This document shows, piece by piece, positions 1 through 39,727 of a stretch of 39,727 bases of DNA (the stretch's first letter is position 1; each line of letters starts with the position of its first letter). Origin of the DNA: an uncultured Erysipelotrichaceae bacterium (lineage in GTDB: Bacteria; Bacillota_I; Bacilli_A; Erysipelotrichales; Erysipelotrichaceae); the NCBI GenBank assembly GCA_902786245.1, contig CADABS010000021.1, forward strand, positions 1 to 39,727, read 5' to 3'. The position numbers and the translations under genes were made by a program. The notes below the pieces were generated by a model. It had not been told where the DNA came from and searched no databases. It was given only the letters and a program-made list of their open reading frames with translations.

Positions 1-56
1 CCAGTCGGTCTCACCGAAGGTGAAATGCTCGTAAAAGTGCTTAAAATAAAGGATTT

Positions 57-1388
57 CTACGAGTTCAACTTTTGTAGCAACACTATAGTCTCGATGTGCA
101 CACTCTGCGGGAACATATCAAACGGAGTGATCTTCTCCGGCATATAGCCATGGTCCATCAGGATCCTGACATCCCTGGCAAGGGTTGCAGGATCGCATGA
201 TACATATACCAGTCTCTGCGGTGCAATTGTCAGGATCGCATCCAGCGTATCCCGTGAACAGCCCTTGCGGGGCGGATCGACAATAACGACATCCGCTTTG
301 ATTTTGCTGCGGATGATTGCCTGGGCACCATGCCCTGCATCCATGTTGTAGAAATCGATATTCTCAATGCCGTTTTCCTGCGCATTGCGCTTTGCGTCTC
401 TTACCGCATCCGCGACGATTTCAATGCCGTATACCTTCTTCGCTTTCTTTGCCGCAAGAATGCCGATCGTACCGGTACCGCAGTACAGATCAATCAGCGT
501 TTCCTTACCCGTCAGGCCGGCATAATCAATGGCCGTGCTGTACAGTTTTCTTGTGGTATAGGGATTGATCTGGAAGAATGACCGGGCATGGATGCGGAAC
601 CTGCATCCCAGCAGTTCCTCCGTGATATACGGTCTGCCCGCAATCAGAATTTCCTTCCCGTCCAGGATCACATTGTCTTCTCTTCTGTTGACGATCACCG
701 ACAGACTGGCAATCTGCGGATATTTCTTCTGTATCGTCTCAAAGATTTCCTGGCTGCCGGCAAAGGGATATTCCCGGACCACCAGACACAGCATGACTTC
801 GCCGCTGACATGGGCGTGCTTGATCAGAATATGGCGGATGCTTTCAGAACAGCGGTACTTCACAAACAGCGAACGCAGGGTCAGACTCATCTCATTGGAC
901 AGTTCTGTCTGCACCTCGCACTGCTCATACGGAATCACCTTATTCGTATGATTCTGATAGAAGCCGATTTCCGTTCTGCCTTTGTTTACCTGAACCGGTA
1001 TCTGAACCTTGTTGCGGTAGTTCCAGTACGGTTCCGCTTTGACGATCGGATCGATCTGCGGCTCAATGCCGGCATTCTGCCGGAAGCACATACGGACCTT
1101 TTCTTCTTTGAATTCCCGCTGTGCCGCATCATCCATATGCTGCAGCTGACAGCCGCCGCACAGCCGGCTGACCGAGCATTTCGGTTCGATTCTGTGCTCT
1201 GACTTTTCCAGGATTGTGATGATCCTGCCGTAGCCGTAGTTTTTCTTCAGGGCATTGATGCCGATCTCCGCTTTTTCACCGAGGATCAGACCCGGCACAA
1301 AAAAGACAAATCCGTCATTTCTGACGACGCCGGATCCGTCTTCTGTATAGCCTTCGCATACTGCTGTAAACGTATCATTCTTTTTCAT
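57..1388 (-). CDS. rlmD: 23S rRNA (uracil-5-)-methyltransferase, RlmD/RumA (TrmA) family
   Basis: SAM-dependent enzyme predicted to methylate C5 of a uridine in 23S rRNA (U1939 and/or U747 type). The 443-residue product has an N-terminal TRAM-like RNA-binding region (about 1-60). Cysteines C71, C77, C80 and probably C157 can hold the family [4Fe-4S] cluster. The Rossmann SAM motif DLYCGTGTIG is near 300-309, followed by VDPPRKG near 370. The nucleophile Cys398 lies in YVSCDP and the general-base Glu433 in HIETIVLL. It is full length for the family. I start it at the ATG at 1388. An in-frame TTG at 1394 is possible, but neither start has a Shine-Dalgarno sequence; a short GC hairpin lies just upstream. 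It is the last gene of the pcrA-ligA-membrane protein-rlmD series. The exact uridine target (RlmC, RlmD or dual RlmCD) cannot be told from sequence alone. Confidence 0.93.
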   Translation of the reverse strand: MKKNDTFTAVCEGYTEDGSGVVRNDGFVFFVPGLILGEKAEIGINALKKNYGYGRIITILEKSEHRIEPKCSVSRLCGGCQLQHMDDAAQREFKEEKVRMCFRQNAGIEPQIDPIVKAEPYWNYRNKVQIPVQVNKGRTEIGFYQNHTNKVIPYEQCEVQTELSNEMSLTLRSLFVKYRCSESIRHILIKHAHVSGEVMLCLVVREYPFAGSQEIFETIQKKYPQIASLSVIVNRREDNVILDGKEILIAGRPYITEELLGCRFRIHARSFFQINPYTTRKLYSTAIDYAGLTGKETLIDLYCGTGTIGILAAKKAKKVYGIEIVADAVRDAKRNAQENGIENIDFYNMDAGHGAQAIIRSKIKADVVIVDPPRKGCSRDTLDAILTIAPQRLVYVSCDPATLARDVRILMDHGYMPEKITPFDMFPQSVHIETIVLLQKLNS

Positions 1389-1397
1389 AATCAATAA

Positions 1398-1416
1398 AGG
1401 GGCTTTGCCTGCCCCT
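1398..1416 (-). terminator. weak hairpin between membrane protein gene and rlmD
   Basis: A 6-bp stem, AGGGGC (minus) pairing with GCCCCT around a 7-nt loop, is followed on the minus strand by TTTATTG. It sits directly after the stop of the upstream gene and 9 nt before the rlmD ATG. It could be a partial terminator or attenuator. The U-tract is short, so read-through into rlmD is expected. Confidence 0.4.
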
Positions 1417-1418
1417 GT

Positions 1419-2138
1419 TTAATTTCCGCCTTCTGCCGGTGCTGCTTCACCTTCGGCAGGTGCTTCACCCTCAGCCGGAGCTTCGCCTTCGGCCGGTGCT
1501 GCTTCGCCTTCTGCCGCTTCAGCAGCTGCTGCCTGCGCTGCTTCCTCTTCTGCCTGACGCGCTGCTTCCTCACGGGCTGCTGCATCCCGCAGGGACTGTG
1601 CCAGTTCCGCATCCAGAGGTTCGCTGACAAGCTGCTTCTTCGGACCTTCCATCTTGGAGTTCTTCGTTGCGATCACATAGACGAAACCGTCCGATTCACG
1701 GTTTTCTTTCAGGTTGTATACATGGATTTCCATGTCATACATCTTCTTGCCTTCCGACTGGGTGAAATAGACAGCCGGATCAAGGATCGAAGTGATGATT
1801 CCGTAGGCTTCATCCGCCTTGGCATAGGCTGTATCCGTTCCCGCATCATCCGGCAGATCGATATAGACCCGCAGGGTAGCGGTCGGCATTCTGACGAAAG
1901 AACTTTCGATTCCTTCCATTGCCGCGATGCTGTTTTCAACTTCTTCCAGCTGATTCTTGGTGATTGCCGGATCCAGATCGCCTTCATAGCGGTTGCCCAG
2001 AACCGGTGTACCGGAATCCTTCTGCGATGAATACAGGATCCAGCCCATCGCTCCGATCGGTGCCACGATCAGCAGCAGACAGAGCCAGAATATAAACCCG
2101 GTCAGATGACCTCTTCTTTTTACAACTTTACGTGCCAT
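1419..2138 (-). CDS. single-pass membrane protein with Ala/Glu-rich repetitive tail, function unknown
   Basis: Product of 239 residues that I do not recognise as a named family. It has a basic N-terminus (MARKVVKRRG), one transmembrane helix at about 14-36 and a soluble domain at about 40-170 with mixed alpha/beta character. Residues about 185-239 are low complexity, with Ala/Glu runs ending in repeated APAEGE units. By the positive-inside rule the folded domain should lie outside the membrane. The ATG at 2138 is preceded by GAGG at good spacing. The gene lies 60 nt after ligA and 30 nt before rlmD, so it is probably co-transcribed with both. Nothing in the sequence gives a biochemical role. 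The tail resembles disordered, wall-associated or interaction tails of other surface proteins. Confidence 0.8.
   Translation of the reverse strand: MARKVVKRRGHLTGFIFWLCLLLIVAPIGAMGWILYSSQKDSGTPVLGNRYEGDLDPAITKNQLEEVENSIAAMEGIESSFVRMPTATLRVYIDLPDDAGTDTAYAKADEAYGIITSILDPAVYFTQSEGKKMYDMEIHVYNLKENRESDGFVYVIATKNSKMEGPKKQLVSEPLDAELAQSLRDAAAREEAARQAEEEAAQAAAAEAAEGEAAPAEGEAPAEGEAPAEGEAAPAEGGN
1430..1530 (-). repeat. short degenerate repeats encoding APAEGE units
   Basis: In-frame repeats of about 18-24 nt encode (AP)AEGE at the C-terminus of the membrane protein. Such repeats can expand or contract by slippage, so tail length may vary between strains. Confidence 0.6.
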
Positions 2139-2198
2139 AAATTACCTCGACATACATTCTACATTTTTTCCGTCTGTTTTACCAGCATCGCATCTATA

Positions 2199-4181
2199 TC
2201 ATACGCCATCCGGCGCAAACCGGTCGATAAACTCCTGTTCGGAAATAATCGGAATGTTCAGCTGCTTGGCTTTTGTATTCTTGGAGGAAACGGATTCAAG
2301 GTCGTTATTGATCAGGAAATCCGTCGATTTCGAAACGGAGCCGGTCACCTTGCCGCCCTGCGATTCAATATATTTCTTCAGCGCATTCCGGTTGGCATAC
2401 TGATAGACATCGCCGGTCACGACAAAGGTCAGACCATTGCATCTTTCGCCCTGCGGCTGCGTCTGGGAACGTTCGACCGTGATTTCCGTAAGCAGTTCTT
2501 CCAGAGCTTCCCGGCTGCGGTCATCTTTGATCCAGCGGACAAAGGCACCGGATTTCTCCGGTCCGATGCCGTCGATCGACGCAAAGCATTCCGGATCTTC
2601 CGTCTGTACTGCCGTTTCGATGAGTTCCTGAAGCGGATACCGGGACAGAAGTTTCTTTGCGACATCCTGGCCGACCAGCGGAATATTCAGGGCAAACAGC
2701 AGCTTCTGATCCTGCACCGTCCGCGCTTTCTCAATGGATGCCTGCAGATTGGCAGCGGATTTATCCCCGAATCCGTCCAGTTCCCGGATCTCCGCAAGAT
2801 GGCTGCCGAGCCGGTAGATATCCGCATAGCTGCGGATCCATCCTTCGCTGATGAATCTTGCCAGTGTCTGCTCGGAAATGCCGTCAATGTCCATGCCGGC
2901 TTTGGATACAAACCGGGTATATTTCTTCAGTTGCTTGGCCGGGCATTCGCTGTTTGTGCAGCGCAGTGTCTTCGTGCCGCTGTCCGGTGAGACGCAGATC
3001 ATTGTCTCAGATCCGCATACCGGACATCTGTCCGGAATCTGCAGCGTTCCCTCGGTATGGCTGACATGAATGACCTTGGGAATGATTTTATTCGCCTTGA
3101 TCACCGACAGCGCTGTTCCGGCACCGCCGATGCCGAGCCTCTCGCATTCACTGATATTGCATAAAGATGCCCGCTTCACAACGGTCCCTTCCAGTTCGAC
3201 CGGTTCAAAGACGGCGACCGGCGTGATCGTCGAAGCTGCACAGGACCATTCAATATAGCGCAGCGATGATTCCGCTGCTTCATCCTGCCACTTGAACGCA
3301 TAGCCGGCTCTTGTCGCATGATGGCCGGTGACACTGCCGGTGGACGCATAGACCGTATCATCATAGCTGATGACCAGTCCGTCGACCGGATACGGATTTT
3401 CACCGCCGGTGACCTTCTGTGTCCAGCGGTCAATGACTTCATTGATCACGGAAAGACGCGGATCATCCACGGCTTCCCGCTCGACCGTATTGAATCCCAG
3501 ATCGCTGAGATACTGCATTCTTTCGCCCCAGGAGATGATTTCCTTTTCACAGTAGACCAGCGTAAAAGGAATCCAGGTGATTTTTCTCGGTTCGACTTCT
3601 TTGGGATCCTTGAGCGACAGCGAACCGGATGCCAGATTTCTCGGATTGGCATAATCTTCGCCGGATTCAAGCCGGAACTGCTCGAAATCCGCATAGGAAA
3701 TCACCGCTTCGCCGCGGATCACCAGATGTCCCTGTTCTTTGATCCGGGCAGGAATCCCCCGGATCGCACCGGCAAGATGCGTAATGTTCGTGCCGGTATG
3801 GCCGTCGCCTCTGGTGACGACTCTGCTCAGTCTGCCGTGATCATATGTAACGACCAGCGTCAGTCCGTCCAGTTTCCAGGAGATCCAGATCTTCCGTCCT
3901 TCTGCCCATTTCACAAGGTCTTCCGGTTTCTTCGTCTTGGCCAGAGAAAGCGCCGCAAACTCGTGCGGTTCCTTACTGCCGGCGATCGAATCCGCCGATA
4001 CATTCATGGTCGGGCTGTCTTCCAGCACGGTTCCGGTTTCTTCTTCCAGTTTTTTCAGCCGGTCGAACAGTGCATCCCATTCATAATCGGTCATCAGTTC
4101 GCCGCGGCCGTTGTAATATGCGTCTGCCGCCTCATTCAGTCGGCGGACCATTTCCCGCATTTCCTGCAGTCTGTCTTCCAT
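2199..4181 (-). CDS. ligA: NAD-dependent DNA ligase LigA, divergent
   Basis: Seals nicks in DNA using NAD+. The 660-residue product has the full LigA order: N-terminal YYNG..L.TDYEWDALF region (NMN-binding domain Ia), adenylation domain, OB fold, four-Cys zinc finger (C386, C389, C408, C413), helix-hairpin-helix region (about 465-550) and BRCT domain (about 581-655). The nucleophilic lysine is K103 in SWKLDG, and NPRNLASGSL and the lysine of AFKWQD are present. Two signature positions differ from typical LigA. The Glu two residues before the nucleophile (E113 in E. coli) is Ser101, and the lysine of the DGVVIK motif is Ser272 (DGLVIS). A divergent LigA subgroup with an SWKxDGLT-like motif occurs in other Bacillota as I recall, so this is probably functional. 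The ATG at 4181 is preceded by AGAGGAT inside the end of pcrA; the gap is 3 nt, so the genes are probably translationally coupled. Confidence 0.95.
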   Translation of the reverse strand: MEDRLQEMREMVRRLNEAADAYYNGRGELMTDYEWDALFDRLKKLEEETGTVLEDSPTMNVSADSIAGSKEPHEFAALSLAKTKKPEDLVKWAEGRKIWISWKLDGLTLVVTYDHGRLSRVVTRGDGHTGTNITHLAGAIRGIPARIKEQGHLVIRGEAVISYADFEQFRLESGEDYANPRNLASGSLSLKDPKEVEPRKITWIPFTLVYCEKEIISWGERMQYLSDLGFNTVEREAVDDPRLSVINEVIDRWTQKVTGGENPYPVDGLVISYDDTVYASTGSVTGHHATRAGYAFKWQDEAAESSLRYIEWSCAASTITPVAVFEPVELEGTVVKRASLCNISECERLGIGGAGTALSVIKANKIIPKVIHVSHTEGTLQIPDRCPVCGSETMICVSPDSGTKTLRCTNSECPAKQLKKYTRFVSKAGMDIDGISEQTLARFISEGWIRSYADIYRLGSHLAEIRELDGFGDKSAANLQASIEKARTVQDQKLLFALNIPLVGQDVAKKLLSRYPLQELIETAVQTEDPECFASIDGIGPEKSGAFVRWIKDDRSREALEELLTEITVERSQTQPQGERCNGLTFVVTGDVYQYANRNALKKYIESQGGKVTGSVSKSTDFLINNDLESVSSKNTKAKQLNIPIISEQEFIDRFAPDGV

Positions 4182-4184
4182 GTC

Positions 4185-6347
4185 TTATCCTCTTTTCCGC
4201 TTCAGGGAGGGATGGCCTGCCATCAGCTTTTTAACTCCATGGGGATAGGCAAATGCGATTTCCGCAATGCCGTTGTCGCAGCGGATCACGATGCCGTCTC
4301 CGAATTTGTCATGCGTTACCTGGTCTCCCTTTTTCAGTCCGGACTTTGCCTTTTCCGGCAGCCGTTCTTTCAGAGAGAGCGGTTCCCGGTCATAGAGAAC
4401 AGAGGATGTTCTTTCCATGCCCGAGGGACTGTACACATTCCCATGGAAGTGCTCGATGCATTCGCTGTCGATTTCATTGATGAAGCGGGACGGTGTTCTG
4501 CGCCTCTGCAGGATAAAACTGAAACCGCCTGCTTCGGTCAGATACAGCTTGTTTCTGGCCCGGGTAAAGGCGACATAGGCCAGTCTTCTTTCCTCTTCGA
4601 CGCCTCTGTTTCCTTCATTCATCGCCCGGTCATTGGGAAAGATGCCGTCATTGAGGTCGCTGACAAATACCGTATCGAACTCCAGACCCTTGGCCGCATG
4701 CACCGTCATCAGCTGCAGATAATCCGCAGAAAGCGTCTGGTCGCGGTCGGTATACAGGGTGATTTCCTGCAGATATTCATCCAGTGTATGATCGGGATTG
4801 TTATCCATGTATTCGCGCAGATCGTCAAACAATTCACGGATGTTCTCGATTCTTTCTTTCTCGTCATTGTCTTCCAGCATTTTTATATAGCCGGATTCTT
4901 CCAGAATATCCTGGAACAGACGTTCCGCCGGAATATCTCTGTCTTGCGCACGGTTCTGCCAGGACTCTGCCATCTGTACAAAGGAATTCAGTGCTTTCGC
5001 TGCCCGGCTGCTGTTCATGTCACCCCGCTGAATGACCGCAAACATTGAAATGCCGTCCCGCAGTGCTGTCTCGGAAATCGTATCCAGCGTTTTCTGGCCG
5101 ATGCCGCGGCGGGGCCGGTTGATGACTCTCTGCAGTGCCAGATCATCTGCCGATACCGCCATACGCAGATAGCACAGCGCGTCTTTGACTTCCTGCCGTT
5201 CATAGAACCGCAGACCGCCGTAGATGATATACGGGATCCGTGCTTCCGAAACCGCTTTTTCCAGCGAACGGGAAAGATAGTTTGAACGGTAGAGAACCGC
5301 CATATCCCGGTACGGCTTTCCTGCCCTGTGCAGTTCAATGACTTTTGAAGCAATCCAGGCAGCCTGTTCCTCATCGCTTCCGGCAGCGTAATGCGTGATC
5401 TTCTCATCGCCGCTGCGGTTTGTGAACAGTTCCTTTTCGACCCGGTGGCGGTTGTTTCTGATCACGGAATTGGCGCCGTTGAGGATCGCCTTTGAAGAAC
5501 GGTAGTTCTCATTCAGAATGATCGTTTCCGCCTCTTTGAAATCGCGGGTGAAATTCATGATGATATTGACATCCGCACCGCGCCAGGTATAGATCGTCTG
5601 ATCGGGATCGCCGACAACATACAGACTGCCGTACGAACCGGTCAGAAATCGGATCAGTTTATACTGCATTTCATCGATATCCTGAAACTCATCGACGAGA
5701 ATATGGTCAAAGCGGTCCTGCCAGTAATCCAGGATATCGGGGTTATGGCGGAACAGCTGCACCGTCCACAGGATCAGATCATCAAAATCCAGGGCCTGCA
5801 GAGATCTCTGCCGTTCCATATAGAACTCATAGACACCTGCTTTGATCTGGTCATCGCGGTAGCTTCCGGCCAGTTCATATGCCTTCTCCACGGTGATCCC
5901 GGCTGTTTTGTTATTGGAAATATAGCTCAGCATGGATCCGTGGGAATAATCCGACGCATCGATCTTAAACTTTTTATAGGCTTCTTTCAGAATGGTCTTC
6001 TGATCATCTGCGTCCATGATCGTAAAAGACGAAGGATAGCCGAGCGCTCCGATATCCCGGCGCAGGATGCGTACGCAGAGCGAATGGATCGTGGAGATCC
6101 AGGGCGTATCATCCCTGTCCCCCAGCATCCGGCCGACCCTTTCCTTCATTTCGTTGGCGGCCTTGTTTGTAAATGTAATCGCCAGGATACGCCATGGCTT
6201 CACGTAAGTATCCTCAATAAGATGTGCAATCCGCATGGTCAGGACTCTGGTCTTGCCTGAGCCGGCACCGGCGATGACACGTATGTATTTCGATTCGGAA
6301 AGCACTGCTTTCTTCTGATTTTCATTCAGCTGATTGATATCGATCAT
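4185..6347 (-). CDS. pcrA: ATP-dependent 3'-5' DNA helicase PcrA/UvrD, superfamily 1A
   Basis: DNA helicase acting in repair and replication restart. Numbered from the ATG at 6347 (720 residues), it has Walker A GAGSGKT (27-33), DEFQDID (219-225), motif III GDPDQTIYTWRGAD (246-259), NYRSS motif IV, TVHAAKGLEFD motif V and VAFTRARNKLYL motif VI. It ends in the Tudor-like PcrA tail (GDQVTHDKFGDGIV), which binds RNA polymerase in the B. subtilis protein. An in-frame GTG at 6371 would add 8 residues, but it lies at the predicted transcription start. The ATG at 6347 has GGAG 8 nt upstream, so I use it. It is the first gene of the pcrA-ligA operon, a common Bacillota pairing. An extended -10 promoter is at 6377-6385. 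Confidence 0.97.
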   Translation of the reverse strand: MIDINQLNENQKKAVLSESKYIRVIAGAGSGKTRVLTMRIAHLIEDTYVKPWRILAITFTNKAANEMKERVGRMLGDRDDTPWISTIHSLCVRILRRDIGALGYPSSFTIMDADDQKTILKEAYKKFKIDASDYSHGSMLSYISNNKTAGITVEKAYELAGSYRDDQIKAGVYEFYMERQRSLQALDFDDLILWTVQLFRHNPDILDYWQDRFDHILVDEFQDIDEMQYKLIRFLTGSYGSLYVVGDPDQTIYTWRGADVNIIMNFTRDFKEAETIILNENYRSSKAILNGANSVIRNNRHRVEKELFTNRSGDEKITHYAAGSDEEQAAWIASKVIELHRAGKPYRDMAVLYRSNYLSRSLEKAVSEARIPYIIYGGLRFYERQEVKDALCYLRMAVSADDLALQRVINRPRRGIGQKTLDTISETALRDGISMFAVIQRGDMNSSRAAKALNSFVQMAESWQNRAQDRDIPAERLFQDILEESGYIKMLEDNDEKERIENIRELFDDLREYMDNNPDHTLDEYLQEITLYTDRDQTLSADYLQLMTVHAAKGLEFDTVFVSDLNDGIFPNDRAMNEGNRGVEEERRLAYVAFTRARNKLYLTEAGGFSFILQRRRTPSRFINEIDSECIEHFHGNVYSPSGMERTSSVLYDREPLSLKERLPEKAKSGLKKGDQVTHDKFGDGIVIRCDNGIAEIAFAYPHGVKKLMAGHPSLKRKRG

Positions 6348-6376
6348 AGATTCTCCGTTAATTTTAAACACCGGAT

Positions 6377-6385
6377 ATTATACCA
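6377..6385 (-). promoter_or_regulatory. extended -10 promoter of pcrA
   Basis: Minus-strand TGGTATAAT (TGnTATAAT consensus) with TATAAT at 6382-6377. The predicted start is near 6370, giving a leader of about 23 nt containing GGAG. No good -35 is seen, as is usual for extended -10 promoters. It lies back to back with the plus-strand promoter at 6406-6414. Confidence 0.7.
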
Positions 6386-6405
6386 TGAGACCGGAGTGCT
6401 TTAGA

Positions 6406-6414
6406 TGATATAAT
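6406..6414 (+). promoter_or_regulatory. extended -10 promoter of the 6421 methyltransferase
   Basis: TGATATAAT, a perfect extended -10, with TATAAT at 6409-6414. A weak -35-like ATGAGA lies 18 nt upstream. The ATG begins 7 nt after the hexamer, so the predicted transcript starts at or next to the start codon. Confidence 0.7.
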
Positions 6415-6420
6415 AGTCGC

Positions 6421-7299
6421 ATGATGTTAATTGCGGATAAATGGAAAGATTACACCTGCATCGATGCAGGCGACGGAGAAAAACTCGAAAAATGGCAGAA
6501 TATCGTGCTGCGCAGACCGGACCCGCAGGCCATCTGGCCCCAGGATAAAGACCGGGCTCTGTGGAACAGCGCCGATGCCGTCTATCACCGTTCAAATAAA
6601 GGCGGCGGAAGCTGGGAATACCGGCAACAGCTGCCGGAACACTGGACGGTAAACTACCGGGAACTGACCTTCAAAGTCAGCCCGACCGGCTTCAAGCATA
6701 CCGGTCTGTTCCCCGAACAGGCGGTCAACTGGGACTGGATGAGCGAACTGATCAGAACCCATGCGGATGAAGAGCTGCGCATCCTCAACCTGTTTGCCTA
6801 TACCGGCGGTGCGACCATGGCCTGTGCCGCAGCCGGCGCCGCCGAAGTCGTGCACGTCGATGCCTCCAAAGGCATGGTGCAGTGGGCGAAAGAAAACCGG
6901 GACCTGTGCGGTCTGCAGGACAGCCGGATCCGGTTTATCGTCGATGACTGCCTCAAATTCACGGAACGCGAAAAGCGCAGAGGCCATACCTACCACGGTA
7001 TCCTGATGGATCCCCCTTCCTATGGCCGGGGGCCCAACGGTGAAATGTGGAAATTCGAAAAAGAGATCAGTACCCTGATCAGAGCATGCCTCGATATTCT
7101 CGATGAAAATGCCCTGTTCTTCCTGATCAACAGCTATACGACCGGATTCTCCTCGATTGTTCTGGAAGACATGATGAAAACGATGATCCTGCCGGAACGA
7201 CCGGAAGGAAAAGTCAGCGCCGGAGAAGTCGCTCTGCCTCTGCTGCAGCGGGACCTGCTGCTGCCCTGCGGCATCTACGGCAGATGGGAGAGAAAATGA
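6421..7299 (+). CDS. class I SAM-dependent methyltransferase (RlmK/RlmI-like family)
   Basis: Predicted to transfer a methyl group from SAM, probably to rRNA; the related RlmK and RlmI modify 23S rRNA. The 292-residue product has a short N-terminal region (WKDY...GEKLEKW...RPDPQ) typical of Bacillota members of this family. It then has SAM motif I NLFAYTGGATMACAAAG (about 123-139), VDAS in motif II and the catalytic DPPSYGRGPNGEMWKFE (about 197-213), as in the YccW/RlmI-type group. The PUA domain of true RlmI is absent. Two adjacent ATGs (6421, 6424) start the frame with no Shine-Dalgarno sequence and a -10 box 6 nt upstream. It overlaps the next gene by ATGA at 7296-7299, so both are one transcript with a probable rRNA-modification theme. 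The target base is unknown. Confidence 0.88.
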   Translation: MMLIADKWKDYTCIDAGDGEKLEKWQNIVLRRPDPQAIWPQDKDRALWNSADAVYHRSNKGGGSWEYRQQLPEHWTVNYRELTFKVSPTGFKHTGLFPEQAVNWDWMSELIRTHADEELRILNLFAYTGGATMACAAAGAAEVVHVDASKGMVQWAKENRDLCGLQDSRIRFIVDDCLKFTEREKRRGHTYHGILMDPPSYGRGPNGEMWKFEKEISTLIRACLDILDENALFFLINSYTTGFSSIVLEDMMKTMILPERPEGKVSAGEVALPLLQRDLLLPCGIYGRWERK

Positions 7300-7961
7300 T
7301 CCCTGTTCTCTATGAAGACAACCATCTGCTCGTTGTAGAAAAACCGGTAAATATGCCGGTACAGGCAGACACATCGGAAGACGCGGATGTTCTGAGCGCC
7401 CTCAAGCAGTATCTGAAAGACAGATACAGCAAGCCCGGCAATGTCTATCTCGGCCTGGTACACCGGCTGGACCGTCCGGTCGGCGGCGTCATGGTCTTTG
7501 CCAGAACCTCCAAAGCCGCCTCCAGACTTTCCGAATCCGTCCGGAACCGGCAGATGGAAAAAGAATATCTTGCCGTTCTCGACGGTGTCTGTAAGACCGA
7601 AGAAGGAAGACTGGAAGACTGGCTCGGCAAGAATACCCGGGAGAATACCGCGTATGTGACGGACAGGGAACACGGCAAATATGCCGCCCTTTCCTACCGG
7701 GTGCTCGCGGTCAGAGATCACAAGACCCTGGTAAGGATCCGTCTGGAAACCGGACGTCCGCACCAGATCCGGATTCAGTTTGCTTCGCGCGGACTGCCTC
7801 TGGTCCATGACCAGCGCTATAACAAAAATGCTTCAAAAGGCCAGATTGCGCTCTATGCATGCAGACTGACCTTTCCCCATCCGGTGAAAAAGGAAGAAGT
7901 CTCCTTCAGCCATCTTCCGCCGGCGAAATATCCCTGGAATCTCTTTGATATAGAACTATGA
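7296..7961 (+). CDS. RluA-family RNA pseudouridine synthase, single-domain
   Basis: Converts a uridine to pseudouridine in rRNA or tRNA. The 221-residue product has VVEKPVNMPVQ near the N-terminus, the catalytic motif HRLDRPVGGVMVFA (catalytic Asp in HRLD, about residue 58) and GRPHQIRIQ in the C-terminal half, all typical of RluA/RluD. It lacks the S4 RNA-binding domain of RluD, which is usual for short Bacillota paralogues. I use the ATG at 7296 because GGGAG stands 6 nt before it and it forms an ATGA overlap with the upstream methyltransferase. The in-frame ATG at 7284 lies within that Shine-Dalgarno stretch. It overlaps the next gene by ATGA at 7958-7961. The target position is not predictable. 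Confidence 0.93.
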   Translation: MIPVLYEDNHLLVVEKPVNMPVQADTSEDADVLSALKQYLKDRYSKPGNVYLGLVHRLDRPVGGVMVFARTSKAASRLSESVRNRQMEKEYLAVLDGVCKTEEGRLEDWLGKNTRENTAYVTDREHGKYAALSYRVLAVRDHKTLVRIRLETGRPHQIRIQFASRGLPLVHDQRYNKNASKGQIALYACRLTFPHPVKKEEVSFSHLPPAKYPWNLFDIEL

Positions 7962-9136
7962 GCAAAACGACGCAGAAAACGATCCGGAAGAAAAGACGCA
8001 GGATCCGCAAAAGCATATTGCTGATCCCGCTTTTCATCGTTGCGGCCATTGCGGCTCTGGTTTTCTATCCCCGCTTCAAAATGGACCGGACGCTGCAGGA
8101 GATGGGCTATACGGAAGAACAGATTCAGGCAGTCCGGGAAGAGGATCTGCAGCATGTCATCATCAATGGCGGCTATTATTCCCCGTATCTGGCCGAATCC
8201 ATCGCCGCCCATACGCTGAACCGCGATTATATCAGTCTGTATGCCGCCGTAAAGGAAGGCCGTACGCTGAATGAAAAAGACTTTCTGCTGGCCCGCCGTC
8301 TGCAGGATATGGGCTATGAACAGGATCAGATCGAAAACCTGTTCGCAAACCTGGAATTCTGGGAGATGACACCCCTGCTCGTCTATGACTATCAATGGGA
8401 TGAAAACGGCTATATTGAAGACTGCCTTGCCCATCACAGTGAAAACTCGGTCGACCGCTTTGTCCTGGACGGTCTGTACCGCTCCATGTACAAGACAACA
8501 GCACCGGCGGAAAACACCGGCTCTGCCGCGGTGCTGGTCAACCGCACCTATTACCTGAGCGAAGAATATGAACCGGAAGATCTGACGGAAATATCGATGC
8601 AGTATGCCGTCTACGGCATGTACCTGCGGAAGGAAGCTGCCGAAGCCGCCCAGGAAATGTGTGCCGGCAGCGTCAATGGCGGCAGTGCCTTCTTCATCGC
8701 CTCCTCCTATTGGGATTACGCATCCCTGGATTACACCTATCAGATGGCAGTCAACCAGATGCCGAAGACAGAAGCAGACTGGTACACGCCCAGAGCCGGC
8801 CATTCCGAACATCAGACCGGTCTTTGCGTCAACCTTGCCGCAACCTATGAAACATCGGTGGACTTTGCGGATTCCTCCTGCCGTCAGTGGCTGAAGACAA
8901 ACAGCGCTTCCTACGGCTTCATCGAGCGCTATCCGCAGGGCAAAGAAGAAATCACCGGCATGGAGCCGGAACCGGAACATTACCGCTATGTCGGAAAGGA
9001 TATTGCCAGAATGGTACAGGCATCCCGGCTTACCTTTGACGAATACTACTGTCTCTATCTGAAATCATGGCGGCATGCGGAGTGCATGCCCGACAGCAGC
9101 GTCACTTCAAAGATCAATGAATACAGCGCCTTCTGA
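7958..9136 (+). CDS. membrane-anchored M15B (VanY/DacY-like) family protein, metal-ligand motif altered
   Basis: The family cleaves D-Ala-D-Ala in peptidoglycan stem peptides. This 392-residue product has a basic N-terminus, one transmembrane helix (about 19-37), an extracytoplasmic helical region (about 40-180) and a C-terminal M15 domain. The signature SxHxxGxAxD is present as SEHQTGLCVN (283-292). The first zinc His is H285, but the Asp ligand is Asn292. The second motif EPWH is EPEH (E338-H341), keeping the catalytic Glu and the last zinc His. The family SGYRS element reads SSYWD (249-253). So one metal ligand and the substrate-side Arg are changed, and activity may be reduced or lost. 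Translation is coupled to the pseudouridine synthase gene by ATGA at 7958. The stop codon sits in the loop of a terminator hairpin. Confidence 0.85.
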   Translation: MSKTTQKTIRKKRRRIRKSILLIPLFIVAAIAALVFYPRFKMDRTLQEMGYTEEQIQAVREEDLQHVIINGGYYSPYLAESIAAHTLNRDYISLYAAVKEGRTLNEKDFLLARRLQDMGYEQDQIENLFANLEFWEMTPLLVYDYQWDENGYIEDCLAHHSENSVDRFVLDGLYRSMYKTTAPAENTGSAAVLVNRTYYLSEEYEPEDLTEISMQYAVYGMYLRKEAAEAAQEMCAGSVNGGSAFFIASSYWDYASLDYTYQMAVNQMPKTEADWYTPRAGHSEHQTGLCVNLAATYETSVDFADSSCRQWLKTNSASYGFIERYPQGKEEITGMEPEPEHYRYVGKDIARMVQASRLTFDEYYCLYLKSWRHAECMPDSSVTSKINEYSAF

Positions 9137-9154
9137 TGACGGCGCTTTTCTTTC
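9125..9154 (+). terminator. intrinsic terminator overlapping the end of the M15 gene
   Basis: Stem AGCGCC/GGCGCT (9125-9130 with 9141-9146) and a 10-nt loop that contains the TGA stop codon, followed by TTTTCTTTC. It ends the plus-strand three-gene operon. Confidence 0.7.
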
Positions 9155-9160
9155 GGAAAT

Positions 9161-9185
9161 AAAAAGAGAAGCATTTCTGCTTCTC
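9161..9185 (-). terminator. intrinsic terminator of the 6-phospho-beta-glucosidase gene
   Basis: Perfect 8-bp stem GAGAAGCA/TGCTTCTC around a 4-nt loop, followed on the minus strand by TTTTTATTT. It lies 8 nt beyond the stop at 9194. Confidence 0.85.
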
Positions 9186-9193
9186 CCCAAAAC

Positions 9194-10690
<1,497 letters not shown>

Positions 10691-10747
10691 TTACCTATGT
10701 ATTTATTCTATCGTAAGCAGACTGAAAAGAATACCTGTTTGCAAGAG

Positions 10748-10771
10748 AAAAAGCCTGCATGCACAGGCTTT
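10748..10771 (-). terminator. intrinsic terminator of the cls-patatin unit
   Basis: Perfect 8-bp stem AAAGCCTG/CAGGCTTT around CATGCA, followed on the minus strand by TTTTTCTCTT. The stem touches the patatin stop codon at 10771-10773. Confidence 0.85.
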
Positions 10772-11637
10772 CAGTCTTTTCCCTTGTCTGCCATAAAGGC
10801 TTTGATTTCTTCCGCACGGGCTTCCATATCGCTGTAGCCCAGGGCATACAGCGCTTCCGTATTCTTCTCATCCGCCTTCCAGCGGCTTGCCTTGATCGTT
10901 CTGCTCGGATATACATGGATTGCCTTTCCCTCTTCCGCAAGAGAGTTGACAAGGCCGATCTGCTTATAATAATTCAGATGCCGTACTTCATAATCCTTCG
11001 CTGCCTGCGGGCATTCCCTGTACAGGTATTTCATCATCACCTTGACGATCGGAGAAGCAGGCTTGCGGACATAATCCGCCGGCTTGGTCGTGATGACCAT
11101 GAACTTCGTGCAGCCCTTTTCCAGTGCCCTCTCGATCGGGATCATCTTCGTAATGCCGCCGTCCAGGACTCTGTGGCCGTTGTATTCAACAACCGCCGAG
11201 GCGACCGGCAGAGCGCATGTTCCCCGGAGCAGCTTCAGATCCGGATCCAGATCCTTCGGTCCCAGGAAAACCGTTTTTCCCTGGCTCAGATCATAGACAC
11301 CGACTTCCATATCGGGATTTTCATCGATCAGCGGCTGCAGCGTCATGCCTTCCCTGCCCCGCAGGAATTCATCGAAGATCTTTTCATAATCGACATAATA
11401 GCCGCTCCGCAGCAGGGCCTGCACACCGACGACCGACGGATCAGCCGCATAGTGGGCGGACATCATGTACGATGTTTTATTGTCATGCATCAGATAGCAG
11501 CACAGATAAACCGCACCGCTTGAAATGCCTACGCTGTAATCGAATGATATGCCGTGATCATTCAGCCAGGCCAGCGCGCCTGCGGTATATGCACCGCGGA
11601 CACCGCCTCCCTCAAGTACCAGTCCGTAACGTTCCAT
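10771..11637 (-). CDS. patatin-like phospholipase family protein
   Basis: Predicted serine lipid acyl hydrolase of the RssA/YjjU bacterial patatin type. The 288-residue product has the oxyanion motif EGGGVRGAYTAG (9-20), the nucleophile Ser40 in GISSG and the dyad Asp159 in LDGG. It has no signal peptide or membrane helix, so it should be cytosolic and may act at the membrane face. The ATG at 11637 follows AAAGGAG. It lies 11 nt after the cardiolipin synthase gene, suggesting a shared transcript for membrane phospholipid synthesis and turnover. Its physiological lipid substrate is unknown. A second patatin in this window (37454-38725) is only distantly similar. Confidence 0.9.
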   Translation of the reverse strand: MERYGLVLEGGGVRGAYTAGALAWLNDHGISFDYSVGISSGAVYLCCYLMHDNKTSYMMSAHYAADPSVVGVQALLRSGYYVDYEKIFDEFLRGREGMTLQPLIDENPDMEVGVYDLSQGKTVFLGPKDLDPDLKLLRGTCALPVASAVVEYNGHRVLDGGITKMIPIERALEKGCTKFMVITTKPADYVRKPASPIVKVMMKYLYRECPQAAKDYEVRHLNYYKQIGLVNSLAEEGKAIHVYPSRTIKASRWKADEKNTEALYALGYSDMEARAEEIKAFMADKGKD

Positions 11638-11648
11638 ATGTTTCTCCT

Positions 11649-13163
11649 TTATACCAGCGGAATCAGAATACTCAGCACGGCCCGGATCAGCCTTACCGGC
11701 AGCCGGGTCTTCTGCATTTCTTCCAGGGATATCTCATGGCTCTGCTTCAGTGCTTCTTCAAAGTTCTCCCGGATCTTCAGTACTTCCGGAGATTTATAAA
11801 GCAGAACGCCGTTTTCAAAATGAAGGAAATAGCTCCGGTAATCCATATTGACCGAGCCGACCAGTGCGACTCTGTCATCGGATACGAAGTTCTTGCAGTG
11901 ATTGAAGCCGGGCGTATATTCATAGATGCGCACACCGGCTTTCAGCAGCGGCATGTAATTGCCTCTGGTGATCTGAAAAACGATCTTCTTGTCCGGTATA
12001 TACGGTGTCAGGATCCGTACGTCCACACCGTCTTTTGCGGCAAGGATCAGGGAATTGCGCACCGATTCCGTCAGGATCAGATACGGTGTATCGATATACA
12101 GGTATTCCGATGCACTGCGGATCATATTCATATGCATGTTCATCGATACGGTTTCTTCATCGGTCGGCGTATCCGAGAACGGCTGATAGATACCCCCGTC
12201 ATAGTAATTTCCGGCGGGCAGCCTGTATTTCAGATAATCGACACCGAGGTCTCCCCGGGCAAAGCTGAGCATGCCGAGAAACATCACGGTAAACGACCAT
12301 ACCGCCTCACCGCGGATCATGATCGCACTGTCTTTCCAGTAGCCGAACCGGCTGATCCGGTTGACGTATTCATCGGCCAGATTGACACCGCCGGTAAATG
12401 CAACGCGGTTGTCGATGACGGTCAGCTTGCGGTGCGAACGGTTGTTCATCGTAAAGATCAGAGCCGGACGCACGTGATTGAAACGATAGGCCTCAATGCC
12501 TGCTTCCCGCAGTTCCTTTTCGAATTTCCAGGGCATCGTGATCGAACCGAAGTCATCATAGATGATCTTGACACCGATCCCCTGTCTGGCCTTTTCCTTC
12601 AGGATCTCCAGGACTTCATCCAGTACGGTTCCCTTGTCGATGATGAAGTATTCCAGGAAAATGAAATGCTCTGCTTTTTTCAGTTCTTCTTTGAATACCG
12701 GAAACCATTCCTCGCCGCTGGCGAAATATCTGCTGTCTGAATTCTTCCATGCCGGCAGTCCGAGACTCTCTTCGCCATAGCGGAAGAGATTCCGGATCTG
12801 TTCCGGTTCATTCTCCAGGATGGATGTATCCGGTGTCAGAAGACCGTCCATATCCTTGCTTGCCCGGATCGTTCCGTTGAACAGTTTCTTGGGAACCTTG
12901 CGGTTGCCGGCGAGCAGATACAGCGGTACGCCGATGACCGGCAGCGACAGGATTGCAATACTCCAGGCGATCTTATAGGCCGGATCATCGTTCCGGTTCA
13001 GCACATACACGAGCAGTACGATGGACATCATATTGATGACCGACATGATCTGCGGCAGCAGGGATATTCTGTAGAACAGACCGAAAACTGCCGCCAGCTG
13101 CAATGCGAACAGGGGCACGATGATCAGCAGTCTGCTTGTAATAACTCTTAGTATCCGCCGCAT
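11649..13163 (-). CDS. cls: cardiolipin synthase, phospholipase D superfamily
   Basis: Makes cardiolipin by condensing two phosphatidylglycerols at the membrane. The 504-residue product has N-terminal hydrophobic helices at about 10-31, 37-55 and 65-85. The PLDc_N-like stretch NRNDDPAYKIAW is followed by LAGNRKVPKKL. Two HKD catalytic motifs are present: H244/K246/D251 with FTGGVNLAD after it, and H422/K424/D429 with VGSVNMDYRS. The length matches bacterial ClsA. No Shine-Dalgarno sequence precedes the ATG at 13163; instead TGATATAAT ends 7 nt before it, predicting a leaderless mRNA. Patatin follows 11 nt downstream. The gene sits among lipid, envelope and metal genes but has no obvious specific regulator. 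Confidence 0.96.
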   Translation of the reverse strand: MRRILRVITSRLLIIVPLFALQLAAVFGLFYRISLLPQIMSVINMMSIVLLVYVLNRNDDPAYKIAWSIAILSLPVIGVPLYLLAGNRKVPKKLFNGTIRASKDMDGLLTPDTSILENEPEQIRNLFRYGEESLGLPAWKNSDSRYFASGEEWFPVFKEELKKAEHFIFLEYFIIDKGTVLDEVLEILKEKARQGIGVKIIYDDFGSITMPWKFEKELREAGIEAYRFNHVRPALIFTMNNRSHRKLTVIDNRVAFTGGVNLADEYVNRISRFGYWKDSAIMIRGEAVWSFTVMFLGMLSFARGDLGVDYLKYRLPAGNYYDGGIYQPFSDTPTDEETVSMNMHMNMIRSASEYLYIDTPYLILTESVRNSLILAAKDGVDVRILTPYIPDKKIVFQITRGNYMPLLKAGVRIYEYTPGFNHCKNFVSDDRVALVGSVNMDYRSYFLHFENGVLLYKSPEVLKIRENFEEALKQSHEISLEEMQKTRLPVRLIRAVLSILIPLV

Positions 13164-13170
13164 ACTGAGT

Positions 13171-13179
13171 ATTATATCA
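13171..13179 (-). promoter_or_regulatory. extended -10 promoter of cls
   Basis: Minus-strand TGATATAAT (TATAAT at 13176-13171), identical to the box before the gene at 6421. The start codon begins 8 nt after the hexamer, so transcription should begin at or one base from the ATG. Confidence 0.7.
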
Positions 13180-13189
13180 GTTTTATGGC

Positions 13190-13651
13190 TCAGAGTATAA
13201 TGCGGTATATATTCTTGACGGTTTCTCCCCGTTTGTACAGCCAGTGCGAAGGCGGTACGGGGATGTTTCCGTGAATCAGTTCCGCACCGAGTTTTTCGAT
13301 CGTTCTGCGGGAAGGAATGTTGTCCGGTGTACAGGTGATCAGCAGTTCTTTCATATGATATGTATCCGCCGCCACTTTCATCAGAAGCTTCGCCGCCTGC
13401 AGCGCATAGCCGTGTCCGCGGTAAGGCTCATAGATGCGGTAGCCGATATTGCCGGCATAATACAGTTCTTTGTTCATGCCGATGCGCAGATCGCATTCAC
13501 CGATCTTGATCTGGCTGTCATGCCGGTATATGCCATAGATCACAGACGGCACAAAATCATTGAAAGCATCTGCCGGACGCTGCGTCTCCACATGCAGATC
13601 AATACGTTCTCCTTCAATAATTCTCTTTTTCCTGCGCCGGAAGAAAAACAT
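13190..13651 (-). CDS. GNAT-family N-acetyltransferase
   Basis: Predicted acetyl-CoA-dependent N-acyltransferase of the RimJ/RimL-like GNAT type. The 153-residue product begins with a very basic stretch (FFRRRKKR). The core has IGYRIYEPYRGHGYALQAAKLL, where RGHGYA is the acetyl-CoA pyrophosphate loop (R-x-x-G-x-A), and NIPSRRTIEKLGAE is typical of motif B. The substrate is unknown. No Shine-Dalgarno sequence precedes the ATG at 13651. A TATAAT ends 6 nt upstream, immediately after the terminator of the P-type ATPase gene, so it should have its own leaderless transcript. cls follows after 26 nt but has its own promoter. Confidence 0.85.
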   Translation of the reverse strand: MFFFRRRKKRIIEGERIDLHVETQRPADAFNDFVPSVIYGIYRHDSQIKIGECDLRIGMNKELYYAGNIGYRIYEPYRGHGYALQAAKLLMKVAADTYHMKELLITCTPDNIPSRRTIEKLGAELIHGNIPVPPSHWLYKRGETVKNIYRIIL

Positions 13652-13657
13652 AACTAT

Positions 13658-13663
13658 ATTATA
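13658..13663 (-). promoter_or_regulatory. -10 promoter element of the GNAT gene
   Basis: Minus-strand TATAAT, with 6 nt between it and the ATG at 13651. It lies just downstream of the ATPase terminator. No convincing -35 is visible because the terminator hairpin fills that position. Confidence 0.6.
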
Positions 13664-13673
13664 TACCCGTCAG

Positions 13674-13701
13674 AAAAAAGCGGAGACTTTTCATCCCCGC
13701 T
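13674..13701 (-). terminator. intrinsic terminator of the P1B-ATPase gene
   Basis: 8-bp stem (AGCGGGGA with TCTCCGCT, one G-T pair) around a 7-nt loop, then TTTTTT on the minus strand. Its plus-strand sequence shares the 14-base string AAAAAAGCGGAGAC with the terminator at 16184-16215. Confidence 0.85.
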
Positions 13702-13716
13702 TCTCGTGCGTTCCTG

Positions 13717-15804
13717 CTATGCCTGCATCTGCGGCAGAAGATCTGCCGTGCTGCGCAGACTGATGGCAATCGTTGAAGTATTGTGCAGCAGCGCTGTTGC
13801 CGCGGGAGAAAGAATCCCGGCAGCGCCCAGTGCAATAAACGCCGAATTGAACAATATGATATCCGTATAATTTCTGCGGATCCGCCGCATCAGTCCTTCG
13901 CTGAGATGCCGCAGTGTTACCAATGAGGAAAGATCATCCTGCGTCACTGTGATATCGGCGATCTCACGGGCAATGGCTGCACCGGAACTGACGGCAATGC
14001 CGACATCCGCTTCCGAAAGCGCCGGCGAATCGTTTACACCGTCGCCGACCATGATGACTTTGTGTCCGCCGGTACGGCAGCTGCGTATATACGCCGCTTT
14101 ATCTTCCGGCAGTACTTCTGCCCGGAAGTCATCAACCCCGATCTGCTTCGCAACCGAAGCTGCTGTTCTGCGGCTGTCTCCGGTCATCATGACCAGTGAA
14201 TCAAAGCCGAGATCATGCAGTCCGCGGATGACATCCGCTGCATTTTCCCGGACCGGATCTTCGATCAGTATGACCGCGGAAAGAATACCGCCCACTGCAA
14301 GATAGAGATGTGAATATTCATCCGGCAGTTCCTGCAGTTTCAGCTGTTCATTTTCCAAAACCGTGCATCCTTCATCTTCAAAGATAAAATGGCCGCTGCC
14401 GATGCATACCCGCTCACCGTTGACGGTACTGACAATGCCATGAGCTACGACATAGCTGACGCTGGAATGCATTTCTTCATGTTCAAGATTCCTGATCTTA
14501 GCTGCTCTGACGATTGCATTTGCAACGGAATGCGGATAGTGCTCTTCCAGACAGGCAGCCAGCCGCAGCATTTCATTTTCATCATTGCCGTTAAATGGAA
14601 TCACCGCTTTGACCGACGGCTGGGCAGATGTCAATGTTCCCGTTTTATCAAATACGACCGTATCCGCCTCTGCAACCAGTTCCATGAATTTTCCGCCCTT
14701 CACGGAGATCGAATGGGTGCCGGCTTCCCGCATCGCTGAGAGCACGGCAATCGGCATGGACAGTTTCAGAGCGCAGCAGAAATCCACATTGAGTATGGAT
14801 GCCGCACGGTTGGCATCCCGGGTGATCAGCCATGTCAGACCGGCTGCGGCGAATGTCCAGGGAACCAGCCTGTCCGCTAGTCTGGACGCATTGGTCTCGG
14901 CTTCTGATTTCAGTTTCTCCGATTCCTCGATCATTGAAATAATGCGGTCATACCGGCCGCTGCCGTTTGTATTCCGCACGGTGATTTCCAGATCTCCTTC
15001 TTCCACGACCGTCCCGGCATAGAGATAGCTGCCGGCAGTCTTGCGTACGGAAAGAGGTTCCCCTGTCAGTGAGGACTGATTCACCATTGCCTCACCGGCA
15101 CAGGCTTCTCCGTCCAGCGGAATGACATTGCCGCTGCGGACGCATATGATGTCTCCGCACCGGATCTGATCGATGCCGCAGAGAACTTCGCTGCCGTCAT
15201 CCGTACGGAGCCATACCTTATCCACATGGAGAGACATCGCATCCGCCAGATCATTGACAGACTTGCGGTGCGTCCATTCTTCCATCAGATCGCCGATACC
15301 GAGCAGAAACATGATCTGCCCGGCAGAGTTGTATTCCCGGCGCAGAATGCAGGTGAGAATGGATGCCGCATCAAGAACTTCGACGCGCAGCTTTCCCTGC
15401 AGTAGACAGCAGATGCCCCGGTACAGATACGGTACCGATTTCGCTGCTGTGATGACCTTGCGTATACCGGCGGGAACGAAAAGACGCAGACATGCCCGCC
15501 GCAGTATTTTCACGGTCATCCGGTTCATATATTCTCTCTGCATCGCTCTTCCCGAATGCTCCGGCAGAACGGTATCCGCAGTATCATAGTCAAAAGATGC
15601 CAATGCATGCAGAACTTCCTGACGGCTTGACGGCCTGTAGCGGATCACCGCATTTGCGGTCAGTTCGCTTACCTTTGCGTCCGTAACGCCGCTGATTCCG
15701 CCCAGGTATGTCTGCAGCAGATCTGCTTCTTCCATCGTCATGGACGGCTGGCAGATATGCACCCGCATGCGTCCTGCGATTTCATGCAGAATACGGCAGT
15801 TCAT
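13717..15804 (-). CDS. heavy-metal translocating P1B-type ATPase with DFCCALKLS transmembrane motif
   Basis: Membrane ATPase predicted to export a transition metal. The 695-residue product has an N-terminal HMA_2-like domain (GRMRVHICQ, about 1-70) lacking a CxxC metal site. It has membrane helices around 100-170 and 310-360, SLTGEP (245-250), the phosphorylation site DKTGTLT (386-392), an EEHYPHSVANAIV segment (about 420) in place of the usual HP locus, TGDSRRT (about 541) and GDGVNDSPAL (587-596). The TM6 metal motif is not CPC or SPC but DFCCALKLSMP (341-351), so it belongs to the less studied P1B group with DFSCALKLS-like motifs, here with an extra Cys. It follows a DUF6110 gene by 3 nt and shares its promoter, which overlaps a DtxR-like operator. 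Iron or manganese is the inferred cargo; this is not proven. Confidence 0.9.
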   Translation of the reverse strand: MNCRILHEIAGRMRVHICQPSMTMEEADLLQTYLGGISGVTDAKVSELTANAVIRYRPSSRQEVLHALASFDYDTADTVLPEHSGRAMQREYMNRMTVKILRRACLRLFVPAGIRKVITAAKSVPYLYRGICCLLQGKLRVEVLDAASILTCILRREYNSAGQIMFLLGIGDLMEEWTHRKSVNDLADAMSLHVDKVWLRTDDGSEVLCGIDQIRCGDIICVRSGNVIPLDGEACAGEAMVNQSSLTGEPLSVRKTAGSYLYAGTVVEEGDLEITVRNTNGSGRYDRIISMIEESEKLKSEAETNASRLADRLVPWTFAAAGLTWLITRDANRAASILNVDFCCALKLSMPIAVLSAMREAGTHSISVKGGKFMELVAEADTVVFDKTGTLTSAQPSVKAVIPFNGNDENEMLRLAACLEEHYPHSVANAIVRAAKIRNLEHEEMHSSVSYVVAHGIVSTVNGERVCIGSGHFIFEDEGCTVLENEQLKLQELPDEYSHLYLAVGGILSAVILIEDPVRENAADVIRGLHDLGFDSLVMMTGDSRRTAASVAKQIGVDDFRAEVLPEDKAAYIRSCRTGGHKVIMVGDGVNDSPALSEADVGIAVSSGAAIAREIADITVTQDDLSSLVTLRHLSEGLMRRIRRNYTDIILFNSAFIALGAAGILSPAATALLHNTSTIAISLRSTADLLPQMQA

Positions 15805-15807
15805 GGA

Positions 15808-16089
15808 TTATGCCTGCCCTTCGGATAACAGTGCCTTTGCGTCCTCAATCTGCCGCTGACGTTCTTCCGCGGCCCTTTGCTCATTCATCGCTTTCGCTTC
15901 CGATGCAATGTCTTCACAGTTTTCTCTGACATTCTGTACGATTCTGACAGTCTCATCCACACCGCGCATCACGGCAGCCGTAACATGTGTATACACCCGT
16001 TTTGCATCGCTGCTGCTGAGAATCTTTACACCTGCAGTTCCAAGCACAAATCCGTAACCGATCAGTCTTGCTTTACTCCATCCGAACAT
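15808..16089 (-). CDS. DUF6110 family small protein, partner of P1B-ATPase
   Basis: Product of 93 residues of unknown function. It has a hydrophobic N-terminal helix (ARLIGYGFVLGTAGVKIL) and the segment SSSDAKRVYTHVTAAVMRG, both typical of DUF6110. A charged coiled-coil-like C-terminal half follows (ENCEDIASEAKAMNEQRAAEERQR). The ATG at 16089 has GAGGAGG 9 nt upstream. The upstream in-frame ATG at 16107 lies before that Shine-Dalgarno sequence and would encode it, so it is rejected as start. DUF6110 genes are often found beside heavy-metal P-type ATPases of the kind that follows here 3 nt downstream. A role as small accessory subunit or metal chaperone of that pump is inference. Confidence 0.82.
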   Translation of the reverse strand: MFGWSKARLIGYGFVLGTAGVKILSSSDAKRVYTHVTAAVMRGVDETVRIVQNVRENCEDIASEAKAMNEQRAAEERQRQIEDAKALLSEGQA

Positions 16090-16113
16090 ATTGTTATTCC
16101 TCCTCATTTATAA

Positions 16114-16132
16114 GTTAGTTAGACTGAACTAA
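16114..16132. promoter_or_regulatory. DtxR/IdeR-like operator upstream of DUF6110-ATPase
   Basis: Inverted repeat TTAGTT-AGACTG-AACTAA (16115-16132). Aligned on an odd centre at 16123, the 19-mer from 16114 matches about 13 of 18 non-central positions of the DtxR/IdeR iron box consensus (TTAGGTTAG-S-CTAACCTAA). It overlaps the downstream edge of the -10 box and the start site, the right place for repression. Confidence 0.5.
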
Positions 16133-16160
16133 TGATAATATCGATTACTGATGCAGTCAA
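16132..16160 (-). promoter_or_regulatory. promoter of DUF6110-P1B-ATPase operon
   Basis: Minus-strand -35 TTGACT (16160-16155), 17-nt spacer, -10 TATCAT (16137-16132). Each hexamer matches 5 of 6 consensus bases. Confidence 0.65.
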
Positions 16161-16183
16161 TAAACGGCTGACTTCCCCAAAAC

Positions 16184-16215
16184 AAAAAAAGCGGAGACCT
16201 TCCGGTCAGTCCGCT
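16184..16215 (-). terminator. intrinsic terminator of the thioredoxin-like lipoprotein gene
   Basis: Long stem: AGCGGA/TCCGCT, then GACC/GGTC around a 4-nt loop with a 2-nt bulge, followed by seven T on the minus strand. It begins inside the last codons of the gene (stop at 16206-16208). Confidence 0.85.
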
Positions 16216-16787
16216 GTTGCGAGTATGATTTCTCTGTAGAATTCCCGCAGTTCTTCCTTTTCCGCATCAGTCAGCTGGTCTTCTTCCTTGGTACCGTTGA
16301 ACGATTTGACCAGTGATATATGCGATCCGGTGATTTTTCCCTTTTTGATGCCGATGACTTCCGGCACAAAGAACTCCGGTTCGCCGTCTTTATTTGTGAT
16401 GAATGTCTCTTCGATATACGGAAGCAGTGCCTCTACTTCTTCCATCGTGAAATTCCCATGCGTATCGACATAGTACACAGGCACACCGTATTCCATCACA
16501 ACGGTATTCAGTTCCGGGATCGCCCGGTTGCACCAGTAGCATGTATCATAGCCGAAATACAGGATTCCCGATCCTTCTTCGGTAAAGAAGCGCAGCGCTT
16601 CACGGAATGTAATCTCTTCAAAATCCCCTGTTTCTTCAGGCAGAAACTGATAATTGGAAAGATCTGCCGGCTTGCTGTTGAACAGAACATCATTCGTGAT
16701 GACAGCCTTCTGTTCCTCTTCTTTTTCCGCCGGTGCGCAGCCCATGAGCATGCATGCCGCAAGAACAGACAGTACAGTCTTTTTCAT
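16206..16787 (-). CDS. thioredoxin-like lipoprotein with CYWC motif
   Basis: Predicted extracytoplasmic thiol-disulfide protein. The 193-residue precursor has a lipoprotein signal peptide (MKKTVLSVLAACMLMGC, lipobox LMGC, lipidated Cys17) and an acidic linker. The thioredoxin-like domain has ILYFGYDTCYWC, with redox pair C83/C86, and a later VPEVIGIKKGKI segment in the cis-Pro region. It resembles the bacteriocin-transport-accessory/PedC-like group, but no bacteriocin gene is nearby. I start at the ATG at 16787, which has AGGAGG 7 nt upstream; the in-frame ATG at 16817 is rejected. It is the last gene of the pfpI-to-lipoprotein operon, 41 nt after the sugar kinase gene. Client proteins are unknown. 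Confidence 0.85.
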   Translation of the reverse strand: MKKTVLSVLAACMLMGCAPAEKEEEQKAVITNDVLFNSKPADLSNYQFLPEETGDFEEITFREALRFFTEEGSGILYFGYDTCYWCNRAIPELNTVVMEYGVPVYYVDTHGNFTMEEVEALLPYIEETFITNKDGEPEFFVPEVIGIKKGKITGSHISLVKSFNGTKEEDQLTDAEKEELREFYREIILATAD

Positions 16788-16828
16788 CAGATACCTCCTA
16801 TCGTTAGAGGTTATCACGGGAAAACTCT

Positions 16829-17749
16829 TCAGTCAATTTGAATTACTTCGGTATCCTTGTAGAAGGAATCGATCTTTTCCCTGGTCGCAAAGCCCCTGGA
16901 ATATGCCGTTGCCGAACCGCAGGATGCACCGAAACGGAATGCATCGATCGTATCTCTGGAACGCAGATAATCCATCAGGAAGCCGGCCACCATGGAATCG
17001 CCGGTACCGACGGTATTGACCGTTTCTTTGTCATTCAGCACATTTGCCTTGAAGCATCCCAGCGAACAGACGAGCAGCGCCGTGCCGTCTTCCTGCAGAA
17101 TGATGACATTCTCCGCACCTTGTTCATATACTTCCCGGGCAGCCTGTACCGCTGCATTTTCATCCGGAAGTTCTCTCTGTACCAGATCTTCCAGTTCTCT
17201 TGATGTGCATTTGATCATGAACGGATGATACGGCAGCATCTCCCGCATCAGGTTTTCGTTCGTATCCAGAACTACCTTGACCTTCTCATTGACCGCATTG
17301 GCCAGCATCTCCTTCACCTGTGCTTCCAGGTATTCCTGGGTGATGCCGGCAACCACCAGATAGTCGCCTTCCGCCAGACGGCCGACCTTGCGCATCATGT
17401 CCTTCATGTCATCCCGGGTGATATAGGGTCCGGTCGCATTCAGGTTCGTATGTTCCTCGGCATGGCACTTCACATTGATCCGGGTGTGTCCGTTGATGTA
17501 GGTGAAATTCGGACGGATCTCTTCATATTTGGCCAGCAGCGAAATATAGAAGTCCTTGGTAAATCCGCCGACAAAACCGAAGGCACTGCTGGGAATGCCC
17601 AGGTTGGAAAGAACGATCGAAACATTGATTCCCTTGCCGCCGGCTTCAAAATATTCCAGCGTCGAACGGTTGGGCTGGCCGCTGATCAGCGGTCCGTCCA
17701 CTTCCATGTAATAATCCAGGGACGGATTCATCGTACAGGTAAACAGCAT
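16829..17749 (-). CDS. PfkB-family hexose kinase, 1-phosphofructokinase type
   Basis: Predicted ATP-dependent kinase of a phosphosugar, most like FruK (fructose-1-P) or LacC (tagatose-6-P). The 306-residue product starts FTCTMNPSLDYYM and has the substrate motif FEAGGKGINVSIVLSNLG (34-51). The ATP/anion-hole motif NTVGTGDSMVAGF contains the catalytic base Asp251. GKGINVS favours the 1-phosphofructokinase family. No fructose PTS, DeoR regulator or lac genes are adjacent, so the sugar cannot be fixed. The ATG at 17749 has GGAGAG upstream and lies 2 nt after the pepT stop, so it is translated from the same mRNA. Confidence 0.88.
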   Translation of the reverse strand: MLFTCTMNPSLDYYMEVDGPLISGQPNRSTLEYFEAGGKGINVSIVLSNLGIPSSAFGFVGGFTKDFYISLLAKYEEIRPNFTYINGHTRINVKCHAEEHTNLNATGPYITRDDMKDMMRKVGRLAEGDYLVVAGITQEYLEAQVKEMLANAVNEKVKVVLDTNENLMREMLPYHPFMIKCTSRELEDLVQRELPDENAAVQAAREVYEQGAENVIILQEDGTALLVCSLGCFKANVLNDKETVNTVGTGDSMVAGFLMDYLRSRDTIDAFRFGASCGSATAYSRGFATREKIDSFYKDTEVIQID

Positions 17750-17751
17750 AA

Positions 17752-18975
17752 TTACTCTCCTTCAGCGACATGGCTGATGATTTTCAGAATCAGATCGCGC
17801 GACTGTTCCATTTCCTCCACGACAAGATATTCATAGCGGCCGTGGAAATTGCCGCCGCCGGTGCCGAGATTCGGACACGGCAGACCTCTGTAGGAAAGCT
17901 CTGCGCCGTCTGTTCCGCCTCTGACCGGTGTATTGACAGGTGTCAGTCCGAGTTCCTGCAGGGACTTCCAGGCGATCGCGGATACTTCCGGATGGTCTTT
18001 GAGAACTTCCTTCATGTTGCGGTAGCTGTCTCTGAATTCGACCTTTGCAGTACCGTCACCGTACTGCATATTGATATACTCCGCCGCTTTCACCATCATA
18101 TCCTTCATGGCCTGCAGCTTCGCGCTGTCGTGATCGCGCAGGATATAATCGATCTGCGCCTTGTCGCAGTCGCCGGACATGCCGTGCAGATGCATGAATC
18201 CTTCTCTGCCTTCGGTGCGCTCCGGCACCATATGCTGCGGCAGCAGCTGGGCATATTCCGTAGCGACCCGGGCAGCGTTGATCATCCGGTTTTTCGCAGA
18301 TCCGGGATGGATCGAGAAACCGGTGAAACTGACAGCGGCACTGGCCGCATTGAATGTCTCATCGCTCATTTCCGCAACTTCGCCGCCGTCCATCGTATAG
18401 GCAAAGTCCGCACCGAACTTTTCAATATCGAAGTATTTCGGACCGTTGCCGATCTCTTCGTCCGGTGTGAAGCCGACCGCGATCCTGCCGTGTTTTACTT
18501 CCGGATGCGATACCAGATAGGAAACAGCTTCCATGATGGCGGTAATGCCGGCCTTGTCATCCGCACCGAGAAGCGTCGTGCCGTCGGTGACGATCAGCCT
18601 TTTTCCCTTCAGCGAACGCATCCACGGGAAATCATCCATGTACATCGTGCATTCATCATTCAGTACGATATCTTCGCCGTCGAAGCATTCAATGATCCGC
18701 GGATTCACATTGGTTCCGCTGTAATCCGGGGCGGTATCCATATGGGCAATGAAACCGACTGTTCTGCATTCTCTGTCCAGATTCGACGGCAGGATGCCGT
18801 AGACATAGCAATGTTCATCGCAGACAACATTTTCCAGTCCGAGTTCCTTCAGTTCTGCTTCCAGGACTCTTGCCAGATCAAACTGCTTTGCGGAGGAAGG
18901 TGTCACCTGTTCATTTGCCGGATCGCTCTGTGTATCGATCCGGCAGTAGCGGATCAGTCTTTCTTCAGCACTCAT
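17752..18975 (-). CDS. pepT: peptidase T (tripeptide aminopeptidase)
   Basis: Cytosolic zinc aminopeptidase (M20 family) that removes the N-terminal residue from tripeptides. The 407-residue product has the metal motifs FIAHMDTAPD (H78, D80), LGADDKAG (D140 bridging), PDEEIG (E173 catalytic, E174 ligand) and MDGG. The C-terminal VRGGTDGAELS and GGGNFHGRYEY follow, all in PepT order and spacing. Length is typical. The ATG at 18975 follows AAGGAGA. It is the third gene of a five-gene operon, 15 nt after the DUF1349 gene and 2 nt before the sugar kinase gene. Use of peptides as nutrients is its likely role. Confidence 0.97.
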   Translation of the reverse strand: MSAEERLIRYCRIDTQSDPANEQVTPSSAKQFDLARVLEAELKELGLENVVCDEHCYVYGILPSNLDRECRTVGFIAHMDTAPDYSGTNVNPRIIECFDGEDIVLNDECTMYMDDFPWMRSLKGKRLIVTDGTTLLGADDKAGITAIMEAVSYLVSHPEVKHGRIAVGFTPDEEIGNGPKYFDIEKFGADFAYTMDGGEVAEMSDETFNAASAAVSFTGFSIHPGSAKNRMINAARVATEYAQLLPQHMVPERTEGREGFMHLHGMSGDCDKAQIDYILRDHDSAKLQAMKDMMVKAAEYINMQYGDGTAKVEFRDSYRNMKEVLKDHPEVSAIAWKSLQELGLTPVNTPVRGGTDGAELSYRGLPCPNLGTGGGNFHGRYEYLVVEEMEQSRDLILKIISHVAEGE

Positions 18976-18990
18976 TTTTCAGTTCTCCTT

Positions 18991-19554
18991 CTATTCTTCT
19001 TCCAGCACCATTTCCGAAAAGGTGCAGTCAAAACTTGAGTTTGCCGGGCTGCATGCAAAGATGCCGATGCCCGGTTCTTTGTCATCTTCCAGATCCAGCC
19101 AGAATTCACGCAGATCCGAGAATTTCTCCGTATTGAAACTGTACTGGATGCGGACGGCACCGCTCCGGTACCAGATCCTGTACAGCATCGTGTCAATGGC
19201 ACTGCCGATATCGCGTACGGAAATATCGCCCCGTTCCTGATGGAAGACGATGCACTGCAGCCGGGTCGTCTCATCATCCCGGCGCTGGGTGAAAATGATT
19301 GCCTTGCGCCGGTCTCCTTCATAGAGGATCAGACCGCACTGGTCAAATACATTTCTGTACACAAACTGGGTTTTTACCCGGAAACAGAAACTGCCTCTTG
19401 CCGGAAGCTTCAGTTCGACCGCTTCCGCGCTCATTCCTGCCGGTCTGAGATCGGTAAACGGTTCTGTTTCGATGACGATTCTGTCTTTGTCCAGGAGATA
19501 CAGGCGCGGCTTGCACAGCCACGTCATCTCTTCCAGATTCACTTTGCCTGCCAT
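18991..19554 (-). CDS. DUF1349 domain-containing protein (concanavalin-like fold)
   Basis: Product of 187 residues of the DUF1349 family, predicted to fold as a concanavalin A-like beta sandwich. Recognisable features are LCKPRLYLLDKDRIVIETEP near the N-terminus and the core QCGLILYEGDRRKAIIF followed by alternating hydrophobic strands (RIWYRSGAVRIQYSF). It ends with GIGIFACSPANSSFDCTFSEM. It has no signal peptide and is probably cytosolic. The family function is not established; glycan or sugar-ligand binding is only suggested by the fold. The ATG at 19554 follows AAGGGAG and lies 9 nt after the DJ-1/PfpI gene. Confidence 0.8.
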   Translation of the reverse strand: MAGKVNLEEMTWLCKPRLYLLDKDRIVIETEPFTDLRPAGMSAEAVELKLPARGSFCFRVKTQFVYRNVFDQCGLILYEGDRRKAIIFTQRRDDETTRLQCIVFHQERGDISVRDIGSAIDTMLYRIWYRSGAVRIQYSFNTEKFSDLREFWLDLEDDKEPGIGIFACSPANSSFDCTFSEMVLEEE

Positions 19555-19563
19555 ACTGCTCCC

Positions 19564-20130
19564 TTACTGCAGGGTCCGGAAGGAATGCTCATACTGCATG
19601 CCCTTCTCAACATTTTTCAATGTTTCCTCATCTGCGATGCATTTCAGAATATGACGGGCGAATTCAATCGTCGCCCCCATGCCCCGTCCGGTGATCAGAT
19701 TTCCGTCGGTGACGGCAAGTTCCATCTGATAATCGCCGCCATAGGCAGGATCATAAAAATCCGGATGGCAAGTATATTTCTTTCCTTCGAGCATATGCAT
19801 ATGGCCGAAAATCGAAGGTGCCGCACAGATGGCACAGGTCAGTTTTCCTGCTTCCCAATGGCTGCGGATCTTTTCCTTCAGAGGACCGCAGGCCTCCAGA
19901 TGCATCGTACCTGCTTTGCCGCCCGGCAGGATGAGTACATCATATGCATCAAAGTCGATACCGCTCATTTTCCTGTCCGCTTCGATGCGTATGTTATGGG
20001 AAGATACCACCTGCAGATCATCGCCGATAGCAACGGTATCTGTTTCGATCTTCGCTCTTCTGAGCATATCCACGGTGATCAGTGCTTCGCAAGTCTCAAA
20101 GCCGTCCGCGAGAAATATTGCGCATTTCAT
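19564..20130 (-). CDS. DJ-1/PfpI family protein (YajL/ThiJ-like)
   Basis: Member of the DJ-1 superfamily, with roles such as deglycation or oxidative-stress protection in relatives. The 188-residue product has the N-terminal LADGFETCEAL with conserved Glu12, YDVLILPGGKAG (about 63-74) and the nucleophile elbow CAICAAPSIFG with Cys102. DGNLITGRGMGATIEFA matches the family C-terminal region. I start at the ATG at 20130 (CAGGAG 10 nt upstream); the in-frame ATG at 20208 lies upstream of the promoter-like box and inside a hairpin. It is the first gene of the five-gene operon. A catalytic activity cannot be assigned from sequence. Confidence 0.88.
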   Translation of the reverse strand: MKCAIFLADGFETCEALITVDMLRRAKIETDTVAIGDDLQVVSSHNIRIEADRKMSGIDFDAYDVLILPGGKAGTMHLEACGPLKEKIRSHWEAGKLTCAICAAPSIFGHMHMLEGKKYTCHPDFYDPAYGGDYQMELAVTDGNLITGRGMGATIEFARHILKCIADEETLKNVEKGMQYEHSFRTLQ

Positions 20131-20155
20131 AAATTCAGTCTCCTGTATACCATTC

Positions 20156-20161
20156 AGTATA
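20156..20161 (-). promoter_or_regulatory. putative -10 of the pfpI-DUF1349-pepT-kinase-lipoprotein operon
   Basis: Minus-strand TATACT. The predicted start is near 20149, giving a leader of about 19 nt that holds the CAGGAG ribosome binding site. No clear -35 is visible. Confidence 0.45.
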
Positions 20162-20179
20162 GCATTACTCAAACAAACA

Positions 20180-20205
20180 GGGAGCCATTCAGGCTCCCCG
20201 TTTTT
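20180..20205 (-). terminator. GC-rich hairpin upstream of the pfpI operon
   Basis: 7-bp stem GGGAGCC/GGCTCCC around ATTCA. On the minus strand it is followed by TGTTTGTTTG, which would end a transcript coming from the 20.2-20.7 kb region. On the plus strand it is followed by CGTTTTTC, but no plus gene lies upstream. Confidence 0.55.
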
Positions 20206-20290
20206 CATCTGAGTCCTTCCGCTGATCCTTCAACCTATTCTCGATCAATTGTGCACTTGATTGATCTTACAGATCTTTACTTGTCTTCTA

Positions 20291-20443
20291 TCAGTTTCTT
20301 TCTGTCACCTCGGTTTCTCCGGCCGCTTCACTCTGAACAGCTGTTTCTTCTTCGGTGATTACTCGTTCCCTGATCATCTCGGCATGTTTGCCGGTCGTTA
20401 TTGTGCTGCTTTCTTTTGTCGGATCGTTTTTCAGATCTTCCAT
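20291..20443 (-). CDS. possible 50-residue acidic small protein, unknown
   Basis: ORF starting ATG at 20443 and ending TGA at 20293-20291, encoding MEDLKNDPTKESS... with a Glu/Thr-rich C-terminal half (ITEEETAVQ). There are no hydrophobic segments, so it would be soluble and probably disordered. The Shine-Dalgarno sequence is weak (AGAGAG, 6 nt upstream). It lies inside a possible minus-strand transcript bounded by a -10 at 20675 and a hairpin at 20180-20205. I do not recognise a family. It may be a chance ORF or the remnant of a longer gene. Confidence 0.25.
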   Translation of the reverse strand: MEDLKNDPTKESSTITTGKHAEMIRERVITEEETAVQSEAAGETEVTERN

Positions 20444-20771
20444 CTGGATCTCTCTGCGGTTTTACCCGTTTCCTGATCTTTTTAACCTTAAAGGTGTATG
20501 GAAAGCAGTTCTTCCGGCTTTTTCGATTACTGATTCTTCAGATCTCCGTCTCAGCTCGGGCTACAGATTTTCGTACAGTCTTTTTTCAGATGCCGGTGAT
20601 TGAAAACACCTCCTGCGGTTTCCGGCTTCCTGTTTCTATTATTGTATCCGTGGTTCTGTTTACATCTGTATTATAGCCGTGCAAAGCATGAAAAACAGGC
20701 TTTTTTTCAATAAATATATCTGCTATAGTAATAATGTTAGGGAGTTTTCTCTCTTTTTTTATCGGATGGAA

Positions 20772-20815
20772 AAAGAACCGCCGGACTGCATTTCTGCAGC
20801 GCAGACGGTTCTTTT
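20772..20815 (-). terminator. intrinsic terminator of typA
   Basis: Outer stem of about 9 bp (AAAGAACCG on the plus strand with CGGTTCTTT) plus inner CTGCA/TGCAG, followed by TTTTTCC on the minus strand. It lies 12 nt past the typA stop. Confidence 0.8.
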
Positions 20816-20826
20816 CATGTTATCAC

Positions 20827-22662
20827 TCAGTCGTTGTCTTCTTCGATCTTTCCGAGTTCTCTTGCGTGTCTTCTGCGGTCAAGCGCCGTCAGATATTTCT
20901 TGCGGACACGGATATCGGTCGGTGTGATTTCAACCAGTTCATCGTCATTGATGAATTCGATTGCGCCTTCCAGCGTCAGGATCCGCGGCGGTACCAGTTT
21001 CATCGCTTCATCATTGCCGGTCGAACGTACGGCTGTCATCTTCTTGTTTTTGATCGGGTTGACGCCCATATCCATATTCTTCGCGGATACACCGATGATC
21101 ATTCCTTCATAGACCGGTGTCTGTGCACCGATGAACAGCGAGCCTCTTTCCTGGATGTTCCAGAGCGCATAGGTCATGGCTCCGCCTGTCTCCGTGGAGA
21201 TCAGCGCACCGTTTTCACGCTGCGGAATATCGCCCTTCCAGGGTTCATAATCGGCCAGTCTCTGCACCATCGTGCCTTCGCCGTGGGTCATATTGATGAA
21301 GTCGGAACGGAAGCCGATCAGACCTCTGGTCGGAACCGTGTAGGTGATCCTTGTATAGGTGCCGACATCTTCCATGTCATTGAGCATGCCCTTGCGCATG
21401 TTCAGGGCACTGATCACGCCGCCGCTGTATTCATTCGGGACGTCGATGACAACTTCCTCGACCGGTTCGCAGGTGACGCCGTCAATCCGCTTGAGAATGA
21501 CTTCCGGTCTGGATACCGCTACTTCATAGCCTTCTCTGCGCATCTGTTCCAGAAGGATCGTCAGGTGCAGTTCGCCTCTGCCGCTGACTTTGAACGTATC
21601 GGTGCTGTCTGTTTCTTCGACCTTCAGTCCGACATTGACTTCCAGTTCTTTTTCCAGACGTTCACGGATATTTCTGGATGTGACATATTTGCCGGTCTGT
21701 CCTGCAAACGGAGAATCGTTGACCATGAAGTTCATCGACAGCGTCGGTTCTTCGATCTTGATCATGGGCATCGGTTCAACCACTCCGGGAGGACACAGCG
21801 TATCGCCGATATTGATATCGGGAATACCCGAGATCATGCAGATCTCGCCGCACTGGATCTCCGGTACCGGTACTCTGGACAGTCCCTTGTATACAAAGAT
21901 CTGGTTTGTCTTTCCTTTATGTGTATCGCCGGCTGCGTTGCATACTTCATACTGCGCGGCTTCTTTCAGTGTTCCTCTGTAGATTCTGCCGATGCCCAGA
22001 CGTCCGATATAGTCGTCATAGGCAAGCGCACAGATCTGCATCTGCACCGGTTCATCCATCAGATCCGGATAGGCCTGGGTATGATGAATGATCGTTTCAA
22101 ACAGCGGAACGATGTCGTTGTTTTCATCCTCCGGCTCATAGCGGACAATGCCTTCTCTGGCAATGCCGTAGAGGATCGGGAAATCCAGCTGGTCATCGGT
22201 CGCATTGAGTTCGAGGAAGAGTTCATAGACTTCATCGATGACTTCATTCGCACGGGCATCGTTTTTGTCCATCTTGTTGATGACAAGGATCGGACGCAGA
22301 CCGCATTCAAGCGATTTCTGCAGAACGAAACGGGTCTGAGGCATCGGTCCTTCGGCTGAATCCACCAGCAGAATGACAGTGTCCACGGTTTTGATAATAC
22401 GCTCTACTTCGGAAGAGAAATCCGCATGGCCCGGCGTATCGACGATGTTGATCTTATAATCCTTATATGTAACAGAGCAGTTCTTTGAATAGATCGTAAT
22501 TCCGCGCTCTCTTTCAAGATCGTTGGAGTCCATGATGCAGTCAATAACCTTCTCGTTATCCTTGAAAACATGTGACTGCTTCAGGAATGCGTTGACAAGC
22601 GTAGACTTGCCTGCATCGACGTGCGCGATTACTGCTATATTGATAATCTTCTGATAGTCCAC
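20827..22662 (-). CDS. typA: ribosome-associated GTPase TypA/BipA
   Basis: Translational GTPase of the EF-G-like group that aids 50S assembly and stress or cold adaptation. The 611-residue product has G1 AHVDAGKST (12-20), the switch I segment [14 protein letters not shown]3 DTPGHADF, G4 NKMDK, a G5 region, EF-Tu domain 2, EF-G domain V-like sequence and a C-terminal TypA domain ([24 protein letters not shown]). The start is not ATG. I choose GTG at 22662 ([16 protein letters not shown]), which has AAGGTGG 5 nt upstream and gives the usual family N-terminus; GTG at 22671 is an alternative. A longer in-frame reading to 22725 would pass through the promoter -10 box at 22704-22699. It is a single-gene unit with its own terminator. 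Confidence 0.96.
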
Positions 22663-22698
22663 AGCATCCACCTTCTTCCGTTCTTCATAAACGTGCCT

Positions 22699-22704
22699 AT
22701 TATA
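22699..22704 (-). promoter_or_regulatory. -10 promoter element of typA
   Basis: Minus-strand TATAAT. The predicted start is near 22692, giving a 5' leader of about 30 nt before the GTG start at 22662. The -35 is weak (TTGTGT at 17-nt spacing). Confidence 0.55.
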
Positions 22705-22782
22705 CGTTTCAAACCGCCAAAACACAACAAAAACAAATCTGCGCAGGCGAAAAGGCAGCGATTTTCATTCATATGTTTTTTA

Positions 22783-22810
22783 TTGACGCATTTATGAATC
22801 ATGCTATAAT
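22783..22810 (+). promoter_or_regulatory. promoter of tRNA-Leu
   Basis: -35 TTGACG (22783-22788), 16-nt spacer, -10 TATAAT (22805-22810). Transcription should start a few bases before the tRNA 5' end at 22821. Confidence 0.8.
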
Positions 22811-22820
22811 AACAAAGCAC

Positions 22821-22905
22821 GCACCAGTGGTGGAATCGGCAGACACGTACGCTTGAGGGGCGTATGGGGAGACCCGTGCAGGTTCAAGTCCTGTCTGGTG
22901 CACCA
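22821..22905 (+). tRNA. tRNA-Leu(GAG)
   Basis: Acceptor stem GCACCAG pairs with CTGGTGC. The anticodon stem TACGC/GCGTA has loop TTGAGGG, so the anticodon is GAG and reads CUC/CUU leucine codons. A long variable arm (GGG-GAGA-CCC) is typical of class II tRNA-Leu, and the T-loop is GGTTCAAGTCC. The 3' CCA is encoded (22903-22905). It is a single-gene unit with its own promoter and terminator. Confidence 0.96.
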
Positions 22906-22911
22906 TCGATC

Positions 22912-22943
22912 AAAGGGTATTCAGTCAATGGATGCCCTTTTTT
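22912..22943 (+). terminator. intrinsic terminator of tRNA-Leu
   Basis: 9-bp stem AAAGGGTAT/ATGCCCTTT with one G-T pair and an 11-nt loop, then TTTTTT. Confidence 0.85.
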
Positions 22944-23016
22944 CTGTCTGCAGCATATTCAGCGGTTTATTGCGATTCATTTCACAATCTCTTCATCAGA
23001 TTTTCAAAAATCTTCT

Positions 23017-23022
23017 TATAAT
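23017..23022 (+). promoter_or_regulatory. -10 promoter element of the fucO-like gene
   Basis: TATAAT 26 nt before the ATG at 23049, with AAGGAG in between. No clear -35 element is visible. Confidence 0.5.
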
Positions 23023-23048
23023 TAATAGATGAAAAGGAGAATGATTAC

Positions 23049-24200
23049 ATGGCTAACAGATTTGTTTTAAATGAAACTTCCTACCACGGAGCCGGCGCGA
23101 TCAAAGAAATCGTTACAGAATTCAATGCCCGCGGCTTCAAAAAGGCATTTGTCGCATCCGACCCTGATCTGGTCAAATTCGGCGTTACCGCTAAAGTAAC
23201 AGGCCTTCTCGATGCGGCAGGTATTCCGTATGTACTGTATTCCAACATCCAGCCCAACCCGACAATTGAAAATGTTCAGTCCGGTGTCAAGGCATTTGCG
23301 GAAGCCGGTGCTGACTGCATCATCGCAATCGGCGGCGGTTCTTCGATGGATACTTCCAAAGCAATCGGCATCATCAATACAAACCCGGAATTCGCAGATG
23401 TACGTTCCCTGGAAGGCGTTGCGCCGACCAAGAATCCATGCACACCGATCTTCGCTGTTCCGACAACAGCCGGCACAGCCGCAGAAGTAACGATCAACTA
23501 TGTCATCACCGATCCGGAAAACAAGAGAAAGTTCGTCTGTGTTGACGTACATGACATTCCGGTTGTCGCCTTTGTCGATCCGGAAATGATGGCTTCCATG
23601 CCGGCAGGCCTGACAGCCGCTACAGGTATGGATGCGCTGACCCATGCCATCGAAGGCTACATCACAGCCGGTGCCTGGGAACTGTCTGACATGTTCCACA
23701 TCAAGGCGATCCAGATGATCGCAAAGAACCTGCGCGGTGCTGTCAAGAATGAAGCAGAAGGCCGTGAAGCAATGGCACTGGCACAGTACATTGCCGGTAT
23801 GGGCTTCTCCAACGTAGGTCTGGGTGTTGACCATTCCATGGCACATACACTGTCTGCTTACTATGGCATGCCGCATGGCAAAGCATGCGCTACGCTGCTG
23901 CCGACAGTCATGGCATACAATGCCCCTGTCACCGGTGAAAAATACAGAGACATCGCCGATGCATTCGGTGTTGAAGGCGCTTATACAATGCCTCTGGACG
24001 AAGCACGCGAAGCAGCTGTTGCGGCAGTCAGAAAACTCGGCGAAGATGTCGGTATCGTCATGTCGCTGAAGGATGTCGTTCCGATGAGCGATGTCGATGC
24101 ACTTTCCGCAGACGCTCTGAAGGATGCCTGCACACCGGGCAACCCGCGTCCTGTAACCGTTGAAGATATCAAAGAGATGTTCCTGTCTCTGATGAAATAA
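23049..24200 (+). CDS. fucO: iron-dependent alcohol dehydrogenase, lactaldehyde reductase (FucO) type
   Basis: Reduces L-lactaldehyde to 1,2-propanediol with NADH, or a related aldehyde, under anaerobic conditions. The 383-residue product matches FucO in length and motif order: GGGSSMDTSKA (95-105) for dinucleotide binding, PTTAGTAAEVT (138-148) and GMDALTHAIEGY (193-204). VDHSMAHTLSAYYGMPHG (260-277) follows. The iron ligands read D195, H199, H262 and H276, one residue offset from E. coli FucO. The ATG at 23049 follows AAGGAG. Codon use is strongly biased to C/A-ending optimal codons, which suggests high expression. No fucose or rhamnose genes are adjacent, so it may instead serve general redox balance (ethanol or propanediol formation). 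Confidence 0.9.
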   Translation: MANRFVLNETSYHGAGAIKEIVTEFNARGFKKAFVASDPDLVKFGVTAKVTGLLDAAGIPYVLYSNIQPNPTIENVQSGVKAFAEAGADCIIAIGGGSSMDTSKAIGIINTNPEFADVRSLEGVAPTKNPCTPIFAVPTTAGTAAEVTINYVITDPENKRKFVCVDVHDIPVVAFVDPEMMASMPAGLTAATGMDALTHAIEGYITAGAWELSDMFHIKAIQMIAKNLRGAVKNEAEGREAMALAQYIAGMGFSNVGLGVDHSMAHTLSAYYGMPHGKACATLLPTVMAYNAPVTGEKYRDIADAFGVEGAYTMPLDEAREAAVAAVRKLGEDVGIVMSLKDVVPMSDVDALSADALKDACTPGNPRPVTVEDIKEMFLSLMK

Positions 24201-24221
24201 TCAGTCCTCAGAACATACTGC

Positions 24222-24252
24222 AGGCAGTGTCCGTCCGGCACTGCCTTTTTTT
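24222..24252 (+). terminator. intrinsic terminator of the fucO-like gene
   Basis: Perfect 8-bp stem AGGCAGTG/CACTGCCT around a 9-nt loop, followed by a run of seven T. Confidence 0.9.
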
Positions 24253-24264
24253 CATTCGCAAATG

Positions 24265-24285
24265 AAAAGGCTCCGCACCGGAGCC
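24265..24285 (-). terminator. intrinsic terminator of the rubrerythrin gene
   Basis: Perfect 7-bp stem GGCTCCG/CGGAGCC with a 3-nt loop, followed by TTTTCATTTG on the minus strand. Confidence 0.75.
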
Positions 24286-24298
24286 CGCTGTGACTGGA

Positions 24299-24865
24299 TC
24301 AGCCGAAGTATCTCTTCAAGAGACCGGCAAATGCCTTGCCGTGTCTTGCCTCATCTCTTGCCATCTCATGAACTGTGTCATGGATCGCATCGAGATTCTG
24401 TGCCTTTGCCCGCTTGGCAAGATCTGTCTTTCCTGCAGTTGCGCCGTTTTCAGCTTCGACCCGCAGTTCCAGATTCTTCTTTGTGCTGTCAGTAACGACT
24501 TCACCGAGCAGTTCAGCGAACTTCGCCGCATGCTCTGCTTCTTCCCAGGCAGCCTTTTCGTAGTATGTGCCGATTTCCGGATATCCTTCACGGTAGGCAA
24601 CTCTGGCCATCGCCAGATACATGCCGACTTCTGAGCACTCCCCATTGAAGTTCGCTCTGAGATCTTCCAGAATATCCTCGCTGACGCCTTTGGCAACACC
24701 GACGACATGTTCCGCTGCCCATGTCATTCCTTCTTCTACCGGAACGAACTTGGACTTGGGCTGCTTGCAGGTCGGGCAGACCCATGTTTCAGGAATGTCT
24801 TCGAATTTTACGCCTTCTTTTTCTTCGTCATAAATGTGGCCGCAAATTAAACATCTGTATTTCAT
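24299..24865 (-). CDS. reverse-type rubrerythrin (N-terminal rubredoxin domain)
   Basis: Peroxide- and oxygen-scavenging protein of anaerobes. The 188-residue product has an N-terminal rubredoxin-like Fe(Cys)4 site (C5, C8, C30, C33 in CLICG and CPTCK), then a ferritin-like four-helix di-iron domain with [19 protein letters not shown] and DEARHGKAF supplying Glu and His ligands. The usual rubrerythrin has the domains in the opposite order, so this is the reverse rubrerythrin type known from clostridia. The ATG at 24865 follows AAAGGAG. It is single-gene, ending in its own terminator, convergent with the fucO-like gene. A 12-bp palindrome, TTATCCGGATAA, lies about 50 bp upstream; no PerR box is evident. 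Confidence 0.93.
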
Positions 24866-24912
24866 GCTCTTCTCCTTTAATGCTTATGCATCTTACTTAT
24901 ATTATTTTAGCA

Positions 24913-24924
24913 TTATCCGGATAA
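24913..24924. promoter_or_regulatory. perfect 12-bp palindrome upstream of rubrerythrin
   Basis: TTATCCGGATAA sits 48 bp before the rubrerythrin ATG, near where its promoter should be. It does not match PerR, Fur or Rex consensus sequences. An operator role is speculative. Confidence 0.3.
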
Positions 24925-25037
24925 ATGTTCCTATGACTTTGACTGCAGTTCCGACTTTGTCCGCAGAATGGCAGAAGATACAGAAGATTCGCCTTTTGGT
25001 TTAGTCCATCACCGGCATAACCATGTATTATTAAATT

Positions 25038-25892
25038 ATGCATGTCTTTCTGAAATACCTGGACATTCCATTTCTGTATATTTTCTTTCTCATCCTGTTC
25101 TGTTCACTGGAACTGACAGCGATGCTCTTTTTCCATGTCCGGACCCCCTGGCTGTGGGTGCCGACCGTGCTGATCTGTGCGTATACTATCATCGTCAGTT
25201 TCTACTGGATCTGGCTTTTCATCTCCTCAAAGCGCCTGCAGAGAAATCTGGAACTGTTTGAAATCCTGCAGAAAAAGAGCCTGTCCCTGGCTCTGTCTCT
25301 GGAAATGAATCTGCTGTTTTCCATCTATTATTTCTATGTAGCAGTCCGCTATCAGTCGCAGTGGTTTGCCAATACGGCCCTGTTCTATTTCTCCCTGACG
25401 ATTGCCCGGTTCATTCTTCTGCGAGATTTCCGCTTTGAGCATCCCTCGCTGCGTTCGCAGTACAAGCGCTATATGTCGATGGGCTATATCATGCTTGTCA
25501 TGATGATCTGCCTGCTGTTGATGACCCTGATGGCAGTGCGTTCCAATTATGTCGTGGAATATCCCGGCCATTCCATCTATGCGGCCGCGGTATTCTCACT
25601 GTATCTGATCATCAGCGCGGTGCGGGGATATATAAAGCACCGGCATTACAGATCGCCGATGCTTTCAGGCTGTCAGATGATTTCCATTGCCGGCGCCCTG
25701 CTGGGTATCCTTTCCCTGCAGACTGCCTTTCTGCCGATGATTTCGCATGATCCCTATGATGTACAGCAGATGAACACGGTCACCGGTTCCGTCATCTTCG
25801 GTGTCATGATCTGCATGTCCCTGTATATGATCATCCACGGCGGCAGGATGCTGAGCTACGGTCTGGACCGGCACGGGAACCGGATCCGCTGA
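25038..25892 (+). CDS. polytopic membrane protein, about eight helices, unknown function
   Basis: Product of 284 residues that I do not recognise. Hydrophobic helices are at about 10-33, 38-62, 80-104, 108-128, 145-167, 178-197, 206-230 and 240-262. Loops are short, apart from a basic cytoplasmic-looking loop SSKRLQRNLELFEILQ after helix 2 and RFEHPSLRSQYKRY between helices 4 and 5. No transport, kinase or protease motif is visible. The gene is monocistronic and convergent with the DUF4003 gene; the two stop codons abut (TGA at 25890-25892, then the opposing stop at 25893). No Shine-Dalgarno sequence is seen before the ATG, and a TATTAT ends 6 nt upstream, so a leaderless transcript is possible. 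Confidence 0.8.
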   Translation: MHVFLKYLDIPFLYIFFLILFCSLELTAMLFFHVRTPWLWVPTVLICAYTIIVSFYWIWLFISSKRLQRNLELFEILQKKSLSLALSLEMNLLFSIYYFYVAVRYQSQWFANTALFYFSLTIARFILLRDFRFEHPSLRSQYKRYMSMGYIMLVMMICLLLMTLMAVRSNYVVEYPGHSIYAAAVFSLYLIISAVRGYIKHRHYRSPMLSGCQMISIAGALLGILSLQTAFLPMISHDPYDVQQMNTVTGSVIFGVMICMSLYMIIHGGRMLSYGLDRHGNRIR

Positions 25893-26843
25893 TCAGGCAG
25901 CTGCGGCTGCAGCCTGCTGGGCAGCAATTTCCAGCAGTTCCCCGATGATGACCGCACAGCTGAGTTCGTAGCTGCCGGTCATATGATAGGCAGCTGTGAT
26001 CATGGCCGCATGCATGATCCTTTTTCTTCTGCTGAAACCGAGCATGCCGTATCCTTCCTGATCCGACAGATATTCGTCCACGGCCAGCAGATCTTCGATC
26101 AGATGCTGTGTATCAATGCCGGTATTGGCAAGCACGGCCAGCGGCACAAGCGCAAAGTCCCGGCTGTATTTGATGTCTTCCGCGCTCAGCGCATTGCACA
26201 GACGCTTCAGATTCAGACATTTATCTTCCCATCTTCCGCTGCACAGAGCCAGTGCATGGCTCAGTGTCTGCTTGGCATTGCGGTGGAAAGAATACTCCTG
26301 GTTCAGCCAGGTATAAATTGTTTCGATTTCACCGATCGTATCGCCGATATCCTTTTTCTGCAGCGCGATCAGCCCGGCAAATACCGAGTCTTCCTGCGAC
26401 GTCAGAAAAGCATGCCGTTCATTCATTGCGTCATAGATCATCCGGGTCCTGTCGGCGATTGCCCGGTATTCTTCCACTTTGGCGTTTTTCGCGATGATCA
26501 GGGCCAGCAGCGGCAGATAGGAAGACGACGGAAAATAGCCGCGCAGCTCATCATAGGCGATTGCCGCCCGTTCCATGCGGGCACCCGGATCGATATCCGT
26601 TGAAAGCATGGCCGCAAATACGACCTTGCCGTTGCCGCGGAAATAGGAGAAATAGCCGCTGTTGTCCTTCAGGATCTGATTGCACAGTTCCAGCAGTTCT
26701 TCATTCGGCTCATCCCGGTGATTCAGACAGATATACGCCGCCACCGGAAATACCTGGGAATATCCGCTCCAGCGGAATACCTTTTTCAGAATGATTTCGT
26801 ATTCCGTAAAATCCATGCACATTCTTACAAGTTCTTCATTCAT
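25893..26843 (-). CDS. DUF4003 family protein
   Basis: Product of 316 residues of a Bacillota-specific family with no known activity. It appears all-helical: VAAYICLN near 35, then NSGYFSYFRGNGKVVFAAMLS (family hallmark region), REY/RTRMIYDAMNE, and GYGMLGFSRRKRIMHAAMI near the C-terminus. It ends with a short Gln/Ala run (AAQQAAAAAA). It has no signal peptide and is probably cytosolic. The ATG at 26843 follows GGAGAAGGG and lies 12 nt after the HAD phosphatase gene, so the two are co-transcribed. The tight pairing does not reveal a function. Confidence 0.82.
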   Translation of the reverse strand: MNEELVRMCMDFTEYEIILKKVFRWSGYSQVFPVAAYICLNHRDEPNEELLELCNQILKDNSGYFSYFRGNGKVVFAAMLSTDIDPGARMERAAIAYDELRGYFPSSSYLPLLALIIAKNAKVEEYRAIADRTRMIYDAMNERHAFLTSQEDSVFAGLIALQKKDIGDTIGEIETIYTWLNQEYSFHRNAKQTLSHALALCSGRWEDKCLNLKRLCNALSAEDIKYSRDFALVPLAVLANTGIDTQHLIEDLLAVDEYLSDQEGYGMLGFSRRKRIMHAAMITAAYHMTGSYELSCAVIIGELLEIAAQQAAAAAA

Positions 26844-26855
26844 ACCCTTCTCCTC

Positions 26856-27671
26856 TCAGGCAATTCCCAGTTCTTCCAGGGTCACTGCCATCCCGTCGTC
26901 GAGACATGCCGGCGCGACGATATCCGCCTGTTCTGCGACATCATCCTTGGCATTGCCCAGGGCAACACCGATCGCGGCCGGCTTGATAAACGGTGTATCA
27001 TTGCCGGCATCGCCGAAGGAAATGACATTCTCCCAGCCGAGTCCGTATGTCTTCAGAGCAGCCTCCACCGAGGTTGCTTTGGTTACGTTTTTCATGAATA
27101 CATCGAATCCGTCCCGGAACGACCAGGCAAACTGCAGCCCGGGAATGGAATCCGTAAAAGGCTCGATGATTTCCTCGGTGCCGATGATGAATGTGCCCAG
27201 GGGACAGCCGAACTGTTCATGATGTTTTCTTTCCCGGCAGTCATCCAGCACCGTGCTTTCCCAGGGTGCACCCTTCTGTACATAGCCGTCCATGAATTTC
27301 TGATGATTGGCATAGGTCACGATGCGGTCGACGAATTTGAATCCGAGTCCGATATCGTGGGCAATGCACAGATCCGTAATGTCATACATGTTCTGCAGCG
27401 TCATCGGATGCTTTTCAATGACCGTGCCGTCCCTTCTGTTCAGGCAGGCGCCGTTGATGGTTCCGATCAGATCCATCGGCAGATCTTCAAACAGACTGGG
27501 CTGCAGAAACGTATAATGCCTGCCGGTATTGACCATGACCCTGATTCCTTTATCCATGGCGATATGCAGATCCCGGCGCAGACGCTCACTGATCCTGTCA
27601 TGGCCGGCGGGAATCATCGTGTTGTCAATATCCGCTGCAATCAGTTTAATATTGTCAATGTTCCTTTTCAT
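26856..27671 (-). CDS. HAD superfamily phosphatase, Cof subfamily (first of three in the window)
   Basis: Predicted Mg-dependent sugar-phosphate or nucleotide phosphatase of the Cof/YidA type IIB class. The 271-residue product has motif I ADIDNT (nucleophile and acid/base Asp at about 14 and 16), VNTGRH motif II region (about 47-52), a cap domain and motif IV SFGDAGND (about 221-228) preceded by K-rich segments. The substrate is not predictable. The ATG at 27671 follows AAGGAAAT. Its promoter region overlaps, back to back, with that of tRNA-Arg. It is the first gene of the pair with DUF4003. Confidence 0.9.
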   Translation of the reverse strand: MKRNIDNIKLIAADIDNTMIPAGHDRISERLRRDLHIAMDKGIRVMVNTGRHYTFLQPSLFEDLPMDLIGTINGACLNRRDGTVIEKHPMTLQNMYDITDLCIAHDIGLGFKFVDRIVTYANHQKFMDGYVQKGAPWESTVLDDCRERKHHEQFGCPLGTFIIGTEEIIEPFTDSIPGLQFAWSFRDGFDVFMKNVTKATSVEAALKTYGLGWENVISFGDAGNDTPFIKPAAIGVALGNAKDDVAEQADIVAPACLDDGMAVTLEELGIA

Positions 27672-27674
27672 GGT

Positions 27675-27702
27675 TTGATTTCCTTTCCTGTCATGATATA
27701 AT
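27675..27702 (+). promoter_or_regulatory. promoter of tRNA-Arg
   Basis: -35 TTGATT (27675-27680), 16-nt spacer, extended -10 TGATATAAT (TATAAT 27697-27702). The tRNA begins at 27725, leaving a short 5' leader for RNase P. Confidence 0.65.
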
Positions 27703-27724
27703 AATCACCGTTCCATCAGAAGAT

Positions 27725-27798
27725 GTGCCCGTAGCTCAGCTGGATAGAGTACTAGCCTCCGAAGCTAGGGGTCAGGAGTTCGAATCTCCTCGGGCACG
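27725..27798 (+). tRNA. tRNA-Arg(CCG)
   Basis: Acceptor stem GTGCCCG pairs with CGGGCAC and the discriminator is G. D-arm GCTC...GAGT. The anticodon stem CTAGC/GCTAG has loop CTCCGAA, so the anticodon is CCG and reads CGG. T-arm AGGAGTTCGAATCTCCT. The 3' CCA is not encoded (the next bases are CGT), unlike the tRNA-Leu in this window. Confidence 0.95.
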
Positions 27799-27805
27799 CG
27801 TATAC

Positions 27806-27830
27806 AAGGACAGCACTGCTGTCCTTTTTT
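27806..27830 (+). terminator. intrinsic terminator of tRNA-Arg
   Basis: Perfect 8-bp stem AAGGACAG/CTGTCCTT around CACTG, then TTTTTT. The T-run overlaps the stop codon region of the convergent lipid kinase gene. Confidence 0.9.
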
Positions 27831-28755
27831 ACTGCAGCAGCTGCAGATGGTATCTGCCGCTCGTCCAGCGGATATGGGCTGATTCACAGACCGGTTCACC
27901 GTCGGTATGGACCCATTTGGCTTCTTCCGTGATCAGTTCGCAGTCCGCTGTGCGATGAATCGAAACGCCTTTGAAGCGCACGTGCTTTCCGGAATAGGCA
28001 TACGGGAAGATACGGAAGAAATCCCATTGCGAAAGATCATCGGCAGCGCATATATCCAGCTGCCCGTCCGTGCCGTCCGCATCCGGAGCGAACTTGAATC
28101 CGCCGCCTTCGTATTTCTGGTTCATCGCCACCGCAAACAGAAGATTCATTTTCTTTTCCCTGCCGTCTGTGATCAGGCGGGCAGCGGTTTTCTCTGTCGC
28201 AAAGATCAGATGCAGGGCAACGGCAATATAGACCAGTTTCCCAAGTCCGATTTTATTGAGCATCGGCTTCATGGAAGATACTTCGACTTCCTGGCAGATC
28301 GCAGCGTCAAAGCCCAGACCGCTTGATATATTGAATTTTCTGTGCAGGATCCTGCCGTCGGCTGTATGGATCTCTGCTTCGCCGACATCCAGAGTCCTGT
28401 GCACCTTCCCCTGCAGGACCGTCTCCAGGTTTTCCTTCCAGTCTTTCGGAATGCCCAGCGACAGAGCCAGATCATTGCCGGAGCCGCAGGGTATAAAACC
28501 GAGCCGGACCTTCTCAAAATCCGTAATGCCGTTGACAGCCTGGTTCATCGTGCCGTCGCCGCCGGCAATCAGCAGATTGGTTTCTTCACCGGAAGACGTC
28601 AGTTCCCGGACGATTTCTTCAATGCCGTGTTCCGGCGATGAGAAATGAACTTCATACGCAGCATGGCTGCGGCGCAGAAAAGCTTCTGCTTCCTTCCATA
28701 TTTCAAGCGTCCTTCCGGAAGCACCGGCAGGATTGACAACTGCCTGCAGCATCAT
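27829..28755 (-). CDS. diacylglycerol/lipid kinase family protein (DagK/YegS-like)
   Basis: Predicted cytosolic, membrane-associated kinase that phosphorylates diacylglycerol or a related lipid, recycling it to phosphatidic acid. The 308-residue product has NPAGASGRT near the N-terminus and the nucleotide-binding LLIAGGDGTMNQAVNG (about 61-76). IPCGSGNDLA follows (about 88-97), then a beta-sandwich C-terminal domain with FNISSGLGFD and DGEPV near the end. All are YegS/DgkB family hallmarks. Two ATGs start the frame (28755 and 28752) behind AGGAGG; the first overlaps the RNase Z stop as TAATG, so translation is coupled. Exact lipid specificity (DgkB or undecaprenol-like) is not certain. Confidence 0.9.
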   Translation of the reverse strand: MMLQAVVNPAGASGRTLEIWKEAEAFLRRSHAAYEVHFSSPEHGIEEIVRELTSSGEETNLLIAGGDGTMNQAVNGITDFEKVRLGFIPCGSGNDLALSLGIPKDWKENLETVLQGKVHRTLDVGEAEIHTADGRILHRKFNISSGLGFDAAICQEVEVSSMKPMLNKIGLGKLVYIAVALHLIFATEKTAARLITDGREKKMNLLFAVAMNQKYEGGGFKFAPDADGTDGQLDICAADDLSQWDFFRIFPYAYSGKHVRFKGVSIHRTADCELITEEAKWVHTDGEPVCESAHIRWTSGRYHLQLLQ

Positions 28756-29669
28756 TATTCCTCCTGAAACTTCAATGTCCCTGTCTGTCCGTCATGGGAA
28801 ATGACAGCATTGGCAAAGACTGCCTGTATTTCTTCTCTGTAGATTTCGGGATCCGGCATGGACGGAGAATAATGGGTAAACCAGAGTTCCCTGACACCTG
28901 CCTTGGCGGCAATGGCAGCGCATTCCTGCATTGTCATGTGTCTGTTTTTCAGGGCATTCTCCATTTTTGCGGGATCGCCGTACATGCCTTCGCCGATCAG
29001 CAGATCAGCGCCTCTGGCATGTTCTGCAATATATTCAACCGGACGGGTATCGGTCGCATAGACCATTTTGATGCCTTTTCTTTCTTTTCCCAGCACCATA
29101 TCCGGCGTATATGTGTTTCCGTTTTCATCGGTGACCGTCTCCCCCTTCTGCAGTCTGCTCCACAGCTTCAGCGGGATGCCGGCAGCCTGTGCCTTCTGGG
29201 GATCGAACTTCGGACGGCGGTCGACTTCGATGCAGTAGCCATAGGTCGGTACGCTGTGCTTCACGGCAAAAGCCGTGATCCGCATGTTGCCGATCTGGAA
29301 TGTCTGTTCGCGCGACTGTATTTCCATATAGCGGATTTCAAAGGGAACATACCGGGCGATCAGCATCACACCGCGCAGGATCTCTTCCAGTCCTTTCGGT
29401 CCGATGATCGTGACCGGTTCGGTGCGCTCTGATTTTGCCATGGTCAGCAGGAAGCCGGGCAGACCGGCTGTATGATCGGCATGATAATGGGTCAGCAGGA
29501 TGGTATCGATCTGACGGCACGAAAAAGACTGTCTGTGCAGTGCGATCTGGGTACCTTCGCCGCAGTCGATCAGCACGGAGCGGCCATCGCATCTGAGCAG
29601 GCAGGAAGTCAGCCATCGGTTCGGCAGCGGAACGGTTCCGCCGGTTCCTAAAAGACATACATCCAGCAT
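28755..29669 (-). CDS. rnz: ribonuclease Z, short form
   Basis: Zinc endonuclease that trims tRNA 3' ends, needed where CCA is not encoded, as in the tRNA-Arg just downstream. The 304-residue product has the metallo-beta-lactamase motif THYHADHTAGLPGF (H61, H63, D65, H66), VKHSVPTYGY with a further ligand His, YATDTRP with the bridging Asp, and ELWFTHYSPS with the last His. The exosite-like inserted region (about 150-215) is present. I start at the ATG at 29669, which gives the family start MLDVCLLGTGG and follows GAGGAA. The in-frame upstream reading to 29732 crosses the promoter -10 box. It is the first gene of the rnz-lipid kinase pair. Confidence 0.95.
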   Translation of the reverse strand: MLDVCLLGTGGTVPLPNRWLTSCLLRCDGRSVLIDCGEGTQIALHRQSFSCRQIDTILLTHYHADHTAGLPGFLLTMAKSERTEPVTIIGPKGLEEILRGVMLIARYVPFEIRYMEIQSREQTFQIGNMRITAFAVKHSVPTYGYCIEVDRRPKFDPQKAQAAGIPLKLWSRLQKGETVTDENGNTYTPDMVLGKERKGIKMVYATDTRPVEYIAEHARGADLLIGEGMYGDPAKMENALKNRHMTMQECAAIAAKAGVRELWFTHYSPSMPDPEIYREEIQAVFANAVISHDGQTGTLKFQEE

Positions 29670-29688
29670 ACTTTCCTCTTTCTGCAAT

Positions 29689-29694
29689 ATTATA
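29689..29694 (-). promoter_or_regulatory. -10 promoter element of rnz
   Basis: Minus-strand TATAAT. The predicted start is near 29682, with GAGGAA between it and the ATG at 29669. Confidence 0.55.
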
Positions 29695-29741
29695 CATGAA
29701 AAAGATTCTTCCTCTTCACATCGCTTGGACATTTTTCATAC

Positions 29742-29747
29742 TATAAT
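29742..29747 (+). promoter_or_regulatory. -10 promoter element of the DUF937 gene
   Basis: TATAAT 30 nt before the ATG at 29778, with AAGGAG in the leader. No good -35 is seen at 16-18 nt; TTCACA lies 20 nt upstream. Confidence 0.5.
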
Positions 29748-29777
29748 AGAGACAAGTGATAAGGAGAGAAATACAAT

Positions 29778-30338
29778 ATGGATTTAATGAACATGTTACT
29801 CGCTTCCATGACTTCATCCGCTTCAACGAATTCGCTGTCCAAGAAGTCCGGACTTTCCAGCAAGGTGATCGTCTATCTGCTGTCTCTGGCTCTGCCGCAG
29901 CTGATTAAGGCTCTGACCAGCAACGCATCCACCCAGAACGGTGCAGCTTCCCTGCTGAATGCGCTGACCCAGCACAGAAGCAACGATGTGATCTCCAAGC
30001 AGATCGAAGACGCGGATACCGCAGACGGCACGAAGATCATCGGCCACATCCTCGGAAACAATCAGTCCAATGTTCTGGCAGATCTCGCTTCCCAGACAGG
30101 CGCAACGACCGATCAGGTCAGCACCGTTCTGAGCGCAATCGCACCGGCTCTGCTGAGCGGCATCTCGGCAGCTTCCACAACCGCTGCTACCCAGAAGAAG
30201 GCCGGCATCGACCTTTCCGACGGACTGGATCTTTCCGATATCCTCGGTATGTTCTCCGGTGCCCAGACAGCCCAGCAGCAGAATGTCGGCGTCACCGGCA
30301 CATCCCTGCTGAACATCCTTTCCGGACTGATGAAATAA
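29778..30338 (+). CDS. DUF937 family protein (YidB-like)
   Basis: Product of 186 residues of the DUF937 family, function unknown. It has an N-terminal helical region with LSSKVIVYLLSLALPQLIKAL, then the repeat-like segments NGAASLLNALTQHRSNDV and GTKIIGHILGNNQSNVLADLASQTGATTD. DQVSTVLSAIAPALLSGI follows, typical of the family's bacterial coiled and helical core. The tail is Ser/Thr/Gln-rich and ends SLLNILSGLMK. No signal peptide. The ATG at 29778 follows AAGGAG. Codons are strongly biased toward optimal C/G-ending ones, which suggests high expression. It is monocistronic and convergent with a HAD phosphatase gene through a shared terminator. Confidence 0.87.
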   Translation: MDLMNMLLASMTSSASTNSLSKKSGLSSKVIVYLLSLALPQLIKALTSNASTQNGAASLLNALTQHRSNDVISKQIEDADTADGTKIIGHILGNNQSNVLADLASQTGATTDQVSTVLSAIAPALLSGISAASTTAATQKKAGIDLSDGLDLSDILGMFSGAQTAQQQNVGVTGTSLLNILSGLMK

Positions 30339-30354
30339 TTGATCCTGAAAATCA

Positions 30355-30408
30355 GAAAAAAAGCCAGGCTTTCATTCATCATTCAGATGACCAAGAAGCC
30401 TGGTTTTT
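30355..30408. terminator. bidirectional terminator between DUF937 and HAD genes
   Basis: Stem CCAGGCTT/AAGCCTGG (30364-30371 with 30396-30403) and a long loop, with A-tract on the left and TTTTTC on the right. It can therefore act for both convergent genes. Confidence 0.75.
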
Positions 30409-30415
30409 CTTTGTC

Positions 30416-31264
30416 TCAGCACCATCCGTTGGGGATGATCCAGCGGTCCATCAGATAATGTCCGACACCGCCTTCTTCACAGGACTGTTCCGTAATATCA
30501 TCGGCGCAGTCTTTTGTACTCTGCCCGCCGTCGGCCAGGCATACGCCCCAGCCGGATACCTGCAGAAGCGAATTGTCATTTTCGTTATCGCCGAAGGAAA
30601 TGATGTCCTTCATATCAATATCATTGATTGCGGCGTATTTTTCCAGGCCTGCTCCTTTATTGATTTCCTTTGCGATCATTTCGACCGTGCCCGGGAAGGT
30701 GCCGACGGCCTGGTAGCGGTCACTCCATTTTTCCGCAATGCGCTGACGGATCATCTGTTCCACATCCGGCGTTGTCCGGAACAGGAATTTATAGCACGGC
30801 TTCTGACAGAATCCTTCGACATCTCCGGTATAATCGTCAAATTTCCAGCCATGGCGGATCATCGATGCGAACAGTTCGCCTTTGATATGCATGGCCGCAT
30901 GGTTGCCGCCGCCTTCGACATTGACGGATACTTCGTATTTCTCAATGATCGGCATCATGTCATACAGGATCTTCTTCATTTCTTCTTCCGGGATGAGATC
31001 CATATTCCAGAAGTTGCCGTGGGCTTCGTCCCACAGCATGCCTCCGTTCATTCCGATCAGGAAATCAAACGGGAATTCCATATTCCATGTTTTCCACTGA
31101 TCGTAAAGCCTGTTATCCAGTTCCCTGCCGGTTGCCAGGCCGAGTTTTACGCCATGCGCATGCAGGATCCTGAACGCTTCCATGGTCACTTCCGGCAGAC
31201 CGGCGCCTTTGGCGGTCAGTGTCATATCGATATCTGCCGCAGCTGCTCTGATGTTCTGAATCAT
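30416..31264 (-). CDS. HAD superfamily phosphatase, Cof subfamily (second of three)
   Basis: Predicted Mg-dependent phosphatase. Numbered from the ATG at 31264 (282 residues), it has motif I AADIDMT (nucleophile Asp11, acid/base Asp13), ATGRELDN motif II region (about 45-52), a large cap and motif IV SFGDNENDNS. It has Cys residues in the C-terminal part (GWGVCLADG, DCADD, C-terminal WC). AAGGAAAG precedes the ATG at 31264. A GTG at 31276 that overlaps the M14 peptidase stop as GTGA is the alternative and would add four residues. It is co-transcribed with the upstream M14 peptidase gene. The substrate is unknown. Confidence 0.88.
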   Translation of the reverse strand: MIQNIRAAAADIDMTLTAKGAGLPEVTMEAFRILHAHGVKLGLATGRELDNRLYDQWKTWNMEFPFDFLIGMNGGMLWDEAHGNFWNMDLIPEEEMKKILYDMMPIIEKYEVSVNVEGGGNHAAMHIKGELFASMIRHGWKFDDYTGDVEGFCQKPCYKFLFRTTPDVEQMIRQRIAEKWSDRYQAVGTFPGTVEMIAKEINKGAGLEKYAAINDIDMKDIISFGDNENDNSLLQVSGWGVCLADGGQSTKDCADDITEQSCEEGGVGHYLMDRWIIPNGWC

Positions 31265-31272
31265 TCTTTCCT

Positions 31273-32964
31273 TCACTTTCCAAGGACTGCAGCCGCAGAA
31301 GCCTTTCCTGCTTTCTGGCTGACTGCCTCCAGTTTTACTTCTGTTCCCTCTGCTCCGCGGACGAGCCAGGATACTTTTCTGGATACGGGATTCTGTTCCA
31401 TATTGACCGGTGCGAAGAATCCGTATTCCCTCTTCACCGTGCCGTAGCCGTCCAGCTGCGGAACTTTGACGATTGCCTTACCGTCCGCGGGCTCTGCGCC
31501 GCTGAGCGTTACCTCGATATCTCTGGCAAGTTTCAGCGTATTGAACTCATTGGTCGCACTGGTCGGCATGAATCCCGTATTGCCCAGGACCGCTTCGACT
31601 TTGTACAGACCTTCTGCCAGTTTTTCCGTCTTCACATCCGCAAAAGCAAGATGCGGCATGGCCTTGGCATGGCGGAGAATATAACGGGTATGCTTTTCAA
31701 CTTCCTGCATCAGGAACTGCACCGGCGGATTCTGCAGAAGATACTTCTTATCCGGTCCGCCGATTTCGACCTTTCCGAGCTGGGGATGATCGAATTCCGT
31801 CCATTCCATATAATATGCATTCAGACCGTTTCTGTCGACCCATTCCAGCATCTTCCGCTGGTTGTCTTCTTTTTCTTCCTCGGTCAGTTTCACCGGTTTG
31901 GGATATTCCGGCTTCATGCCGCATTGTTCAGCCAGGTTCCAGGTCTCTACCGAATGGCAGAATACGCCGTTGCCATGGTACAGATAGTCATCCAGCGATC
32001 CGTTTGCCGGTGCCTTGGAATCCAGGCCGAGGAAATCATCCTTGATGCGCAGCTGATGGTAGCCGGTTTCTTCTTTCGCCATCTTCATGAAGGCCCTGAA
32101 CATTTCCTGGTCCTTCTGGTCCGCTTCCGCTGCCGGGATACCTGCCGGCGGATACAGGTACATGCCGCCGAATGTATGGAAGATAATCGTGCTGACAAGG
32201 TTTCTGCGGGATGCGATCCATTCGATCAGATTTCTGGATTCGCTGACCTGGCCCGGATACAGGCCGCCGCCGGGCTGCTTGTATTCGGGATTCCAGTTCA
32301 TCGGATAGTTCCGGTTCAGATCCAGACCGTATTTTGCCGGTGCCGGAGCGATCCGGACGCCGTCATAGTCATTGATCATGCCTTCGCTGTAGACATTATA
32401 GAAATCGCCTTCGGTATCATCGGCCTGGCGCAGCAGAAGCATCCGGCTGTCTTTGGGATCTTTTTTCCAGCATCCGAACGGTGTTTTCACCAGCATATTG
32501 CGGATGACGCCGTCGCCGTCAAGATCCGCCGGCACAAGGCCGGGCATCTCGGTTTCAAAGGGATAGGGCTGATTGATGCTGCGGAGCATATCAGGATGGG
32601 TCAGATAGTATTCCGATCCGTCTGCGACGGGTCTGGGCATGATGTAGAATGTCGAATTCTTCAGCAGTGACGCAATGCTTTCCTCTTCCGTGTTATGAAC
32701 CAGTACATCGGCAAGATACATCGCGCACATACTGCCGGTGACTTCGCCGGCATGGACATGGCCGACGGCCATATACGCGGGCTTTTCATCAAAATCACCG
32801 GTCTGCGTATCGCTGACGGAAAGCACCCACATCTCTCTGCCTTCCGTTGTCTTTCCGATGGAAGAAAGCCGGGTATAGCGGGGATACTGCTCTGCATATG
32901 CATGCAGAATATCCGTGATTTCCTGATAGCTGTAATAATGATCGTATTTCTGCAGACTGTTCAT
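31273..32964 (-). CDS. M14 family zinc carboxypeptidase-like protein
   Basis: Predicted metallocarboxypeptidase. The 563-residue product has the zinc motif GHVHAGEVTG (H71, E74), a substrate-binding LDLNRNYP (N217, R218), the third zinc His263 in IIFHTFGG and the catalytic Glu340 in CHSVETW. A further C-terminal beta-rich domain (about 450-563) is likely for substrate recognition. There is no signal peptide, so it would act inside the cell unless secreted by another route. The ATG at 32964 follows AAAGGAG. The gene has a -10 box at 33002-32997 and is followed by a HAD phosphatase gene. Specificity (peptides versus cell-wall peptides) is open. Confidence 0.9.
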   Translation of the reverse strand: MNSLQKYDHYYSYQEITDILHAYAEQYPRYTRLSSIGKTTEGREMWVLSVSDTQTGDFDEKPAYMAVGHVHAGEVTGSMCAMYLADVLVHNTEEESIASLLKNSTFYIMPRPVADGSEYYLTHPDMLRSINQPYPFETEMPGLVPADLDGDGVIRNMLVKTPFGCWKKDPKDSRMLLLRQADDTEGDFYNVYSEGMINDYDGVRIAPAPAKYGLDLNRNYPMNWNPEYKQPGGGLYPGQVSESRNLIEWIASRRNLVSTIIFHTFGGMYLYPPAGIPAAEADQKDQEMFRAFMKMAKEETGYHQLRIKDDFLGLDSKAPANGSLDDYLYHGNGVFCHSVETWNLAEQCGMKPEYPKPVKLTEEEKEDNQRKMLEWVDRNGLNAYYMEWTEFDHPQLGKVEIGGPDKKYLLQNPPVQFLMQEVEKHTRYILRHAKAMPHLAFADVKTEKLAEGLYKVEAVLGNTGFMPTSATNEFNTLKLARDIEVTLSGAEPADGKAIVKVPQLDGYGTVKREYGFFAPVNMEQNPVSRKVSWLVRGAEGTEVKLEAVSQKAGKASAAAVLGK

Positions 32965-32996
32965 TGTCTTCTCCTTTCACTGCGTATGAATGCACT

Positions 32997-33002
32997 ATTA
33001 TA
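32997..33002 (-). promoter_or_regulatory. -10 promoter element of the M14-HAD operon
   Basis: Minus-strand TATAAT within TATATAAT, about 32 nt before the M14 ATG. No good -35 is seen. Confidence 0.5.
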
Positions 33003-33041
33003 TATGGACTGCGGCATGAAAATCATGGCAAATGACTGCAT

Positions 33042-33884
33042 TCAGATCAGTTCAAGATAACGGAATGCATTCATGATGCCGTCATCATTGACATCGGTCG
33101 TAATATAATCTGCCGCTTCCTTCACTTCCGCTCCGCCGTTGCCCATGGCAACATTGAAGCCGCAGCATTCAAACATGGACAGATCAATCTTCGCATCGCC
33201 GAAGGAAATGGCATCTTCCTTTGTCATATGCAGAACATCCAGTACTTTTTCGATCGCTGCCCGCTTGGTAATGCCGGCCGGAGAAAGATCGCCGAAAATC
33301 GCCGCTTCCCCCTTGCCTCCCCAGGTATTCGCAATCATATCCGGAAACTCCGTCTTTGAATCGAGATGGTCCTGATAGTCAGAAAGAACAAAGCTGACTT
33401 TATTCACATCCTCACGGTACAGGTCTTCGCCCTGCGCATAGATGAACATCTCCTGAATTCTTTTTTTCTGGGCTGCTTCATCGGTCTTTGCGCCGGTGTT
33501 TTTGCCATGCATGTAGCGGACATAGGCATTGGGTCCCTGTTCGAGCATTGCGTCATCATAATAGCGGCCGCTGTTGCATTCCAGAACGATGCCGAGATTT
33601 CTTTTCTGACACCAGCTGACAATGTGCATGATCTGTTCCCGGCTGAAGCTTTTATGCATAATGGTCTTTCCTTCATGTTCGACATAGCCGCCGTTTGCCC
33701 CGATCATGCCGTCGAGTTCCGGCAGATCTCTCTGCAGGATCTCAGCTTTGGAGCAGCCCGTGCAGATATATACCCGGTGTCCGTTCTTCCTTGCCAGATC
33801 CACGGCTTCTTTGGCAGATGCAGGTGTTTTTGTTTCGTAGTCGATCAGCGTTCCGTCCACATCCAGAAATATGGCTTTTTTCAT
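33042..33884 (-). CDS. HAD superfamily phosphatase, Cof subfamily (third of three)
   Basis: Predicted Mg-dependent phosphatase. The 280-residue product has motif I FLDVDGT (D8, D10), YICTGCSKAE (motif II Thr region, about 39-48), NGGYVEHEG cap entry and motif IV SFGDAKIDLSMF, where the usual GDxxND ends in Asp after Ile. It also has AMGNGGAEVKEAADYIT, classic for Cof proteins. The ATG at 33884 follows AAGGGAAA. It lies after the terminator of the pyrophosphatase operon, so it probably has its own promoter, not clearly visible. It is more like YidA than the other two HAD proteins here. Confidence 0.9.
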   Translation of the reverse strand: MKKAIFLDVDGTLIDYETKTPASAKEAVDLARKNGHRVYICTGCSKAEILQRDLPELDGMIGANGGYVEHEGKTIMHKSFSREQIMHIVSWCQKRNLGIVLECNSGRYYDDAMLEQGPNAYVRYMHGKNTGAKTDEAAQKKRIQEMFIYAQGEDLYREDVNKVSFVLSDYQDHLDSKTEFPDMIANTWGGKGEAAIFGDLSPAGITKRAAIEKVLDVLHMTKEDAISFGDAKIDLSMFECCGFNVAMGNGGAEVKEAADYITTDVNDDGIMNAFRYLELI

Positions 33885-33901
33885 AATTTCCCTTTCTTTC
33901 C

Positions 33902-33936
33902 AAAAAAATATCTGCCGTTATCATGACAGATATTTT
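33902..33936 (-). terminator. intrinsic terminator of the patatin-dut-map-PPase operon
   Basis: 10-bp AT-rich stem AAAATATCTG/CAGATATTTT with a 12-nt loop, followed by TTT on the minus strand. It lies 5 nt beyond the pyrophosphatase stop. Confidence 0.75.
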
Positions 33937-33940
33937 CTGA

Positions 33941-35578
33941 TTATTGAATATTTTTGATCAGTTCCGAGAGTTTCGGCATCATCTGCTGCTTGCGGGAAAT
34001 GATACCCGGATCGAAACCGGTATGTTCGTCGAAGACCGTCTCGATGATGTCTTTCATTACATAGGCCAGCTGGCCGTAGAATACGAAATACGAACCTTTG
34101 CCCATGACATCGGTAAACAGCATGACCATCAGATCGAGATTCTTGGCTGCCTGTTCTTTTTCCATATTCTCTCTGAACTCCGGCAGCAGCTTCTGTACTT
34201 CTTCCATATGGCTGTAGTTGGTCTGGCCGATGGCAATCCTGTACTTGTTGATCTCGTAGTTCTTCAGGTCGCGGTTGAGAATCTCATGCATCGTGGAATC
34301 CTTGAGGGCAACCGAAGCACCGAGCATCTCTCTGGCATATTCTTCGATATCCTCAATGCCGGCGATTTCCGCCAGGTATTTCACTGTTTCGCGGTCTTCA
34401 TCGGTCGTTGTGGCAGACTTGAAATTCAGTGTATCCGAGATGATCGCAGACATCATGATGCCGGCAATCGTACGGTCCGGTACGAGTCCGTTTTCCTTGT
34501 AGAGACCGGTAACGATCGTGCAGGTGCATCCGCAGCGGTGGTTTCTGTATTCGATCGGCAGATCTGTCTGGATATTGCCGATATGATGGTGGTCAACGAT
34601 GGAAACGATCTGCGCCTTTTCGATATTGTTCATCGACTGGTTGATGGCGCTGTGGTCGACCAGAGCGACCTTGCGGCGGCTGTAGTTGCGGGTATGGTAG
34701 CGGGAAATCGCACCGACGATCGCACCGTTGTCATTGAGCACCGGATAGGAACGGACTCTGGATGTCACCATGGCGGCTGCTACATCTTCCACGTATTCGT
34801 CTTCATGGAAGGACATGACATTTTTCGACATGATGTTTTCAACGCTGTAGCTTTCGGTAATGACCCGGGCGGTATGCATCGTATCGCTGTATGTCGAGAT
34901 CACCGCGCATCCGTATTTGCGGGCAGTCTCCAGAACATCGTCGGATACTGTTGCACCGCAGGTGATGACCAGGCATTTGCTGCCCATGGCAATGAACATT
35001 TTCTGCTTTTCATTGCCGCTGGACATGATGCATATGCCGCCGCTGAGATCATAGCGGCTGGCTTCCCATTCATCCAGTGTCATGACATGCACAACACCCG
35101 TCGTGCTGAAATGCTCCGGTTCATACAGAATCGTCGCACCGACCGTTCTGGCGATATTTGCCAGGGACGCTGTGGACATCAGCTGCACCAGATCGGCATC
35201 GGGATGGATCCTGACACGGGAAAGATCCGATGTCGTACAGACACCGCAGAGCTTTCCGGCAGCGTCCGTGACAAACAGGGAACGGTTCTGTGTCTGCAGC
35301 ATGACATGCCATGCATGATGCACCGTCTCCGTCTGCTGGATCGTCGTCGGCGGATCGATATCGATATCCCTGATCTGGACCCTCGCATCCGTCAGAAGGA
35401 GTGGGTTTTCCAGTTCAAAGCGCTTCAGTATGAATTTAGTTTCTTCATTCAGCGGTCCCTGCCGGCAGGCAACCGCCGGCTTGCCGGTCTTGTTCAGAAG
35501 ATCGGTAAAGGCGATCGCGGAACAGATCGCATCGCTGTCGGGATGTTTATGCCCGGTGACATAAATATTCTTGTTCAT
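33941..35578 (-). CDS. CBS/DRTGG-domain family II (Mn-dependent) inorganic pyrophosphatase
   Basis: Hydrolyses pyrophosphate; CBS domains in relatives bind AMP/ADP/ATP and the DRTGG insert can bind diadenosine polyphosphates. The 545-residue product has DHH motif GHKHPDSDAICSA (9-21), a first CBS domain (about 70-125), a DRTGG-like segment (about 130-235), a second CBS domain (about 245-300), VALVDHSAIN, VDHHHIG and a C-terminal DHHA2 domain ending SRKQQMMPKL. The length matches CBS-DRTGG-CBS pyrophosphatases of clostridia. Typical GHxNPDTD reads GHKHPDSD and typical LVDHNE reads LVDHSA, both mild changes. The ATG at 35578 has GAGG 8 nt upstream. It is the last gene of the five-gene operon. 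Confidence 0.93.
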   Translation of the reverse strand: MNKNIYVTGHKHPDSDAICSAIAFTDLLNKTGKPAVACRQGPLNEETKFILKRFELENPLLLTDARVQIRDIDIDPPTTIQQTETVHHAWHVMLQTQNRSLFVTDAAGKLCGVCTTSDLSRVRIHPDADLVQLMSTASLANIARTVGATILYEPEHFSTTGVVHVMTLDEWEASRYDLSGGICIMSSGNEKQKMFIAMGSKCLVITCGATVSDDVLETARKYGCAVISTYSDTMHTARVITESYSVENIMSKNVMSFHEDEYVEDVAAAMVTSRVRSYPVLNDNGAIVGAISRYHTRNYSRRKVALVDHSAINQSMNNIEKAQIVSIVDHHHIGNIQTDLPIEYRNHRCGCTCTIVTGLYKENGLVPDRTIAGIMMSAIISDTLNFKSATTTDEDRETVKYLAEIAGIEDIEEYAREMLGASVALKDSTMHEILNRDLKNYEINKYRIAIGQTNYSHMEEVQKLLPEFRENMEKEQAAKNLDLMVMLFTDVMGKGSYFVFYGQLAYVMKDIIETVFDEHTGFDPGIISRKQQMMPKLSELIKNIQ

Positions 35579-35588
35579 CTTAAAACCT

Positions 35589-36059
35589 CTATTGAATGTA
35601 TGAGAAAATCGTATGCTTATCTGCGTATTCCGATTTTACTGCTGCTCTGCCCGCGGCAAGTGCACCGATACAGGAAAAACCCTCAGGTACACCGCAGGCT
35701 GCTGTAAGTTTATTATACCTGCTATTATTGAAAACATCGCGGGCAAAAGTGACATATTGCGCGGAAAGGCCCTGTTCTTCCAGGGTGCGCATCATGTTTC
35801 CCATGGCCAGCAGCGTCAGCTGGGAGGAAGCCGCATCATCCAGCCGGAAAAACCCGCAGATAAGCAATGGTGCACCTCCGGATGCCCCGGGCTGATCCGC
35901 CAGCATTTCCATCTGTCCGATAATGTCCCTTCTGCGGATAAAGGCGAAAAAAGAAGGCAGATCTTCCCGTAATCCGTTCATGTTCACTGCCTCTTCCAGT
36001 TCTGCCAGCACCCTGCTGTCCACCGGTGTACTTTCAAATTGTTCTATTGTATATGCCAT
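35589..36059 (-). CDS. small nitroreductase-like protein
   Basis: Product of 156 residues. The pattern TIEQFESTPVDSRVLAELEEAV, an APLLICGFF segment, LLAMGNMMRTLEEQGL and the ending YNKLTAACGVPEGFSCIGALAAG follow, in order, the conserved skeleton of flavin nitroreductases (start helix, aP..i strand, nl...a..lGlg helix, lglPeg...ga.a.G end). It is shorter than usual and lacks a clear FMN-binding RxSxR element at the N-terminus, so flavin binding is uncertain. The ATG at 36059 lies 2 nt after the map stop with no Shine-Dalgarno sequence, so re-initiation is likely. The family assignment is by pattern only. Confidence 0.6.
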   Translation of the reverse strand: MAYTIEQFESTPVDSRVLAELEEAVNMNGLREDLPSFFAFIRRRDIIGQMEMLADQPGASGGAPLLICGFFRLDDAASSQLTLLAMGNMMRTLEEQGLSAQYVTFARDVFNNSRYNKLTAACGVPEGFSCIGALAAGRAAVKSEYADKHTIFSYIQ

Positions 36060-36061
36060 GA

Positions 36062-36916
36062 TCAGTACGTCAGGATTTCATTGCCTGTTTCCGTAATCAG
36101 GATGGTATGTTCCCATTGCGCGGAATCCCTGCGGTCTTTTGTGTAAATCGTCCATTCGTTATACGGGTCGATTTCCACGGCAGCCTTGCCGGCGTTGATC
36201 ATCGGTTCGATCGTGATGACCATGCCCGGCACCAGGATCATGCCTGTGCCCTTTTTGGCGATATGGGAAACAAACGGATCTTCATGGAACTCAAGGCCGA
36301 CTCCGTGTCCGCCCAGTTCCCGTACGACGCTGTATCCGAGGGAATGGGCGTATTTTGCGATTGCCGCGCCGATATCGCCGATCGGTGTCCACGGCTGGGC
36401 TGCCGCAATGCCAATCTCCAGGCATTTCTTTGTCTCTTCCACCAGTTTTTTTCTCGCCGGGGAGACATCGCCGATACAGAACATCCGGCTGGCATCGGCG
36501 TAATAGCCGTCCTTGATCGTCGTGCAGTCGACGTTGATGATATCGCCGTCATGGAGTCTGCGCAGCCGGGAAGGAATGCCGTGGCATACTTCCTCGTTGA
36601 TCGATGTGCATACGCTCTTCGGATAGCCTTCAAAATGCAGAGGAGCGCAGATTGCGTCATGCGCTGCCGTATATTCCGCAACGATATTGTCAATGTCCTG
36701 CGTCGTCATGCCGGCATGGATCTTCGAAGCGACTTCATCCAGAACGCCGGTATTGATTTCACCCGCTTTCCGGATGCCTTCGATCATTGTCGGCCGCTTG
36801 ATATACCTGTCTTCGATGACGAGCTTTTTATGTCTGCGCATCTCTTCCATGCGCTCATGAATATGCGCCGGAATCGGTTCTTTTTCGTCTATTTCCGCCC
36901 AAAGTCTTTCGTCCAT
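36062..36916 (-). CDS. map: type I methionine aminopeptidase
   Basis: Removes the initiator methionine from new proteins. The 284-residue product has the five metal ligands D130 and D141 (INVDCTTIKDGYYADAS), H204 (GGHGVG), E237 (TIEPM) and E269 (QWEHT), plus substrate His112. An N-terminal extension of about 40 residues (DERLWAEIDEKEPIPAHIHERMEEMRRHKK) precedes the catalytic fold; it lacks the zinc-finger cysteines of SEC-C-type Map proteins. The ATG at 36916 lies 1 nt after the dut stop (TGATATG) with only a weak CGGAA before it, so coupling to dut is expected. It is the third gene of the operon. Confidence 0.96.
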   Translation of the reverse strand: MDERLWAEIDEKEPIPAHIHERMEEMRRHKKLVIEDRYIKRPTMIEGIRKAGEINTGVLDEVASKIHAGMTTQDIDNIVAEYTAAHDAICAPLHFEGYPKSVCTSINEEVCHGIPSRLRRLHDGDIINVDCTTIKDGYYADASRMFCIGDVSPARKKLVEETKKCLEIGIAAAQPWTPIGDIGAAIAKYAHSLGYSVVRELGGHGVGLEFHEDPFVSHIAKKGTGMILVPGMVITIEPMINAGKAAVEIDPYNEWTIYTKDRRDSAQWEHTILITETGNEILTY

Positions 36917-36917
36917 A

Positions 36918-37454
36918 TCATTCCGTTCTTTCTAATTTACTGTTTTCCGTTGTGCTGCCGAAGCCGCCGGTGCGCTGTTCCTGTGCGTCATCGTCGACGG
37001 TAATGCCGAACGGCAGGAACAGTCCCTGCACCATTGCGTCATGCGCCTGCAGATGCAGTGTTCTGTTCTCTCTTGAATCATTGATCAGCTTGCACATCAT
37101 ATGTCCTTCGTTGCGGGCATTGTAATAATCGCTGTCAATGATGCCGGCGGTATTGTCCAGCTGCAGCCTGTACTTAAAGCCCAGCGAACTTCTCGGCACG
37201 ATCACCAGTACATAGCTGCTATCCATTTTAGCACGGATACCGGTAGGAATGAGAATTTCTTCCCCGGCTGCCAGATCAAATGAAACCGGCGCATAGAAAT
37301 CATATCCTGCCGATCCGGCGGTTGCCCGCTTCGGCAGTTTTATATTCTCATGGATCTCCCGGATCCGTTCTTCCGGTGTATCCGGGAACAGACGCAGCCA
37401 GTCTTCCGTAAACTGCTGCAGGCTGACTTTTTCAAACTTTGCTATTCTTTCCAT
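36918..37454 (-). CDS. dut: dUTP diphosphatase (dUTPase)
   Basis: Hydrolyses dUTP to dUMP and pyrophosphate, keeping uracil out of DNA and feeding dTMP synthesis. The 178-residue product has all five trimeric dUTPase motifs: AGSAGYDFYAP (1), PRSSLGFKYRL (2), NTAGIIDSDYYNARNEGH (3, catalytic Asp), MVQGLFLPF (4) and RTGGFGST (5, near the C-terminus). An N-terminal extension of about 40 residues (FTEDWLRLFPDTPEERIREIH) precedes motif 1. The start codon overlaps the patatin stop as TAATG behind GGAGGAATA. Its product pyrophosphate could be removed by the pyrophosphatase encoded in the same operon. Confidence 0.96.
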   Translation of the reverse strand: MERIAKFEKVSLQQFTEDWLRLFPDTPEERIREIHENIKLPKRATAGSAGYDFYAPVSFDLAAGEEILIPTGIRAKMDSSYVLVIVPRSSLGFKYRLQLDNTAGIIDSDYYNARNEGHMMCKLINDSRENRTLHLQAHDAMVQGLFLPFGITVDDDAQEQRTGGFGSTTENSKLERTE

Positions 37455-38725
37455 TATTCCTCCGCCAGTTCCTTCATCATATATGTTAATAGATCTGCCA
37501 GTGCCTGTTCAAACGGATAGACCGTAAGGATGACATTCTCGGTAAAAAAGCTGTGTTCGGGATAGAGATTATGATGCAGAAGCCGGGCGATGACGCTTTT
37601 GCGGTCTGCCACATTGAATCCCATCTGCCGGAACGGCGAGAAGTCTTCCTCCGCCGCTTCCTTAAAGGATGCCAGCAGAAGATTCCGGGCTTCTTTATAG
37701 GTCATGATTTTCGTTTCATCTGCTCTGCACATATCCAGAAGAACATCCATCATGCCGAACAGATACTGGAATGAAGTCAGATGCGTGACAAACAGCTGTT
37801 CTTTCAGCGTATCCGTAATATACTGCGGCGAACGCAGTGCATCGCTGATCGAATTGGCCAGCTTGATCCTGGTCTCCAGCAGCATCACCGACCGGTACCA
37901 TTCATTGTAATATGCCGGCTTTTCAAACGGATAGAATGTATACCGCTCCCCTTTGTACCGGCCATAAGCCTTCATGCAGTCGTTGTATCCCATCGTTCTC
38001 GCCGTACGCATCCGGTCTTTGTCAAAATCCAGGAACGAGAACAGTTCGGTATGCGGATGGATATATACGATTCCGTCTCTGTCCAGATAGTTGGGATGCT
38101 TGGGATTCTGGCTGAGATCGATGGCGATGATTTCTTCTGCCCCCATTCGCATCGCGAAGTCGACGGGAAAGTTATCAAAGTATCCGCCGTCCACGTATTC
38201 GGTTCCGTCAATGACAGCCATGGGAAATGCCGGATATGCCGCTGCTGTAGCGACCAGCCACTGTTCCCCGTTTTCTTTCATCATGTCTTTTGTGACATAG
38301 ACCGGTTCATGCCCTTTGGCAGTCGCTGTGATGCATCCGAAGTCGATATCCGACGCAAAGAATCTGTCGGGATGGTAGTATTCATGGACCAGTTCCCGGA
38401 ACGGTGCAATATCGACGCCGTGATCTTTGAGCCACGTCCTGAATGCCGGGATAATGGTTTCCCTCTCCCGGATCAATGTCGAAAGATTCATATCATCGGG
38501 ATTCGGTACGAATCCGCTGATGATCTGGTCGGCTGTCAGGTGTTCATACATATCGATCATCGCCTGGAAATCATGCTGGACAAGCATGACGGCATTGAGT
38601 GCACCTACGCTGGTGCCGGTGATGATATTCCAGTCGTCTTCTCCAAGTTCACGCAGTGCTTCCACAGCTCCGGCCTGATAAATGCCGCGCGTACCTCCGC
38701 CGGCCATAACAAGTGCCTTTTTCAA
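37454..38725 (-). CDS. patatin-like phospholipase, RssA-type, operon leader
   Basis: Predicted serine lipid acyl hydrolase. Numbered from the TTG at 38725 (423 residues), it has MAGGGTRGIYQAG (oxyanion loop), the nucleophile Ser39 in GTSVG and the dyad Asp in YVDGGYFDNFP. A C-terminal helical region (about 280-423) of unknown role follows. Start choice: the TTG has a strong GGGGGTG 8 nt upstream and gives a typical N-terminus (KKALVMAGGGTRG). A longer in-frame reading to 38785 would pass through both promoter hexamers. It is the first gene of the five-gene operon with dut, map, the nitroreductase-like gene and the pyrophosphatase gene. Why a phospholipase leads this operon is not apparent. 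Confidence 0.9.
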   Translation of the reverse strand: MKKALVMAGGGTRGIYQAGAVEALRELGEDDWNIITGTSVGALNAVMLVQHDFQAMIDMYEHLTADQIISGFVPNPDDMNLSTLIRERETIIPAFRTWLKDHGVDIAPFRELVHEYYHPDRFFASDIDFGCITATAKGHEPVYVTKDMMKENGEQWLVATAAAYPAFPMAVIDGTEYVDGGYFDNFPVDFAMRMGAEEIIAIDLSQNPKHPNYLDRDGIVYIHPHTELFSFLDFDKDRMRTARTMGYNDCMKAYGRYKGERYTFYPFEKPAYYNEWYRSVMLLETRIKLANSISDALRSPQYITDTLKEQLFVTHLTSFQYLFGMMDVLLDMCRADETKIMTYKEARNLLLASFKEAAEEDFSPFRQMGFNVADRKSVIARLLHHNLYPEHSFFTENVILTVYPFEQALADLLTYMMKELAEE

Positions 38726-38756
38726 GAGAAACACCCCCTTTTGAAAATCATGTACT

Positions 38757-38785
38757 ATTATGCGAGTTTTTTCTGCTTTTGTCAC
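38757..38785 (-). promoter_or_regulatory. promoter of the patatin-dut-map-PPase operon
   Basis: Minus-strand -35 GTGACA (38785-38780), 17-nt spacer, -10 CATAAT (38762-38757), each 5 of 6 to consensus. The -35 lies inside the left copy of a 26-bp direct repeat (38766-38791). Confidence 0.7.
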
Positions 38786-38791
38786 ATAAAC
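38766..38791 (+). repeat. left copy of direct repeat flanking the DUF2089 cassette
   Basis: 26-base sequence reading G, six T, CTGC, four T, GTCACATAAAC. It is nearly identical to 39581-39607, differing by one added T and two substitutions. It carries the -35 element of the minus-strand patatin operon. Confidence 0.75.
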
Positions 38792-38827
38792 CTTATAATA
38801 ATTAAAACCCTACATGTTTTTTCAGAC

Positions 38828-38847
38828 TTTAATTAAATTAAATTTAA
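38828..38847. promoter_or_regulatory. two tandem 10-bp palindromes at the DUF2089 promoter
   Basis: TTTAATTAAA (38828-38837) is directly followed by TTAAATTTAA (38838-38847). Both are perfect palindromes ending 1 base before the -35. They may be binding sites for a dimeric regulator, possibly the DUF2089 protein itself, or simply AT-rich UP-element sequence. Confidence 0.4.
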
Positions 38848-38848
38848 C

Positions 38849-38877
38849 TTGAATAAAATTAAAATTATTGGTATATT
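38849..38877 (+). promoter_or_regulatory. promoter of the DUF2089-membrane protein pair
   Basis: -35 TTGAAT (38849-38854), 17-nt spacer, -10 TATATT (38872-38877), in a very AT-rich region. AGAAGGAGA follows before the ATG at 38894. Confidence 0.65.
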
Positions 38878-38893
38878 TTAGAAGGAGATAGTA

Positions 38894-39199
38894 ATGCATT
38901 ACTTGAATCATTCCAAATGGTGGGAACTACTGGATGAAAATGACTTGTCTTTTATCCGGAGATTTGTCTTAAAATCCGGCTCTTTGAAGGAAATGGCAAA
39001 AGAATATGGAGTTTCCTATCCTACCATGCGCAACCGGCTGGATATTCTGATCAGAAAACTAGAAGCAATCGAAGAAAGCGAGGATGATGAATACATTCTG
39101 TTAATCAAAACTCTGGCAATTGAAAACAAAATGGATTTCGAAACGGCAAGGATACTCATTCAGGAATACAGGAAAGGCAAAGAAAATGAAACTATATGA
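38894..39199 (+). CDS. DUF2089 family helix-turn-helix protein
   Basis: Predicted small DNA-binding regulator. The 101-residue product has LDENDLSFIRRFVLKSGSLKEMAKEYGVSYPTMRNRLDILIRKL (about 14-57), where KEMAKEYGVSYPTMRNRLD is the helix-turn-helix. The zinc-ribbon N-terminus of longer DUF2089 proteins is absent. A helical C-terminal tail follows (ILLIKTLAIENKMDFETARILIQEY). Such proteins are commonly encoded beside small membrane proteins, as here. The ATG at 38894 has AAGGAG upstream. Codon use is more A/T-ending than in the rest of the window, hinting at transfer. The stop overlaps the next gene by 14 nt. Confidence 0.87.
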   Translation: MHYLNHSKWWELLDENDLSFIRRFVLKSGSLKEMAKEYGVSYPTMRNRLDILIRKLEAIEESEDDEYILLIKTLAIENKMDFETARILIQEYRKGKENETI

Positions 39200-39539
39200 G
39201 TGGTTAGCGCTGAGTCTGGGCGGGGTATTGTTTCAGCAGTTGCCTGCTCTGCTTATAGTTGTGATTTTTCAGGTTCTGATCTGCAGAAAATCAAATAACA
39301 CAGTTTTAACGCTGCTGCTTCCTTGCGCCGGAATCATTTATCTTGTATATGCACTTATCAGATACTATCAGTCTGTATACATGCTGATAGATGTCAACCA
39401 CTGGTATTTATGGTATGGGCTGCTGCTGATCATTCCTTATTCCAGTTATACGGTACTGACATTGATTACCGCATATCTGTTCCGGAAACGGAAAACACGG
39501 CAGGTTGAATTACAGGCGATGAAGATTCACGATCTGTAG
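39186..39539 (+). CDS. small membrane protein paired with DUF2089, unknown function
   Basis: Product of 117 residues starting at the ATG at 39186 (MKLYEWLAL). It overlaps the end of the DUF2089 gene by 14 nt and has GGAAAGG about 12 nt upstream. It has three hydrophobic helices (about 12-33, 40-62, 73-97), then a basic tail (FRKRKTRQVELQ). No motif is recognised. The in-frame ATG at 39120 is rejected because it lies deep inside the upstream gene and adds a non-hydrophobic basic stretch. As translation is coupled, the protein probably senses or is controlled together with the DUF2089 regulator; this is inference. A strong terminator follows. Confidence 0.75.
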   Translation: MKLYEWLALSLGGVLFQQLPALLIVVIFQVLICRKSNNTVLTLLLPCAGIIYLVYALIRYYQSVYMLIDVNHWYLWYGLLLIIPYSSYTVLTLITAYLFRKRKTRQVELQAMKIHDL

Positions 39540-39554
39540 TGGCAGAAGTATCAG

Positions 39555-39588
39555 ACACGGGTGTATTGGGCATACCCCGTGTTTTTTT
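39555..39588 (+). terminator. intrinsic terminator of the DUF2089 cassette
   Basis: Stem ACACGGG/CCCGTGT with further GTAT/ATAC pairs (one T bulge) and a 5-nt loop, then a run of seven T. The T-run is also the start of the right direct repeat. Confidence 0.85.
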
Positions 39589-39607
39589 CTGTTTTTGTCA
39601 CATACAC
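39581..39607 (+). repeat. right copy of direct repeat flanking the DUF2089 cassette
   Basis: 27 bases: G, seven T, CTG, five T, GTCACATACAC. It matches 38766-38791 with one insertion and two substitutions. The distance between copies is about 815 bp. Confidence 0.75.
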
Positions 39608-39637
39608 ATTTCAATCCTGCCATTCCTGTGCAGATGG

Positions 39638-39698
39638 CGGAGTTTCGGATCCAGTTAGTCGGAATTTCCGGATCCACATGGTCGGAGAATCGGATCCA
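39638..39698. mobile_element. three GGATCC-centred repeats at the window edge, possible insertion-sequence end
   Basis: Three imperfect units, CGGAGTTTCGGATCCA, CGGAATTTCCGGATCCA and CGGAGAATCGGATCCA, begin at 39638, 39660 and 39683 (period 22-23 bp). Multiple short terminal repeats of this kind are found at the ends of some insertion sequences, such as IS21-like elements. No transposase is inside the window, so this is tentative. Confidence 0.4.
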
Positions 39699-39727
39699 CC
39701 TAAATACAAGGAAATATAGTGGCTCCC

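What the first reader, a model, noticed from the sequence alone, without database searches (positions are those of the whole stretch)
38766..39607. DUF2089-membrane gene pair bracketed by near-identical 26/27-bp direct repeats
The sequence G-T6-CTGC-T4-GTCACATAAAC at 38766-38791 recurs at 39581-39607 with one extra T and two substitutions. Between the copies lies an AT-rich two-gene unit with its own promoter and terminator. The left copy holds the -35 of the patatin-dut-map operon; the right copy forms the terminator T-run. This looks like a small cassette inserted with duplication of a promoter-proximal site, or a recombination scar.
Basis: seen in the sequence. Interest (0 to 1): 0.6.

Follow-up and report, generated by a model that had tools for sequence, protein, structure and literature searches.

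The report
Acquired, self-regulated small-membrane-protein gene pair
A two-gene unit (a DUF2089 DNA-binding protein and a small membrane protein), related to pairs that sit beside leaderless bacteriocin genes, has been inserted between two neighbouring housekeeping genes in this bacterium; the near-identical repeats around it are real, but how they arose cannot be proved with the genomes on hand.

Summary
The repeat is real: 23/26 ungapped, or 26 vs 27 nt with one extra T and two substitutions. It occurs only twice in the 2.75-Mb genome, and no shuffle or real-sequence control reached its score. The two genes (DUF2089, 101 aa; 3-TM protein, 117 aa), promoter and terminator are as described. 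The "inserted cassette" idea is partly supported. In 27 of 29 congener loci patatin directly faces ddl across 77-241 bp, without the pair. Here the gap apparently holds the pair, an IS21 copy and an acidic-protein gene: contigs C21 and C29 end in opposite IS21 ends sharing a 7-bp target duplication. No relative shows a single-repeat empty site, so target duplication is unproven; only 2 of about 80 DUF2089 loci have such flanking repeats. New here: DUF2089 genes carry a conserved operator, TTTAAT-N3-ATTAAA (exact in 24/83 upstream regions versus 0.05 expected), and partner proteins share a C-terminal E-x-x-K-M-x-x-x-D-L tail. Related pairs adjoin aureocin A53- and enterocin L50-type bacteriocins. 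Best reading: an orphan, autoregulated membrane-protection module; new member of a known kind.

The parts
37454..38731 (-). patatin-like phospholipase gene (TTG start), first gene of the patatin-dut-map operon; left border of the insertion zone
   Evidence: PF01734 E 2e-28; conserved neighbour of ddl in congeners
38757..38785 (-). promoter-like site of the patatin operon, GTGACA-N17-CATAAT; first hexamer lies in the left repeat
38766..38791 (+). left copy of the direct repeat
38826..38842 (+). predicted DUF2089 operator 1, ACTTTAATTAAATTAAA
   Evidence: only exact matches in the genome are this site and the next; motif enriched upstream of DUF2089 genes
38847..38863 (+). predicted DUF2089 operator 2, ACTTGAATAAAATTAAA, 21 bp from operator 1 and covering the -35 hexamer
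38849..38877 (+). promoter-like site of the gene pair, TTGAAT-N17-TATATT
38894..39199 (+). DUF2089 gene: helix-turn-helix domain plus SHOCT-like C-terminus, 101 aa
   Evidence: PF09862 68 bits (cut-off 33.4); PF22746 22.4 bits, below cut-off 27
39186..39539 (+). small membrane protein gene, 117 aa, about 3 TM segments, C-terminus VELQAMKIHDL
   Evidence: 33 bits against a profile of 57 partner proteins
39553..39584 (+). terminator hairpin; its T-run begins the right repeat
39582..39607 (+). right copy of the direct repeat (27 nt if counted from 39581)
39622..39628 (+). ATTCCTG, presumed target-site duplication of the IS21 copy; second copy at the end of contig C29
39629..39727 (-). istB-side end of an IS21-family element (three CGGATCCA repeats); the contig breaks inside it

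Best explanation
The interval is a horizontally acquired, self-contained two-gene module placed between patatin and ddl. The DUF2089 protein (HTH plus SHOCT-like tail) binds two TTTAAT-N3-ATTAAA-type sites, one of which covers the -35 hexamer of its own promoter, and so limits transcription of the pair. The small 3-TM partner sits in the membrane and protects the cell from a membrane-active peptide or similar stress; its conserved tail (E-x-x-K-M-x-x-x-D-L) probably contacts the regulator's SHOCT-like tail and passes the signal on. The direct repeats are most likely the scar of the event that brought the pair in, one copy having been, or become, part of the patatin promoter. Shown: the parts, the operator motif and its uniqueness in the genome, the tail motif, the linkage of related pairs to leaderless bacteriocins, the broken patatin-ddl neighbourhood. 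Inferred: repression, protection, tail contact, and the origin of the repeats.
For: Insertion: ddl divergent from patatin in 27 of 29 congener loci; own ddl on contig C29 behind an acidic-protein gene and an IS21 end sharing ATTCCTG with C21, while the alternative contig C37 shares no base. Acquisition: DUF2089 gene in 1 of 69 other congener genomes and 1 of 16 same-order genomes; related genes on 80 plasmids. Module: of 82 loci with a following ORF, 71 carry the C-terminal motif. Operator: best match exact in 24 of 83 upstream regions and within 2 mismatches in 73, against 0.05 and about 18 expected in shuffles; four control palindromes gave no exact match. Operators overlap the best promoter-like site in 50 of 72; only two exact sites in the genome for ACTTKAATNNNATTAAA. 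Function: pairs next to aureocin A53-type or L50-type bacteriocin genes and in enterocin DD14, bawcin and thucin clusters; the small membrane protein DdD of the DD14 cluster is an experimentally shown immunity protein (PMC13262744). Mobility: L105 and L113 share a 727-bp, 92% identical unit in otherwise unrelated flanks.
Against: No bacteriocin-like gene was found near the pair (a simple filter). The DD14/L50 partner proteins lack the C-terminal motif and match the partner profile only weakly (17-20 bits), so transfer of the immunity function is indirect. No congener shows the empty site with one repeat. No transposase or integrase belongs to the pair. The C21-IS21-C29 join is inferred, not assembled. 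Operator position alone does not tell repression from activation.
Confidence: 0.55

Rival explanations
1. The pair was inserted by an unknown recombinase or transposition event that duplicated a 26-33 bp target at the patatin promoter, i.e. the unit is a discrete mobile cassette.
For: Near-identical long direct repeats directly around the unit; L105 has a comparable arrangement, with about 58-bp repeats around a similar unit, and L113 has the same unit in other flanks without such repeats.
Against: Only 2 of about 80 such loci have repeats of this strength; the repeat is not found elsewhere in the genome; 26-33 bp is long for a transposon target duplication; no recombinase is present in the unit; the L105 repeats are of a different sequence and each contains its own terminator.
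Confidence: 0.25
2. The repeats arose independently of any insertion, for example by a local duplication of the promoter-proximal stretch or by capture of the terminator tail through recombination between T-rich sequences.
For: Both copies start with a T-run, and the right one is the terminator tail; the copies already differ at 3-5 of 26-33 positions.
Against: The match extends through TTTTGTCACATA, well beyond the T-run, and no control pair scored above 15 against 19.
Confidence: 0.3
3. The repeats are two binding sites of one regulator acting on the patatin operon and on the region right of the pair.
For: The left copy covers the patatin -35.
Against: No further copy in 2.75 Mb; no conservation in 29 congener upstream regions; the right copy is not at a recognisable promoter.
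Confidence: 0.07
4. The pair did not enter on its own but came with a larger segment (pair plus acidic-protein gene) or by a rearrangement that broke patatin from ddl; IS21 entered afterwards.
For: The acidic-protein gene also sits in the former patatin-ddl gap and lies on other contigs than patatin in the congeners that have both.
Against: The join across IS21 restores the ancestral patatin-ddl orientation, which favours insertion over inversion; the one other congener with a DUF2089 gene (G041) has no acidic-protein gene.
Confidence: 0.3

Closest known systems
DUF2089 protein plus small membrane protein pairs of leaderless bacteriocin clusters (DdC-DdD of enterocin DD14, L50E-L50F, thucin orf1-orf2, bawcin BawC-BawB, pairs beside aureocin A53-type genes)
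   Same: Sizes, HTH plus small 2-3 TM protein, in most the same gene order; pairs beside aureocin A53-type and Priestia L50-type genes also share the C-terminal E-x-x-K-M/I-K-x-x-D-x type of tail
   Different: No bacteriocin, PH-domain or ABC transporter genes seen beside the window pair; the DD14/L50 partners lack the tail motif
DUF2089 / SHOCT-like proteins of Toastrack, PspC and LiaI-LiaF gene neighbourhoods (PMC11237479)
   Same: DUF2089-type HTH with a SHOCT-like C-terminus coupled to a membrane partner
   Different: No Toastrack, PspC or LiaI-LiaF domain here; the paper describes an N-terminal zinc ribbon that the 101-aa window protein has little room for
IS21-family insertion sequences
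   Same: IstA/IstB genes and multiple terminal repeats in congener G047; 7-bp target duplication at C21/C29
   Different: It is the neighbour of the unit, not its carrier; the transposase genes were not found in this assembly

Membership tests
DUF2089 family (PF09862) | Match above the curated cut-off | tested here: met
   68.1 bits, cut-off 33.4
DUF2089 family (PF09862) | SHOCT-like C-terminal domain (PF22746) | tested here: inconclusive
   22.4 bits over residues 66-97, cut-off 27; three homologues score 24-26
DUF2089-small membrane protein pair | Overlapping or adjacent small membrane protein gene with the C-terminal E-x-x-K-M-x-x-x-D-L type of tail | tested here: met
   Window tail VELQAMKIHDL; 71 of 82 partner ORFs have the motif
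DUF2089-small membrane protein pair | Operator TTTAAT-N3-ATTAAA upstream | tested here: met
   Exact at 38828-38842, one-base variant at 38849-38863
Leaderless bacteriocin immunity locus (DD14 type) | Leaderless bacteriocin gene nearby | tested here: not met
   No convincing candidate peptide in 36.0-39.7 kb of the window or at the C29 end by a simple filter
Leaderless bacteriocin immunity locus (DD14 type) | Membrane partner homologous to DdD/L50F | tested here: inconclusive
   No significant BLASTP match; a profile of partners gives 17-20 bits to DdD-like proteins, which lack the tail
Leaderless bacteriocin immunity locus (DD14 type) | Protects against a bacteriocin | not testable with these tools
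   Needs an assay
Mobile cassette with target duplication | Empty site with a single repeat copy in a relative | tested here: inconclusive
   29 congener loci lack the unit, but the repeat sequence is not present upstream of patatin in any
Mobile cassette with target duplication | Further cassettes with the same repeat in the genome | tested here: not met
   Only two copies

The most novel reading that the evidence does not exclude
DUF2089-membrane pairs are mobile, autoregulated membrane-protection modules found well beyond bacteriocin producers (many Bacillota, Gardnerella, a methanogen), moving as units of about 0.7-0.85 kb that can pick up direct repeats with a terminator at their ends, and controlled through one conserved operator and a membrane-tail contact.
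Probability: 0.3. Interest if true: 0.6.

Novelty: new member of a known kind. Interest (0 to 1): 0.4.

Why it matters
DUF2089 pairs are widespread, yet in the library searched only seven papers mention DUF2089. A conserved operator and a conserved membrane-protein tail give directly testable handles on what the regulator binds and how the membrane partner may control it, and suggest that bacteria which make no leaderless bacteriocin carry orphan protection genes of this kind.

Tried and rejected
Genome-wide repeat family: rejected, only two copies. Phage or viral carrier: no match in phages or viral contigs for the protein, and none in viral contigs for the repeat. Empty site in congeners: no repeat copy in 29 upstream regions. 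Direct repeats as a general mark of DUF2089 pairs: 2 of about 80 loci. IS21 transposase in the own genome by NCBIfam model: one weak hit, in what reads as a LacI-type regulator gene; the element was identified through congener G047 instead. C37 as the contig across the IS21 copy: no shared target bases. Nearest solved structure of the DUF2089 protein by sequence: only chance-level matches. No structure prediction was run.

Full report
OBSERVATION. The two repeat copies differ at 3 of 26 positions ungapped, and the similarity continues to 33 nt at 85%. Two 160-190 bp stretches with the same base usage never gave a score as high (best 15 against 19 in 3 x 2000 simulations), nor did 6000 real segment pairs at a similar distance. 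The two sites are the only close ones in the genome. The minus-strand patatin promoter GTGACA-17-CATAAT has its first hexamer in the left copy, the plus-strand promoter of the pair is TTGAAT-17-TATATT, and the terminator T-run starts the right copy.

SURROUNDINGS. In congeners the patatin gene faces ddl (D-alanine-D-alanine ligase) directly, 77-241 bp apart, in 27 of 29 loci; of the other two, one contig ends there and one has another gene. In the window genome ddl lies on contig C29 behind an acidic repetitive protein gene. The window contig and C29 both end in arrays of CGGATCCA. Congener G047 shows that such arrays are the two ends of a 2.66-kb IS21-family element with IstA and IstB (the family name rests on the gene pair and the end structure, from general knowledge of IS21). 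The window ends in the istB-side end, C29 and C37 in the istA-side end. C21 and C29 share the 7 bases ATTCCTG directly at the element's ends, C21 and C37 share none. The likely order is therefore patatin(-), repeat, DUF2089, membrane protein, terminator/repeat, IS21, acidic gene, ddl(+): the ancestral neighbours with additions between them. The acidic gene lies on other contigs than patatin in the congeners that have both. The join is an inference.

DISTRIBUTION. The DUF2089 protein was found in 1 of 69 other congener genomes (48% identity, beside sequence that looks like an ICE, with two small membrane proteins) and 1 of 16 same-order genomes (the contig length fits a Candidatus Stoquefichus record, Erysipelotrichales). 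Its close relatives are scattered over Bacillota, Gardnerella and others, and 80 plasmids. It was not found in phage records. This points to acquisition.

THE MODULE. I compared 83 loci (80 from GTDB genomes, two from the genome searches, the window). A small membrane protein follows in nearly all, and 71 of 82 partner ORFs end in a short motif of the type E-x-x-K-M-x-x-x-D-L although the membrane part varies strongly. Several of the remaining eleven are ORF-calling errors of the script. Upstream of the DUF2089 gene lies a palindrome TTTAAT-N3-ATTAAA: exact in 24 of 83, within one mismatch in 44, within two in 73, against 0.05, about 3 and about 18 expected from dinucleotide shuffles; four control palindromes of like composition gave no exact match. 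Related sequences are not independent, so the counts overstate the number of separate origins. Where a promoter-like site could be placed, the motif overlaps it in 50 of 72. The window has two sites 21 bp apart, the second on the -35 hexamer, and no other exact site of the 17-base pattern exists in the genome. I infer local autoregulation, most simply repression. I did not find this operator in the passages on DUF2089 of the papers that I looked into, but those were read only in part.

FUNCTION. In the enterocin DD14 cluster the DUF2089 gene ddC is followed by ddD, and DdD was shown genetically to give immunity (PMC13262744). Bawcin and thucin clusters hold such pairs as well. Of seven plasmid neighbourhoods reached through the DUF2089 search, those of Staphylococcus epidermidis, Parageobacillus and Priestia have an aureocin A53- or L50-type gene within 3 kb, and their partners carry a similar tail to the window's. 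The true L50/DD14-type partners are more distant and lack the tail, so the functional transfer is by family resemblance and context. No bacteriocin gene was seen near the window pair: it would be an orphan protection module.

THE REPEATS. Only one other of about 80 DUF2089 loci has flanking repeats of this strength: Clostridium sp. CF012 (L105), with about 58-bp copies each holding a terminator; another Clostridium (L113) has the same 727-bp unit, 92% identical, in unrelated flanks. So such units do move as blocks, and repeats can accompany them, but repeats are not a rule. In the window the repeat may be a target duplication, a trace of recombination, or a local duplication; the tools cannot separate these because no close relative is held.

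VERDICT. Observation confirmed; insertion supported; the specific mechanism (duplication of a promoter-proximal site) open.

Noticed in passing
window 39629-39727; L037 (C29 end); L151 (C37 end): The contig ends inside an IS21-family element; at least two copies in this genome, whose transposase genes are missing from the assembly.
   Followed up: yes
L037 2799-4163: Acidic, Glu/Pro-rich repetitive protein gene between ddl and the IS21 end; in the genus only in some species, on other contigs than patatin.
   Followed up: partly
L105 3691-3749 and 4616-4674: Long direct repeats, each with a terminator hairpin, around a DUF2089 pair in Clostridium sp. CF012, near a tyrosine recombinase and an IS91-like transposase gene.
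   Followed up: partly
L036 1-1030: In congener G041 a DUF2089 gene is followed by two small membrane proteins, both ending in KMKAKD plus one or two residues, beside sequence that looks like an integrative conjugative element.
   Followed up: no
L022 2868-4220: In congener G048 a MATE-type efflux gene stands where ddl stands in the others.
   Followed up: no
L057, L058, L061, L063-L066, L068: In Gardnerella and Bifidobacterium the DUF2089 partner is a 57-aa single-TM protein that still ends in a D-L tail.
   Followed up: no
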